From Kondoa malvinella (lineage: Eukaryota; Basidiomycota; Agaricostilbomycetes; Agaricostilbales; Kondoaceae): a DNA stretch of 64,000 nucleotides. The notes beneath the pieces are model-generated. The model was not told the origin of the DNA, searched no databases, and saw nothing but the letters and a program-made list of their open reading frames with translations. Position numbers and translations under genes: made by a program. This document shows positions 1 through 64,000 of the stretch, piece by piece; positions within the stretch are counted from its first letter, which is position 1; each line of letters starts with the position of its first letter. Where the stretch lies: positions 2,609 through 66,608 of the forward strand of contig BCIM01000005.1 in the NCBI GenBank assembly GCA_039545315.1, in the 5' to 3' direction.

Positions 1-418
1 CGAGAAGAAGAAGAAGCGCAACAAGACCAGGAAGGAGACTTACTCTACCTACATCTACAAGGTCTTGAAGCAAGTTCACCCTGACACTGGTATCTCCAAC
101 AAGGTCTGTCTTTTTTCTTTGGACGCGTCTTCTTCCTGTTGCTGACGTTGCTGTCCAGGCCATGCTCATCCTCAACTCCTTTGTTAACGACATTTTCGAG
201 CGCATTGCAACAGAAGCTTCCAAGCTTGCCCAGTACAACAAGAAGTCGAGCATCTCATCCAGAGAGATTCAGACTTCTGTTCGCCTCATTCTTCCCGGTG
301 AACTGTCCAAGCACGCTATTTCTGAAGGCACAAATTGAGTCTTGTCCTCTCTGTCTTCTGTGCTCTACTAATCTCTGAGATATCCAGGAGTGTCACCAAA
401 TACTCGTCCAGCAAGTAG
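1..418 (+). CDS. Histone H2B, 3' part (5' end outside window)
   Basis: Core nucleosome histone that pairs with H2A. Exon 1-103 starts inside the basic N-terminal tail ([12 protein letters not shown]) and enters the histone fold ([17 protein letters not shown]). Intron 104-158 is canonical GT-AG. Exon 159-334 carries the rest of the fold ([17 protein letters not shown], then HAISEGT). The last nine codons, SVTKYSSSK, are found at 388-415 with a stop at 416-418. They join in frame only if 335-387 is removed. That segment has a CTAAT branch motif and ends CCAG, but its donor reads TTGAGT where GTGAGT is expected. If it is not spliced, the frame stops at TGA 336-338 and the protein loses the VTKY lysine, the conserved ubiquitination site of fungal H2B. 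Family identity is certain; the fate of the last intron is open. Confidence 0.95.
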
Positions 419-870
419 GATAGTCATCTGTAGGGGGTTTGGTTTCGGTTTCGCTCTTGTACTTCGTAGTTGTCCCTTGTATTACCGCATGCGCTGGTTA
501 TATTTTCTTCGCTTGCCCCGCTCGACCATGTCTTCCGTCCGCTCCTCTCAATATTCTGTGTTGTCGCAAGTTGAGCTTTCATCGTTGTCGCATTGTTCTC
601 GTGCTGATTGCCAGCTCTGCAGATCGCATTGAGTTTACTGTCCTTCATCTCGATTGCGTAGTGTGATGAGCAATGAGCAATAACAGCCTGCCTTTCTCTG
701 CTGCGCGCGTCGAATGGAGCATACTACTGTAGCTGCAGCAGGGTGAGCGAGCATGATACGGAATGAAATTGCATGTCTATCTTTCCCGGATCCAATGTTT
801 CTGAGCTACAACCGAGATGTCTGTTAAGCAGTGTCAGCCACACATTCCCTATGACTATTTCTGACTCACA
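419..870. other. Intergenic, H2B downstream region
   Basis: No supported gene. It holds the H2B 3' flank and the space before the broken MYND gene. Small open frames on both strands lack family resemblance and splice context. Confidence 0.5.
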
Positions 871-2232
871 TTACACTGCCAAGCGATTATGGCTAGACTG
901 GAGTAGTGTAATATACTCTTGCCGTACTCCTGCCCTGTAGATTGTTGGTATAGTATGACCATTGATTGTTGAAGCACCGAAACTGTAAAAGTTGCCATTC
1001 ATACCTTCGTCTGTGTCGAAGTGATCGATGATTGCTTTGAGAGCGGTCCTGTCGTTGGCCGTTGCCTTATGCTGCTGCTCCATCAGAGCCTCAAGAGGTC
1101 CTGCATATACGAGGCGCGGAGCACCTTTCCTCCAGGCGCCATCAGGTTGTAGACTTCTTGCAGTCGCGGCTGATCGAGGGCATCAATAAGGTTGGTGAGC
1201 ACATGCAAGGAGCCGCAATTGATGAGACTGATGAAGCGAACAAGAGGCATGCACGCTACAGAGAGTCGTTGTCAACCAACCTCGAACGGAGTCATAATCG
1301 CGGAACGGCTCACGAGGCAAAGTCGACTCCTTCATTTTGCTAATCTCCATCACCATATTATCTGTGGCCAGGGCTGGCTCCGCGGGCATTCCCACAATGC
1401 CTGTCAGGTCGATTAAGACGCGGTGCTTCGTCTCGCTCGGCCTGAATCTTGTTTCCTCTGGTGCTCGATTCGGAGCTGCTGACGCAGTTGGAATTAGGTT
1501 AAGGTCAAGACAGCGGTGCTTCGGACGCCGACCAGCTTGATCAGACCCATCTTGAGGTTCGTAGGGCATCCTGATCACATTGTTGATATAAATTTTGTTG
1601 CCGGACGCAGTCTTGCGGCTGATCAGGTTGACTGCAGTCCAATTCGAGAACGCCAATTTCGCATCATAGCGACTTGCTGACCAAGCGATGACTTGTATGT
1701 TGAAGCCATGTTTATGGATCCATCTCTTGCAAGTAGCTGCTATTGCCTCCGGGCTAGTAGCATCGGCACCGGCACCGAACTTGATATCCAGCGCTCCTGA
1801 AGCTCCTCGATCCGCTTTTAACGCTTTGCAGATCTTCTTATGCTCCTGGTGCGAGGCGAGCGGCAGCTTTGAGTGCAGTCTAAGACAACAACTCAGAATC
1901 CGGATCTTCAGAAATTACGAAACAGACGTACAGACTGCTGCTAGACAGCGAGAGCACTTCATCAGCTTCTCTGTTGGTTTCAAACAGCCGCAGCACTTGC
2001 ACAGCAGCTTCAGTGCTCGCTTGATCACCTGAGAGGAAGTCTTACTCGCTGGACCTGCTTGAGCATGGCTTCACCCATGGTATGATGCTTGCCGAATTCC
2101 CTATGTCAGTCAAAGAGTGAGGTTGGAACGAACAGCCAGAGAAGGCACTCACGTGCCGTAAATTATATAAGCAAAGCCTGGAACAATTTCACCGCCTGGA
2201 GGGTTCGGCAAAATCTTGAAATTTCTGTTCAT
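871..2232 (-). pseudogene. MYND zinc-finger gene, apparently broken by frameshifts
   Basis: Reading down the minus strand from ATG 2232, a first exon (MNRNFKILPNPPGGE...) is followed by intron 2101-2152 (GTGAGT...TAG). A textbook MYND finger then appears: CCGCLKPTEKLMKCSRC, an intron, YCTQSC, and finally HQEHKKIC. The pieces are not in one frame. A shift is needed near 2050 (before the first cysteines), another near 1860 (between YCTQSC and HKKIC) and another near 1090 (between QDLLRL and MEQQHKATAND). A normal intron near 1260-1320 (GTGAGC...CTGTAG) explains one further frame change. MYND fingers are protein-interaction modules, common in large basidiomycete families. Three independent shifts point to decay or to local sequence errors. 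The downstream stretches still look like coding sequence. Confidence 0.6.
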
Positions 2233-3121
2233 CGTCGCAGGTGAGGAACAGGAGATGTATGTACTATAAAAGTCCGCAGCAGATTGCATTTGGGCCAGAA
2301 CATGGAAGATGGTGTGGAGCGACAGAAATGGATTTGGGTAACAGAATCCCTCATAACAGGTAACAAACAGAGCCGAGAGAAGGAAATGAGAAAAGTGGAA
2401 AGGAAGGAACGCTTCTGACGTTAGCTCTGGGACGCGAATGGAAGGGTCTTTCAGCAGCTGCTACTTGACATCTTCTCGCTCAGAAGCATGCATTCGCTGG
2501 CGTGATTGACACTCGTTCGGCAAGTCGGTTGCTCTGCAAGGTCCAATCTTGCTTTCGTGCGCGCGACAGATCGGCTGCTCTGTACAGCAAATTATCTTGT
2601 TCTCCTCTACAGGCTTAGCGTTCCGAGGTGGCCGACGCATGCCAAAACATTCTCTTGAACTGATAGCGAAGAGTTGCCAGCAGCTTGTGTCGTTCCTACT
2701 TCTTTGTCTCCGCCCCTGCATTCGATGCATATGCCTACATGCGTAACTTTGAGGCTGCCTAGATGCCTCAGTCTGGCAGCTGGACCTGTGCAAGCAAGTC
2801 ACATTTCCTTCCGCTTTGTCGGCTGGTATCGATCCGCCGGGTCCAGATGATCGTAGCACGCTCATCATCGTCCAAGCTATTTCTCCTGTGATACCTGTCT
2901 CCTACGTGGACTCGGCGAGCTATCATGCACAGAGCACCTGCATTGGCCCGCGCGTTTCAAAGGCATACAAAATAGAGTTAATCACCTCGGTGCTTATCTA
3001 TATCAAAACGCGTCGGTCGCAGCTTTAAAGATCTCTGCAAACTACTAGGAGCTTCTGATTCATCACACGCCCAATCCTCATCAAGTCGACCAATCCTTTA
3101 CCATCTGATAGGGAAGCAAGC
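2233..3121. other. Intergenic, no gene supported
   Basis: About 0.9 kb between the divergently placed MYND remnant and the RTA1-like gene. The open frames at 2461-2868 (minus) and 2549-2746 (plus) overlap each other and show no domain, so neither was accepted. Confidence 0.5.
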
Positions 3122-4319
3122 ATGTCGAATACCGACGCCGTGTAAGGCAAAGCTATCTCAAATGCTTCAGAGCGCTGATGGTTTCTTCAGAGGAACATAT
3201 GATCCCAATGGAGCGATAGCAATTGTCGCCTTTGTTGCATTCGGCTTAATCGCTTTCGCTTTCACATACCGTGAGCAATCAGATACATCATCTGATGGCC
3301 GCTAACACTAAAACAGGATACTTCAAGACTCGTCCGCGCGCAAAGTACATGCGTACAATCTGCTTTGGCACCTTCTTCATGTCCTTGGGCTACATCATCC
3401 GTTTTTCTCGACGGAATGGGATAGACGCTTGATCATTCATCTTCGAGACGCTTGTAAGCATCGTCTACCTATATCCGCAGCTTGCTAACTGGTCTGCAGT
3501 GCCTTCTGCTTTCACCCTGCGCCTTCATCGCCCAGCTCTACATCCTCTTTCCCAGACTCGCGACGCATCTACAATCTGAAGACTGCCTTTGGATCTCTCG
3601 CAAAGTCCTCATCAGGCTCTTTCTGACGGTCGACATTCTCAGTGTCTTGGGTCAAATTGCAGGGACAGCATTACAGGCCACTTATGGGGATCTAGTACGG
3701 ATTGGCGTCATTGTGAGCAGGTCAGAATGAAGACAGAAGTAGGCTGACACGTAATAGGTCACTACGATATCGCTGTGGATTCAGCTAGTTTTCTTTTTGC
3801 TGTTTGCGCGAGCGTTGTTGTCGTCTTCCGGTCGCGCTTGTGAGCAGATCAGCATCTCTTGCATAGGATAGACTAAAAGTATGTAGCCGCAGACGATCGG
3901 GGAGGCACGATGCCTGGGAGCCAGAACTGCAGCAGAAGAGTTCGAGATTTCTCTCATCACAGCACTGGCAGACCCTATACATCGCTATCTCTGTCGCGTG
4001 TCTCTGCATGATTGTGAGTGAACACAGATCGAGCACTGATCTAGCTGCTTCAGCTTCAGGTCCGCACCTTCTTCCGATGCATGGAGTATACAATAGGGTC
4101 AGTGGTAGGCATTGTCTTTCCGATCCTATTGACATGCTCTGCAGAGTCATCGATCCGGGAAACGCTTTCACTGACAGCGAGGCGGCTTTCTACCTACTCG
4201 ACGGAATACCAATGCTCTTACTCGTCCTATGCTTTGCTTCTGTCTGGCCACCACTTTGCTTGGGTTCTGGGGAACTGGTTCACAAGATGGGAAAGCAGGG
4301 TACAATTGATCATTCGTAG
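3122..4319 (+). CDS. RTA1-like seven-transmembrane protein with an in-frame TGA
   Basis: Fungal RTA1 family: plasma-membrane proteins tied to lipid translocation and resistance to toxic lipids and sterol drugs. Start ATG 3122 (MSNTDAVGTYDPNGAIAIV) and repeated GT-AG introns give a chain of hydrophobic segments. Family signatures are visible: SFIFETL...LLLSPCAFIAQLYILFPRL, TVDILSVLGQIAG, VRTFFRCMEYTIG and EAAFYLLDGIPMLLLV. The segment starting VRTFFR joins GVIDPGNAFTDSE through an intron GTCAGT...TGCAG near 4097-4142. Odd: between GIDA and SFIFETL the frame reads TGA at 3430-3432, and no plausible splice avoids it. The gene may therefore be a recent pseudogene, carry a sequence error, or use readthrough. 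The rest of the reading frame is well kept. Ends at TAG 4317-4319. Confidence 0.8.
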
Positions 4320-4620
4320 AGCGTTTGATAGATTTGGACAATGCACTGTAGTTTCTAGACGTCTCGATGTATACGAAAGACACCTAGCATTTGACAGTGT
4401 TTCGAAAATATATGCGATGAGCAGCAAGAAGGATTGAAGACGCAAACAATAATGCTGCTAGATGCGTTGGGTCAGATACAGCCAGAGCAAGGAGATCAGC
4501 GATTGCTTAAAGAGGCAACAGAGCCAGCCAAGATAGGTAGGGACATGAGAGGTAGGAAGGACAGGCAAAAGCAGAGTTTCGAAGCCACGCGAATATACTA
4601 CATTTCGTCTTCTATGCTTA

Positions 4621-5260
4621 TTAAAGCTCATCAAAGCTGCTTGGAAGGCGAAGCAGCTGAGGCAGTTGGCGAAATTCCTCCGTCCTTGAATACCTGGTCC
4701 GATCATCAATACACACTGTCTCTGCAGAAATAGCGGGAAAGTTACCTTTTCCAGCTCTCCAGACTGGTGCATGCCTAGGAGAATATCGCATCCACCTAGG
4801 AATTCGCCCTTGACGTATAGCTGAGGTATTGTGGGCCAGGAGCTAACGAATCAATCAGCACAAAGGAACCGGATGTATAGACATAACGTGCCTGTATTCC
4901 TTGATAGACGTCCGTAGCTCTTCATCCGCCAGCACATTATACGTTTTCGTCTTGCCCAAAACATCGTGCAGGTCCAATACTTGCACAACAGCTCGACTGA
5001 AGCCACACTGCGGCATCTCTGGTGTGCCCTTCATGAACAGCACCACTGGATTCGCCTGTACTGCCTATTATACATCGCATTCAGTGGCGTGTCCTACTCA
5101 AATTGCTGACATGCACAAACACACCTTATCGAGTTTGGATTTGACATCGGCAGAGAGACAACGCTTCTGGAAAGCTGAAAAGGGAGAAAGCGGAGTTGCA
5201 GCGACCTTGAAAGAGGCAGAAGCCAACTGTGACAGATTCGAGCAATGCGTCAGATCTCAT
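4621..5260 (-). CDS. GRX5: Monothiol glutaredoxin (Grx5 type)
   Basis: Mitochondrial-type monothiol glutaredoxins bind and hand over Fe-S clusters. The exon ending near 5066 encodes [20 protein letters not shown] with the monothiol motif CGFS next. [23 protein letters not shown] follows, then an intron, then [20 protein letters not shown], which contains the cis-Pro (TIP) and the GG-CD glutathione-binding loop. A last short exon reads [18 protein letters not shown] with stop TAA 4621-4623. An upstream exon ends [12 protein letters not shown] before intron GTGTGT...TAATAG. The N-terminus is unclear: ATG 5260 needs a very short (about 31 bp) intron to reach it. A presequence is expected for this family. 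The product is certain, the first exon is not. Confidence 0.88.
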
Positions 5261-5529
5261 TGGCCCTGCGAATCGCTCCAGCTCTCAGAGGACTGACATG
5301 AGGCTGCGATGTGCGTGCGAATCTTGTGAATGACATCTTGTGATTGTTGCAAGACAACACTCCCAGAAATTTCTCAGATGCTCGCTATGCCTAAACAGCC
5401 ACAGCTCGCGACAGTCTGCTGACCTTGTGAGCCTTGTTAGACACAAAAAGTGGTCGCCATATTGACTAGTACCAGTTCTGCTCGCTGCAAGAACCTCAGC
5501 CAAATGACGGCGCTCGCTGAAGACTCTCA

Positions 5530-7680
5530 ATGCGACATGCTTTACAACTGCCCTTCAAGCAGCTCTCTTCCGCTCTTGGATTACCCGTGTCCTTCTTTAC
5601 ATCTAGTCGAGTGTACTTGCACACCGGAATCGGCGTCAATGCCAGCTCGACAGAACTCTCAGGCGAACCAGAAGAGTCTTGCACTGAGACGAAAGCCAGC
5701 AAGAGCACAGAAACACAAGTCAACCTATCAGCCGCAGAGCGAATCCGACTGTTGCCTGCAAAAGAACCATCTAAATGGCTCAAATTCTTACAATTGCCAA
5801 AAACCCCTTCGCCAGCCTTCGAGGCGATCTACGCCCAGCTGTGTCGCTCACCAAACAACGCAGATACCCTCTTGTCATTCTGGAAGAGTCATCCTACCCT
5901 TTTCTCTCACGGACAGATCGATACCTTGTTTGCCTATTACCGCGAGCACCGAGTCCCGGTGACAAACAGTCGGGTCTTCAGTCTCTTGCTTCCGCTGGTC
6001 GATCACCTACCGGATATTCTGGATCAATGGATCGGCGACTTGTCAAATTGGCTCAATATCAAGCCATCAAAGCTGTCAAACATCTTTGACCGTCTGAACC
6101 ATCTCAAGCAAACCAAACCAAGTCCTCAGCAGATGGAGAAAGTACTACATGCAGAAGTAGATCTCCTACTCGACTCTTCCAGTTCATCTAGGTTTCTGTA
6201 CGCTCGCAAACTGTTCAGCTCGTACACTGCCGAAACACGCCCTGCACCACACTCGGCCATTTCCATCAGCGACGATATAGTACAACTAATTCTGCATTCA
6301 CCCAAGGTTGCAAAGAATCCAGCTGAAGACCTCTTCACCTTGTCAAAGACCCTCAATACAGCCATTAGTCAAAGTCATTTCCCCGTCGAAAAGATTTCTC
6401 AAGTCCAACAGACGCGTGTCCGTCAATCTCTTTCTGACAATTTCGCTCTCGCCCTCGTCAAAGCCCCTCAGACTACTATGAACGAGAACCACATTGAAAA
6501 GCAAGATGCAGCCTACGCAACAGCTGATGATTACGCCATGTCGATACTTCGACATGCTCTGTCCACATCTATACCAATAGAAGATCACCCAGTCTTACTG
6601 CAAGATGTCCTCTCATCCGGCTATCGCATCAATACAGCCTGTTATCTCCTCCAAGCAATCCTAACACACTCGCCTCTCCCTCATACATCCATCGAACCAG
6701 CTCTGAATACACTTTGCCATTTCCTCATGCGACGCAAACAGCCCGGTCGCATTCTGCACCTTCTCGCTATATACGACTCGCCGTTTTCAAATCGACTCAT
6801 AGGCCGGAAATTACAAGCCCTTCTTGCTCTTAAAAGAAAGACCGACGTCCAAGGCTATATCCGTTCGCTCGACGTTATACCGGTACAAGGCATTATCGCA
6901 CTCATTCATTCTTTTCGTGGTGATCGAGCGCAATTGTCAAAGCTGCATGAATACTGGTTAGAGCGTTCGGGTGAAAAGGAGGAATGGGTCCAGCGCGCTT
7001 TGGTCGAAGGCTTGATGGTCTGTCTGGAGAAAGAAGGTGCCACTCAAGTGGATGGGATCCATCAACAAGTTCGGTTAAGCAAAAGCGCACAAGAAGCTAT
7101 AGCCCTCGCTCTATCATTTCCTGAAGATGGTCAAAAGGAGAAGAGATTCGCTACCGTCCTTCGTGTGTTATCGCTTTGCCTAAGTCAAGGTCTGACGGAA
7201 CTCGCCTGCGATTTCTTACTGCATCAACAATTTCCAGCTCAATACCTTACGCCGAGAATCATCAAGCGCACAATCGTTTCAGCTGCGAAACATCATCCTC
7301 ACTCTTGGGTTGTTATGGAACAATGTTTGAAGCTTAGTGCAAAAGTTGATAGTCCTCATGAGGCGTTTGGTCGAGCTGTGCGTTTATAGCATTTGTTACA
7401 ATACGACTTACTGATATCGCTTGTAACTCCTCAGGTAACGCTACATCATACAATCCGAACTATTGTACGAACAGATGTCAGATCAGATGAGGAACGAGTG
7501 GACGTCGTGCTGCAGAGGGTCGGAGTGATGCTGGATTTGTTTGAGGGCAACGACTGGATGCAGAATAGGATTCGGACGAGCTTGGAGACTGTTCTTGAAG
7601 GCTTGGTGGATTTGGATGAGAGGGAAAAGCGGATTCTGAGGATGGGTGTCGAGGATCGGTCGAGCAGAGAGAGCATTTGA
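5530..7680 (+). CDS. Large putative mitochondrial protein, unknown function
   Basis: One long exon 5530-7377 and a last exon 7435-7680 joined across intron 7378-7434 (GTGCGT...CTCAG), giving about 697 residues. The N-terminus (MRHALQLPFKQLSSALGLPV) is rich in Arg, Ser and Leu and lacks acidic residues, as in mitochondrial presequences. The rest is largely predicted helix with repeated Leu-rich segments. I see no catalytic motif. The helical-repeat look recalls fungal PPR-like or translational-activator proteins of mitochondria, but no diagnostic repeat could be read by eye. The preceding 270 bp up to the glutaredoxin gene probably hold a shared divergent promoter. Treat the function as unknown. 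Confidence 0.75.
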
Positions 7681-8216
7681 TGTGTTCGAGAGAGATCACG
7701 CGGGTGGGATAGATTAGTAGCATAGCGGGCTGAATAGGTGTGGATAGTCAAACAGTGGCCGCGTACTGGGCAGCATGTCATGCCAGTCAGCTGATGGGCT
7801 ATAATGATGCAAGCCAGCTCGAACAGCCAAACGCCTGAAGCAGACGGACGAGCGAAGCGGGAATCATAGCATACATACACACGAGACTGGGTGAAAAGCC
7901 GACTAGACTAGACGACGAGCACAGCGGACGGCCAGAAGGAAACCAGGCCGAACAGAATTTGAGGCATATCAAGCTTTCTTCCTTGAGAAGGACAGCAACC
8001 GGGAAGGGTAGCACAGTATGAAGAGGACAGAGAGGACCAAGCTGACGAGAGTAGAAAGGAAAGCAAACGTCTTGACACAGCTTGACTACCGAAAAGCGAT
8101 ACGAGCTGTCGATGTGCAATGCATGCTCCAGTCCACTAGCCGACTCCAAATAAACCCAATACCAGCCCAAAGCATCTCAAACTCTTGAACATGCGAAAAG
8201 GCGAGAAGATGGAAGC
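7681..8216. other. Intergenic between convergent genes
   Basis: 3' flanks of the mitochondrial protein (plus) and eL37 (minus). A 123-codon open frame on the minus strand (7799-8170) has no family match and sits where the eL37 3'-UTR should be, so it was not called. Confidence 0.5.
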
Positions 8217-8735
8217 TTATTCAGCGGCTTGAGTAGACTTTGGCTTGCGAGTTGCCTTTGTGCCTTCTCTGTTGGGATGAGACAACCAGACAATCAGATG
8301 ACTGACAGCCAAAGCGAGTTCCTAAACCAACCTGAAGCCATTGCCGTATTTCCTGGTAACGTGCTTCAAGTGTGACATGCGACCAGTACCAGTCGTCTTC
8401 CTCCTCTTTGCCTTTTGTCCCCATTCGTAAGAGCGAAGCTTAGCTGCTGGGTAACCGCATGAAGCGCAGGCTGAGAATATCGACCGTCAGCATTTGACTT
8501 CTTTCGGACATCACAAGAACGGACTAGAGTGTTGCTTGTGGAAGGATCTCTTGCCGCAACGACGGCACAGGGTGTGCGTCTTTGTGTGCCTTTTACCTCT
8601 CTGTATTAATGCAAGGTCATTGAGCCTGGCTTGGATATTATTTGCTGGCTTTCTAACGCACGCTGGATGTTCCCTTTGTCTGTATAAATTGTTAGCATGC
8701 CATGCTTGCAACGAGAACAGGTATCAACTAACCAT
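8217..8735 (-). CDS. RPL37: 60S ribosomal protein eL37
   Basis: Zinc-binding protein of the large cytosolic subunit. Five exons: 8733-8735 (the ATG only), 8662-8679 (TKGTSS, 18 bp), 8525-8600, 8332-8470 and 8217-8268. The protein reads MTKGTSS, then [20 protein letters not shown], then [20 protein letters not shown] and [20 protein letters not shown], ending KPKSTQAAE. The four zinc cysteines are in CRRC and CASC. Introns are GT-AG (donors GTTAGT, GTGCGT, GTCCGT, GTTGGT). Starting a ribosomal protein gene with an exon that codes only for Met is a known fungal pattern. It diverges from the ubiquitin-eS31 gene 223 bp away. Confidence 0.95.
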
Positions 8736-8958
8736 CTTGTTGGAGGTTGCTCGTCTTGAACCGTTCAACGCAAGTCGAAAAATTGGAGGCCAAACTTTTT
8801 CGGCCTCAACGCCGAATTTGGCCATCAGGCATTTTTTCCCTTGTCTGGCTCTTGTCCCTCATCTCTGTTCCAGGTCAGTGTTCTTGAGTAGCCGGGCCGT
8901 CAAGTGTCTTATCTCTGTTTGACTGCAGGATCGCAACTTGCGTAGAAAAGAGAACACC
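8736..8958. promoter_or_regulatory. Bidirectional ribosomal-protein promoter (eL37 / ubiquitin-eS31)
   Basis: The 223 bp between two divergent ribosomal protein start codons. It contains AAACTTTTTCGGCC (8792-8805) flanked by AGGCC/GGCCT arms and followed by GCCGAATTTGGCC. A related ACTTTTCGGC appears, inverted, at 61944-61953 upstream of eL30. Co-regulation of the two genes is inferred from the layout. Confidence 0.5.
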
Positions 8959-9694
<736 letters not shown>

Positions 9695-10354
9695 ATGCAA
9701 GTGTTTGGATTGGGATGAACAGTATGCAATGAGATGATCTGTCTGTTGCTATGCTTTTGCGAATCTCGCACCCCTTCCTGCTCTTTACTCTTTTGCTCCT
9801 TGATTGAAACATTCCTTTGTTGGCTCAATCCGCAAGCTTCCTTCCGCATGTTCGTTGCTTTGTCGTTGGGGTCTGTACTCTCTTTGCACTTGATGTCTAC
9901 TGATACTCACGGATTCGCGCGACTCTTCGGAGACGTGTTCTCTCAAAGTCTGAGGTTGTACCCAGCGGAATAGTGACTGCAGCCAGGACATAAGTGTATT
10001 CCTGTGTTCCATGTGTGTAGCTGTGCAGCTTGTAGACAGATGCGCTTCCATCCTCGAGCGGTATCGACGAGACTCGACCGAAACCGTGAACGTGCACTTG
10101 ACCCAAACAACCTCTTGCTATGTCCATCCTGCCGAGAAATGCGACTTCCAGCGCTCTTAGTCTCTCTATTAGAGCGTCATATTCCGTTCATGCTGCTCGA
10201 ATGTGCTTGTTATTTTGTCCGAGCCGATTTTGAATATGGCGCGGAATGAGACTAGCTGCTCCAGTCCGCGCTCTGGAGCTCTCTCTCTCTTTCCCAACCT
10301 TCGAACTTGCTTCGTCGGTCTTGCTCTGATCGACTCTCGCAACGCTAGGCACTC
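9695..10354. other. Intergenic, no gene supported
   Basis: About 660 bp between eS31 and the first member of the tandem family. Short overlapping open frames on both strands, none convincing. Confidence 0.5.
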
Positions 10355-12801
10355 ATGGCAAGCCTTGATCGACCATTCAAAGACAGCTATGGCCAGCTCG
10401 ACGCGTTCCAGACGATAGCTGTGCATTCTTCCACGCAACAGACGATGGTCACTGCCTCTCATGTCTGCTATCACTTTCTCAGATTGTTTAGCGACATTCG
10501 GCTGCCTTTACAAATCGCCCTTGTCCAGATACTCAGCTTTAACCCGCCTGTACTTCTGCTCAAGCCGTTCAAGCAACACAACAAGCAGCAGTATGATTGG
10601 ACAGTGTTGTGCAGGTATATTATAGACAATGGTGCCCAATTTGGCTGGTCTGCAAGTGTGAATACTGTGATGTTGCCTTTCGCTCGTACTGATTGATATT
10701 TTGATAGCCTGCAATCGCTGTTATTCGATGGAGCTCACCTAGCTACTCTTTCACTGCTTTCCCGAAAGCTATGCTTGGTCCCATGCCGTCCTTTCCAGTT
10801 GCACCGCGCCCAGCTTCCCTACCTGCACAGCGCGAACCTCCAGCCGCTATGCGTATCGCCGGTCCTCCCAAACCAGCTTATGTTCGGATCACACCGCGCG
10901 CAGTACCAAACCCACGACAAGCACAATATCCAGCAGTCGACAGTTCGGTCGTGGGTGCACCCGTCTTTGAAACGGCAAAGCCAGCATCGCCTGAAGACAT
11001 CAGACCTGTCTTGCGATTAGCAGGTCTGCAAGAGCTACCGTACTCGTCTGACTCTTTCGATAACGATCAATCTCTGCCCAACATGTCTCTGGAATTGGAT
11101 GGCCAACCTATTGTAGACCCACACACCGCAACACTTCCACTTCAACCAACCTCGAGCAGGCGCAGGACACCACTCTCTAAGAGGAAAAGACCTAAAGAAC
11201 TAGTAGATCAATGGCCAAAACCTTACAAGAATGTCAATGTGATCTTATGCCATCCACATGGCGCGCAGACTGATTTGACTATACTTCCCGGTCAGTCCAT
11301 CGACCAAGTCTGGGACGTGTACCTCGATGTGCTCGAGATCCGATGTGAACTCGAAGGCTCCCCGTCGACAAACAATCTCACTGCTACTTTGTCAAACACA
11401 ACACGTTTGGAGCGGAACTCCGACTAGCTCTGGAAGATCTGTTCAATCACACGCACCCTCTTCGAGCTTGCCTGATAGCTTCATCTAGCAACTTTACAGA
11501 GCGGATCAAGAAGGCTTCTACCGCCTGGCCTGCCAAAATGAAGCAAAAGGAGAAGTATAGAACACTGGTCATGGCAGACTGCATGGAGCAAGTGAAAGCT
11601 TCTGCTGGTACCTTTCGGCCAGCAAGTCGGAGAAAGCCATGTACTCCCCAAGGACCACCCGTTGCGGATGTCAACCTAGAAGCCCAGGCGAAAGTGGATG
11701 CTTCGACTACGTCTCAGCCGCAAGCAGCTCTTGATCTTGCGAGTGATCCTATAGATCAAGCTGTGTCAGGCTCAACCTTGATCAAGAAGGAAATCATCGA
11801 CAATGCTGCCTCAACTCCGTCTGAGTCCTCTTTGCTACCTGCCCATGACCCAGCTGTGATCAATGGTAATGAATCTTCCAAGAGTCGTAGTGAAGCTATC
11901 ACTAAAACGTTTACTCAAGCCGAACCGAATGCTCCAGCCTCTACCTCTTCATCGATAGCCTCATCGCCTGAAGGCGTCGTGCGCAGTCTACCAATACGAC
12001 TCGAATCGGTTACAGTCAAGGCATCTACGCTTCCCAGCACAGCAAGTCCTTCGCCTCTCGCTACCCACCTCGCACTAGCTCAGTATGGAGATGACTCGGA
12101 GGACGAAGGCTCGCTTTGGAATGGCAGTGAAGGAGTTGAAGAGGGCGATGAGGTCGTGCAGTCTTGGACGGTGATCACCGAGTCCAAAGAAGCTAATACA
12201 TCAATCGCGCCGGATGGTTTGATTGGGGAGAAGATCGAATGTAGAAAGCGGCGCCTATCTGAGACAGACAGCGAGGAGAAGGAGGACAGAAGGAAGCATA
12301 TGCGGACAGAGTCATTGGAAGAGATGCTCGGGATCAGCTATGATAGGTGTGCATTTTCTACAGCACCTATCAAGGCCGGGCTGAAACGTGATCACAGCCA
12401 ATTTGATTACTTTGGCGGCTCTACTTGCACATCTCTCGTCCGGCATGAAGCGTAAGTCTGCACTTACCACATCTCTCACATCGTACTAACTATCTTTTGA
12501 GCTAGTCATCACCCTGTCAGCTACGAGTTTGCCGAATTCAGCTCCCGCTCTTTCGATGGTCTACCGCCCATGCCAGATCAGGCACATATCTGCTTCAGCT
12601 GCGGTCTGACAAAACACTGCTCTTCGGCTGCTCTGTGCGAGCAGTGCAATGATGGTCTCAATGGGTCAGTCTGGTTCTTTCCAAAGAGAAGAGTGCTGAC
12701 GGCTGTCCAGGCTTATACAAGCTGCCATGCGAGGCGAACAGCTCAAGTCCTCTTGTAATACCGGTTTACTCTCGGTGCTTCGGAAGGTGTTGTCGGCTTG
12801 A
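10355..12801 (+). CDS. Tandem family member A (zinc-ribbon-like, unrecognised family)
   Basis: Start ATG 10355 lies in CTCATGGCAAGC, nearly identical to the start of member B. Exon 1 (10355-10657, 101 codons) has the conserved module: VCYHFLRLFSD, IALVQILSFNPPVLLLKPFK, then W-x2-L-x2-YI and FGWSAS. Intron 10658-10707 is phase 0, as in members B and C. Next come WSSPSYSF, a Pro-rich linker, the block NVNVILCHPHGAQTDLTILP and VWDVYLDVLEIR. A frame change near 11345-11400 is then bridged either by intron GTGAAC...GGAG or by a frameshift. After it come ELRLALEDLFNH, an acidic disordered part (QYGDDSEDEGS), FDYFGGSTC, an intron and a C-terminal ribbon PICF-type: ICFSCG, ten residues, LCEQCNDGLNG. 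The last exon ends SVLRKVLSA at TGA 12799-12801. Function unknown; the paired C-x2-C sites suggest zinc. Confidence 0.7.
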
Positions 12802-13089
12802 TAAGAACGTGTTGTGTGACAGGCCATGTTATGTGTTCAGTTCAATTCAGTTCAGGCCTTGACATGGTCTTATAAGTAATACGTGAATGCATTTCAGAAG
12901 GTTCGAGAATCCGAAAAATGGCAGTGTAGAGTCAAGCGATGTATGTTACACCGCTGGCGTCTGTTCTTCTCGTCTGTTGTCAGCTCATCTTGACAGACAT
13001 GCTCCAATTCAACAGCAGAAGAGCCTTTCTTCCGCTGCCACGGCTATGCGGCCGCTATCGCTTATCGTCTCTCAATAGCAGCAGCAGCG

Positions 13090-13976
13090 ATGCAGAACGA
13101 TTGGTAAATCTGTAATTCTCAGACCGCGTAGAGGTTAGCTAGATGCTGACGAGGGATACAGCTTCAACCATCCTGATATCAGTTGCCGAAGCCGCGCAGC
13201 TGGTCGAAAGTTCAGTCTAGACGAGGCTGAAGCGATAGCCAAGGCGTCAGAAGATGCATTCCAAGCTCTACAGCACAACACCGAGCATGGAACGTCCACT
13301 GAAGGGCAGTATATTGATCCAGCCTTGCTTAAGTGCATTCGAGATAGTCTGACAGATGAGCTGGTAAGGTTTGCTGGCCAAAAGAGACATTCTCTGAGGT
13401 GTGGATGCTTGTAGGTTGGCTACATCACATGTTACGATTACTCGCGAAGGGAAGAAGGCAGAGGCGCATTTGCCGATCCGCCTCGCCAATGTTCATGCCT
13501 GGCTTACCACCTTCTGCCGGAAGCCAGAGGACAAGGAGTAGCTACTGAAGCTGTCCAGGCATTATTGGATGTCATTGTCCCGCGGAATGAGATTGACGAA
13601 GTTGTCGGTAACTCCTTCTTCTTTGTAACCATGCATGCAATAGCTGAAGAGCAGTAGCTTGGACAGAGACCGATGTGATCTAATCCTCGATGCAATTCGA
13701 GATCATGCTGACCATTTTGCATAGAATCTGGCTAGCCAAGCTGTTTTGGCAAAGTGCGGGTTCGAGAGGCAGCAGACCGTCGAGCACTTTGAGTGGGTAC
13801 GAGCTGACAACAAATACTTCGTCGTACACGCGCTGATGAAGCTTCTTTGTAGCCAAAGGGAAATGGAATCATGCCGTATTTTTACCGCCATGTTTTATTC
13901 CCAAAGCGCAAGGAAGAAGAATAAGGACTCGCGTTCCGCACTAGAGTGCTTTTCGTTGAAGGCGCAAGTAGGATAG
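13090..13976 (+). CDS. GNAT-family N-acetyltransferase
   Basis: Acetyl-CoA-dependent acetyltransferase of the RimJ/RimL (Acetyltransf_3) type. A short first exon (MQNDC, ATG 13090) joins FNHPDISCRSRAAGRKFSLD through intron GTAAAT...ATACAG. The next intron (GTAAGG...TTGTAG) joins LTDEL to VGYITCYDYS. The acetyl-CoA pyrophosphate loop is visible as EARGQGVATEAVQALLD. The family signature NLASQAVLAKCGFERQQTVE (N-x-A-S-x2-V-L-x-K-x-G-F) follows. The stretch 13608-13723 between EIDEVV and NLASQ must contain one long or two short introns, and I could not settle it. The C-terminal tail after VVHALMK is Ser/Lys-rich and may not all be coding. The substrate cannot be told; it sits between member A of the tandem family and an MFS transporter. 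Confidence 0.75.
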
Positions 13977-14905
13977 AGCATAGAATGCAGATCGATCATG
14001 ACTTAAAGACGCTCGACTTGCGCGATGCAGATCTTCCAATGCACTTGGCCTTGTATACAGCATACAGAAGCTCTGGCCGGGAGAGATTCTTGGGAAGACC
14101 TTCCGTCTCCATTAACGCGACTAGGATCTCATGTCTGTACCAGCGCGCCGCTGACCTGCATGCTGCTTCACGACATGAATGCCATTGCGGCTATCTGAAC
14201 TGAATGATCGTGCACTGGCAGCGGATGTAACCGCCAGTAGTACGGTCCTTGTGTTGCGCGCAGGGAATATAAGGCGCTCTGCACACGCATGCACGAATGA
14301 GATGCTCGTTGTCGTCGAGACCACAAGACAAAACTTTTGCGGGTTGCAAATTCACGACGACATGCTGTCATGCATCAGTTTTGGAACAACAGCTACTCTA
14401 GTGCGACTGCAAAGGACTCGCCTGTATTGTCTGTCTCGACTGGCGTGCTCTCTCTGCCTATTTCCCCAGGTTGTTGTCTTCGCAAATCGCTCCGAGTCGA
14501 CGCGCTCGCTTTTTGGGCACCTCCAGACCATCCAGATCCTTGCATGATTCGTTATGCAAGGTTACACAGTGCACCTATTCTGAATCGTAAATTGTACCGC
14601 AGCCCAATCCATCATCTGACTGGGTCATCTATCTTTCCTCAGTCAGCTATCAATAGTCTGCTAGCACTGCTGGGCAGATCACTTTTGCCTTTGTTCCCCA
14701 CGTCCTCTCCCTCTCCAGCTCCCTCTCACACCATCGTCGGGCTAATCACTTCTTCCTCAGCTTGTCTCCTTGTTGTGCCCCTCGCCCCACGCACCCACCA
14801 AGTCTACCCCGGCCGATCCGACTGGCTTGTCTTTGAAAGCTATTCCCTCTCTCCTCCTTCTTCCACACACCCACCAATCTTCTCCTCTTGCACACTCCCA
14901 CCAAA
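13977..14905. other. Intergenic, upstream of MFS transporter
   Basis: About 0.9 kb with pyrimidine-rich stretches (CTCTCCC/TCTTCC runs, 14690-14900) just before the MFS start, common in fungal promoters and 5'-UTRs. The open frame 14337-15038 overlaps the MFS gene in another frame and was not accepted. Confidence 0.5.
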
Positions 14906-17054
14906 ATGCAAACAGACCAAGAGAAACAGGAAGCGCCAACCCCAACGCACCAAGAGCATCTCCATACAACCGCGTACACTACCGAGAAAGATGCAGGCGC
15001 CCTTCAACTCTATTCTGACACCGATAATCTCAAAGTAGCCAAAGATGGAAAGACGGTCTTGATTCCGCAACCTAGCGATGATCCTACTGGTCAGTTTGTT
15101 TCTTGTATTTTCAACAATTTGGTATTTATGCAGACTAGATCCGCTCAACTGGTCTCAAGGTCGCAAGTGGGCTATCCTGCTCGTGCTGTCGTTCATGGCC
15201 TTTGGCGGTGTGAGTTTCAGGTCGAGAGTTTTGACAGATCTAATACCCCAAGCAGGACTTTCAATCTGGAGCAGGTATTCCTCTGCTAGCCAGTCAGGCT
15301 GAAGAATGGGGCATCACTCCAACGAAAGTGAATGAGGCCGGTGTAAGTTCATTTCTCGATCACTTGCGCGCTCCAAGCTAAAGTCCGAACGCAGAATCTG
15401 AATGTATTGTTCCTCGGTATCGGCGGCGTTCTATGGATCCCTTTCTTATCCTTCTGGGGTGAGCAGAATCTCACTTCGTCCTGTGCTGAGTTGACATTTT
15501 GCGCAGGTCGACTTCCCGTCATGTTTTGGACTCAGCTCATCGGAACTCTGCTCGTCATGGGCTCTGCTCTGGTCGATAGCTTTGAAGGATACTACGCATT
15601 GCGCCCGCTTACCGCTTTGTTCCTGACTGCTGGACAAACTATCGGCTTACTGGTCATTTCCGACATGTTTTTCTGGCACGGTAAGCTCGTAGCCGTGTAA
15701 AGCTGTGATATATGCTCATCAGCACCATACAGAACGAGCGAGAGCTATTGGTGTATGGGTTGTAATTTTTCTTTCAAGCCCTTATTTGTTAGTTTACCTT
15801 CGGACTCTTTCCTTGAGTCTGCTAACGATGTTATATGCTATTTAGAGGACCGTTCTTCGGAGGCTTCATGGTATACAACCTCGACAATCGATGGCGCCCT
15901 GTCTTGTGGCTCGTCTTCGCGTATTCATGTGTCGTTCTGCTCGCCATCTGCATCATCGGTCGCGAAACCCAATACAACCGTGGTCTAAAGCAGCAACCTC
16001 CAGAAGGAAGTCGTCTAGCCAATCTCATCGGTATCACTGGTATTCGCAACAGAGCGCACAAGCCAACGATTTACCACTCTGTCATGCGCCAATTGGAAAT
16101 CTTCTCCAAGCCGACCATCCTCATTACCTTTATCGTTTACGCTGTCTCTTTCATGTGGTGAGTAGCGCGCTCTGAATTGCTTCGAGCTGGCTGACATCGG
16201 AAAAGGGCTATCGGCATAAACATCACTTCGTCGATTCTTTTTGGCATCCCAGTAGTTGCAGGAGGCTACGGTTACAATGGTACGCCTTCCTCCTCGTCGG
16301 GGGCCCTTGGGTTTCGCAGGACTTTAAGCTGACTCCAATCTCTTAGTACAAACCGTCTCCTTCATCTACTTTACTCCAATTGTCGCTTTGGCTATTGGCG
16401 AGGCATTCGGACATTTTGCTAACGACGCTGCAGCCAACCACTACATCAAGAGGCATTCAGGTGTTTTCAGGCCGGAAGCTCGACTAAGGACCTTCTATGT
16501 CGCTGCTCCATTGATGGTGGCTGGTCTGGTGGCCGTGGGACAAGCCCTCCAGAACCAGTTGAGTGTCGGTGTGGTTATCATTGGCTGGGGTTTATACGTT
16601 GTGGGAGTCATGATCGTAAGTGGCTATCGATCGTTCTGTTTAGAAGTGTCTGACGTTCTCTTTTCAGTCGTCGGTCTCATTGACTGCATATGTACTTGAC
16701 AGCTATCCAAGTGCACCGTGAGTTGTATACTTTACACCTCCCTTGCATTGCTGATTTTTTTGTCTTTCAGAGGCGAGGTGTCTGCTGCAGTGAATCTGGC
16801 TAGAATTCTCGGTGGATTCAGCGTCGGATACTTCCAATTGGAATGGGGCTTGTCGGATGGCTTTGATGTTTCTTTCGGGAGTCAGTCCTTCTTGCTTTTC
16901 GTGTTACTTGTCACGTTTCTGATGTCCGCGTGCAGTTCAAGCAGCTACAGTCGCAGCAGTGACCCTCATTGTTGTTGCCCTATCTTTCTTTGGGGAGAAG
17001 ATCAGAAAGGCGGGCGGTCCGCTTCACTTCTCGCCTCAAACAAAGGAACACTAG
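14906..17054 (+). CDS. MFS transporter (DHA1-like)
   Basis: Major facilitator superfamily proton antiporter/general transporter in the plasma membrane. A cytosolic N-terminus (MQTDQEKQEAPTPTHQEH) precedes DPLNWSQGRKWAILLVLSFM, the DPxNW signature of fungal DHA1 carriers. Further exons give GAGIPLLASQAEEWGITP, NVLFLGIGGVLWIPFLSFWG, RLPVMFWTQLIGTLLVMGSA and GPFFGGFMVYNLDNRWRPVL. The second half runs from MRQLEIFSKPTILITFIVYA through EAFGHFANDAAANHYIKRHS and ARILGGFSVGYFQLEWGLSD to EKIRKAGGPLHFSPQTKEH. Stop TAG 17052-17054. At least nine short GT-AG introns. Twelve membrane spans are expected. No substrate can be named. It lies inside the tandem-family block, between members A and B. Confidence 0.9.
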
Positions 17055-17518
17055 GACATTGCTTCCGCTGCTGTACATAGTGGTTTTGGAAGGGTTCTGA
17101 TGCTATGAATTGTCTTTGGTGTAACGTTTCTACTTTGTTCACCCGCCGGCCACACAATCTCTCTCAGCTGGTGTCGCGAACGTCGAGAAAGAACAAGCAT
17201 TCGCATGACTTACACTACCGATCAGTGGAGACTTTATCGCTCTGATGTTTGCTTGCACTGCTCCGAGTGTCCCCGACCGACGGATCAAGCGTGACTGCAG
17301 CATGCCTTCAGCCGTCTTCACGTCTCGTTGTCACTGCGGTCTTGACGTCTCTGGTACTGCCAGCTGCGTTTACCGGCTGAATGTACGACTTAATTGCAAT
17401 CAAAGGATTCAGCGCGTCCGCCCAATCTTCTAATGGCTTCTAACCCAGACTTTTCTCCCTGTGAAAGTACTTTCTCTGCTTCAGGCATCTCCTCACTCGT
17501 CGCTCAAATTTTCAACTC
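17055..17518. other. Intergenic between MFS gene and family member B
   Basis: No supported gene; it presumably contains the promoter of member B. The small frames seen on both strands are not conserved with the regions around members A or C. Confidence 0.5.
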
Positions 17519-19463
17519 ATGGCAAGCTGGGAGCATCACCCATCCAGAGAATATCACGGGCAGCCAGCTCCCTACCAGTCCAATCTTTTCCAAAGTCGTA
17601 CGCAAGAACGAATGACTGGCGAAATAGATGTCTGTTATCACTTCAGGCGGCTTTTCGACGATTGCTGGCTGCCCCCGGAGATTGCCCTTGTTCAGGCGAC
17701 ATCAATCAACCCGCCAATTCTGCTATTGAAACCCTTCAAGCCAAAGCCAAATAATGCAGATAGATCGCGTTGGGAGAGGTTGCTTTCTTATCTCAACCGC
17801 AATGGCCAATATTTTGGGTGGACTGCTACTGTACGTATATGCTTCCTGCGCGTTAATTTGCAACCTAAACGGCGCCTTGTCCGACACATAGCTCTCAGCC
17901 CAATGCATCGAGCCAAATTGGCGTAGCTATCCCTTTTCCTCGTACTTTGCGTCAGTTTGCGGTTCTCGAACATCACCTTCACAACAGTCTCAAATTTCTA
18001 CGGCGCCAACCTTGGCTGATAAATCAACACAGATGGCATCAGTGATGCCACTGCCTCTACACTCGACTCCAAACTCCGTTCTCCAGCCCAAGATATGCGC
18101 TTCTCAACGAACTATCAATATCATCGCGGTTCGGCAGCAATCAAGCAATATCATCACCCGAATTTTGCCGGACAATCATCTGTCCAATCTCCATGATATC
18201 CTCCTTCATATTGTTGAGAACGATCAAAAAAATCACCAGCTGCGGAAGCAACCGTCGAGCAACTCTCGATTTACCTGCAGTCCGACGGCTGGGCCCACAG
18301 CTTAGAGATTGCATACTTTCGTGGCGAGCCCGACCTGCAGCTCCGTTTGCGCTTGGCCCTTACAGAGCTAGGAAAGAATTTCCGCCCCGACTGGCCGATC
18401 GTCTCGCTGGACAATCCTGACAACTCTCTCCGGATTGTGAGGTCCTCCCTAAACTTCAGCGGAGCAATTTCTGCCGAGCGAGAAATATGGAAGGGCTATT
18501 CGAAGAAACAGAAACAGCGGATCAAGGGGCTATTCGTCAAGCCACCAGTATGCAAGACCTACACTCAGCTGAGAACATCCGACGTGAATGTCGACGAGGC
18601 TCCTCAAGGCTGCACAAAGCAAGCTATCGACCAAAGCTCATTTATTAGCTCTCAGACATCGCCCAAACGGACAGCAGCGGTCAGCAAAGCATCAACTTCT
18701 GTGAGAGAAGTGGAGGAAGGGGCAGTTGTGTCTTGCGAGGGGAATACAGAAGCCACTTCGCCTGTCAAAGAGAGGGTCGACGCAGACCTGCTTCAGCAGC
18801 ATGGAGCGGATCAGGATGGCGAAGAGCGGAATTCTGAAGATCCGGCATGCCTAGCTAGCGCTAGTTTTGACGGCGCAGCTATCAGCGCTGAAGAGCAAGT
18901 TCCAGAAGCTGGCAAAATGTCGAAAGAGGCTGCTTGCGCACCCATAGCAGATGGAATTATGGCGTCTGTCTTGCTCCTCCTGCGAGATCGCCCTTCTGAC
19001 CGTCCAGCAGAGATGGCTCGCTGTCTCGCGCGCTCTTAAGCGAAAGCATGATTCCGTTGAAGCAAGAACTGGCGACCAGATCTCTGATGATGCTCTGCTT
19101 GCACGTACCCGGGAAACAACGCTGGATGTCGATCATGCAAGGTGTTATCCACCCTTCCTTCCTTACTTGAATTCACGCTGACTTTATTGGCAGCCAGTCC
19201 ATTGACTACTTCAACGGCTTGCCATTCGGGACTTGCTTGGACAATGAGCAGTGAGTGATATATACTCCGAATCAGTGATATGCTGACGCACAGTGCAGGG
19301 ATTTCCACTTCCTAGACGAGATTTCTGCGCCCGCTTTACCCAAAGTCGCAAAACAAGAGCTCTTACCTATGCCAGAACAGAAACCGATCTGCTTTGCATG
19401 CGGACAGACGAAACAATCTCCGTCTGTCGCTCTTTGCGAACAGTGCAATGCTAGCTTGAACAA
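17519..19463 (+). CDS. Tandem family member B (fused to member C; A7 frameshift)
   Basis: Start ATG 17519 in ACTCATGGCAAGC. Exon 17519-17830 (104 codons) carries VCYHFRRLFDDCWLPPEIAL, NPPILLLKPFK and FGWTAT. The phase-0 intron 17831-17891 is placed exactly as in A and C, and is followed by EPNWRSYPF. TINIIAVRQQSSNIITRILP aligns with the A block NVNVILCHPHGAQTDLTILP. After ...LLHIVENDQ the frame breaks at an A7 run (18226-18232). One extra A would continue into KSPAAEATVEQLSIYLQSDG and LRLRLALTELGKNF, which match A. Later come introns 18968-19010 and 19142-19193, IDYFNGLPFGTC, and the ribbon PICFACG, ten residues, LCEQCNASLN. Instead of its own C-terminus, the exon stops at 19463 and runs through a 34-bp intron into member C. 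Function unknown. Confidence 0.65.
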
Positions 19464-19497
19464 GTCAGTCTTTCTGCCTTCTAAGTCGTCAATAAAG

Positions 19498-21122
19498 CCT
19501 TTTCGCCGACTCTTGGCTGTCTTCACAAATTGCCTTCGTACAAGTCCGATCTTTCAATCCTCCAAGTTTGCTCTTGAAACCTTTCAAGCCCAATTCCTTC
19601 AACGGATCAAGCTGGGAAGAGTTGCGTTCATGGATCAATCACAGAGGCTTCAATTTAGGGTGGTCCGCGACTGTATGTTCGCTCGCATCTAAATTATGTG
19701 CTACCTGGAAGCAATGGTCTGATCCGGAACACAGATTTCAGCTGATCATATCGATACCAAGTGGCCCAGCTTCCCCTTCTTTCCGGATCTTTCCTGGGTG
19801 GCTACAAATGTTCAGTCTTCGGAATCGCATCAACCCATCCAGAGCTCAGTCACCATTGCTAAGTCGACGACTCTGCCTACAAAGCATGAAGACAAGTCTC
19901 GATCAACCTCGCTACATATCCACCAGCACCAAGTCGAGGAGTTTCATTTTGGACATAGCAAGCACGCTCGAGCTGAAGAGCAGCGGTCGAAGAGCTCCTC
20001 GAGCACAGTAGAATCTGCATCTGGCAAACCAGATGTCAGCGCTACCCGAAAGCTTCTGAAACGCGCTCTTCATGGATTCACCCAAACTTGTGAAGCAGAG
20101 TCGAGGGAAAGGATTAGCCCAGCAACGAGCTCGAAAGCACTGACGCAGTGGAATACGTCCAACAAGAGAGGTTCGATTGATGGGAAACAATTAAAGGAGG
20201 ATAGGATGTATCGCGAGACCGGCGAAGCATCATGCAGCAGAGAAGAGATTTCGATGCCATCGTGGGAAATGTCTGCAGCGCCACATCTTGCGTCAGCTAA
20301 GGGAACGGAGACCGATACCTGCAGGCCTCATAGTGCCTTCGCGTCAAATCCACCACATGAACAAAACAGCAAGGCGTCCGAATCAGCAGTACAACGAGAT
20401 CACGATCCCTTGTACGCTTGACTCTCTGCTTCTGTTCCCACAGTATCTGATCATTCAGCAGAGACCAGTCATCGTTTCCCAGACATCATGCCAGAAAGCG
20501 TCGATTTTCAGAGACGGAAGCTGGTGTCCAAAGCTGGAATGGGATATCACGAGCTCGCTCGGCGGAGGGTAATTTAGGCCTGCAGTATGAAAGGTTCGCA
20601 CATCCACATAGTCGTCAACCTGGACATGACATCTTCTGACAGTTGTTCTGCGTCCTACTTTGGCGGCTCGACTTATGCAGCGACGGCACCTGTTGAGCTG
20701 TAAGGTCATCAATGGCAAAAGGCGACGATTAAGCTGATCAGCTTGACAACAGACTTGAAATCGATTAGAAGCCTCAGCAAGTATGCAAATCGTCATTGTC
20801 ATTCGTCAAGCATCAGAACTTGCCTTCGATGCCAGACCAAGAGCCGATCTGCTTCGGATGTAGCTGCGTAACGCTGTCTGTGTCTGTTGCTTTGTGCGAA
20901 CAATGCTATGATAGCTTGAATGGGTCAGGTTTCCATCACTCTTATTACACCCTGACTAAATGGGGCACCAGTATTCTGCTCGGAAAGATCAGCGGACAAG
21001 AGATCGATGCTTGTGCCATGAATGAGAGACGCGTCTGCTACGTTGGCAATCCTCTGCAACCGTATAGTGTTTGGCTTACTGGTTGTCTCCCAATGCTGTG
21101 CCATGCCATGCTATGCACGTAA
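19498..21122 (+). CDS. Tandem family member C (lacks its own start, follows B)
   Basis: Begins inside the conserved module: LFADSWLSSQIAFVQ matches B LFDDCWLPPEIALVQ and A LFSDIRLPLQIALVQ. NPPSLLLKPFK, W-x2-L, LGWSAT, phase-0 intron 19673-19734 and TKWPSFPFF follow. A Ser/Lys/Glu-rich disordered segment runs to about 20421. SASYFGGSTYAATAPVEL (near 20660-20700) matches FDYFGGSTC of A. After an unresolved junction comes the ribbon: MPDQEPICFGCS, ten residues, LCEQCYDSLNG, then a last exon LLGKISGQEIDACAMNER to stop TAA 21120-21122. There is no room for the first about 45 residues present in A and B, because only 34 bp separate it from B's ribbon exon. C is therefore either the second half of a B-C fusion or a truncated copy. 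Confidence 0.55.
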
Positions 21123-21212
21123 GCAGAGACTCAGTAGAGACGCCAACATGTTGACTAACTTTGTCGATCGCTCGCCTGTTTTCCTGAGACCACGATAACG
21201 CAACAGCTCTAG

Positions 21213-23963
21213 ATGCCAACATCAGTCGAAGAATTTGTTGCCTGGCACAACGCTCAGCTGGCCCTACTGGCGAAAGAGCGTAAATGCGAGATTGAGGAAA
21301 CGTCGTTGCTGTTTTCTAATTGCTCTGCCTCGCTGCTGGAAAAGAATGGTCTCGCTCTGCTGTCTTTGGGCGTCAGCAACATCTCAGTCGGTCTAGGAGG
21401 CAAGAGGTGTGCAGCTCAGCCAATCGAGACTTCAAAATGTCGCATAACAAGCAATGTCTAGTCTCGTTGAGCTCGAGCGTCCAGGTGCCCATCACTCAAG
21501 TCCTGTCTTCCCTCCGCATCTCTTTCGGCCAGGAGATATCGCGTCTATAGCTGAACACAGTTCATCAGCAGCCAAGGGCAAGCAGAAGGAAGAGACCGGT
21601 TCAAAGGACATTGAAGGCGTTGTGTACAAGATTTCAGACACCAAAGTTGTCATAGCGATCAGGCAGAATGAATCTTCGTCTGAAGAACTTGATCTGCCCG
21701 AGAGATGCAAGGTGTATGTCTGTGCGATATACCCTCGCAAGCTATGTTTGATACCTGTTCTGTATAGTCTGAAGCTTGCGAATGATGCGACCTTCGAGAG
21801 GTAGACCTGGCCTCCCATTCCTTTGCCTGGTCTGAATTCCTTGCCAGAATGGACAAAAACCTCCGCTTCCTGCGCAGGTCTGTGCTAGGTCCGTCTGACA
21901 GCGAAAGTAGCACTCCAAGTCCGCCCAATCCCCTTGTCTCTGTGCTATTGGGCTTTAGTCAACCTACGTTTCATCAGCCTGATTCTTCTAAGAGTATAAC
22001 CTTTCTCGATGAAAACCTGAACGAGAGTCAGCGCAAAGCTGTTCACTTTGTACTCCATGAGACAGAAGAAGTTGGACTAATACGTAGGTCCGAACGATGG
22101 ATGCGCGACTGTAGCTCATCTATCAAGCAGATGGACCACCCGGAACTGGCAAGACGCAAACATTAGTTGAAGTCACCCGACAGCTTGTTAGCAGTGGTAA
22201 ACGGGTTCTCGTATGTGGAGCATCCAATCTGGCAGTCGACAACTTGGTCGAACGCCTGAGTTTGCATCAAGTCCCTCTGACGCGTCTTGGTCATCCAGCT
22301 AGAATTCTCGCCAACCTTCATTCGGCTACTCTCGACTATCAGACTGCGCATTCCAATAGCGGAGAAATAGTCAAAGACATCAAGAGGGAGATAGATCAGA
22401 TCATGAATGAGATAGGCAAGGGCAAGATGCGCGGGAAAGAGCGAAGGGAGAAATGGGGCGAGATCAAGGAGTTGCGGAAGGAGTAGGTTGTATTCGTATG
22501 CTGTCGATGTCTTGCTGATCGCTGCACAGGTTCCGGAAGCGTGAAGTCAAAGTCGTAGAGGGCGTTGTTGGTCAAGCGAAAGTCATTTTGTCGACTTGTC
22601 ACGGGTAAGCTATCAGCATCTTTCGTCAGTCATGAGAAACTTACACTTCGGCATCAGTGCTGGCGGTAGACAAATCTTCAACACTGAATTTGATGTAGCC
22701 ATTATTGACGAGGTAAGCTTCCACATACACGACGAAATATATCAAGCTGATCTGTCCAGGCCGCACAAGCACTCGAAGCCGTAAGCTCGGCTCTTCCTGT
22801 CTATCTCGTTTGCTCATTCGTTCGCAGGTCTGCTGGATCCCGATCATGAAGGCGAAGAAGCTGATACTTGTGGGTTGCTGATGTATTCGACTGCGGTGCA
22901 CTGTCATACTATCTTCTTTAGGCGGGTGACCACCTTCAGCTCAGCCCTACAGTCAAGTCTGGCGATAAACAAGCAAAAACGAACGAGAAGAAGAAGGCTA
23001 CCAAACCGAAAGAAAAGAAGGTGACTGGCAAGCCAGCAGCCGAGGAGAAGGACGACAACAGCTCGAAAGAGCCCGATAAGCCAACAACAGTTGATCGGTC
23101 GCTCAAGCCTGCTTCCTCACTATCTTACACGCTCTTTGACCGTTTGCTGCACCAGCACGGCAACAAAATCAAACGACTTCTGACAGTACAGTATAGAATG
23201 AATGAACAAATTATGCGATTTCCCTCTGGTGCTTTGTACGACGACAAGCTTACCGCGGCGGACTCGGTCAAAGATCGTCTACTGACTGACCTGCCTGCTG
23301 TCAATCAAGATGAAGATGTATGCAAAGAGCCCGTCGTCTTCATTGATAGTGAGCATTCTTTCAGTGTAATACAGCCACGCTGACACGATTACAGCCGCTG
23401 GAAACAGCATGTACGAAAGGAGCGACAGCGAGGGTGTAAGCACAGACAGCAAGAGCAATGAGAACGAAGCCGCTTTAGTCGTGCGGCATGTCGAGATTTT
23501 GACCAAAGCGGGTGTTCCAGCTTCAAGCATCAGTCTGATCAGTCCTTATCAAGCTCAAGTGAATCTGCTCGCTTCTATCTTGAGACCTCGATTCCCATCG
23601 ATGGAGATTGGTAGTGTCGATGGTTTTCAAGGTCAGTCGTTGGTGATCGCCTTAGGATTAGTCGCTGACTTCTCGTGTGTAGGACGAGAAAATGATATAG
23701 TCATTGTCAGCTTGTGCCGGTCGAATGAAGAGGTATGGGCTGCCTCTCGTTCGAAGGAGTTCTACTGAGCTGCATGATAGCGCGAGGTTGGCTTCTTGCG
23801 AGACAACCGTCGACTGAACGTAGCTATGACTCGACCTAGACGCCAACTCGTAATAGTCGGCGACTCATCAACAGTCTCTGAAGGCAGCAAGTTCCTCAAA
23901 GACTGGATGAACTGGCTGGAAGAGAATGCAGATGTGTCCATGGCAAGTCTAATAGAAATGTAA
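21213..23963 (+). CDS. IGHMBP2/Hcs1-type SF1 helicase
   Basis: Superfamily 1 (UPF1-like) ATP-dependent 5'-3' helicase. Start ATG 21213 (MPTSVEEFVAWHNAQLALLA). GLGGKSLVELERP marks the N-terminal beta-barrel typical of Smubp-2. LNESQRKAVHFVL (Q motif) is followed, across intron 22084-22130, by Walker A HGPPGTGKTQTLVEV. ASNLAVDNLVERL is motif Ia. Motif II is DEAAQALEA, split by an intron after DE. GDHLQLSPTV is motif III. QYRMNEQIMRFPS is motif IV, SLISPYQAQVNLL and VDGFQGRENDIVIVSLCRSN are motif V, and NVAMTRPRRQLVIVGD is motif VI. A Lys/Glu-rich insert (KKKATKPKEKK) sits between III and IV. Stop TAA 23961-23963 lies 8 bp from the stop of the convergent CCDC25-like gene. All helicase motifs are intact. 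Confidence 0.93.
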
Positions 23964-23971
23964 TAATGAAT

Positions 23972-25208
23972 TCACATGAAGAAATCCTCTTCGTCCGATC
24001 CTACTGCTTTTGACTCTTCTAATGCTTCAGCAGAGAATAATCTATCGTAGGATCGCTCTTCTTTGTCTTTCAGCCAGGCTGCACGCGCTTCCGATGCTTT
24101 GTTTTGTGCTTCTTTCGCCTGAGCTTTCTTTATCCTGCTTTCGTCCTTTTGTCGTTGTATTAGGCTGGAATGATGTTAGCGTGCAGCTGTACTGAGCAGG
24201 AGAAGGCTTACTTGGCTTCGTGATCCACCTCGATTTCCTTCTTTGTTTTACTCAGCCTGTTTACTATCGCATTATCCCTCGTAGGTATATGTACCCTTTT
24301 CACCTGTTGAAATATGAGCGACTTGACCTAGTGTAGGCCACTTGACGTACCATCTTTTCCTTATGAAACGAGACTTGCCCGACAGCCATATCGCCAGTCT
24401 TTTTTAGATTAGAAGCTGGCGTATATATGATCGTTACGTTATCTTTCTACCTACCCTGTGTGAGAGTGATACAGAGGAGAAAGAGAAGAAGCAACCTTGT
24501 TTCCTTGTATCGACCCAGCTTTTACTAATTGCCCGCAATCGATGCTAAGGGCTTCTGGTATGGCTTCCCATGACATGCCTTGAGGCATTCGAAGATATAT
24601 GCTAGTGTTCAATCAGTATAAGGGAGATGTAGTGTAAGCAGAAAGAGTTTACTGTGGCGAGGAGAGTTTATCGACGTGATCTTATCTGAGTGTCAGTCGA
24701 GACCATAAGGACAGCCAGAAGAGCTTACACCAGACGTCTTGTGGATAGGCATAACGTATCAGAGTCTCGTCTGACCCAAGGCGTCAGGAACTAAAGCCGC
24801 ACATCAGCGGGAGATGGGCACGCATTCGATAAACATACGAGCTAGTATAGCAGGGCTTAGACTCACTCTCCACCTGAATTTGACGATAAGGACGGAAAGA
24901 CGGACAGTGCAGTGCAGTGCAAATCATACCTTGTCCTTGCCTGCATAGCTACGCGCGGAATTACAGAATTTCAGTCTTTAGGTCACAATTGAACAGAGAA
25001 ATGCAAAGAGGGAAAAAAGAGGACAGGATAGCCAGAAGAGCAGCAAGGAAGACAGCAGCCAGCACAAAGGAAAGAGAAGGGAAGAGGTGAAATGGAAACC
25101 GACATGATGACAGGCTCGTTTGCGTTCAACACTACATGCGACAGCCTTAGTCCCTTACATTGTAGTTGCACCTTATCACGGACCTCTTGACTCGTAGAAC
25201 AAGACCAT
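23972..25208 (-). CDS. CCDC25-like protein (NFACT-R / DUF814 domain)
   Basis: Conserved eukaryotic coiled-coil protein; the RNA-binding NFACT-R domain family is named for such proteins, and human CCDC25 is reported as a DNA sensor. Start ATG 25208 (MVLFYESR) followed by a chain of short introns: VLNANEPVIIYAGKDK, VENETLIRYAYPQDVW, YHVDKLSSPHIYLRMPQG, MSWEAIPEALSIDCGQLVKA, NVTIIYTPASNLKKTGDMAV, GQVSFHKEKM. A C-terminal charged coiled coil (RQKDESRIKKAQAKEAQNKA) and the typical ending ERSYDRLF...DEEDFFM follow. Stop at 23972-23974. About nine exons. It diverges from the RING-H2 gene across 140 bp. Confidence 0.9.
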
Positions 25209-25310
25209 CTCTCTGCTCAGAAATGGTTTGAGAATGACCCGCTAATGGAATTGACAAGTTGTTCTCGGGTTGCTCCCTTGCCACCACTGCCAGGCCCTGC
25301 TGCTGCTGCT

Positions 25311-25343
25311 GATACCTTGTGATACTGTGATACCTTGTGATAC
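25311..25343 (+). repeat. Direct repeat GATACCTTGTGATAC x2
   Basis: GATACCTTGTGATAC occurs twice with a 3-bp spacer, directly after a GCTGCTGCTGCT run, in the 140-bp region between the divergent CCDC25-like and RING-H2 start codons. Could be a factor-binding repeat or slippage. Confidence 0.6.
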
Positions 25344-25348
25344 GAGTA

Positions 25349-28300
25349 ATGGGACAGTCGCAATCAGCGCAAACTGCCCAAGCTCCCACGTCGCATGAAC
25401 CGAATGCATCGAAGCCTCTAGAACCCCCCTTGAACTATGTTGCAGATCCTCCTGCGCCTGCTACAGTGGACAAAGGCAAGCGAAGTCTCTTCAAACGACG
25501 CCCTCAAGCTTCCGTGTCCTCCCTGGCTCAACCTCAAGCTGCTGCGTCCGCTAGTCGTCATGACGCTCATGTAGCTTCAAGCAGCAAGCCTGCACACAAA
25601 CGCACTGAATCTGAAACTACCATCATAGGCAGTAGCTCGGATAATGGGAAACGCAAACGCTGGTCTCTCGGCGGACGAACCTCTTCTAACGCATCAACAC
25701 AGACCTTGTGCGCTAAACAAGAAGACCATGCTGAACCTACCTATCCGCGAACGCTCATACGCCGTCTGACTTCCGGTAGGAAATCCAGATACCCTTCTGA
25801 TCAGTTACCCTCTACGTCGGATCAACCTGAAGAGGAAGAAAAGCAAGCTGTAGTAGAAGACAATGATCGAACACCTGGAAGTGAGCTGTCTGATCCACTG
25901 GCTGAAGATCGTAGGAAAGCCCAAGAGATGATTGCTGCTGCTTTGGGTCAAGCGGAAAATGCTAGAGTTGCTACGGTTACCGATTCGAGAGTTGGGAGAT
26001 TAGCTGCTGCCGAAGATTCGAGAGTGCGCATGACGAATGATGAGGACGACATGGAACCGTTTGCCACAGCATCTTGGCTGTTTTCTCGATGCTGACACTG
26101 TTGGACAGACCGTTGGAGATTATTCCTATCATGGACGAGTCGCATCAACCACAATCATCTGCTATGCAGACACCTCCGCTGAATACTCTTCAATTACCAG
26201 AACCTATTGATTTACCCTCACCAAGATCAACTCATAGTTCGACTGCCACCATCACACCTTCATCAACAGCAGACCAAAACACTGCAGATTCTTCGCCAAG
26301 TGTCTCGCAGCCTTCAGCCCCAGAAAATTCACCACCTTCTCCTCTTCAAGCTCGTTCTCAAGCTTCCCGTCGCATCCTGGTACAAGGGACAATCCAGACC
26401 ATCGTCGCTTCCGACAATTCAGAATCATCAAATCAACCCTCCCCAAACGTAGAAGCAAACGTAGAATCAGACTGCTTCACCCTAGAAAACACGTTCATGT
26501 CTTCCGATTCGCCCCTTTCACTCCATCAAACTCCATCAGAAGCAATGCCCGATTTTGGAACCGCCGCATCTCAAGCGATAGTCATTTCGAGATTATTGAG
26601 CGTGGCGGCTGCTGCGACTGCTGGGAGTCTTTTACCGGGAAGTATCAGGTTCGGTGGGCAAGAAGTCGTTGGTTTTCCTGGCTTGAGCGGCGGTAATGAG
26701 GGACCGGTTGGGATTCCCGTCGATACTCCCGCAGCTACTTCTCCATCGAGCACACCGCCTGCGGAAGAGAGACAGAACAGAAGAAGGTCTTGGTTCCCAC
26801 CTTTTGGTTCTTCCTCATCCGAAGAGCGTTCAGATGAACCTACTCCCCCTACCGAAAGCAATCCAGTCAGTACACCCTCACCGGAAGAAAGACAGACTCG
26901 CCGTCGATCCTGGTTGTCTCCCTTCTCTTCCAGTCCATCGCCCAATCCATCACCAACAGAAGAAAGACGCAACCCTATCAGAAGATTGCTTCATCGCAAC
27001 TCGTCGACAAACACTACAGCCCCCACGCCCAGAAGTCCAGCTACAGCTGTGGTTCTGTCTCGAGAGCAGTTCATGAATTCACCCAGTCCGAGCGCAGAAG
27101 CTGCCGAGGGTAGTTTTGAAAGGTTTTTGGCGGATTTAGGGACCGATGTTGGAGTTGCGTTGCTGAGGACTAGTGTGGAGGGTATGGCGATGAGTCAGAA
27201 TCGCAACCGCGCATCTGCTCCTCCTATGGAATCTCAAGAAGGACCGGAAGCGGCTGCGCGCGATCAAGGGTCTCCTGAGTTGCCAGTAGAACAGCAAGAG
27301 ACAATTCAGGCTTCTCAAGATACTCAAGACTCCCAAACGAATGAACAGTCTTCCGCTCCCGCATTCGCTTTCTTCCGCTCGTATCAATTTGCCAATCGGT
27401 TGATGAGTCCTTCTGGGGAGTTATCGGATATTCCGGACGATGGATCGCTAGCCAGAGAAGCTGGGACTGGTCAAGCACAACCGGAAGCGACTTCGGATGC
27501 TGATGCGGAGGCAACTCGTCCTGGCGAAGGATTAGAAGAAGCATTCATCCAGTCGATTGCCGATCAACCTCCTCGACCTTCGCTTCCCTCAGATCGAACT
27601 CAAACTGCCTCAGCTAGTGAAGACACGCCAAATCCCCCTTTTCCCAACACTCCTGAAGGTACTATCGTTACCCCTCTTCTATTTGTCGGCGTACGCAGGA
27701 TACACCTCAGATCCTCAGACACTCCAAGCACGACTTCTGGCACGCCAGATGCTTCAAATCCTTCAGAACAGCCTGGAGACCGTTCGCCCGAAGACGAAGA
27801 TGAAGGCATACCTATGAGCGATCTATTTGGCGCCAGCACAGACCAAGAGGGCGTCGCTGTTGGATCAGGTGACTTGCCGACAGATGCTGAAACAGCCCGT
27901 ATCATGCGCACTGGTCGTTCGGAACACTTCTTGCTCTGGATTGTGAGTGCCTTCATGCGCTTTCAGCCCAGGCTCAGCTGACTATGTATTAGGCGGGCGG
28001 CATCTACCCACGAGATCATCCTATCCTCACCCTTCCAGCTCTGCTCGCCGCGATCGATTCCAATGCGTCTTACGAAGAGCTCTTACGACTCGGCGAATTG
28101 ATGGGTACTGCCAAAAGCAATACTGCCACGCAAGAAGATGTCGCAAAGTCGGACTTGAAAGTGGTGGACGGCCGCGATGTCGAAGTGCTGACAGAGCTCG
28201 GTCTGGTTCTGGCCAACGCTGCAGACAAGTGTCGTGTATGCTTGGAAGACTACGAGCCAGAAGACAAGGTCCGTTTGTTGGAGTGTAAGCATGCTTTTCA

Positions 28301-28473
28301 TCGGTAAGTCGAGGAGTAATCATTTCTTCTGTATGCTCAATGCTTCTGGCAGGGACTGTATCGACAAATGGCTAACGACTGGGCGTAACGAGTGCCCTAT
28401 GTGCAGATCAACGGGCGTTCCAAAGGTGGCCAGCGAACCGGAAGCTCCTCAGGTAGCGTCGGTCGAACTGTAG
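25349..28473 (+). CDS. RING-H2 finger protein with long disordered N-terminus
   Basis: Probable E3 ubiquitin ligase. Start chosen at ATG 25349 (MGQSQSAQT), which puts Gly at position 2 and resembles an N-myristoylation site; an upstream in-frame start exists only as a non-ATG codon. Intron 26059-26108 (GTTTGC...GGACAG, branch GCTGAC) joins DDMEP to PLEIIPIMDESH. About 800 residues rich in Ser, Pro, Glu and Gln follow, including repeated RRRSWF/RRRSWL motifs (near 26780 and 26905). After intron GTGAGT...TATTAG (27942-27992) a folded part begins, AGGIYPRDHPILTLPALLAA. The RING-H2 is CRVCLEDYEPEDKVRLLECK, HAFHRDC, CPMC, split by an intron inside HR. Ends at TAG 28471-28473. Resembles fungal membrane- or vesicle-associated RING ligases. 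Confidence 0.9.
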
Positions 28474-28604
28474 ATTTCATTGTAACATTAGCATGGGTCG
28501 TCTAGCATTATACCCTCATTGCATTGTACATCATTCATCTCAATTGTTGGCGGACTGGTTGACGTGGAAGAATCGCAGGTCAATAATACAGAATCACGTT
28601 GCAA

Positions 28605-29685
28605 TTACATCACACCAGCTTCCTTCAGCTTGCTAATGAGCTCATCCACGTCGGCGACCTGTTCAAGCCGATCAGCACTTGGCTGGACGCACGACAGAAG
28701 ATGCTCACCTTTCCTCCTCCCTTGCGCTCAGGCGGCGGCACAACCTTCAGGGTCTCTAGTCTTGGCTTGATGTCGACACCAAGATCAGCAGCCTTGATCT
28801 TTTTCATAGGCTTCTTCTTTGCCTGTTCATTGACAACATGAGTACAATTGTCATAGCACTCGTTCTTTTTTAGACGAACCTTCATAATATTCGGCAAAGA
28901 AGCGAACCTTGGCTCGTTCAGCCGCAAATCGGTAGTGATGAGTGCCGGTAGCGAGCACTTGAGCGTTTCCGTTCCTCCGTCAATCTCTCGATCCACTGTG
29001 ACCGTCTTGCCCGCTACATCCACCTCAACTTTGCTGGCATAATTCGCCTGAGGCCACTTCAAGAGCTGACTGAGCATCCCTCCTACTTGACTGGCATCAT
29101 CGTCAATCGCTTGTTTGCCCATAATGATGATATCCGGTTTCTCATCCAAAGCAATCTTGTGCAGACATTTCGCTACTGCAAGCGGCTCGATGATTTCGCT
29201 GTCGGTTGCTAGTTCAACGTGAATAGCCGAATCGGCGCCCATAGCTAGACCAGTTCGTAGAGTGTCGGCTGCTTTCGCTGGACCGATAGTCACGACGGTA
29301 ATGCTCTCAATATCTTTCTTGAGCTTTTCTCGCATTCGAAGAGCTTCTTCTACGGCTATTTCATCAAAGGGGTTCTGCGGTACATGCGTTGGCATTGAGC
29401 ACAGCGGCTAAAATCACTTTCAAGGGGAGAACTTGCCATAGAGTGCTTGACGTTATTCGTCTCGACTGCAGTCTGCGCTGCATTGACTCGTACTTTCCTG
29501 TAGAATTCGAAAGCCTGTGAGCTGAGATCGGCTTCCGACGAGGTGTCATAACGAACACCGCATAGTCAACAGTTCTAGAATCGAATAACAGCGTCAACTT
29601 CGCATCGCAAGACTGCGGAGCCAGCAAGCACACACCTCTTGACAGGCACAAGTAGCTTGAGGAAAGCTGGAGGTGTAGGTCTCAT
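28605..29685 (-). CDS. Electron transfer flavoprotein subunit beta
   Basis: Mitochondrial matrix FAD/AMP-binding partner of ETF-alpha, passing electrons from acyl-CoA dehydrogenases to ETF-QO. Start ATG 29685 ([17 protein letters not shown]). Short exons TVDYAV and [20 protein letters not shown] follow. The main exon starts [20 protein letters not shown] and includes [40 protein letters not shown] (AMP/FAD loop) and [20 protein letters not shown]. The last exon [17 protein letters not shown] ends at TAA 28605-28607. Odd: the intron between KHSM and NPFD has donor GCAAGT and ends GCAG, a GC-AG intron. Length is as expected for the family. Confidence 0.94.
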
Positions 29686-29889
29686 GTTTTGGTCGTTGCT
29701 TGCAGCTCCCTCTTGACATCTGAAATCTAGATATCCGCTCCATCAGTCATAAACTTGACAATACAGTTCTATGTGAAAAATGCATGGTATGCTACTCTAC
29801 ACGTCTTGTACATACAATTAGAATTTCCGTACTGTGGAGCCCAATAATTAACCAGACCAATCTGAAGACAATTATACCTTCACAACTCT
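29686..29889. other. Short intergenic region
   Basis: Promoter side of ETF beta and 3' side of the kinase; AT-rich near 29740-29870, no gene. Confidence 0.4.
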
Positions 29890-32168
29890 TTACACACCAT
29901 ATGAATCAGTCCGCTGCATCCTCCTGCCCCTGTCGGTCTCGTCGATTGGCTCAATAGGCTGCATTTGACTGTCGAAAGATCGGAGCGACGACCGACTTCT
30001 GGACCTCGAAGCTGACCTCGAAACTGATCTAGAAGGTGCGCGAGGGAAAGGCACATCTGATTCTGCATCTGCTTCGTTCCCGTCTTTCGGCGGAGCTGGT
30101 CTGCTTCTTGATCTGCTTCTGCTCGGAGCACGACAGCGACTTTGCGGTCTTCGATGTGGTGATGCAGAGCTGGGCAGATCCACCTCGGGCCAATCTTGCA
30201 CTAGCCAAGTAGACTCCAACACTTGCTTGATCGTCCACCTCTGTTCCGGATCGACGCAGAGACAACCTTGCAGCAATTGAAGGAGAGCGTCCTTCTGTTC
30301 CGACGAGTTGCCAGCATTGATCACTCTTGGTAGACTCCAGTCGCCTTTTTGAATTATCAACCGCAGCTTTGGCTCGAAACCATTGTTGAAAGGCAGACGA
30401 CCTTCCAAGAGCGCATACAGCACGCATCCCAATGCCCAAACATCAACACCATACGCGAGGACAGGCGAGACTTGGCGAAGCTGCTCAGGTGCGCAATAGT
30501 TGAGCGAACCAGCAGGGGAACGAGCTTCTTCGTCCATAGCAGCTTCGAAACCCGACATGGACACGGGTGCAGATCGCTCTCGGTGATGATGCCCGTCCTT
30601 GTCTTCTGTTTCCTCTCTTCCAGCAACAGCCAAGCCAAAGTCCGCAAGCATAAACTTGCCGCCGCCGAGCAGAATGTTCTCCAGCTTGACATCCCGATGA
30701 GTCACTTGCTGCCCATGCAGATGAGCCAGACCAGCGGCGACTTGAGAAAAGATGTGCTTCGACAGCGATAGCGGTAGTCCCTTTGGTGTGACGGAAGAGG
30801 CAGTCGCAGTAGAATAAGATCGGCGAGAGCGACTTGCGGCGGGCGAAAATAGCCGGCCATCAGCAGCGCCGAAATCGTTGAGGTACTGCAAGAGGTTGCC
30901 TCCATCGCATTTAGGCATAAAGACGTATGTTGCATACTTGGTCTTGTGAACTGCCATGAGAGGGACAACATGTGGATGAGGAGGTAACTTGGACCACACT
31001 GAGATTTCCTTGTCGAGGTAGGCATCATATTGAGGTTGACTGAGCTTGCCGGCGCCGTTATCGACGTGCATCTTGCTAGCATTGAGAGTTTGCACGGCTG
31101 CGGCGAAGGATGTACTGCCATGTTCGACGGAGGAGAAAGGTACCGGAGTAGAGTTGGCACGATTGCGATTGCCGCCAGGAGAGACGTCAAATTGGAACGG
31201 TAAGCCCGGACTGAGAGGTGGGTAAAGGTCTTTTGGTGTAGCGTCTTCTTCATCTTCGTCTGGCACAACCTGCTTGTGTTTGATGACTTTGACAGCGGCT
31301 GGCTCTCCTGTTGCAATCTTGAAGCATTCTCTTACTACCGAGAAAGCACCAACACCCAAAGTCCTGCCAATTTGCCATCCCGCGACCTCTGTTTCATCAT
31401 CTGGATCAACGTCCGTCGCATCATCCGTTTCACCACCTGATTTTGATGGACTTGCAAAGCCGGAAAGAAAAGCAGCAGCTGGTGAGCGAACAGAAGAGAA
31501 CGAAGAAGCAGTAGATTCGGCTCGACCAAAATAGGAGTCGCCGCCTGAACTTCTGGAAGTAGAGCGGTTCAGGTGCCTTCCACGCGGAGGTGAAAGAGAT
31601 GCGTTTTGCGCATCAGAGAGACCGGAGTAGCTGGATGTGGTCTTTGAACGTGAGCTTGATTTTGTAGGCTCGTTCATAGACGTGGGCTCGGCGGTCAGCT
31701 GGCAGCATTTTTTAGTTGTGGTACCATGAAGAAGGAGAAATGACATACGGGAGCCGTTGTTTGCCTTTTCCTATCGTCAAGCATCTCATCGTAGCTTTTG
31801 CGTAATGTCGGAGAGCGCAAACCTTGATCAGAAGGCGAAAGGGTGCTCGCATCTTCGCTGAGCGAGCCAGAGCCAGCTATACCGCCTGCAGGACTGTCGC
31901 ATACCGAAAGCGCTTGTAGCTTATGAACCTTCTTGACTCCAGGAATGGCAATTGAAGCAGAAGATGATGCCAAGCTGCTTCCTCGCGGCGAGTTTGACGC
32001 AATAGACGAAGAGCTAGGTGCACGACGTCTGTTCAGAGCGCCTCTCGGGTCGAATGGTTCGAAATTGTCGCCGGAATCATTGGGAGAGCTTTGAAATGCG
32101 CTGCTGTTTGAACGAGAACGTGCTTCATGAGGAGTCTGATACCCAAGGTCTGCGCCAGTCAGGGCCAT
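29890..32168 (-). CDS. Serine/threonine protein kinase
   Basis: Two exons joined across intron 31699-31748 (GTATGT...TGCCAG). Start ATG 32168 (MALTGADLGYQTPHEARSRS). The N-terminal about 250 residues are Ser-rich and disordered. Kinase landmarks: WQIGRTLGVGAFSVVRECF (Gly loop), AAVKVIKHK (catalytic Lys), a 40-odd-residue insert after it, KEISVWSKLPPHPHVVPL, THRDVKLENILLGGG (catalytic loop), LADFGLA (DFG), LNYCAPEQL (APE) and DVWALGCVLYALLEGRLPF. The C-terminus is an Arg/Ser-repeat tail (RSRCRAPSRSRSRSRPAPP). Looks CAMK-like and close to fungal Nnk1/RAN-type kinases. The exact orthologue is uncertain. All catalytic residues are present. Confidence 0.9.
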
Positions 32169-32436
32169 TCAACAGCCTGAAGAACGTAGCAGGCCAACAA
32201 AGGTCAGAAGCGAGAAATTGGACTAGTGCTGTTTCGGCGCTAACAGGATGAAAAACGCTGGGCAGACTGCTTCGCAAGGGTTATCCTGTATTGTAGGGTA
32301 TTGTAAAGCGCGGCAGAAGGCCTGCGCGAGAGGGTATAGAGCTCCGTGGAGCACAGGGATATCTATTCGCTTTGGTTGCGGAACAACAGTCGAAAGATCA
32401 GAAGTACTAAAATTATAGCCACGCAGCAAGTCGGAT

Positions 32437-34194
32437 CTAGAGCTTAGATTTCAGATCACGATAAGCTGACAGCCAGAGCTTCTCAAATGCTGGGACTGAA
32501 AATCTCTCCAACACAGAATCATGCGCCCTCTTCCGCCAGACTAACGCTTCACCCTCCGACAAGTCCAAGACTTGGGCTATCCGGTCTGCAAACTGCTCTG
32601 GACTGGATGCATGATACCCTGCGATTGATGAGCCAATAGATCACAAGACATCGAACAAAGTAGCTCACCAGTTGGATGACCTTCGAAGGGAACAACGATA
32701 TCTAGAAGTGGGCCAGCTGAAGGATGCACCACAGGTATCAAGCCGGCAGCCTACTCTGACATCAGTCCAGTCGAACAGCCATATTTGACAGACTGACCAT
32801 AAGCTCAACAACGCTGATGCCGAAATGCTCATCTACCATTGTACTGATCCCTATTGAAGCCGAGCCAAACCACTCCAGTAGTTCAGAGTATGGTGCATTG
32901 ATGACGAAGCGGATATTGTGCTACAATGAAGTTCAGCTCGTGACTATATCGATCTGAGGTTGCTCACCTCTATACCAAGGTCTCTCGCCAGTTGCCTCAG
33001 GCTAGCTACTCTCGATTCATCTCCCGCGTTCCGCACACTACCAGCCAGTACCAATTCAGCAGACCGATAATTTTCTCCCTTCTCCATCAGAGCAGCCATC
33101 GCTTTAATCTGCACAGCATGTTCCTTCTCTGGTCGAAACTGGGCGACGCTGAGTATTAGGCGTTTGCGACGGTTCAAGCCGAGCGTCGTTAGACTGTCTA
33201 CTTCGCATGGAGGGTAAACGATTCGGCTGACGGGCTTCTCGGTGTCGAGTAAGGTTTCGATGCGCCGATGAGTCCATGTGGAATTGGTCATCAGGTTATC
33301 GCTGAGTGATAGACAGCTTGTGTAAAGCATCTTGAAGAGTTGATAGTAGCTGCGCTGAGTCAAGCGCATGCCTTTCAAGTGTATAGCCTAGACGTACATC
33401 ATCTTTGCATAGCTCAAGATGACAGATGAAGAGACAGCAGATGCATTTGTGTGCCCTGCAGTACGCTTGCGAACTCTTTGCAGCATGTCTGGACTGATAG
33501 TGGGATAGTGAATGTAGCATCCAACCGGTATGCCTGCAAGAGCCTTGACTACAGGATATGAGAATGCGTAGCCCATGGTGTCTGTGTCGGTGAGTATACG
33601 ACCAAAGACATGGGTGATGCGCGCTCACCGATAAAGAGATCAGGTAAGAGCGAATGCATAGCTTCCCATGTCAAAAGCATACTGCCTAGACTTTGGCCGA
33701 GCATGGTAAAGCGAGGCCATGAGCTGTCTTCTATCCAGCGTCTGCGTTTGGTGAACACAAATACAATGCGCTGTGGATCAATTGGTATCGAGAAGCGATC
33801 CTACACTTGTATCAGACATGCAGCAAGAGCTGGATACAAGACTCACCTTGGCACGCTGAAGTATCTCTTCCTTTGTAGCATCGATGTCGCCGCTATAGAC
33901 AGCACAGATGACGTCTGGCTCTTCAGCTTGCAAACAAGCTATTGCTGTCCAGAGGACACGCTCGCCGCCTCCGCCTGCATTGCTGAAGCCTTTCAGCTAC
34001 CAAGAGAGCAAGGCACAGCATATGAAGTACCAATAAGGGTGAAATAGGCCTAACACAAGGGCATCAGGCGAAATTGATAGAGCCGCTCGATGTTTCGCAT
34101 TGTTGCGGTGTAAGAGAAAGCGATAGGCATATCCGAGCAGGCCACATATTGCTAGCGCATCTAAGAGCAGCAGTGCGTGGTAGGATAGACTCAT
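32437..34194 (-). CDS. ALG11: ALG11 alpha-1,2-mannosyltransferase
   Basis: GT4-family enzyme on the cytosolic face of the ER that adds the fourth and fifth mannoses to dolichol-linked Man3GlcNAc2. Start ATG 34194 with an N-terminal membrane anchor ([20 protein letters not shown]). After intron 1 comes [17 protein letters not shown], the family hallmark. Then [60 protein letters not shown] and [13 protein letters not shown]. The donor-binding part is [20 protein letters not shown] and [21 protein letters not shown]-terminus AYRDLKSKL, stop at 32437-32439. About eight exons, all with short introns. Its job links to phosphomannomutase at 51.1 kb, which supplies GDP-mannose. Confidence 0.95.
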
Positions 34195-34558
34195 GCGAAG
34201 ATGATAATCAGACAGTCATGGCTGGAAACAACAATCAAGTCATCCGAACATGACGAGACCATGTCACTTTTGTGCGAATCTGATGCACGTCTAAGCACCA
34301 AGACTAAGACTGTAGATGCCTCAAGCAATAGATCTGAAAGTCTCAGAGCACCGCGAGCAACATTGAGAAAGCTGATGTTCAACAATTTGAGCTCTGATCT
34401 GAGATGGATCCGAGTCTGATCCCAGATGGACCCCAGATGGACCTTGCTCAAACTTCCCATGGAAGACCTTCACGCAAATACCGACTTTCTTTCTCCTTCC
34501 TAGAGCAGTCTGACTGTCCCACGACTAAGATCAATGCTCGCAAAGTCTGGACAAACCA
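34195..34558. other. Intergenic with short tandem repeat
   Basis: Upstream region of ALG11. It contains back-to-back copies of CCCAGATGGAC (34421-34442) preceded by a looser GAGATGGATCCG copy. No gene. Confidence 0.5.
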
Positions 34559-36632
34559 TCAGCAAATACTCAAGCCAGAACGAAGATGCACTGACGAAAA
34601 CTCCAGGTCATACGTATTCTGATTGTGTTTTACCACCATAGGACCGCGCTCTGCCATGAGCTCTGCACGAACTTGCTCAGCCGCTTTGCGATCCATTAAC
34701 CAACCATCTGCCACGCAAATTTCGAGGATATCTTCTCGCAACTCGTATGGCAGTCTTGCTAGGAGTGATTCTGGAGCTGGATCAAGAACTTCGGGCTTCC
34801 TTGCGGCATTAGCTAGCTGCCCAATCTGCGTGTCGCACTGACTCACCGAAATCCAGTCGAGTCTTTGCATGCATACTGTTGAAGTGGATGTTATAGGAAC
34901 AGCAGGGTCCACCAGGAAGAAACTAGTCATCAGATGAGCAGGATGAAAAGCTGAATCAGTGATCACTTACACGATGACACTTCTCAATCCAGGCTTGGTA
35001 GGATCGGCCAGGCTGAACTCGCTTACTCGATGCTGATACACTGGAGACCGAGTGGTCAGATTGACAAGACAGTAAAGTAGGGGGAAACGAACGGTTCGGC
35101 CAGGTTAACGCAAGACCTTCTGAGCACACTACAGAGCCAAGTGGTTGACTGTGCAAGCTTTCTGCGCCATATGAGCGAGGCACTTCTTTGAACGGGTCAT
35201 TCTGCTCGTCTGCTTCAAGCTTAAGCTCATCATCAGCAGGAGAGAAGAAACGTACAGTCTGTAGGAACAACAACAGCTCTTCTGAACGACAACCGGCTTT
35301 CGGTGATGTTCTCTGATTTGAGGTAGTAGATGCCTGAACGTCACAATAGTTAGCTTGTATCGAACCCTTGCAAAGAGACTTACCAGATGCCACAATACTC
35401 TCATTCAGCATACCTTCAACATGCCATCCACCTCCAGCGTACGAAGGCTTTTCTGGGCTCAGATGACTGTACCATGGTCTGCACAGGTTTGAAAAGACGG
35501 TATCCGGGATGGCTCACATTTCGGCAATCTTGCAAATGACCTGCACTGTACGGCCATTCAAAGAGTAGTTCTTCTCCAACCGACTCAGCAGAGCCTCCTT
35601 TTCGCTGTTCAAGATCGGTTTCGGGTCTTCGTAGAGATGTTTTGCCTGTTCCAGCCAAGCCTCAAACGCTTTCTCCTGTTCTTCCGTCTCCCAATAATCT
35701 ATCCGCTCTTCGGTGTCTGGATCGATTGGCACAAGCCCTTGATCAAGCTGCGATAATTCAGGTAGACGAGGTTTCATGAGGTTCCTTGCATTCGATAGAG
35801 TCCTATTGAAGAGAGGGATGAAACAGGCAAGAAGTTCTTCAAGAGCATTGTGGAGCGTTGACTGTTTTTCTGGATGGATGTTGTTGATATAGTCTATGGC
35901 TTTGCAACTCTTGCCATCTTCGGAGACGTTAAAGTCCGTAGGAATCCAGCTTGATTTCTTTGAAGAGAACTTATGGTACAGCTCGTTATGTGCAGGCTTG
36001 GCAGCAAACGTAAAGCTAAATTTATATCTCCGCAGACTCTTGTTGTATCGCAAGCAGTACATGCTGGGATGGACAAGGTCGAGAACCTGATTATCTGACC
36101 CAGGATGCCAGTCTTTTCCTTCCTCGGGCCCATTTCGTAGTATCTTGACCTCGTCGAGCAGTCTGCTTTGAAGTTCCGCTGGAATCAGACGCTTACTCTC
36201 CCACATGGCGTCGTTCAGTGAATACTACGTAGAGAGTTACTGCAAGCACAGTATGCAAGCAAGCAGCTTACTTGCATGCCAGTCTTTGAATCTGCCAGCT
36301 TTTGATACGTGTCCAACTCTTGGATGACTATATCAACGCATTCCTTGCTCAAGCGTCCGCTCAAAATGACTTGAGATTCTGCCTCTTCAGCCCATTTGGA
36401 TGCGATAGCCGAGTCCAGCCTTTTGCTCTGCCAAGCTTCTTTAGAGCGTAAAGCATAGGAGAGCAGACACATTCGCAGCTCGACGAGATTGCTAGGGGCT
36501 GGCACTTCATCACTCTCACACTGAATAAGGATGAGCTGTGCAGTCGAAGCAGAGCTGTAAGCTGCACCTCGTCCACTTCAAGATTTAGCGGGTGTTGAAA
36601 GCGTTCCAATTTCTGCCATGCTGCCGATGCCA
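34559..36632 (-). CDS. DUF4246-domain protein
   Basis: Large fungal family of unknown biochemistry. Reading the minus strand: YALRSKEAWQSKRL, ILSGRLSKECVDIVIQELDT, MWESKRLIPAELQSRLLDEV, SSWIPTDFNVSEDGKSCKAI, DYINNIHPEKQSTLHNALEE and FIPLFNRTLSNARNL. Then the family hallmark PEKPSYAGGGWHVEGMLNES-IVASG (35390-35460), followed across an intron by IYYLKSENITESRLSFRRA. GAESLHSQPLGSVVCSEG, SEFSLADPTKPGLRSVIV and FFLVDPAVPITSTSTV follow. The C-terminal helix has ELREDILEICVADGWLM. GGGWHVEG and H-x-E-like features recall 2-oxoglutarate dioxygenases, but I do not claim activity. The first exon (MASAAWQKLERFQHP, ATG 36632) and its join are uncertain. Six or more introns. Confidence 0.85.
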
Positions 36633-36939
36633 TGTCACAGCGCGAGATAGAATTTCTTGCAGCAAGCAGAGGCGAGGAGAAGAGGAAAGGTTCCCAGAAT
36701 CACAATACGGCAGCCAGTCCACGCAGGCCAAGAGTCCACGCAGCCGAGCAGAACAAGAGGCCCAAGCGCAGATTCCGCTTGATGAAGGTATACTCATACG
36801 TTCGCGTGCGACAGGGGACAAGTCAACAGGTTTCAAGCTGATATTCAGGGCGGATGTGGTCGTATGAAGCAAACAACAATCATATTCAAACAAATCATGC
36901 GATGATACGCTCATGTAGCTAGGTGACCGAGACGCAGCC
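36633..36939. other. Intergenic, no gene seen
   Basis: Gap between the 5' end of the DUF4246 gene and the 3' end of the metallothionein gene. Overlapping small frames only. Confidence 0.4.
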
Positions 36940-37399
36940 CTACTTGGCAGCCTTCTTCAGTCCGCAAGCGCAGTTGGTGCAGCTATCAGAAGAATGAGTC
37001 AATGCCACGACGCGGCGGCGCAAGGCATGTGGCTGCTTACGTGCATGGGCAGGACTCGCAGCTACAGACAATCATCAGCGCTGCAAAGCAAACAAGTGAT
37101 GGTTAGACTCACTTTCCACCTCCCTGGCAGGACTGAGCACCGTTCTTGCAACCTGGGCAGTTTGCGCAACTGAAGTGGCTGCATCAGCTAGTGCAACAAG
37201 AAACTAGAGCAGTGAGGACTTACACTCCCTTGCAGTCGCAGTTGTCATTGGCAAAGTTGACCATAGCTGCTGGCGAGTATGAGTTCCCGCTTCTTACGTC
37301 AAGCTCGTCGGACCTTACCAGTGGCAGTCTGCAATCTCGAGCATCAGCGTACGAGTCTTAGGAGAATACAGGAGTGTAGCTTACTCGAGTGAAAGTCAT
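36940..37399 (-). CDS. Metallothionein-like protein, 12 Cys, tiny exons
   Basis: Not visible as one open frame: assembled from six or seven exons separated by 43-60 bp GT-AG introns. Protein: MTFTRTATAMVNFANDN, then CDCKGVCANCPGCKNGAQSC, QGGGNCESCPCTCTNCACG and LKKAAK, stop at 36940-36942; about 62 residues. Twelve cysteines, eight of them in C-x-C or C-x2-C pairs, as in Cu/Zn/Cd-binding metallothioneins. Exon pieces: ATG 37399 with MTFTR, a 10-bp exon, MVNF...CKGV, CANCPGC...GGG, CESCPCT, and CTNCACG to the end. A TATATAAA box lies 57 bp before the ATG. It diverges from the NTF2-like gene and lies a few kb from a GST and a ZIP transporter. Aromatic Phe near the N-terminus is slightly unusual. 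Confidence 0.85.
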
Positions 37400-37455
37400 T
37401 GTGTTTGAGAGAAGTTGATGGTTTGTGGCAGAGGAGAGTATTGCCCCTTAACCGG

Positions 37456-37463
37456 TTTATATA
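37456..37463 (-). promoter_or_regulatory. TATA box of metallothionein gene
   Basis: TATATAAA on the minus strand, 57 bp upstream of the metallothionein ATG, followed by ACCGGTTAAGG. Fits a strongly inducible gene. The spacing implies a short 5'-UTR. Confidence 0.6.
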
Positions 37464-38215
37464 AAGACACTCGGCTCTCCTTATGCGTCTCCGAGCAGCT
37501 GTGACCTTCAATGAGCCTTGCTGGGCCTCGTATCTTCTGCGTGCAAAGCGAAACAAGCAGTCCGAAGCGCTTCCCCGACGCGTCATAAGGTCGCCTTCAA
37601 CTTCAAGCACATTTCGCGACGTAATGCAAGGCTAGAAGACCTTGTTGGCTCTATTGCTGCATTCATTGCAGATCCGAGCGGCCATCTTGTCTACAAGTCG
37701 TGCTGCAGAAATTCGATGCGCGCTCAGAGACTAATAGCTCTCTTCGCGATTCGCTGGTCCTCAACTTGTTCCTATAGCACGGCGATGGGTATCTACGAAC
37801 ATAGAACAATAGGATCTGGACGTTGTAGAAGAAGCCCATCGCGCTCAGAACCCCTCATGACCACCCAAAACTACTCCTGTCCTCACTTCACATCTTACTA
37901 AGGGAACATGATCTGTCGTGCCAGTACTGGGATGACGCGCATCAAAATTACAACATCAAAAGCAGGATAACGCAGGCAAAACAACGAATGGAGCTGCAAA
38001 GTTGCGAATGGAGCAAGTGGAAGGCAAAACTTTTCGGACTTCCATCAAAAGGAAGTCGGTTGCAAGATGGGGCAAGCTGGTCAGAGATGCTCCGACCCAT
38101 CAGAGAAAAGGCCGAAGTACATACTTACGCGTCAACAAGCGGCAATCGCGCAAATTCCCAAAAAACGTCATTCTGTCAATAATGGCATTTCCCGATTGGC
38201 GCTTACTCCATCCTC
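37464..38215. other. Divergent intergenic region
   Basis: About 750 bp between the metallothionein TATA box and the NTF2-like gene. The frames at 37518-37901 and 37988-38504 overlap one another and the next gene and show no domain. The motif AAAACTTTTCGGAC (38027-38040) resembles the element in the ribosomal-protein promoters of this window. Confidence 0.45.
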
Positions 38216-39496
38216 ATGTTGCTCCGAACAGTCACTCGCACCGTGCTATCCTTACCAGCTCAAAGACTTGTACTCCCTACACTTCCATCGCGCTACTACT
38301 CGATCAATATGTCCACCAACGTGTCACAAGGCAGTTCTGTACCCAACGATTCCAGCTTGTGAGTCCCTCGTGACGTATGGCTATATTATACTGACCCATT
38401 GTAGGCCTGGCGAGGCATTTGAAGTCCGGCAAACTTTGACAACAGAGGACATGACGCCTGATCCATCAAAATCACTTCCCTTGAACAAGGCGAGACAAGA
38501 GTGAGTTCAGACGGCCCATATTGCATGCTACTTGCTAATGTGCCATAGGTTGATCGACGACATTATTGCATTGTACTCTTGCGAACCGACAGTTGAGCGC
38601 GTGAAGCGTTACACACCAGATTGCGTTTACGATGTAAGCTAGGCACTCTGTGCCGTCTTTCCAGGAGCTGATGATACTGGGTAGGATCAATTTGTCTACG
38701 CCAACGACCGATACAGTACGTTTCGCGTTCTCTGACTCAATTGTCAGGCTTATATCTTATGCAGAGATGGCTGGCCAGTGGTACGGCTTGCCCATGGGTT
38801 TCTCAAGAAGTACAAACGGTGATTTCTTCATCCCTTGGATGCATCCCATCTGATCCATCGTTACTCAGAGCGATACGAAATTGTCCGCAACGAACAAAAT
38901 CTGATCCAATTCAAGAACGAACAGGTGACTCTTCACAAAGCTTAGGGCTCTCGATCTTAGAGAGCTGATTGAGCTTCATAGACTTGGGTCTTTGCCAAAA
39001 AATTCCTCTACACAAAGCCAATTACCATCAATGCTCTAGTATCGCTCTCTCTTGATCCTGCTACTTCGGACTCCGACTTTATCCAAGTCAAGTACCACAA
39101 AGATCAGGTGAGAAAGTCGCCAGGCAGCAGCGTGATTCTTGTCTGATCTTCTGTTAGGCTAATGACAAGGACTACTCTCACGAGGGCATTGGCTTCTCTT
39201 TCAAGAAGGTAAGCTTCATTGGAAGTGGATAAGACAGAGCTGACGTACAACCCAGTGGCAAGCTGATCATGTCATGAAGCACATGGATGCGTGCGTGGGT
39301 TTTAGACCCAAACCAGCAAATCTAACTTTCTGCTGCTGTAGTCCCGAAGTCCAGATGTTCAAGGCCGATGAGAATGCAGGAAAGACTGACGTGAATAAAT
39401 ATGGGTGAGTTCAATGTCCAGATTAAATCGGCTTGATCTGATGATATCTGTAGATCTGGAAAGGAGGAGGGCAACGCTCCCAAGAAGGACTTCTGA
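38216..39496 (+). CDS. NTF2-like/SnoaL-like conserved protein, probably mitochondrial
   Basis: Start ATG 38216 in a presequence-like stretch (MLLRTVTRTVLSLPAQRLVL). Exons joined across short introns: PGEAFEVRQTLTTEDMTPDP, ELIDDIIALYSCEPTVERVK, RYTPDCVYDDQFVYANDRY, KMAGQWYGLPMGFLKKYKR, YEIVRNEQNLIQFKNEQ, TWVFAKKFLYTKPITINALV, SLSLDPATSDSDFIQVKYHK, WQADHVMKHMDA, and a Lys-rich tail ending APKKDF at TGA 39494-39496. The helix-then-sheet layout with DCVYDDQF resembles NTF2-like folds in fungal hypothetical proteins. No catalytic residues can be named. Function unknown. Confidence 0.8.
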
Positions 39497-40033
39497 TCTG
39501 GTCACTAGCTCTGCGCGACATGTATAATATCTATGAACAGCATTGTTAATAAGAAGTCATGGCTGCTGCAAATTTCTGAAGCAACTGCAGCAGCAAGCGG
39601 TATCCCTGAGGTTGGAGCAGGAGCTGCTGGCCAACCTCACGCTGATGGAGTGTCGCACGGCGGCGACGAAGAGGATGAAAATTCCGATTACGATCATGAA
39701 GCATCTGCTACACCTACCGGATTTGCGTACTTTGCCGTAGCCCATCGCTTACATGCATTCGTTCATTTGCATCTTCCTCTGGCCCTTCTATGTTGTCGTG
39801 ATACCATCTATTTCGGCATTGATATCCTTGTTCAGTTTCGTCCAGCATTCCTTTAAGACCTGCCTACCCCATGACTGATTTAGTAGCTCTGGTCTGTACA
39901 ATAAGCTTGTATGACAGCTGCTTGCTGTACACTGATGGCTGAACGAGATCAACCCAATTCGGCAAATGCGAGTTGGACGCGGGGTAGCGACAATTGCGAT
40001 AGAGCTGCATAGATAGATATACAGCAATCAATT
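39497..40033. other. Intergenic between convergent genes
   Basis: 3' flanks of the NTF2-like gene and the GST. Small Gln/Cys-rich frames on both strands at 39533-39856 overlap and are not supported. CAGCAG runs near 39580. Confidence 0.45.
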
Positions 40034-40785
40034 TCACAAAGCAAAACCTGTCTTCTCTACCGCCGCTTTATATGCTGATCTCTGCAATATCCCATCAAGC
40101 CATGCCTTGATCCTAGGGAAATCTCCATAATCTTGCACTCCCAGCTTCCTCGTAAAGATAAAATCGATAGAGAAGCCCATCATGATGTCTGCCAGAGTGA
40201 TAGAATCGCCAACAATATATTGCCCTGTTCCTTTGCTCAGCGTATCTTCGAGCCAACGCAGATCCCGCTTGACATTGATGCTCATAAAGTTCTGCATCTG
40301 TTGGAGGCCATTCTGCTGGACGTCTTCCGTTGCTCCCCATCGAGCGTATGTAATTGCCAAAGCATGCAGCATGAATTGACCTTCGCTCGCATGCACCCAC
40401 ATCCGTGTTTCAGCTCGCTGACTAGATTCTGTAGGAAGCAGTCGATTGTCTGGATCGTATTTCTCTTGCAAATATCTGTCTTTCGCCTGAGTGTCGTTTT
40501 GCTAGCGAGCGGATCCACTGACTCGCAAATTGCTCCGCTTTCGACCAATACCAGATCACCCTCATGCAGCACAGGCGCTTTTCCTAGTGCGGAGCGAGAC
40601 TCTTTGGCATATTCAGGAGGTGCCTTGTTGTTGACACGAGGATAGCTGGTGTTCTTGTATTCCAAACCGAGTTCTTCCATACACCAGGCAATCTGAGTTT
40701 ATCAAGCCGATCCCCACCTTGGTAGATATAAGCTTACTCGTATAGACCTCGAAGCTTCTAGTGAGAACAGATGCAAACGACTCAT
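40034..40785 (-). CDS. Glutathione S-transferase
   Basis: Cytosolic detoxification enzyme. Start ATG 40785: MSRLHLFSLEASRSIR, then intron GTAAGC...CTCAG, then IAWCMEELGLEYKNTSYPRV. The thioredoxin-like N-domain shows S-R-S-x-R near the active Ser/Tyr region, LGKAPVL (cis-Pro) and LVESGAICE (the ES motif that binds glutathione). After an intron (GTCAGT...GACAG) come YLQEKYDPDNRLL and the all-helical C-domain with TGQYIVGDSITLADIMMGF, the N-capping box. Ends TGFAL at TGA 40034-40036. About 225 residues. Related to the fungal Gtt1-type group by overall layout. Confidence 0.92.
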
Positions 40786-40891
40786 GCAAACGACTTTGGT
40801 GGTTTGGGGAAGAGCGGGAGATCGACAAAATGCGGGGTGTGGGCATGAGGTGAAACTCTATTGTTTTATTGCTGCTCGGCTACTGCTGAAA

Positions 40892-42739
40892 TTAAGCCCA
40901 TTTGCCTATAAGTGTCATAGCACCCATTCCGCTGCAATTCGCTGTCATCATCACATCCAGGAAATTGAGATAAGCACTCACGTCAACAGAGATGCGAGGC
41001 CAATCAGGACTCTTGATACAGGCGCCTTCGCCAAATCGCCATGCAACCACTGCTGAAGATCAGTACATTTCGATCGATATTCTGGCAGCTTACTTCATGA
41101 GCCAGGAGTTCCACGAGACCAGCGTAGCTTGTCAAGCCGTCAGCGCAGATCGCCAAGCGGTAGACAAACTGTACTCACAGAAGGATGCCTGCCGATAAAG
41201 AATCTAGAATTCCACTAGCAAGTAGTCCAGCCCTTCCTATTGCGATGCCAATTGGGGTCACCAGCTGCAGTGCAGTCAGTGAAAGCGGCTTCAGCATCAA
41301 GATCAGACCTACAGCGAAGGGTAGTGCCATGGTCAGCTTTCGGATCTTGGACTTGCGCTTGAACACGAGCAAAGCGATTCTAGAGCCGAGAGCAAGCCCC
41401 TTTGGCGAGACGCGAGCAAAACGCGAGGATCCAGTCTGCCACGAACCTCAAAGAATTGATGAAAGCTGTTCTGGACGATCAGACAAGTCTGTGACAGGCA
41501 AAAGCCACTTACGCGATAGCACACAACAATGGAATCCAGCTTGCTCCACCAGTAGCTCCCAGAGAAACGCCGATCATGATACTATGAAACACGATGCCTG
41601 CATCGAGCAAGTAGACGTCGAAGCGAGCTTGTTCCGAGCTGTACTGGGCCATTTGTAATAGTTGACTTTCGGCATCTTGCTTGTCTGAATCTGAGCTACT
41701 TGCAGAAGAGGTGGCAGATTGCTGCTGTTGCTGAGGTTTGCGGGAGATGTAGCGCATAGCGATAAAGTCGATCAGACTAGCACGGGATTAGCTTTGTATC
41801 AGGAGCATGATGAAGACATAGACATACAACGTGAGCAGGACGCCAGCTATCGCAATAGTAGGTGCAGCGGGCTCGAATGCTAGATCACCGATGCACTCGT
41901 TGGCGAACATAACGAGGCCATGATACAGCAGATGAACAAAAGCGACGCTAATGATGATACCACTGCCAAAGTGCCTTGTTATAAAGAAGAACATGTCGTA
42001 GAAGCTGTTGCCTAGTCTGCTGGACAAGATCATGGGAAAACCGACACCAACAGCGGATGCGACAAAGATAGCTGCAATGTGCAAGTCGAGATCGTATTCG
42101 CCAGTATCAATACCGTCACAGACATCTCCACACTATCAATCGCGCAGTGAGATAAGTGTTAAGATGCGATAGAGAGACGCACGTCGCCATGAGTGTGGCC
42201 GCCATGGACAACGCACGAGCCGGCTGATGAAGTATCGGCAGCCTCGCTCTCTTCGTCCTCAGCAATATCAGAGCCATCTGCGTTTTTTCGAGCACCAGCA
42301 CTGTCGAAGCACCACCAGTTTCCTTCCTCTTGCTCACAAAAACCGCCGTCATCTGGAAAATGTCAGTTTAAGTACAAAGTGAGCGCAGTGACTTACCGCA
42401 GTCGTAGTGATCTAGATGAGCTGTACATCCCAACTTGATGACTTCCTGCGCCCTCTGTTACGCTGTTAGCTGTTTCTTCTGGCCGAGGCTTGTCGAATGT
42501 TACCTTGACGAGATCATTTTCGCATACCCCTGCACAGTGATGTTAGAATCAGATCTTGCTGGAAGGAAGGAAAGAACACTCACATTGTCCACTATGCAGT
42601 TCGCAGCAAGCGTCTTTGTAAGGCTTGAACAGTCATCCTTGTGACAGAGAGAACCGTGACTCTCAGTTGAGCCAAAGGAAGGTCGAGCGTGAGCGAAACC
42701 GGCCAGAAGAAAAATCAGGCTGGGAAGAACTTGATACAT
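40892..42739 (-). CDS. ZIP-family metal transporter
   Basis: Zn/Fe importer of the plasma membrane or an organelle. Start chosen at ATG 42739, giving a signal peptide (MYQVLPSLIFLLAGFAHARP); an ATG 45 bp upstream would spoil it. A Cys-rich luminal region (CHKDDC, CTAHLDHYDCG, CEQEEGNWWC, HGGHTHGD) precedes LDLHIAAIFVASAVGVGFPM. TM segments include HFGSGIIISVAFVHLLYHGL and GVLLTLYVY. A cytosolic loop with poly-Gln and Ser (PQQQQQSATSSASSSD) follows. The metal-site helices are VFHSIMIGVSLGA and FHQFFEGLALGS, the canonical H-S-x3-G and H-Q-x2-E-G motifs. Then SAGILLYAGLVELLAHEW. Last exon GMGAMTLIGKWA ends at TAA 40892-40894. About ten exons. Confidence 0.93.
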
Positions 42740-43993
42740 GGCTGTGGAAGCAGTGTGATCATCTGCATTTTTGCGAAAAGCCAAAAACTATGGGCTATGG
42801 CTACCGTCTGGTCACCCCACATTCGTGGTCAGTAGCGTGTGGTGTAGCGAGACATTCACGAGGATGACATAGAGAGGACATTCAGGCAGAGGCAGAGCTG
42901 AACGAGGGAACAACGAGAAGTCCCGGGGCAAGGGCGGGCAAGCAACCTGAAACAAAGAGCGAGGAGCTGCAATGGAATCTTCATAGAAAGGCAGCATGAC
43001 ATTCAATAATAGGAATAGAGCGAAGTGTGCGCTCGATGAGACACACTGAGACTTGGATGTCCAATTCTGCACGGAATCGTTTTGGCTTGATCTTCCCAAC
43101 GTCCATGCAAGGCATTGCGCGAGGGTAACGACCATCAAGGGTCTGGACAGTTGAATGAAGCAGTCAGAAACGCCAGCCTGGTCGAAGACACTTCGCTGCA
43201 GGCTGCTGCAAAACATGAAATTGACAGAAAGAGCTCGACACAAACAGCATGCATGGTCGCAGGTCCGCTCGCGACTGCAGCGAGGTACAAGGATCTTCAG
43301 TCTTCGATTGCTGTTAATGCGAATAGCGGCATCTGTCTGCCTTGCACACGATCATATATTCAAACTACTTTCCTTTGTCTTATTAAGCCTCTTCTCCTTC
43401 TTTCATCGATGGCTCGTCTTGTTTCGTGCTCGTCTTTCTAAATGCTCGTGGAAAGAAAGAGCTTCTACAAATCAGTCTCGTCTTTGCTCGATATCAGCTC
43501 TACCGTTCAAGTACGGAAGCCCTACATCGAGCCTATCACAGAGTACACTCTCATACTGGTGCGCTATAGACTGCTCCCTCACAAAGGCGCTCCTCGCCAG
43601 CTACTCTTTTCGGTCAAAATCGTTGCATGACAGGTGAGCAACTTTTCGGTCAAGCTCCAAGTGCTCATATACTACGACAGTAGGATACAGTTCTAGCTGT
43701 CCTGCATTGCTCCATCATACTCAAGGCCACTCGTTAGGACACCAGTCGCAGGATCTGACTCAAATTCCTTCCTTTACCAAGTCATTGTCAACTTTCGATC
43801 AGGATCATCCCGGTCACCTACCTCAAGCCACAGACACATTGGTACACCAAGAAGAGCATACAGTGAGTACTCCATCGCAAAAAAGAACAAGATTGGCCGA
43901 AAAATGGTTGATCGTCTTGCATTGTTGGCTATATATAAGCCAAAAAACGTCTTCCCTTCATCAAATCAGACGTCTAGCAGCGTCTCAACTTCG
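42740..43993. other. Long intergenic region, possible unresolved small gene
   Basis: 1.25 kb between the ZIP gene and the tRNA. Plus-strand stretches with coding character (QDLTQIPSFTKSLSTFDQDH at about 43750-43810; KPYIEPITEYTLILVRYRLL at about 43520-43580) may be exons of one short gene, but I could not link them into a model. Confidence 0.3.
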
Positions 43994-44156
43994 GGAGAGA
44001 TGGCCGAGTGGTCTAAGGCGCCAGCTTAAGGTGTTCATCACTAAAATCGAGTGTTCAAGTCATTCGCTGGTCTTCGGGCGCGGGTTCGAATGTAAGTTGC
44101 AACATCAGCAGCCAGGTGCCCTGGACTAATCGATCATTAACAGCCCGTTCTCTTCA
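43994..44156 (+). tRNA. tRNA-Leu(AAG) with anticodon intron and a 52-bp T-arm insertion
   Basis: Acceptor 5' strand GGAGAGA (43994-44000), D arm GCC...GGC, anticodon stem CCAGC (44021-44025) and loop TTAAGG with anticodon AAG (44028-44030). An intron of about 33 bp at the canonical position after base 37 (44032-44064) is followed by GCTGG. Then a short variable arm TCTTCGGGC and T-stem GCGGG with loop TTCGAAT (44085-44091). Here the gene is interrupted by 44092-44143. Then CCCGT (T-stem 3' half), TCTCTTC (acceptor 3' half) and discriminator A 44156. With both insertions removed, the anticodon stem pairs perfectly and the acceptor and T stems each contain one G-U pair. A T9 run follows 6 bp later. 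The T-arm insertion splits the internal B box after GGTTCGAAT. Confidence 0.85.
44092..44143 (+). other. Spliceosomal-type intron inside the tRNA T arm
   Basis: 52 bp, starting GTAAGT, containing GGACTAATC 19-27 bp before its end and ending AACAG; these are the same three signals as in surrounding mRNA introns. It also has a small hairpin, CCAGG-TGC-CCTGG (44112-44124). It lies between the T loop and the 3' half of the T stem, a position not used by ordinary eukaryotic tRNA introns. Confidence 0.75.
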
Positions 44157-44162
44157 CAACAC

Positions 44163-44171
44163 TTTTTTTTT
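44163..44171 (+). terminator. Pol III T-run terminator
   Basis: Nine consecutive T residues 6 bp after the tRNA discriminator base, a normal RNA polymerase III terminator. Confidence 0.85.
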
Positions 44172-44255
44172 GGACGTTGAACCACTTTTGCTTTGTTTGC
44201 TCTTTTCACTCTATCTTTAACTTTTTCCTGCTCGCTGACGCTCGCATACTGCTGC

Positions 44256-45660
44256 TCATCCTTCCTGACCCAGCCGGCGAGTTTCTTCGCGCTCAGGTCG
44301 AGTCTGAAGTTTCAGTTTGAAGGCATGCATTTTTTGCGAAAGCTGCCCATCAAAGCTTGACTTTGTGGCACTAGACAATGTCGCTCCCTCCCTTCTAATC
44401 TCGCTACCTAGCTCCAGGTCTACGGACCCTATGTCGGTAGAATGGCTTGCAGGAACATCACCATTGCCAACATTCGCGAAATTGTCTTGTATAGCCAGTC
44501 GCCTGTCCTTGCATGCTTCTTGTTGCCCAGATCCTCCCTGCCAATCATACATCTTCCCTTGCAAAAAATGTCCATACTTGTCTGATGAGCTTTGCTACCT
44601 TACATTCATGCCGTGTCCACCAATTTTCACATGTGAGGGGACTAATGCAAGCCAATGTTGACTCTGTAGAAAGGCCCAGGCCTCACCATGACACAACTAG
44701 CATCGAGCTGCTTCTTTCACCCTACTCGTTTGCAGCTCTGTTAATTCTAGCTCCTCCAATATCTTTTCCCCGTGAGCTTGTAATCTCGCCGGCGCCTCTT
44801 GACGCGATTTGGACATTGGCAGATACTTGACAAAGAGCTGCTTTTTGTTTCCTTCGTATCGGTCCCGGCTAGGACTGATTGGCGATTCTGCGTTGGTAAA
44901 AAAAAGTCGAGCTCATGAATGCACACTGTGCCCCCAGTACATACCATTCCATACTAGACTGGTCTCCACCTTCAATATCCTTGACTGTGAGCGGCAGTCT
45001 TGACAATTTGCAGAACTCTGGCGATTTCCTCGTCTACGAAAGGGGCCTATCTGTTTCTTTTGTACCTTATATGTCAGACTTTCCTCGAGCAGCGAGAAAG
45101 AAGTAGATTATAGATGGAAGACCAAAACTGAGCGGGACTGCAGCAAACCAAGAGCAGCGGATAATCGAAGCTTTGACGCGATCGGGAGAGGACTTGACAC
45201 GAGTGAAGAAGAGTAGGATGAACGTGCCAACAGTCATCTGACATGCACTGTCACATACGTGAAGACAGACGATTGGTGATACAGCAGTTTGAAAAAGCAG
45301 AACCTGCATTGAACCATGCACATACTAGATGACTAGAATGTGCATCGACAGTGAGCCAAGAAGCCAGTCTGAAAGGGTGCATCATGAAACGTCCAGGCTC
45401 AAGATAGATGGTGGCATGAGCACGTTGTATCGGAAAAATATCAGTTCATGCGCTTGTAAATCCGCGCTGTAGCATTTGGTAAAGACTGCTGATAGTATAA
45501 GATACATTTGACGCTGAGGAGAGGTTTGCCATATGCTGACGGACTGACGGTCGGTCTTCCCCATGCACATCGGCTTGAAATGCCCAAACAATCGAGTCCT
45601 CACTGTCACATCTCCAATACCATTGCTGAGCCAACTACTACTCCCTGTCGCATGCATCAG
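44256..45660 (-). CDS. Putative multi-pass membrane protein, model unresolved
   Basis: No clean model. Minus-strand stretches with coding character: hydrophobic VLLFQTAVSPIVCLHVC, MTVGTFILLFFTRVKSSPDR and CSWFAAVPLSFGLPSIIYFF (45070-45310). Further down are NRQSVLAGTDTKETKSSS (about 44830-44890) and DIGSVDLELGSEIRREGATL, ending RLGQEG at 44256. The order, hydrophobic segments followed by a hydrophilic tail, suggests a polytopic membrane protein with a cytosolic C-terminus. I could not identify a family. The limits given are only the outer bounds of these stretches. Confidence 0.35.
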
Positions 45661-45726
45661 CTTGTATATAAGTTCTGCATGAAGTGGCCGTACTTCTCTG
45701 CCGGCTTTTGCGCTTGCCTTGCCGGG

Positions 45727-47643
45727 TCAATGATAGAAGCCAGAACTCTGGCTACATCGGGCACTGTAGAGTGTCAGCTGTGCCTGACCCAACTTATAGA
45801 ACGACGGACTCGATTCTTTAGGAACAGATCCAGGAATTTCGAATCCGCGCGTCTTCTTCTTGCTATTTGCCCATTTGGCCTTGTAGTGCTCTTGAAACAG
45901 AGGAGGAATGAGATGTCCATTGACAAAGACTATATCCCATATCGAAATTCAGTGACAATTTGCCTCGGTAGGAAAGGACATTTACAACATTGATCTGTTT
46001 GGTTGCCAAACGCATCTCGCTGTCCAATTTCGCTCACAGTACACTCTTGATCTTGCGGCAAAGACGCGATAATCTTCTCCATAGCGGCAATGTCTCTATC
46101 GCGGTTCTGTTCGACTTTGCTGCATTCCCTGGCCAGACCCATGATATCTATCATCACTTTCAATACAGCTATGCGCTGCAGGGAAGCCACTGACCTATTC
46201 CGGCGGCCTGCTTAGCGCTCTCAATTATCCCAAACAGATATTGCATGCACGTCGGTTTGTCAAACAAAGCCTTGATAGAACAGAGCAGCGGAATTAATTG
46301 GCCTTGGTTCATTGAGATTAGGAACTTGCGCAAGCCGAAAGTTTCAGGCAAGCCTGATACCGACAGATTCTTGTGAGGTAGCTGAAAGACCTCCATCGTC
46401 TGAGACTCAATTATGAGCCGGGCAAGCACACCATAGCGCATACATCTGATTGCTCTTGATGCACGAAGATGATGTGATGATGTGATGATCGCGATTCGGC
46501 TCAAAAGGTCTGGCGCGACTCTCGCCTTCGTACTTGACTGCTCAGACTCAGTCAATGGGAATCTGATCAATAACTTAGAGAACAAACCGTTTCGATCAAT
46601 GGCTTGCTCAACCTCGGTCCTGTCTGTTGTTAGTGTGATACAGATTGCGCTATTCTGCACCTACATGTGTACACTACGCATTGTCAGTTGCAGGCTACTG
46701 TTCAGCACAAAAACGCTCACGTGACAACGACCCATGCCCAACCGCTGACCGTCTTCCTCCTGTCGACATAGATCGAGGTCGAGAAGAGAGTCCAAAGGCA
46801 TGTTCGCTTCCTAATATGGTTTGGTCCGTTGACTATTGCCCAAGCCTTGAATGGCGCGACACCGTTGCGCGAGTAGCCTTGCGTAGGCATCATTGGGCGT
46901 GGCAGATTGGCTTGAACGCGAGCTGACAGCTGACGATCGTTGTCCAGCAAGGGACAGAGGATCTTGTGACGATGAGGCCCTGTCTTCCAGTCTTTTGTTG
47001 CGCACTCTGTCATATAGTATTAACCTTAGTAGCACAGATCGAGAAGCCAATTGACCTTTTGAGCAGTATCTGCTAACCCTGCAATCTTTGCATATCTTCA
47101 TGTTCTTCTGCTGAGCGAAGCAGTGCGAGCAGATGTTGAGTCCATAATTTGCTTTGTCTACTCTGTATGAGAGCTTGTGCAAAGTGTTCAATGGGCAAGC
47201 AGACCAGAGCTGCATCGAACATCAGAGCAGCCCTGTTCACTGAAGAGGAACGCTCACGTCTCATAGGCCACACGCAAGATGTGGGAGTGGTCTTGCTCTT
47301 GCATGGTGGTGGTAGCGGGAAAAGGGAGGAAACACGTAAAAGGTAAAGAGGTCCGAGCTGAAGCAATCTATCTCCGGTCCGCATTTGCATCAGAAGATTC
47401 ATGAGCAAGCAGATAAGAGCAAGAGCAAGAGTAAAGGCACCAGTGCAGAGTATCGTCGGGCTCAAGATAGAGGCAGGGAAGGAGAAAAAGGGATCAACCT
47501 TTGGGCAGTCAGATGATCTCGTAGAAAGGCAACGGCAAGCATGGTCGCAGAAGACAAGGAAGGCAAATGTTGTCCAGACCAAACTGTCCGCTTGTTGGCT
47601 TCGGTAGATTGACAGTGCCGCGAGAGGACATTGGGAGGCTCAT
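45727..47643 (-). CDS. MYND zinc-finger protein
   Basis: A complete MYND finger reads CSHCFAQQKNMKICKDCRVS, RYCSK, then across intron GTCAAT...GACAG ECATKDWKTGPHRHKILC, with all eight Cys/His ligands and the W-x3-H spacing. Downstream exons: PLLDNDRQLSARVQANLPRP, LDSLLDLDLCRQEEDGQRLG, SAICITLTTDRTEVEQAIDR, QLIPLLCSIKALFDKPTCMQ, VMIDIMGLARECSKVEQNRD and DIAAMEKIIASLPQDQECTV. A last exon FVNGHLIPPLFQEHYKAKWA...SPSFYKLGQ runs to a stop near 45727. The N-terminal part (47240-47643) is unsure; ATG 47643 begins MSLPMSSRGTVNLPKP. Contrast with the broken MYND gene at 0.9-2.2 kb. Partner proteins unknown. Confidence 0.7.
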
Positions 47644-48665
47644 TGCGTAAGCCGGCGGAGCCACAGAGGTTTCCAAGGTCGGCCAGCTATTGTTCGGCTG
47701 CCGATGAGTAATGTAAAGAACAGATCTGAAGTCAAGCAGATTAGGACCGTCTGAGCAGTGCATGTTGAGTGGAAGAGTCGATTCGCGCCTTCTTCTTCGG
47801 CCCTTCCCGCTAGATCGTTTGGTAAAGAGTGATGCGTACAGAGAAAGATCGACTGAATGATGAGAGAGTTGAGATGGGCTGTTCTGCTGATGTTCATGCT
47901 GCTCACATGCACCTCTTCATTATCGCAATTGAGCACATGCCACCCTGAACGCATTAGCACCAGCTTGCCTGACCACGTCAACTTCCAAATGCTCCAAATG
48001 CATACTCGTCCAGACATCAACACATCCGAAATAACACCCAAGTCTCTTGATTTGTAGTCCGTCGCTTCCAACCAAATCGTACACTTGTTGAGCATAGGAA
48101 AAGTCTTGCGTCCAGACGAAGAAACGAGGTACAGCAAGAGATTGTCGACATCAGAAGGACGAGCTTGACCAAGAATGGGCTCAAAGCCAGAATATCAGAG
48201 TCGTATTTCTTTGCTGACGATATCGACTTTGCAAATCATTTCGCCCAACCGTTTTGGAAAAGGGCTGGACTGCAGAACCTCCAGAATAGATAGTCCATGC
48301 CGGGTAGATCCATCTTACTGTAAAGGTAGGACTGGGCGTGTGTACAGCAAAATTTGCAGACCAGACACAAATCCTGCAGGGCCGATACTTCAAACTCCAG
48401 ACTTTAGTTTGAGAGAATTCGTGACCAAAAATGAGGTAGACGATCCATGACTGTGTGAAGGCAACATTTAGCTACGCAAGACCTTCGGTGACTTTGCTCA
48501 CCTATCTAGTATTGCCAAGCGGCCAACGAAGAGGAAACAAGAAGCAAGAGACAGCGAAGAAGTGTTGTGCTAGCCTGCTAGCAGTCAATATAACGCGATC
48601 TTGCCATTCGAACGACGTGTTGCCAAACTTTTCGACCTGAGACGCTTGCACGACTGCCAACAAGG
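47644..48665. other. Intergenic, no gene supported
   Basis: About 1 kb between divergent MYND and endonuclease V genes. Several overlapping frames on both strands but no domain. AAACTTTTCGAC occurs at 48626-48637, about 30 bp before the endonuclease V start. Confidence 0.45.
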
Positions 48666-49664
48666 ATGAAGACACCAGACACAGCTTTGCTCGAGGATTG
48701 GCGAAGGTATACAATTCGTGCTTTGCTGGCAATGCGCTGACGTCGAGAGATAGGCAACAAGAGCAAATCCGGTCCCAGGCAATCTTTACGCAGCACGACT
48801 TGTCTTTCGTCTGTCCTGGAGAAGAAGTCCTGCCTGCTGTGAACGAGCTGGATATCCCAAGTGTGCGAGAAGTCACGGGTTCGTCGACTGACTGCAAGGG
48901 CAAGTCGAGCGCGGACTATCAAGTGCAATCTATTCAAGGCATATGCAGGTCTGCAGTACATTGGAGGTCTCGACATCTCTTTCCGCTCCTTGGAAAGCGA
49001 TCAGGCTTGCACGACTCTTGCCGTAATGTCCTATCCAGGGCTCAAGGTCTTGGAAACCTTCTCAGAGTCTGTTCAGCTCGAAAATCCCTATATACCTTCC
49101 TTCCTATCTTTTCGTGAAGCTGCGCCTCTGGTAGATCTCCTGGAACGATATCGCAAGACTGCTCGAGTGTTTCCTCAAATCCTTCTTGTCGACGGCAATG
49201 GCAGGCTGCACGAGCGTCAATGCGGCTCAGCGACTGCCATAGGAGTTCTATCTGGTGTGCCGACTATCGGCATCGCAAAGGAGTATCATTGCCCTTGTCC
49301 AAACTTACCTTCGACACATTGGCGCGCATCGCAAAAGTCCTTCCGAAAAGTGACAAACGAGCTATCCAAAAAGGGCGAATGGGTAGGCATACCAGATGCG
49401 ACAGGTAGTTGCTTGTTGGGCGGCGTGCGTACTTGTTCGTGGCTGCCTGAATCTCAACATCTTACCGAGTGACAGGCCTTGAAGAGCAGCGACTCGGCCT
49501 CTAGAGCTATCTTCGTCTCTCCAGGGCATCGCATCGGTCTTCTCGCATCACTGTCTCTCGCATCTTCCACCACGATAGTTGGGCGTGTGCCAGAGCCGAT
49601 TCGAGTGGCAGACCAACATAGCCGACAGGAAATCATCAAGCTCTATGGCGCAGGCCGATCATAA
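48666..49664 (+). CDS. Endonuclease V
   Basis: Inosine-directed nuclease; eukaryotic forms act mainly on inosine-containing RNA. Start ATG 48666 (MKTPDTALLEDWRR), intron GTATAC...AGATAG, QQEQIRSQAIFTQHDLSFV. Then intron GTTCGT...ATGCAG, GLQYIGGLDISFRSLESDQA with the first catalytic Asp in G-x-D-x-S/F. PYIPSFLSFREAAPLVDLLE is the substrate wedge region. QILLVDGNGRLHERQCGSAT holds the second Asp (LVDGNG) and the conserved H-R/E-x-G-x-A. VPTIGIAKE is the catalytic Lys region. After an intron (GTGCGT...GACAG), IFVSPGHRIGLLASLSL and a C-terminal LYGAGRS to the stop at 49664. The YxPxF wedge is present as YIPSF. Full length. Confidence 0.95.
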
Positions 49665-49960
49665 CACCGCTCCCGACCATCTGTAACACCATACACTCCT
49701 CGTCGATAGCGCTACTTTTATCGGACATAGGGGAACAAAAGACATTGACCTGACGCAAATATATGAAGGCCTGTGCATCAAAAGACCCAAAGCGTGCAGT
49801 CTCACGCTAGTGCCTATTGTTCTGCGCAAGGACATCTGCTATACGCGATGTTGCTTTGGGTCACCTTCCCTTTGCTCTGCATCTTTCATCCATTACACTC
49901 ATCTTTCATAACACCTACTCTTTCTCGACTGCATTGCATCTCTTCGACTACAACTTAATC

Positions 49961-50764
49961 ATGAATCCCAAATTACTGCGCATCACTCACATCTTTCTCT
50001 TCACCTTTGCGATAGTGAGTATTCCATAGTGGACACTCAAATGTCGTCTAATGGACCATGTACAGGTTCTTTTCGCCCTTGCATCTGTATCATCACCAAT
50101 CATCAAATCACTGGGTATGCTTCAGGCTGAAACAGATGCCTTGAGCATTGATGGAAGTCTCACAAGTGGGTACCTACACAATTGACCCGTCGTCTCTGAC
50201 TTATGGTGTATCAGTCGGACTATGGGGAGTATGCTATAAAGTGGGAGACAGAGAAATGTGTACCTCGACATCTATCGGTTATGATCTCTGTATGTGCGGT
50301 TTTGAACAAACACTGGATCTTGCTCATGTCGATGCATGTTCAGCCACGCTCGACACAGTGCCTGGATCAGCCAAAATACAAGAGTCGCTGTCGTCCTTGA
50401 CAGCTGCAGGCGTCCTATTGCATCCATTTGGTATGTCTCCGTTATGCGCAACCAGATGAAAAACTGACCTTGTCGGCTAGCTGTCGCTGCACTTCTAGTA
50501 GCTCTGCTTCTCTCCTTCTCCTCAAAGCCAGTCATCCAGCACGCCGCCCTATGGGCAGCCTTTCTCTCGCTTTTCTTATGCACCTTTGCACTCTGTCTCG
50601 ACCTTTTTCTCTACATTCCCACCGTGAAGGTTATTCAAGCAGTGTCCCCTTTCGACGTGTACATGGGTCCAGCCTTCTTCTTGGTCGTCATCGGTCTGGC
50701 TTTAGCTTCAATTGGTACTTTTGTGCAAAGCAAATTACGTCGGGCGATCATTGGAAAAAAGTAG
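49961..50764 (+). CDS. PalI/SUR7-family membrane protein
   Basis: Fungal four-span claudin-like proteins of the plasma membrane, including the pH-sensing PalI/Rim9 and eisosomal SUR7 groups. Start ATG 49961 (MNPKLLRITHIFLFTFAI, first span), then VLFALASVSSPIIKSLG. The external loop has VGLWGVCYKVGDREMCTSTS with the W-G-x-C...C signature. GVLLHPF ends an exon. After intron GTATGT...GGCTAG come AVAALLVALLLSF, HAALWAAFLSLFLCTFALCL and MGPAFFLVVIGLALASIGTF. Short basic tail RRAIIGKK. Stop TAG 50762-50764. About 230 residues; the long C-terminal tail of PalI proper is missing, so SUR7-like or a short PalI paralogue. Confidence 0.85.
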
Positions 50765-51086
50765 GCATGAAGGCATCGTAATGGACACGGCTACGCGCAT
50801 GTAATACCGAGGCATCATACTCATTCATTGTAACACCAAGCAAGATAGAAGACGAAAGACCAAACTGATTAAACGGTATTGACCTGCTCGTAAAGATCCA
50901 TGTCTCCCTGACGCTCTTCTCTCGATCTTTATGACTGTGCTGAGAGGCAGCGACACGTCGCAATATTGGCAAAAGGCTTGGGCGAGGAACTTTCATTTGG
51001 TCACGACCAAGTTCAGCTCATTCTTGCATACTCAGAAGTCTGCGCTCCTCCCTGCGGCGGTCCATAATCACATTTTCGAGCCAGAT
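50765..51086. other. Intergenic between convergent genes
   Basis: 3' flanks of the PalI/SUR7 gene and phosphomannomutase. No gene seen. Confidence 0.5.
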
Positions 51087-52524
51087 CTATGAAAGAAAAA
51101 GCTTTCTGCAGATTTCAGCCGTCTCTTGAGGGTTCTTGACTGCATGACCTATAGTGCGAGAGTCTTCGTAGATCTCGTAGTCGTTACCGCCTGTCCAAGG
51201 ATTAGATGTGAACCGATTCAGATAACAAAACAAGCCGCACCTTGGTAAGTTTTATCGCCTAACAAAGATGAGTGAGCTGGTGTATATAGATGTACGAGGG
51301 CACTTACCAAAGAAGTGGATCTCGGTGAAACCTTCGTTCTCGACGTGCTTCAGCGCATATGTTTTGTCCCAACTGTGCCATACCCTTCATCATAGTTCTG
51401 GATAATAGGCTCAATACGTACCCGGCAGGGAACTACAACACATGTCAGCTACTCAGTTTGCATTGGCAGAAGAACATCTGCCGCACCACATCGAACGATA
51501 TTTGACCACCAATGGAATAAGTCAAGCCATAGTCGGCAAACTCCTTCTTGAGCGCTTCAACGAAAGGCTTTCTGATGTTGTTTTCCTGTTCAACCAGTCA
51601 GATGAGTCCCAAGGAAATTGAGACCAACATACTTTGTCGTATTGCTCGAAGTCGTCGCGCTCTTGGTTCCTGTGACACGGCGGGACACCTGAGTTATTGA
51701 AGGTCAGGGCGCACTGGCAGCTCACGACGCATTACGTCCCACGGGAGAAATGTTGATCATGCCATTGCTGTACCTCGGAGTAAGCGAAAGTCACAAAGGA
51801 GGTGACCTAGCGTACCGGAACTCAATGAAAGTTCCTCTAAAGCAGTGGTGAGCTAGAATCTGATAGAGCGCGAATCAAAGAGCACCTCTTCACTGGAATA
51901 TCAAGGTCGGCAATGTAGTGCAGGACAAAGTTGGCCAGCTTCTTGTATTTCTCCTCGCCTAGCCAGCCAATGAAGGATTGGGACGCAAATTCTTTACCAA
52001 GCTTGTATGCAGTCAGACCGTTCTCAGCAAAGCAATAGTCAAAGTCTTCGATGACTGTATATCGTCCTTCAGAGTTGTGTTTTGGGAGTGACGATATTCT
52101 CACCTGTGCAGCAGAATAGGTCAGTACTCGAGCGCATGACATGAACCGACAGCTACCTTTGCGGCCATGAACACCCAGCTGTTCCTGTTGCTTGGGAAGA
52201 TCAGAGCCTCCTACAAAGCCAATGACGACCTTTTTGCGCAGTTGCTGAAGAAGGTCGAGCATTTCTGGGCTGACGTCCTGTCCAAATCTTTCAGGACCGA
52301 TACTGGCCTGTGCGGCTTGAGCGCACCCTTCTAGCTGGTGTGAGAGTCCCATCAACGTCAAAGAGGCTAGAGACGGAGACACAGACGTGAGAAGCTGCTG
52401 TTGGAAAGGCAGCAAATATCTCACACGAGGGTTTTGCTCATAGGACGGTCAGAGAATGCGCTGTTCGACGTTCAGATGAATACACGTCGCCTCCGTGCTG
52501 TATAAGATAAGCTCACGAAGCCAT
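51087..52524 (-). CDS. Phosphomannomutase (Sec53 type)
   Basis: Cytosolic HAD-superfamily enzyme converting mannose-6-phosphate to mannose-1-phosphate, the feeder step for GDP-mannose. A short first exon (MAS, ATG 52524) joins [11 protein letters not shown], then [15 protein letters not shown] (nucleophile in DVDGT). An intron follows, then [75 protein letters not shown] and [69 protein letters not shown] and [20 protein letters not shown] complete it. Stop near 51087. All catalytic motifs intact. About ten exons. Directly next to lanosterol synthase, which points the same way; no functional link implied. Confidence 0.94.
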
Positions 52525-52657
52525 ATTGTGTACGAGGTGGAAGTGTGAGAGCAACTTGAAGGTGCTGATCAAACAACAATGCATTGATGCATCCACGAGA
52601 AGTGCTTATACTACTCTTGCCACGTATAACGCGTCTAAAACAAGCTCTCCTCCTCCT

Positions 52658-55551
52658 CTAGAAGCGTTCATCAGGATATAGCTTGGAAAACTTGCCCAAA
52701 GCGTAAATTGTCCTGTAGCGGCTGTCAGCTCAAAAAAACGTAGCAGAGGCTATGGCTTACCAGGAGAAGAGGAAGTTGGGATAGGAGATAGCGCAAGACT
52801 TGTTGAAGATGCCTTCAATCCCTTCCTACTCAAATCACGTCAGCATTATTCTAGCGATGTAGCACTAACTCACCCTCTCCCAATGCCCATCCTTTTGCTG
52901 ACGAGACATAATCAGACGGATACCGCGCTTGACCGCTTCTTTGTTCGGTGATTTTGCAGTCATCATTCCCAAACAAGCCCAAGCCGTATTGATTAGCAGC
53001 GTCTTTTCATTCTCAACCCATACACCTTGTTCGCATGCCTGATCTGATGATCAACGAAGTACACTGGAAAATAGGATGAGCTGACTTGGAAACTTTCACC
53101 CCAGCCTCCATCTTCCCGTTGATGGCTTTCCAAAAAGTGACATGCCCTTCTAGCCCTCTCGCTAGTCTCGCACGTCTCGCCAAAGCTGGCTAGTGATTCT
53201 AGAGCAAACATTGTCGCATAGGTGAAGCAGATGCCCCATGAGCCGAACCAACTTCCGTCTGATCGTTGTGAAGCGTGGATATAGTTGACGGCGCCTTGTC
53301 GTGCTCGTCTACAACAAGTCAAATAGAGATCGTAGAAAGCTATATAGCACATACTGTATCTCGTCTCTACGGTAGCTCGGATAAGTTTTGGTAAAGAGCG
53401 ATAAAGCTGTCAGAGCTGCTGTAGTACATTCAGGGTAATTGTACTCGATCTGTAGAGAATTAGCCTTGTATTGAATAGATTTGACAAGCTCACCATAATG
53501 TTGCCAAAGACTTCCGCCGGATTGAGCAGTTCCAGATACTTGGTGCCTCGTATCAGCTCATAACTCGCGAATCCACCACCAGGATTTTGCAGACTGAGCA
53601 AGATATCGACTGCTTGCTGTAATCTCTCTTCCGGTATCAGCTTCGGCGTGTAGCTGTACGCTCTAATCAGGTTAAGCCCACAAGAAGAACAGCAGCAGAA
53701 CGTACGATAGGTTTTGCAACATCAAGACGCTTTTCAATCCTTCAGCCGTACAATCACTAACAGTATACCCCTGTTCGCGCGTACTGAAAGGCCAAGCGCC
53801 CTTTGTAGCATGTCGATAACCTTCTCTGTGCCATTTCGGATTTTGTTTGATCTGACAATCGTCCAGCCATTCGAGCGCTTTGATGACACTAGCTTTGTTG
53901 GCTTCTTCTTCCGCTAAACCGGATTCGACTACTGCTTGAGTGATAAAGACGCAATCCCACAACTGTATGTGAAATCAGCTCTTTGCTCGAAGAAGAGATC
54001 AAGACTTACCTGACTACCGTTCGTCCCACACATCATCATCCCCTCCCTACCTAACCACATGAAATCCCTAAACTTTTCTCGGTGCAATTTGACGCTCTCG
54101 CTACCTTCTCCATCGACGATCCAGCGACAGATAAAGTTTAACGGCTTGTTCACGGGCGCAAGAGCTTGGTATGAAGTGTTCTCATCGTCGTAGACCATTT
54201 GAGCGTAGGCTGCATCTATGCCTTTCTGTCGTAGAAAGGAAGGAGCGACGTAGTTGTATTTATCAAGCAAGGAAAAGAGAAGATCGAGGATAGGCGGATG
54301 AGGTGTATACAGGTCGATAGGAGCACAATTATTTCGTTGTGCTTTCCAGTTGATCGATGAATAAGGTTGGGTATAGAGTTCTTTTCGTAAAGACAAGATT
54401 AGGTCGTCTGTTGGCGTTTGAAATTTTGTACCCCATAGGAAAGCGAGCGGGATGTAAATTTGGCGCATGTGAATCCAATACCGCCAAGGATGGAAGGGTA
54501 CCCATTCTGGTAGTAGTCTATTGACCTTTAGCCGAGTACAAATGAAGATCAAGTAGACTTACAGCAGCTCAGGAGGAGTCGGGTTCATCCCTTCCCAGGA
54601 ATATACATTGAGTACTGCAAGCCACATGGATCCCCAAGATGGTGAAGCCACAGCGCCACCTGTATACTCTCGCGTTCCCTCATTGCCATGGCAAAGAAAC
54701 AAAGCAAAGACATACCGTGAAAATGCAGGGTTTCTCTGGCCCTTACCATCATCGGTTCTTCTGCGCTCAATCCCATCAAGCGTAATGCGACATAGTTGAG
54801 TGATGCTTTGAGGCTTTAGTAAGGACTATAGACGAACGAATGAACTCACTGCCAAACACGGTAGAAGGACCCTCGATGTGACTGAACCCAGGTCAGGCTT
54901 GAAGTTAAGAGTAGAATATTCGCTCACAGTCCCCATCCGTTATCAGCTACGCCATTATTGCGCTGCATGTGTTTTAGATAGCGGGCCATTTCAATCTTCC
55001 ATTCTTGGGGTAGAGGTGTTTTCGTTACATAGCAAGCAATGACCAGACCTTTACCCAAGTCGATACACTGCATAGGGTAGTGGAAGAGATGTGCGCACCT
55101 GGGATGAGAAACATGGGTCCTCCGTATTCCCCAGACCTGCGCTCATAAGCTGTGTTTCGCTGCTTGCATTGGCAGACTCACCAATGCCCGTCTGGCGATT
55201 GCATGAGCTTATAGTACTCGTAGCCATTCCTTGCGCAGATCAGAGGATCTCCAGCTGGATCAGGCAGCTCTGGTGCATCCTATCAATGTCAACGATCAGC
55301 CAAACCCGCGCCGTCGACAGCAATGACCTGACAGTTTTCAGTCCCAGCCAATGCTTCTCTTCTACATTCTGCGCTCTCCCTTTGCCTTTATCAAAAGGTG
55401 ACGGGCCATTCAATACGCTTCGACCTCCTTCTTTGCCCAGGTAATGCCAAACGTGTCGACCGCTGTCTGATGAATCAAGTCGCCATAGTAAAGGGTCTGT
55501 ACTGCCGAATGGCCCTGCATCTGGATAGTCGGCTGGTATCGTTGAACTCAT
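52658..55551 (-). CDS. ERG7: Lanosterol synthase (oxidosqualene cyclase)
   Basis: Cyclises 2,3-oxidosqualene to lanosterol in ergosterol synthesis, on ER or lipid-droplet membranes. Start ATG 55551 ([39 protein letters not shown]). Exons include [100 protein letters not shown] and [20 protein letters not shown]. The catalytic acid motif is [10 protein letters not shown] (about 53750). QW repeats include [31 protein letters not shown] and [11 protein letters not shown]-terminus [17 protein letters not shown], stop 52658-52660. About a dozen exons. Complete and apparently functional. Confidence 0.96.
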
Positions 55552-56077
55552 GCAAGCTCAGATTTGGTTGGAGAGCAACGACCGAGCTCTTCCCAAAGAC
55601 CGCCAGCGATGTCTTTAGCAAGAACTGTACCGTGTTTGCTGGTGCAACGGAGACAGACTCGTCCAGCTATGGTCAAACAGCAAGCCAGCCTGTCGAGCAG
55701 TCTCCCCGACTTTGATCACTAGGAAGAATCCCCGCTCACCGTAGCGTTCGGCTGCCAACCGCTCGTGCTCGTCTACTCTCATGCCGCCGGAGCTCAGCAA
55801 GTTGGACTCATCGGTTCTCGTGCATCTAGTGCATTCTTTGTCTGTCAGCGGTCATTCGCGCGAGCCAGTGTTTGCAGTTGGTTGCACCCTTTTCTACGTC
55901 TGCTGTCGCCTGTGCACTCTAGTACTGTCAGTTGCAGTGTCGCAGTATTGCTTTGTTTGTTTACTACTACACGACACACGCGCGATGACGTTTCTCTGAA
56001 TCGCCTTTTCGGCAGAGGCGCATTCGTGTTCCCCGCCTCTTCCTCTTATCCATCTTTCACTATCCGTCTCCTTTACT
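55552..56077. other. Intergenic between divergent genes
   Basis: Promoter region of lanosterol synthase and of the next plus-strand gene. The frames at 55398-55715 and 55765-56133 overlap and have no domain. No obvious sterol element was recognised. Confidence 0.45.
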
Positions 56078-56995
56078 ATGGCCGTCTCGTGAGTCCATCA
56101 GATATTGGGTCATTAGTCGCTGATGCGGAATAGACAATCTACTGCGAGTTGGTTGGTTCCTGCTAGTGCCGCATTGTCCGTTCCTTCCTTCCAGCAGTCC
56201 GAAGGTACAGCTGATCTTCTTCCAGTAACATTGGCGCTCAAGTGAGTACACCCTTCTGCTATCCTATGACTTAGCTGATTTCGCTTCAGATATGGGGTAT
56301 ATGTAGGTCTTTCTTCAGTTAGGTAGCGACTCCGCTCATGGACACTGCTATCCAGTCATCGACAACCCTGACATGAAGACAGTAGGCTTTACTGTACATC
56401 TTTTGGTGTTGATCTGACTGCTCGACAGATCGCAGACAAGAGTCATTCGAGTGCGTTCGCTCAGCTCTTAAGCCCCAGCTTCTCACGCTTTCTTCAACTT
56501 CACAGTGTTCTCACCTCAACCATATGCTATCGGCATGTTCTTTACTCCGCAAATCATCATCCAAGGTTAGTCGGCCGCGCTCTTGCTCTAACTCGGGCTG
56601 AAGAGTCCTTTCCGATCGACCAGGCTTCTGGATGTGCGACTTAATCTATGGCAGCCCAAAGAAAGAGACGTTGGACTATGTGCCTTACTTTGTCGTTGGC
56701 GAAATCGCTATTGGACTTTGTGAGTCTCCCCCTTGTTGTCTAAAAGCATGACTCACACACAATAGGGATGTTGCTCTGTCCGTCTACCGCAGTGAGTGTG
56801 TACCTGACTGACGCCCGAACAGGGGACAGAGAAAGGTTTATCGCTTCACACCTCTGCGTGACTGTCAACTCTTTGGCGCAACTTTATGCAATTTCCCAAC
56901 TACCAGCCATGAGAACAGGCAACAAGCTCACGCATACTGTAGCAAAGATGATGGGCGGTATTGGAATAATGGACTTCGATTTACTTTTAACGTAA
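56078..56995 (+). CDS. Uncharacterised fungal membrane protein
   Basis: Start ATG 56078 (MAVS then intron GTGAGT...GAATAG). Further exons: QSTASWLVPASAALSVPSFQ, LPVTLALKYGVYV, DSAHGHCYPVIDNPDMKT, VFSPQPYAIGMFFTPQIIIQ, GFWMCDLIYGSPKKETLDYV, PYFVVGEIAIGLWMLLCPST, then LCVTVNSLAQLYAISQLPAM and a tail ending DFDLLLT at TAA 56993-56995. Three or four hydrophobic helices with W and Y near the ends. The pattern F-S-P-Q-P-Y...Q-x-x-x-Q-x-x-W followed by a later Y-x-P-x-x-x-x-G-x-x-x-I-G-x-W resembles a fungal family of hypothetical membrane proteins. Function unknown. Some exon joins uncertain, particularly around 56300-56500. Confidence 0.55.
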
Positions 56996-57204
56996 AGTAA
57001 TAGATCTTCTTCGATGATCCAGAGGATGAAATGATGCAGTATATGCAATTATGCCTTTACAACATGCTCCGGGACATGCTTACTTTGACAATATGACTTC
57101 GTCATACCCTTGATTTCGATCTTTTGGCCAAAACCACCAAAATATACCCTAGACTCTCGTTACCGCATCAAGTAGACCTCACATACCCCTAATAGTAGTA
57201 ATAC

Positions 57205-60200
57205 ATGGCCTCCAGCTCAGACGGCTTGAATCCGCAAGCAAATCATTTTCCAAATCCGAGTGCATCAGAAAACAGCAGAGGCAGCACAAGAGGTCGAGGC
57301 AGAGGTCGCGCAAGGCCTAGAAGACCTAAAGCAGAGGCTGGACCTATAGAAGCAGCTCAGGCGGCTCAATCAGAATCCGCTGTACCTATTGGCCCATCAA
57401 ATAGAGGCAGATCTAGGCGAGGACGAGGCAATGCAAGACCTGCTGTGAATGGAGAAGCAGAACAGCATTTGACCCCTTCTCAAATCCCATCTAATGGCCA
57501 AACATCTGCCTCGAGCACGATCGAAGCGCCGGCTAGCCAAGCAGCAGCTAGAGGCAGAGGATCAAGACGAGCTCGCTTTGGTAGTCGTATCACCAATGCA
57601 CAAGAAGGTCATGCCCACGCCGCGCCCTCAGCTCCAGCATCCATGCCAGTACCGACAGAACATAGCTCACTTCAAGCTAGACTCACATACGACCTTCTTC
57701 ACAATGCAATAGAGTGCGCCATATGCATGTCTACCGTCGCTCCAACTGCTCAAATACATTCTTGCTCTACCTGCTCGACCATGTCTCACTTGAAGTGCAT
57801 CTCGCAATGGGCATCTCGCAGCATCACCGAGCTACAAACACGTAACCGCACAGCATCTTCCTCCAATCCAGTGGTTTGGCGTTGTCCGTCTTGTCAATCG
57901 ACCTTCTCAGAGTCAGAACAACCAAAAACTTACCGCTGTTTCTGCGGCCGACAAGCCAATCCAAAACCAGCCAAAAACGCAGGCGGCATCTTGCCTCATT
58001 CTTGTGGTCAATCATGCGCCAAAACAAGACCAGAAGGTTGCACCCATGCTTGCCCAAGTCAATGTCATCCTGGTCCTTGTCTACCTTGCAAAGTTGTCGT
58101 CTCGGTCAAGTGTTACTGCGGCAAGGATGAAAAACAAATGCAGTGCTCGACTTTACATCCTGCTCTCAAGTCAAGTCCGTTAGAAGATGGAAATGTGGTC
58201 CCGGAGAAAGTTCAGGTCAAGAGCTGCGGTGCAGTCTGCGGAAGGTTGCTAGGATGTGGTCTACATCAATGCGAGGATGTATGTCATGCAGGAGACTGTG
58301 GTCAATGTGAATATGTCAGGGAGAAGATTTGTTTTTGCGGACTGGACAAGATCGAGGAGATATGCGAAACGTCGGAACATCCTCCTGCTGATCGCATCAA
58401 GTGCTTGAGCGACGGCAGTACAGTAGACTGGACCGGCGAGTTTGCTTGTGAAGCGCCGTGCCGATGGTATGTCCTATTTGTTTAGTCTATGATACAGCAC
58501 TGACTGTCGGGACAGGTACCATGACTGCGGTCGGCACAAATGCACACTATCGCCACGCTGTCATCCGCATACTATGCTTTCTCGCCCTCCTTGCCCATTC
58601 TCGCCAAAAGCAGTCACTCACTGTCCTTGTGGTCAGACTCGCCTATCAATCAGCCGCAAATCCTGCACAGATCCGATTCCGCCATGTAGCAAGATCTGCA
58701 ACAAGCCTCTCTCCTGCAGCCATCAATGTCAACAGCGCTGTCATGTTGGTCCTTGTCCGCCATGCCCTGTTCAAGTCACTACACCTTGCAGATGCGGGCA
58801 TGACAAGCGTACTCTGCCTTGCCATTATCAAACAGAAGAAGAATTCAGATGCAACAGGATATGTAAAGCAATGCGTCATTGTGGTCGACACGAATGTGGC
58901 CAAAAATGCTGTCCTTTGGCCTTCCAGGAATCACTGCTTGGCAAAAAGGGAAAGCCTGGACTGTTGGATGCTGCTGCTCTGGAGGATCCAGCTGGCGTTC
59001 ATCTTTGTCCGCTGATATGCAACAAGCCTTTGAGCTGTGGTATACACTTTTGCGAGCGCAATGATCATCGTACGTCCACCACAATCAATATTCATAAAGC
59101 TGATCATTGAGCAGGCGGACCTTGCGGGAGATGTCTCGCCAGCAATTTCTCAGAAGTCAGCTGCCATTGCGGTGGGACAGGTGTGTAGAGGAACGGCTAA
59201 TTAGCTTCATGCTGATGCGCATTTTTGCTTTTCCACACAGTACTCATGCCACCCGTACCTTGCGGCACAAAGATCAAATGCGACCTTCCCTGCGCTCGCC
59301 GACCCCTAGCTTGCGGTCACCCCAAGATACCTCATGCTTGTCACGAAGACAATATATCATGTCCGCCTTGCACCTTCCTGGTCGAGAAAGAGTGTCAATG
59401 TCACAAGCGCATCAAAGTCAAGAACATTAGATGCGCGCAGGAGAAAGTGAGCTGCGGTACGGTCTGTGGCAGGTGAGCTCTCTGTGAGAAGTTGCGCGAC
59501 ACTCGCTAATTTCGACATTCAGTCTTCTTGGTTGCGGTGCACATCAATGTAGAAAGCTCTGTCACAAGATTGGCGATTGCGAAGGCTGTACTCAGCCATG
59601 TGGCAGACTCAAGCCATTCTGCGGTCACCCTCATGAAGCACCTTGTCATGCTCCAGCAGCTTGTGTACTAGAAGCACCCTGTCTGACCATGGTCGAAGCG
59701 TCTTGCGCTTGTGGTCATGTCAAGCAGCGTATTCTATGTGGAGCAAGCAATGCAAGACCATCAAGCGCTTCCGAGAAGGTGCTCAAATGCCTCGACTCCT
59801 GCGCTGTAATCAAGAGGAATGCCGCTCTAGCTGAAGCTCTTGGGCTCGAGCGTGGTCAAGCAGAACCTCTTGCTGTCAAGTACGAAGACGAGACGCTTGA
59901 TTACTACCTTGCCCATCCGGCTTGGTGTGCCGATGTCGAGAAGACTCTGCAAGCTTTCCTTGTCGCAGATAAACTCACCCATCTCTTCCCGCCGATGAAG
60001 TGGGTGCAGCGGAAGTTCACTCACGAACTGATTGAGCTGTATGGCATGAAAGGCGAGAGTTTAGATGCTGAGCCACATCGAAGGTATGTCTAGTCGGGTG
60101 ACGGCTGAATCGACTTGACTGATTGTTCCATAGTGTACATGTGACGAAGAGCAAGCTTTCTTTCAAGCCATCAAATCTTGTTGGCGAAGCAGCAGCAGAA

Positions 60201-60953
60201 TATAAAAAAGCAAAACTACTCGGCCTACGCGCTCCAGCTGAAAAAGCTACTCGCTCTCGGCCAGCCTGGAATGCACTCTACCTATGCTCCGTCTTTGGTC
60301 ACAGTCAATCCTCGCTCCGCTCTATCGTACAACAATCTATCCAACCACTCGACTTCGATCTGCGATGGGTGACGGATGAAGATGTGCTCATCGTGCCTTT
60401 GAAAGTGGAAGCCTTAACATCAGGTGATCTGGAACAGAAGCTCCGAGGCGTCAAACATTCACTCACAAGCAATACGGCAACGATCTGCACCGGCGGGATA
60501 GAAGGTGCCAACATCGACTCAACAGGTCAAATCACTTGGCGAGATACTTGGGCCGTCGTAGGTGGTAGTAATACCAACTCGGGAACGACAACTCCTTCAC
60601 GTTGGGCTGGGAGCAACAGCAAATCTATCTATTCGGCCAATGCGTTCGCAGCTCTTGGCACGGGCGATAGTCGACCCGCTCCAGCGAAACACGATACTTC
60701 AAGCTGGACTATTCTCTCAGGAGGATGGAACAGACCTCCAAGCGCGGTTATTGCTCCTTCTACTTCTGCTTCTACCTCGACACCAATGAGTAAAGTGCCT
60801 AGTCGGACCAAAACGCCTCAGCCTCCGCCAAAAGAGATTCAAGCAGATGTAGCGGATGATTGGGAGGAAGGCTTGAGCCAGAGTGTGGAGGATCTAAAGG
60901 TTGCCGGAGCAGAAGAGCAAGAGATAAAATTGAAAGAGGATGATGTTGATTAG
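57205..60953 (+). CDS. FAP1: FAP1/NFX1-type zinc-finger and R3H protein
   Basis: Homologue of yeast Fap1 (FKBP12-associated) and human NFX1. Start ATG 57205 with an Arg/Gly-rich N-terminus (RGRGRGRARPRRPK). A RING-like finger reads CAICMSTVAPTAQIHSCSTC, CISQW, CPSC. It is followed by a long row of NF-X1 fingers of the type C-G-x-H-x-C...C-H-x-G-x-C-x-x-C: CTHACPSQCHPGPCLPCKV, CGLHQCEDVCHAGDCGQC, CSHQCQQRCHVGPCPPC, CGRHECGQKCC, CGHPKIPHACHEDNISC, CGAHQCRKLCHKIGDC and CGHPHEAPCHAPAAC. The R3H domain reads KLTHLFPPMKWVQRKFTHEL, HELIELYGMKGESL. C-terminal part Ser/Thr-rich with WGS-like repeats and an acidic end (KLKEDDVD). Introns near 58467, 59069, 59177, 59473 and 60084. About 1,150 residues, family length. 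Confidence 0.94.
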
Positions 60954-61259
60954 AGAATGTAGACTTGTATCTGCATTACTTCAGCTTGTCTATCTTGTCA
61001 ATTTCAGTCCACTACTGCAGAGTTGCGGCTCTAGGTGTAATGCGTTCTCACTTCTGCCATCTATGTGTCTCGAGGCACCCAGATTGCGCGTCCACGAGAG
61101 AGAAGGATAGACAGGGAACGATCAGTAATGTCTACTTAGTACTTGTCCATGCTGTCCGTCTGTGTAAGACAGAGCAGAAAGATTGCCCAAAGGGGGATGA
61201 GCCAGCTCCACTGCGAAGAACCTTGCAAAGTGCGATAATGTACAGTATGAAATGATGTT
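60954..61259. other. Intergenic between convergent genes
   Basis: 3' flanks of FAP1 and TAF10, which converge here. No gene seen. Confidence 0.5.
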
Positions 61260-61893
61260 TTACAGATAGTACGGAGCCCTGTGCACCAAAGTAACCCATC
61301 AGTCCGCGAAATGATAGACAGAGACCCAAGCGCACCTGTTTGCCTGAATGCCATACTCTTCCAGCGCATTGTTTAAATCTTCCATAGTCAACACGGTCCT
61401 AGCCTTCTCCCTCTCCTTCTCAGCAGCCTTCTTCTTTCCTTTAGCCGTTGAACCTTCTTCATCCTCCTTAGCTGGTCTACCTACACCCGTACTCGGTCCA
61501 GCGCTTCTCGTCCTCGCATAAGCATAAGCGTCCCCTACAATGTCGGCCATGAACTTCTGAGTCGCTAACCCCACTAAGCGTGTCACTGCTAGGTTGTCTG
61601 TTTGGAAGCCTGCTCTTTGTAGATAGTAGGAGAGTAATGCGTCTGGGATCAAAGGCGCTTCTGAGTCTTCACCGTTGGGTGGACATAATTGATACAATAG
61701 CTCGGCCAAGACTCTGGGCAATACTATTTAGTCTGTGTATAGCTGTATAGAGAGCTACCAACTGGTCTCGTTCGTTCTGCGAAGGGTCTTCAGGTATTTC
61801 AGGCTGTTGCGGTGCGATTTCCTGCTGCTGCTCTTGCTCGGCCGGAGCTTGCTGCTGCTGGAAGAATAGCAGACTAGGGTCTATGCCGCTCAT
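61260..61893 (-). CDS. TAF10: TAF10, TFIID/SAGA subunit
   Basis: Histone-fold subunit shared by TFIID and SAGA. Start ATG 61893 (MSGIDPSLLFFQQQQAPAEQ) with a Gln-rich N-terminus. Exon 1 ends ERDQL at 61759. Intron 61701-61758 (GTAGCT...CCGAG, branch ACTAAAT) joins phase 0 to LLYQLCPPNGEDSEAPLIPD. The histone fold follows: ALLSYYLQRAGFQTDNLAVT, RLVGLATQKFMADIVGDAYA, YARTR, a Lys/Glu-rich insert (KGKKKAAEKEREKART), and VLTMEDLNNALEEYGIQANR. A last intron leads to APYYL, stop TAA 61260-61262, matching the family ending G-I-x...P-x-Y-x. Divergent from eL30. Confidence 0.92.
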
Positions 61894-61943
61894 GGTGGAA
61901 TCGTGGTTGTGGAAATGTCAAAAATCCCGCTCGGCGACCACAA

Positions 61944-61953
61944 GCCGAAAAGT
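61944..61953 (-). promoter_or_regulatory. ACTTTTCGGC element upstream of eL30
   Basis: GCCGAAAAGT on the plus strand, i.e. ACTTTTCGGC on the minus strand, in the TAF10/eL30 divergent promoter. It resembles AAACTTTTTCGGCC in the eL37/eS31 promoter. Function inferred only from recurrence. Confidence 0.35.
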
Positions 61954-62033
61954 GAATTGACGAAACCGCAGTCTGTTGGCTTGCCCTTGTAGTCTCCCTC
62001 CAAGTCGAATTTCGCCCTCAGCTTCATCCTAAC

Positions 62034-62280
62034 GTGAGTCTGCTGCACTGGTTCGGCTCTGTTCTCGTTGGTATTCGGTCCCGGTTGGATTTTGTCGAGT
62101 GCGCTTGCATGGTCAAATTCTCGTCGGACGTCGACATCCGTTGTTGGCTTGCGTTCATGTGCTGGTGCTGTATTCTTGAGTGTCTATGCATCCTTGGCCC
62201 TCAGACTGAATACCAACGAGAAAGGACTTGGGCTACTACGCAAATCGGAATAAGCGTGCTGATATTTTGTCTATCAACAG
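62034..62280 (+). other. Long 5'-UTR intron of eL30
   Basis: GTGAGT at 62034 to TCAACAG at 62280, ending one base before the eL30 ATG. At 247 bp it is four to five times longer than other introns in the window. I looked for C/D (TGATGA, CTGA) and H/ACA boxes and found no convincing snoRNA. Confidence 0.65.
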
Positions 62281-62281
62281 A

Positions 62282-62867
62282 ATGGCACCAACAGTCCCCA
62301 CCCAGACCAAGAAGGTTCGCATAACACGCAGCCCGAGAAGTCGTTCAAGCGATGGAGGCTAACGAAACAAATGCGTGAATAGGCAAAGAAGTCGTCAGAC
62401 AACATCAACACCAAGTTGGCCTTGACCATCAGTGCGTTCTATACTACGAGTTTGCTGTCCGTCAGCCAATCTGGAGTGGTTTTTCACGCACAGAGTCTGG
62501 CAAATACAGCTTGGGATACAAGTCTACCCTCAAGCTTATGCGATCAGGCAAAGGTACATTATCCGGAGAGACGTATCAACAGACGCTGATTATCCCACTT
62601 CTCGTGTACAGCCAAGCTCGTCCTCATCTCCGGTAACTGCCAACCTCTTCGTCGCTCAGAGCTCGAATACTATGCCATGCTTTCCAAGACTCCAGTCCAC
62701 CTTTACGCTGGCTCAAACGTTGCTCTTGGCACAGCTGCTGGTAAACTCTTCCGTGTCGGGTCAGTGCTCAACAGTAGTTCTGTGTGGGGGGTGCTGATAG
62801 ACAGCCTTACAGTGTCATGACCGTCGTCGACCCAGGTGATTCCACCATCCTCGCCAGCGTTTCATAA
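62282..62867 (+). CDS. RPL30: 60S ribosomal protein eL30
   Basis: Large-subunit protein of the L7Ae/L30e fold. Start ATG 62282 ([11 protein letters not shown]). Exons joined: [35 protein letters not shown], then [49 protein letters not shown]. After intron GTCAGT...TTACAG comes [17 protein letters not shown], stop TAA 62865-62867. The L30e RNA-binding signature (G-N-C-x-P-L-R-x-S-E-x-E-Y-Y-A-M-L) is intact. Normal length. It converges with the GFA-domain gene. Confidence 0.95.
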
Positions 62868-62969
62868 ACACCTCATCATCTCACTTGAAACCACCCGCAA
62901 GAGTGCAAGAGTTCGATAGAGGTCACGGAGCAGGCAGACCAAGTACAGTGCATTGCATTTTCAGATTGG

Positions 62970-63485
62970 TCACTTTTTCTCCCTCGGATCATTCAACGCG
63001 TTCTTTTCGTGCTTGATTGCTCCTTCAGGTATCGGGATCACTGCTCTACAAGCCCACAAATGTTCTGCTGTGTTCCAGTCCAACTTCTCTTGCTCTAATA
63101 CACCAGCTTTGACCCTGATCTGTCCGCCAGAGGGTTGCATGTGTAGAATCCTCACACCACACTGTCGACCAATGAGCACGGAGAGCTAGTCGAGTACTGG
63201 AAGACGCACCCGCTCGCAAAACCAGCCTTGCTTCTTTCTACCGCTATCCGCTGTCCATTCATAAACTTTTAATCCCTCTTTCGGAAAATCATACGCTTCG
63301 AATACAGCTGAACTACCGCAAGGACCGCCAGATTGCGTTCGACATTCCTATACAAAGCGAGAACCGTCAATCACAAAGGAATGACTTGAGTGAACAGGGC
63401 AGACGAGGCAGTGGCAGATGTATAGCTTTGATGGGGTTTGTGGGATGCTGAAAGAGATCAGACGGCATTGACAGGCTATTTGCAT
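62970..63485 (-). CDS. GFA-domain (Mss4-like, CENP-V type) protein
   Basis: Family of small zinc proteins named after glutathione-dependent formaldehyde-activating enzyme; most fungal members are of unknown substrate. Start ATG 63485 (MQIACQCRLISFSIPQTPSK). Intron GTCTGC...TATAG joins LYICHCL to ECRTQSGGPCGSSAVFEAYD. The zinc ligands are thus C-x-C and C-H-C-x2-C. Then GLKVYEWTADSGRKKQGWFC, E-R, intron GTGCGT...CGACAG, CGVRILHMQPSGGQ (C-x2-C pair), and a C-terminal IPIPEGAIKHEKNALNDP ending at TGA 62970-62972. About 150 residues. Confidence 0.88.
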
Positions 63486-63654
63486 CGTTGTGTTCGGTCG
63501 ATGTACTAAGTCGAAGGGCTCGCTGAGGATGTTGGGTGAAGTGATCAGCCTGTGACAAAGTGCGAGTTGTAGCCTGATGCACAACGGATACTGATTGTAT
63601 TGACAGATGCTTGTTTCTTCAGCGTCGCTCTCGAAGCGTTACATGCGAGCTAAT

Positions 63655-64000
63655 CCAAGGAACGCGTCAGGTCGCGTCCGCAAGTTCAACTGCGAGCTCG
63701 CGATATAGTACAGCAGCTGTTCAAAGACGCTGTTCGTACCTTCGATTCACTGGGCGAGCAAGAATTGGCTAAAGCAACAGCGCAGACTTTACTCGAGCAT
63801 GTGATCGGCGTTCAAGGGTCTCCGCATTGCGCTCTTGACACTTTCTCTCATCAACGAGCATCTCGCCTGTCAACTTTACAATACCAAGAGACAGGTTCCC
63901 TTCAAACAGTCAGTCTCGCGATCTTTCGGTGACTCGTCGGTAATCAAAATAACTTAGTCCCAACACCTCCTCAGAGCAGATAACACATACAAGCAGTGGC
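63655..64000 (+). CDS. Unidentified gene, start and end unresolved (runs off right edge)
   Basis: An open frame from about 63658 reads RARDIVQQLFKDAVRTFDSL, GEQELAKATAQTLLEHVIGV, QGSPHCALDTFSHQRASRLS, TLQYQETGSLQT. It then crosses a plausible intron (63909-63957, GTCAGT...CTTAG) into SQHLLRADNTYKQW at the window edge. The first exon was not found: ATG 63607 (MLVSSASLSKRYMRANPRNA) looks like a mitochondrial presequence but is in another frame. No family recognised. Confidence 0.45.

Follow-up and report, generated by a model that had tools for sequence, protein, structure and literature searches.

Can a tRNA gene house an intron of the kind that interrupts protein genes? The question is raised by a tRNA-Leu(AAG) gene in the window, which is the whole stretch of 64,000 nucleotides that was analyzed (C5:2609-66608 of a 19.1-Mb, 20-contig fungal genome). 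An earlier note on this DNA had described a 52-nt insert in the T arm of the gene and offered two readings: a Pol III gene that houses a spliceosomal intron, or a gene that is dead or read by Pol II. The bolder of the two is now by far the better supported. The finding is also larger than first noted, with at least ten tRNA genes in this one genome that appear to carry introns of the spliceosomal type.

The gene occupies 43994..44156 of the window, both introns included, and lies, like all the features given here, on the forward strand. With both introns removed it fits a cloverleaf, which ARAGORN calls tRNA-Leu(aag) with a score of 120.5. Upstream, a TATA-like element, TATATATAAG, can be read at 43930..43939. 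The 5' strand of the acceptor stem (GGAGAGA, 43994..44000) pairs with 44149-44155 and is followed by a D arm of the form GCC..GGC (44003..44019). The anticodon arm, CCAGC TTAAGG..C GCTGG, has the anticodon AAG at 44028..44030 and holds a 33-nt intron at 44032..44064. This is the canonical anticodon intron, located after position 37 and not of the GT..AG form, and the insert in the T arm is, as had been claimed, separate from it. The variable region reads TCTTCGGGC.

The 5' strand of the T stem and the T loop (GCGGG TTCGAAT) span 44080..44091, and the ectopic intron follows at 44092..44143, between T-loop position 60 and T-stem position 61 and so outside the canonical 37/38 place. It starts with GTAAGT, contains GGACTAATC, and ends in AACAG, with CAG as the 3' site. 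A motif search places a branch-point-like CTAAT at 44126..44130, the A of which, at 44129, is 14 nt before the intron end. Beyond the insert are the 3' strands of the T stem (CCCGT, 44144..44148) and the acceptor stem (TCTCTTC, 44149..44155), and then a run of nine T residues resembling a Pol III terminator (44163..44171). Every element that had been described is present in the sequence; the small corrections are that the mature 5' end is at 43994 and the discriminator base is at 44156. ARAGORN and Rfam, when run on the window, called no tRNA, as is expected of a doubly interrupted gene.

The boundaries of the inserts were first placed by eye with GT..AG in mind, and the deletion scan that came afterwards was blind to splice motifs. 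Among 8322 single deletions of 15-90 nt in the Leu(AAG) gene, the top cloverleaf score was shared by three. All three are 52 nt long and begin after base 96, 97, or 98, and one of them is exactly GT..AG; for a random insert at this site, the probability of GT..AG by chance is 0.0044. The earlier note had also asked whether this is the sole tRNA-Leu(AAG) locus. No second copy was found in four genome searches, which used limited patterns that are blind to copies with an insert in the D arm or the anticodon arm, or with an unusual D loop. Another word match, at C1:1757596, was rejected as a second Leu(AAG) because the complete Leu pattern list has no Leu D arm there.

The other suggestion was to look for similar inserts in other tRNA genes of the same genome, and nine further genes proved to have an ectopic insert of like length. 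Altogether, 38 tRNA genes were read. In ten of them, each with its own anticodon, there is a single ectopic insert of 48-53 nt, and eight positions are used in all. The remaining 28, with 21 anticodons, have at most a canonical anticodon intron. In the analyst's reading of standard tRNA numbering, the inserts lie at 15/16 in Arg(UCU) (49 nt) and Ile(UAU) (51 nt), at 25/26 in Leu(UAA) (50 nt), at 32/33 in Thr(CGU) and Leu(CAA) (49 nt each), at 51/52 in Gly(UCC) (52 nt), at 52/53 in Arg(UCG) (48 nt), at 53/54 in Asp(GUC) (53 nt, just ahead of the T loop), at 57/58 in Ala(AGC) (50 nt), and at 60/61 in Leu(AAG) (52 nt). All except the Gly gene have a canonical anticodon intron as well. Among the ordinary genes, those for Phe(GAA) lack introns altogether.

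The 28 ordinary genes are the 30 matches to RF00005 at E ≤0.001 minus Gly(UCC) and Thr(CGU). The ten interrupted genes are these two, all four weaker RF00005 matches (Arg(UCG), Ala(AGC), Arg(UCU), and Ile(UAU)), Leu(AAG) and Leu(UAA), which were found through a Leu pattern, and Leu(CAA) and Asp(GUC), which were found by prediction. T arms that fit a 3'-end pattern but had no RF00005 match were predicted beforehand to belong to genes interrupted upstream, and a hidden insert was present in both genes examined. The guess at identity was right in one of the two: Asp(GUC) was as guessed, and the gene guessed to be Val was Leu(CAA). The gene numbers are lower bounds, since 63 of the 531 candidates were scored against RF00005. 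No gene was seen among the 38 for Met and initiator Met, Trp, Tyr, Cys, His, Val(AAC), Val(UAC), Pro(UGG), Lys(UUU), Glu(UUC), or Arg(CCU).

Four of the ten interrupted genes were unlisted in the Rfam tRNA search, three were below the cut-off, and one was just at it. As far as could be read, the tRNAs overlooked by standard finders here are the interrupted ones; owing to the inserts, such finders return an incomplete tRNA set for this genome. Eighteen candidate stretches were examined, of which four hold counted tRNA genes, 13 have no tRNA, and one, L101 (C2:1747479, within C2:1747300-1747650), has a tRNA-like 3' end (GCCGG TTCGAGC CCGGC, acceptor GTTGGGT, G). The 180 nt preceding the L101 end contain no recognizable 5' half, repeated GTCGCTTCGCGACAG hairpins come before it, and the locus was left out of the tRNA counts. 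In another set of 30 candidate loci, a tRNA visible to ARAGORN was present in three. As for the arrangement of the tRNA genes, five duplicated ones (two of three Glu, and Lys, Thr, Phe, Gly) have their copies in inverted orientation on one contig, separated by 2-27 kb (C5:938830/940953, C2:2568367/2573232, C2:2276644/2287409, C13:119662/135899, and C5:932028/958717). Ile(AAU) has two copies, one on C2 and one on C9.

Are the interrupted genes still fit to make tRNAs? Upon removal of the insert, ARAGORN returned the expected tRNA identity in all ten cases. The spliced cloverleaf scores (mean 31.1, minimum 28.5, n=10) match those of 22 distinct ordinary tRNAs (mean 30.8, minimum 28.5). How tightly the cloverleaf alone fixes the cut differs among the genes. 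Leu(AAG), Leu(UAA), Ala(AGC), and Asp(GUC) each leave two or three equally good choices, Arg(UCG) leaves about ten, and Thr(CGU), Arg(UCU), and Ile(UAU) leave many; the GT..AG cut falls below the best score by 0.5 in Gly(UCC) and by 1.5 in Leu(CAA). Thr(CGU) also has an unspliced parse with a 53-nt anticodon intron, which scores 30.5 compared to 32.5 for the spliced form and puts a G instead of a U at position 33.

These scores bear on the suggestion that the interrupted genes are dead or spare copies that have suffered insertions. According to one account, insertions in the D or T arm of eukaryotic tRNA genes elsewhere are held to be mostly pseudogenes (PMC4090602), and one gene of the ten, Ala(AGC), may have a spare. 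However, the stems and conserved bases of the interrupted genes are on par with those of ordinary ones, their ten anticodons do not overlap with the 21 seen in the ordinary genes, and the limited searches found no second Leu(AAG). The "dead" part of the earlier alternative is therefore disfavored, and we regard it as barely credible.

The Ala(AGC) gene (L098, C3:1148089) deserves a closer look. Its insert runs from GA to AG (GAATGT..CAG) and has good branch motifs, and the start, GAATGT, is one base from GTATGT. The stretch from its D stem to its anticodon has a second exact match at C2:2579629-2579645, where there is no RF00005 match and which is perhaps another interrupted tRNA gene. Given this possible second copy, the GA..AG copy may be decaying; its insert would be either a non-canonical intron or part of such a decaying gene.

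The inserts can be compared with the introns of protein genes in the same genome. All but the Ala(AGC) insert have GT..AG ends, for which the chance in a random insert is 0.003-0.011 per gene. The 5' sites of these nine are GTAAGT, GTAAGC, GTGAGT, GTATGT, GTTAGT (two), GTACGG (two), and GTTGGT, of which GTACGG is outside the GTNNGY form used in the intron counts. A branch-like motif, [CT]TNA[CT], with its A 11-15 nt before the end, is present in nine of the ten (CTGAC in four, CTAAT in two, and CTGAT, CTCAT, and CTTAT in one each); the Asp(GUC) insert, which contains an N, has no such motif. GT..AG ends together with CTNAY at 11-15 nt are seen in eight of the ten, at a random-insert probability of no more than 0.0005 per gene.

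For the protein genes, segments of the form GTNNGY..CTRAY..YAG were counted in 274 kb and compared with 20 dinucleotide shuffles. The counts, which are slightly inflated because the window gene was unmasked and some loci partly overlap, were 54 versus 36.6 at 40-44 nt, 158 versus 37.5 at 45-49 nt, 116 versus 35.8 at 50-54 nt, and 64 versus 37.4 at 55-59 nt. The peak lies at 45-54 nt. No excess was seen at 60-94 nt, and at 95-99 nt the count was 45 versus 34.1 (sd 6.9). In protein-gene-type segments of 46-54 nt, counted with the window gene masked, the commonest distance from the branch A to the end is 11-13 nt. A coding-score scan for protein-gene introns was too noisy and was replaced by this consensus count and by an intron proven by homology, that of a histone H2B gene (104..158, forward strand; 55 nt, GTCTGT..GCTGAC..CCAG), whose joined exons read as H2B (PDB H2B, E 5.9e-56). 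As to other protein genes, a kinase at 29890-31746 of the window has its nearest named kin in Microbotryomycetes, and two other proteins have matches at 82% and 92% identity in genome assemblies.

The window insert agrees with these introns in its ends, branch motif, and length, and it has the U1-like GTAAGT 5' site with a CAG end, the branch distance, and the length of the U2 type. Ten genes hold inserts as long as the protein-gene introns of this genome; GT..AG ends are seen in nine of these inserts, and a suitably placed branch motif in nine. This lends strong support to the proposal that a spliceosomal intron sits within a Pol III gene.

For the controls and ALTERNATIVES, 24 canonical anticodon introns served as the comparison class. 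They are 4-33 nt long, and none of the 24 can be slid into a GT..AG form; the one in Thr(UGU) is 7 nt by the analyst's scorer and 19 nt by ARAGORN. They matter for another possible source of the inserts, namely ectopic tRNA introns of the kind found in archaea, red algae, and nucleomorphs, which the tRNA endonuclease cuts at bulge-helix-bulge motifs or relaxed versions of them. Ectopic introns in the D and T arms are known in such organisms, and many of those in the Guillardia nucleomorph are described as having no defined motif (PMC4090602, PMC3978253). However, GT..AG ends, a branch motif, and a narrow range of 48-53 nt are unexpected for introns of the endonuclease class and are absent as common traits in the 24 anticodon introns. 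A simple bulge-helix-bulge score at the ectopic junctions was also no better than that of shuffled inserts in any of the ten genes (P 0.48-0.94), although the test is crude, as the anticodon introns did not stand out in it either (best P 0.073). An endonuclease origin for the inserts is thus highly unlikely. At about 50 nt, they are also far too short to hold a group I or group II catalytic core.

Nor do the ten inserts look like copies of one another. Their best pairwise alignment score was 10.5 of about 50; the maximum for shuffles, which lacked the shared ends, was 6.5. A search for near-identical copies, made with the window gene and its insert, found no second match in the genome.

Which polymerase, then, would transcribe such genes? 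The earlier note had stated that the insert splits the Pol III B box. A cut does exist, but only the last two bases are severed (GGTTCGAAT|GT) and nine of the 11 consensus positions are retained. Among the other unspliced genes, the insert itself damages the B box in Ala(AGC), where it leaves 8/11. Thr and Arg(UCG) have 9/11 with the insert present or absent, five of the ten genes have 11/11, and Asp has 10/11, the final AG of its intron substituting next to TTCAATTCC. Within the anticodon intron of Leu(AAG), upstream of the damaged B box, is a B-box-like word, TGTTCAAGTCA (44052-44062; 9/11, with the core GTTCAAGTC complete), which might be a substitute promoter element or a chance match.

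Signals outside the genes were examined as well. A T run of at least five lies in the downstream 40 nt of all eight interrupted genes for which that sequence was covered. In many tRNA genes of this genome, T4-T6 followed by GC (TTTTTGC) is a recurring terminator context in the same interval. TATA-like words (at least 7/8) are found upstream of 18 of 32 tRNA genes (300 shuffles: mean 30%, maximum 50%). A shortage of T runs inside the inserts, which would be a sign of Pol III, was not found; runs of at least T4 occur in 2/10 inserts versus 33/209 protein-gene-type candidates. The Ile(UAU) insert contains a T5 run, which might stop Pol III.

Some of these observations could be taken to mean that the introns are spliceosomal but that the genes are transcribed by Pol II, and hence loaded for splicing in the usual way. 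Spliceosomes normally load onto Pol II transcripts. The TATA-like elements, the damaged B boxes of Leu(AAG) and Ala(AGC), and the T5 run in Ile(UAU) would all fit. Against this stand the T runs after all eight genes with known downstream sequence and the B boxes of 11/11 in five genes and 10/11 in Asp. The U6 RNA of fission yeast, moreover, is a Pol III transcript. It is reported to be spliced by the pre-mRNA machinery (PMC5832005). Pol II transcription is a variant of the spliceosomal explanation and does not exclude it; this part of the earlier alternative survives, as an unlikely one.

The anatomy of the gene, the likeness of the inserts to protein-gene introns, the restored cloverleafs, and the recurrence in ten genes are observed. 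On these grounds, the window insert is very probably a U2-type spliceosomal intron in the T arm of a working, apparently the only, tRNA-Leu(AAG) gene, and many such genes are likely to exist in this genome. Making the interrupted tRNAs would then probably call for the spliceosome in addition to the enzyme that ordinarily splices tRNA. In the proposed course of events, for which the polymerase, the splicing machine, the order of the steps, and the function are all inferred from sequence, Pol III would transcribe Leu(AAG) from the upstream TATA-like element and the mostly kept B box and would stop at the T9 run. The 52-nt intron would be taken out by the spliceosome in the nucleus, whereupon the T arm could fold and the ends be trimmed. 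The 33-nt anticodon intron would then be cut by the ordinary tRNA endonuclease, and the halves would be joined by the ligase. The spliceosome is placed first and the endonuclease later because a precursor with a split T arm could hardly be trimmed before the ectopic intron leaves.

Taken further, the data suggest, quite probably if with somewhat less assurance, a fungal lineage in which spliceosomal introns have invaded a large part of the tRNA gene set at many positions. Translation itself would depend on the spliceosome, and single precursors would pass through both machines, the spliceosome and then the tRNA endonuclease and ligase. In teaching, the splicing of tRNA is kept apart from that of mRNA, each having its own machinery; genes needing both would couple the supply of tRNA to the spliceosome. 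If this is true, the spliceosome must be able to act on tRNA precursors in which the T, D, or anticodon arm has not yet formed. Such genes would also document how introns are gained where there is no reading frame and where the cloverleaf can pin down the site of insertion.

Other small RNA genes of the genome were also searched. U6 has a single full-length match of 116 nt (C14:428362-428477), and since it is in one piece, U6 has no intron here. The U2 match at C4:804689-804918 is a stretched one, spreading 192 positions over 230 nt (52 bits), and no conclusion was drawn from it. The 5S rRNA (RF00001) was not found in the genome, in which the rDNA may be unassembled.

How do the inserts compare with known systems? 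No report of spliceosomal introns in tRNA genes was found in searches of the open-access literature; subscription papers or preprints may hold a precedent. Ectopic tRNA introns are, in the sources cited here, attributed to the tRNA endonuclease in Cyanidioschyzon merolae, cryptophyte nucleomorphs, and archaea, many with a bulge-helix-bulge, and those of Guillardia are 3-24 nt long (PMC4090602). For example, the Ile(UAU) gene of C. merolae is described as having introns at 12/13, 37/38, and 53/54, and the D- and T-arm introns of this alga are supposed to leave before the anticodon intron (PMC9602550). The inserts in the present genome, unlike those, are 48-53 nt long, with GT..AG ends in nine of ten, a branch motif, and no bulge-helix-bulge detected by the crude test. 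They are also a class separate from the canonical nuclear anticodon introns, which are present after position 37 in nine of the ten interrupted genes. Introners, which are mobile spliceosomal introns, would, as they are described, explain intron gain at many sites (PMC9860276, PMC4457414). The present inserts differ from introners in that none of the ten is a copy of another, and the window gene, insert included, has no second match.

The nearest known cases are the U6, U2, and U3 RNA genes, U6 being a Pol III gene. Fungal introns in these genes are, like the tRNA inserts, GT..AG spliceosomal introns with a branch motif in small, structured, non-coding RNAs. For instance, those of the fungal U3 snoRNA are described as ending in YAG, with the branch about 15 nt upstream of that end (PMC5832005), and an mRNA-type intron is reported in the U2 snRNA of Rhodotorula hasegawae (PMC2586383). 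In the present genome, by contrast, U6 is uninterrupted and the hosts are tRNAs, which are many and most of which also have an endonuclease-type intron. The kind of intron is itself ordinary; the novelty is in the tRNA genes that host it.
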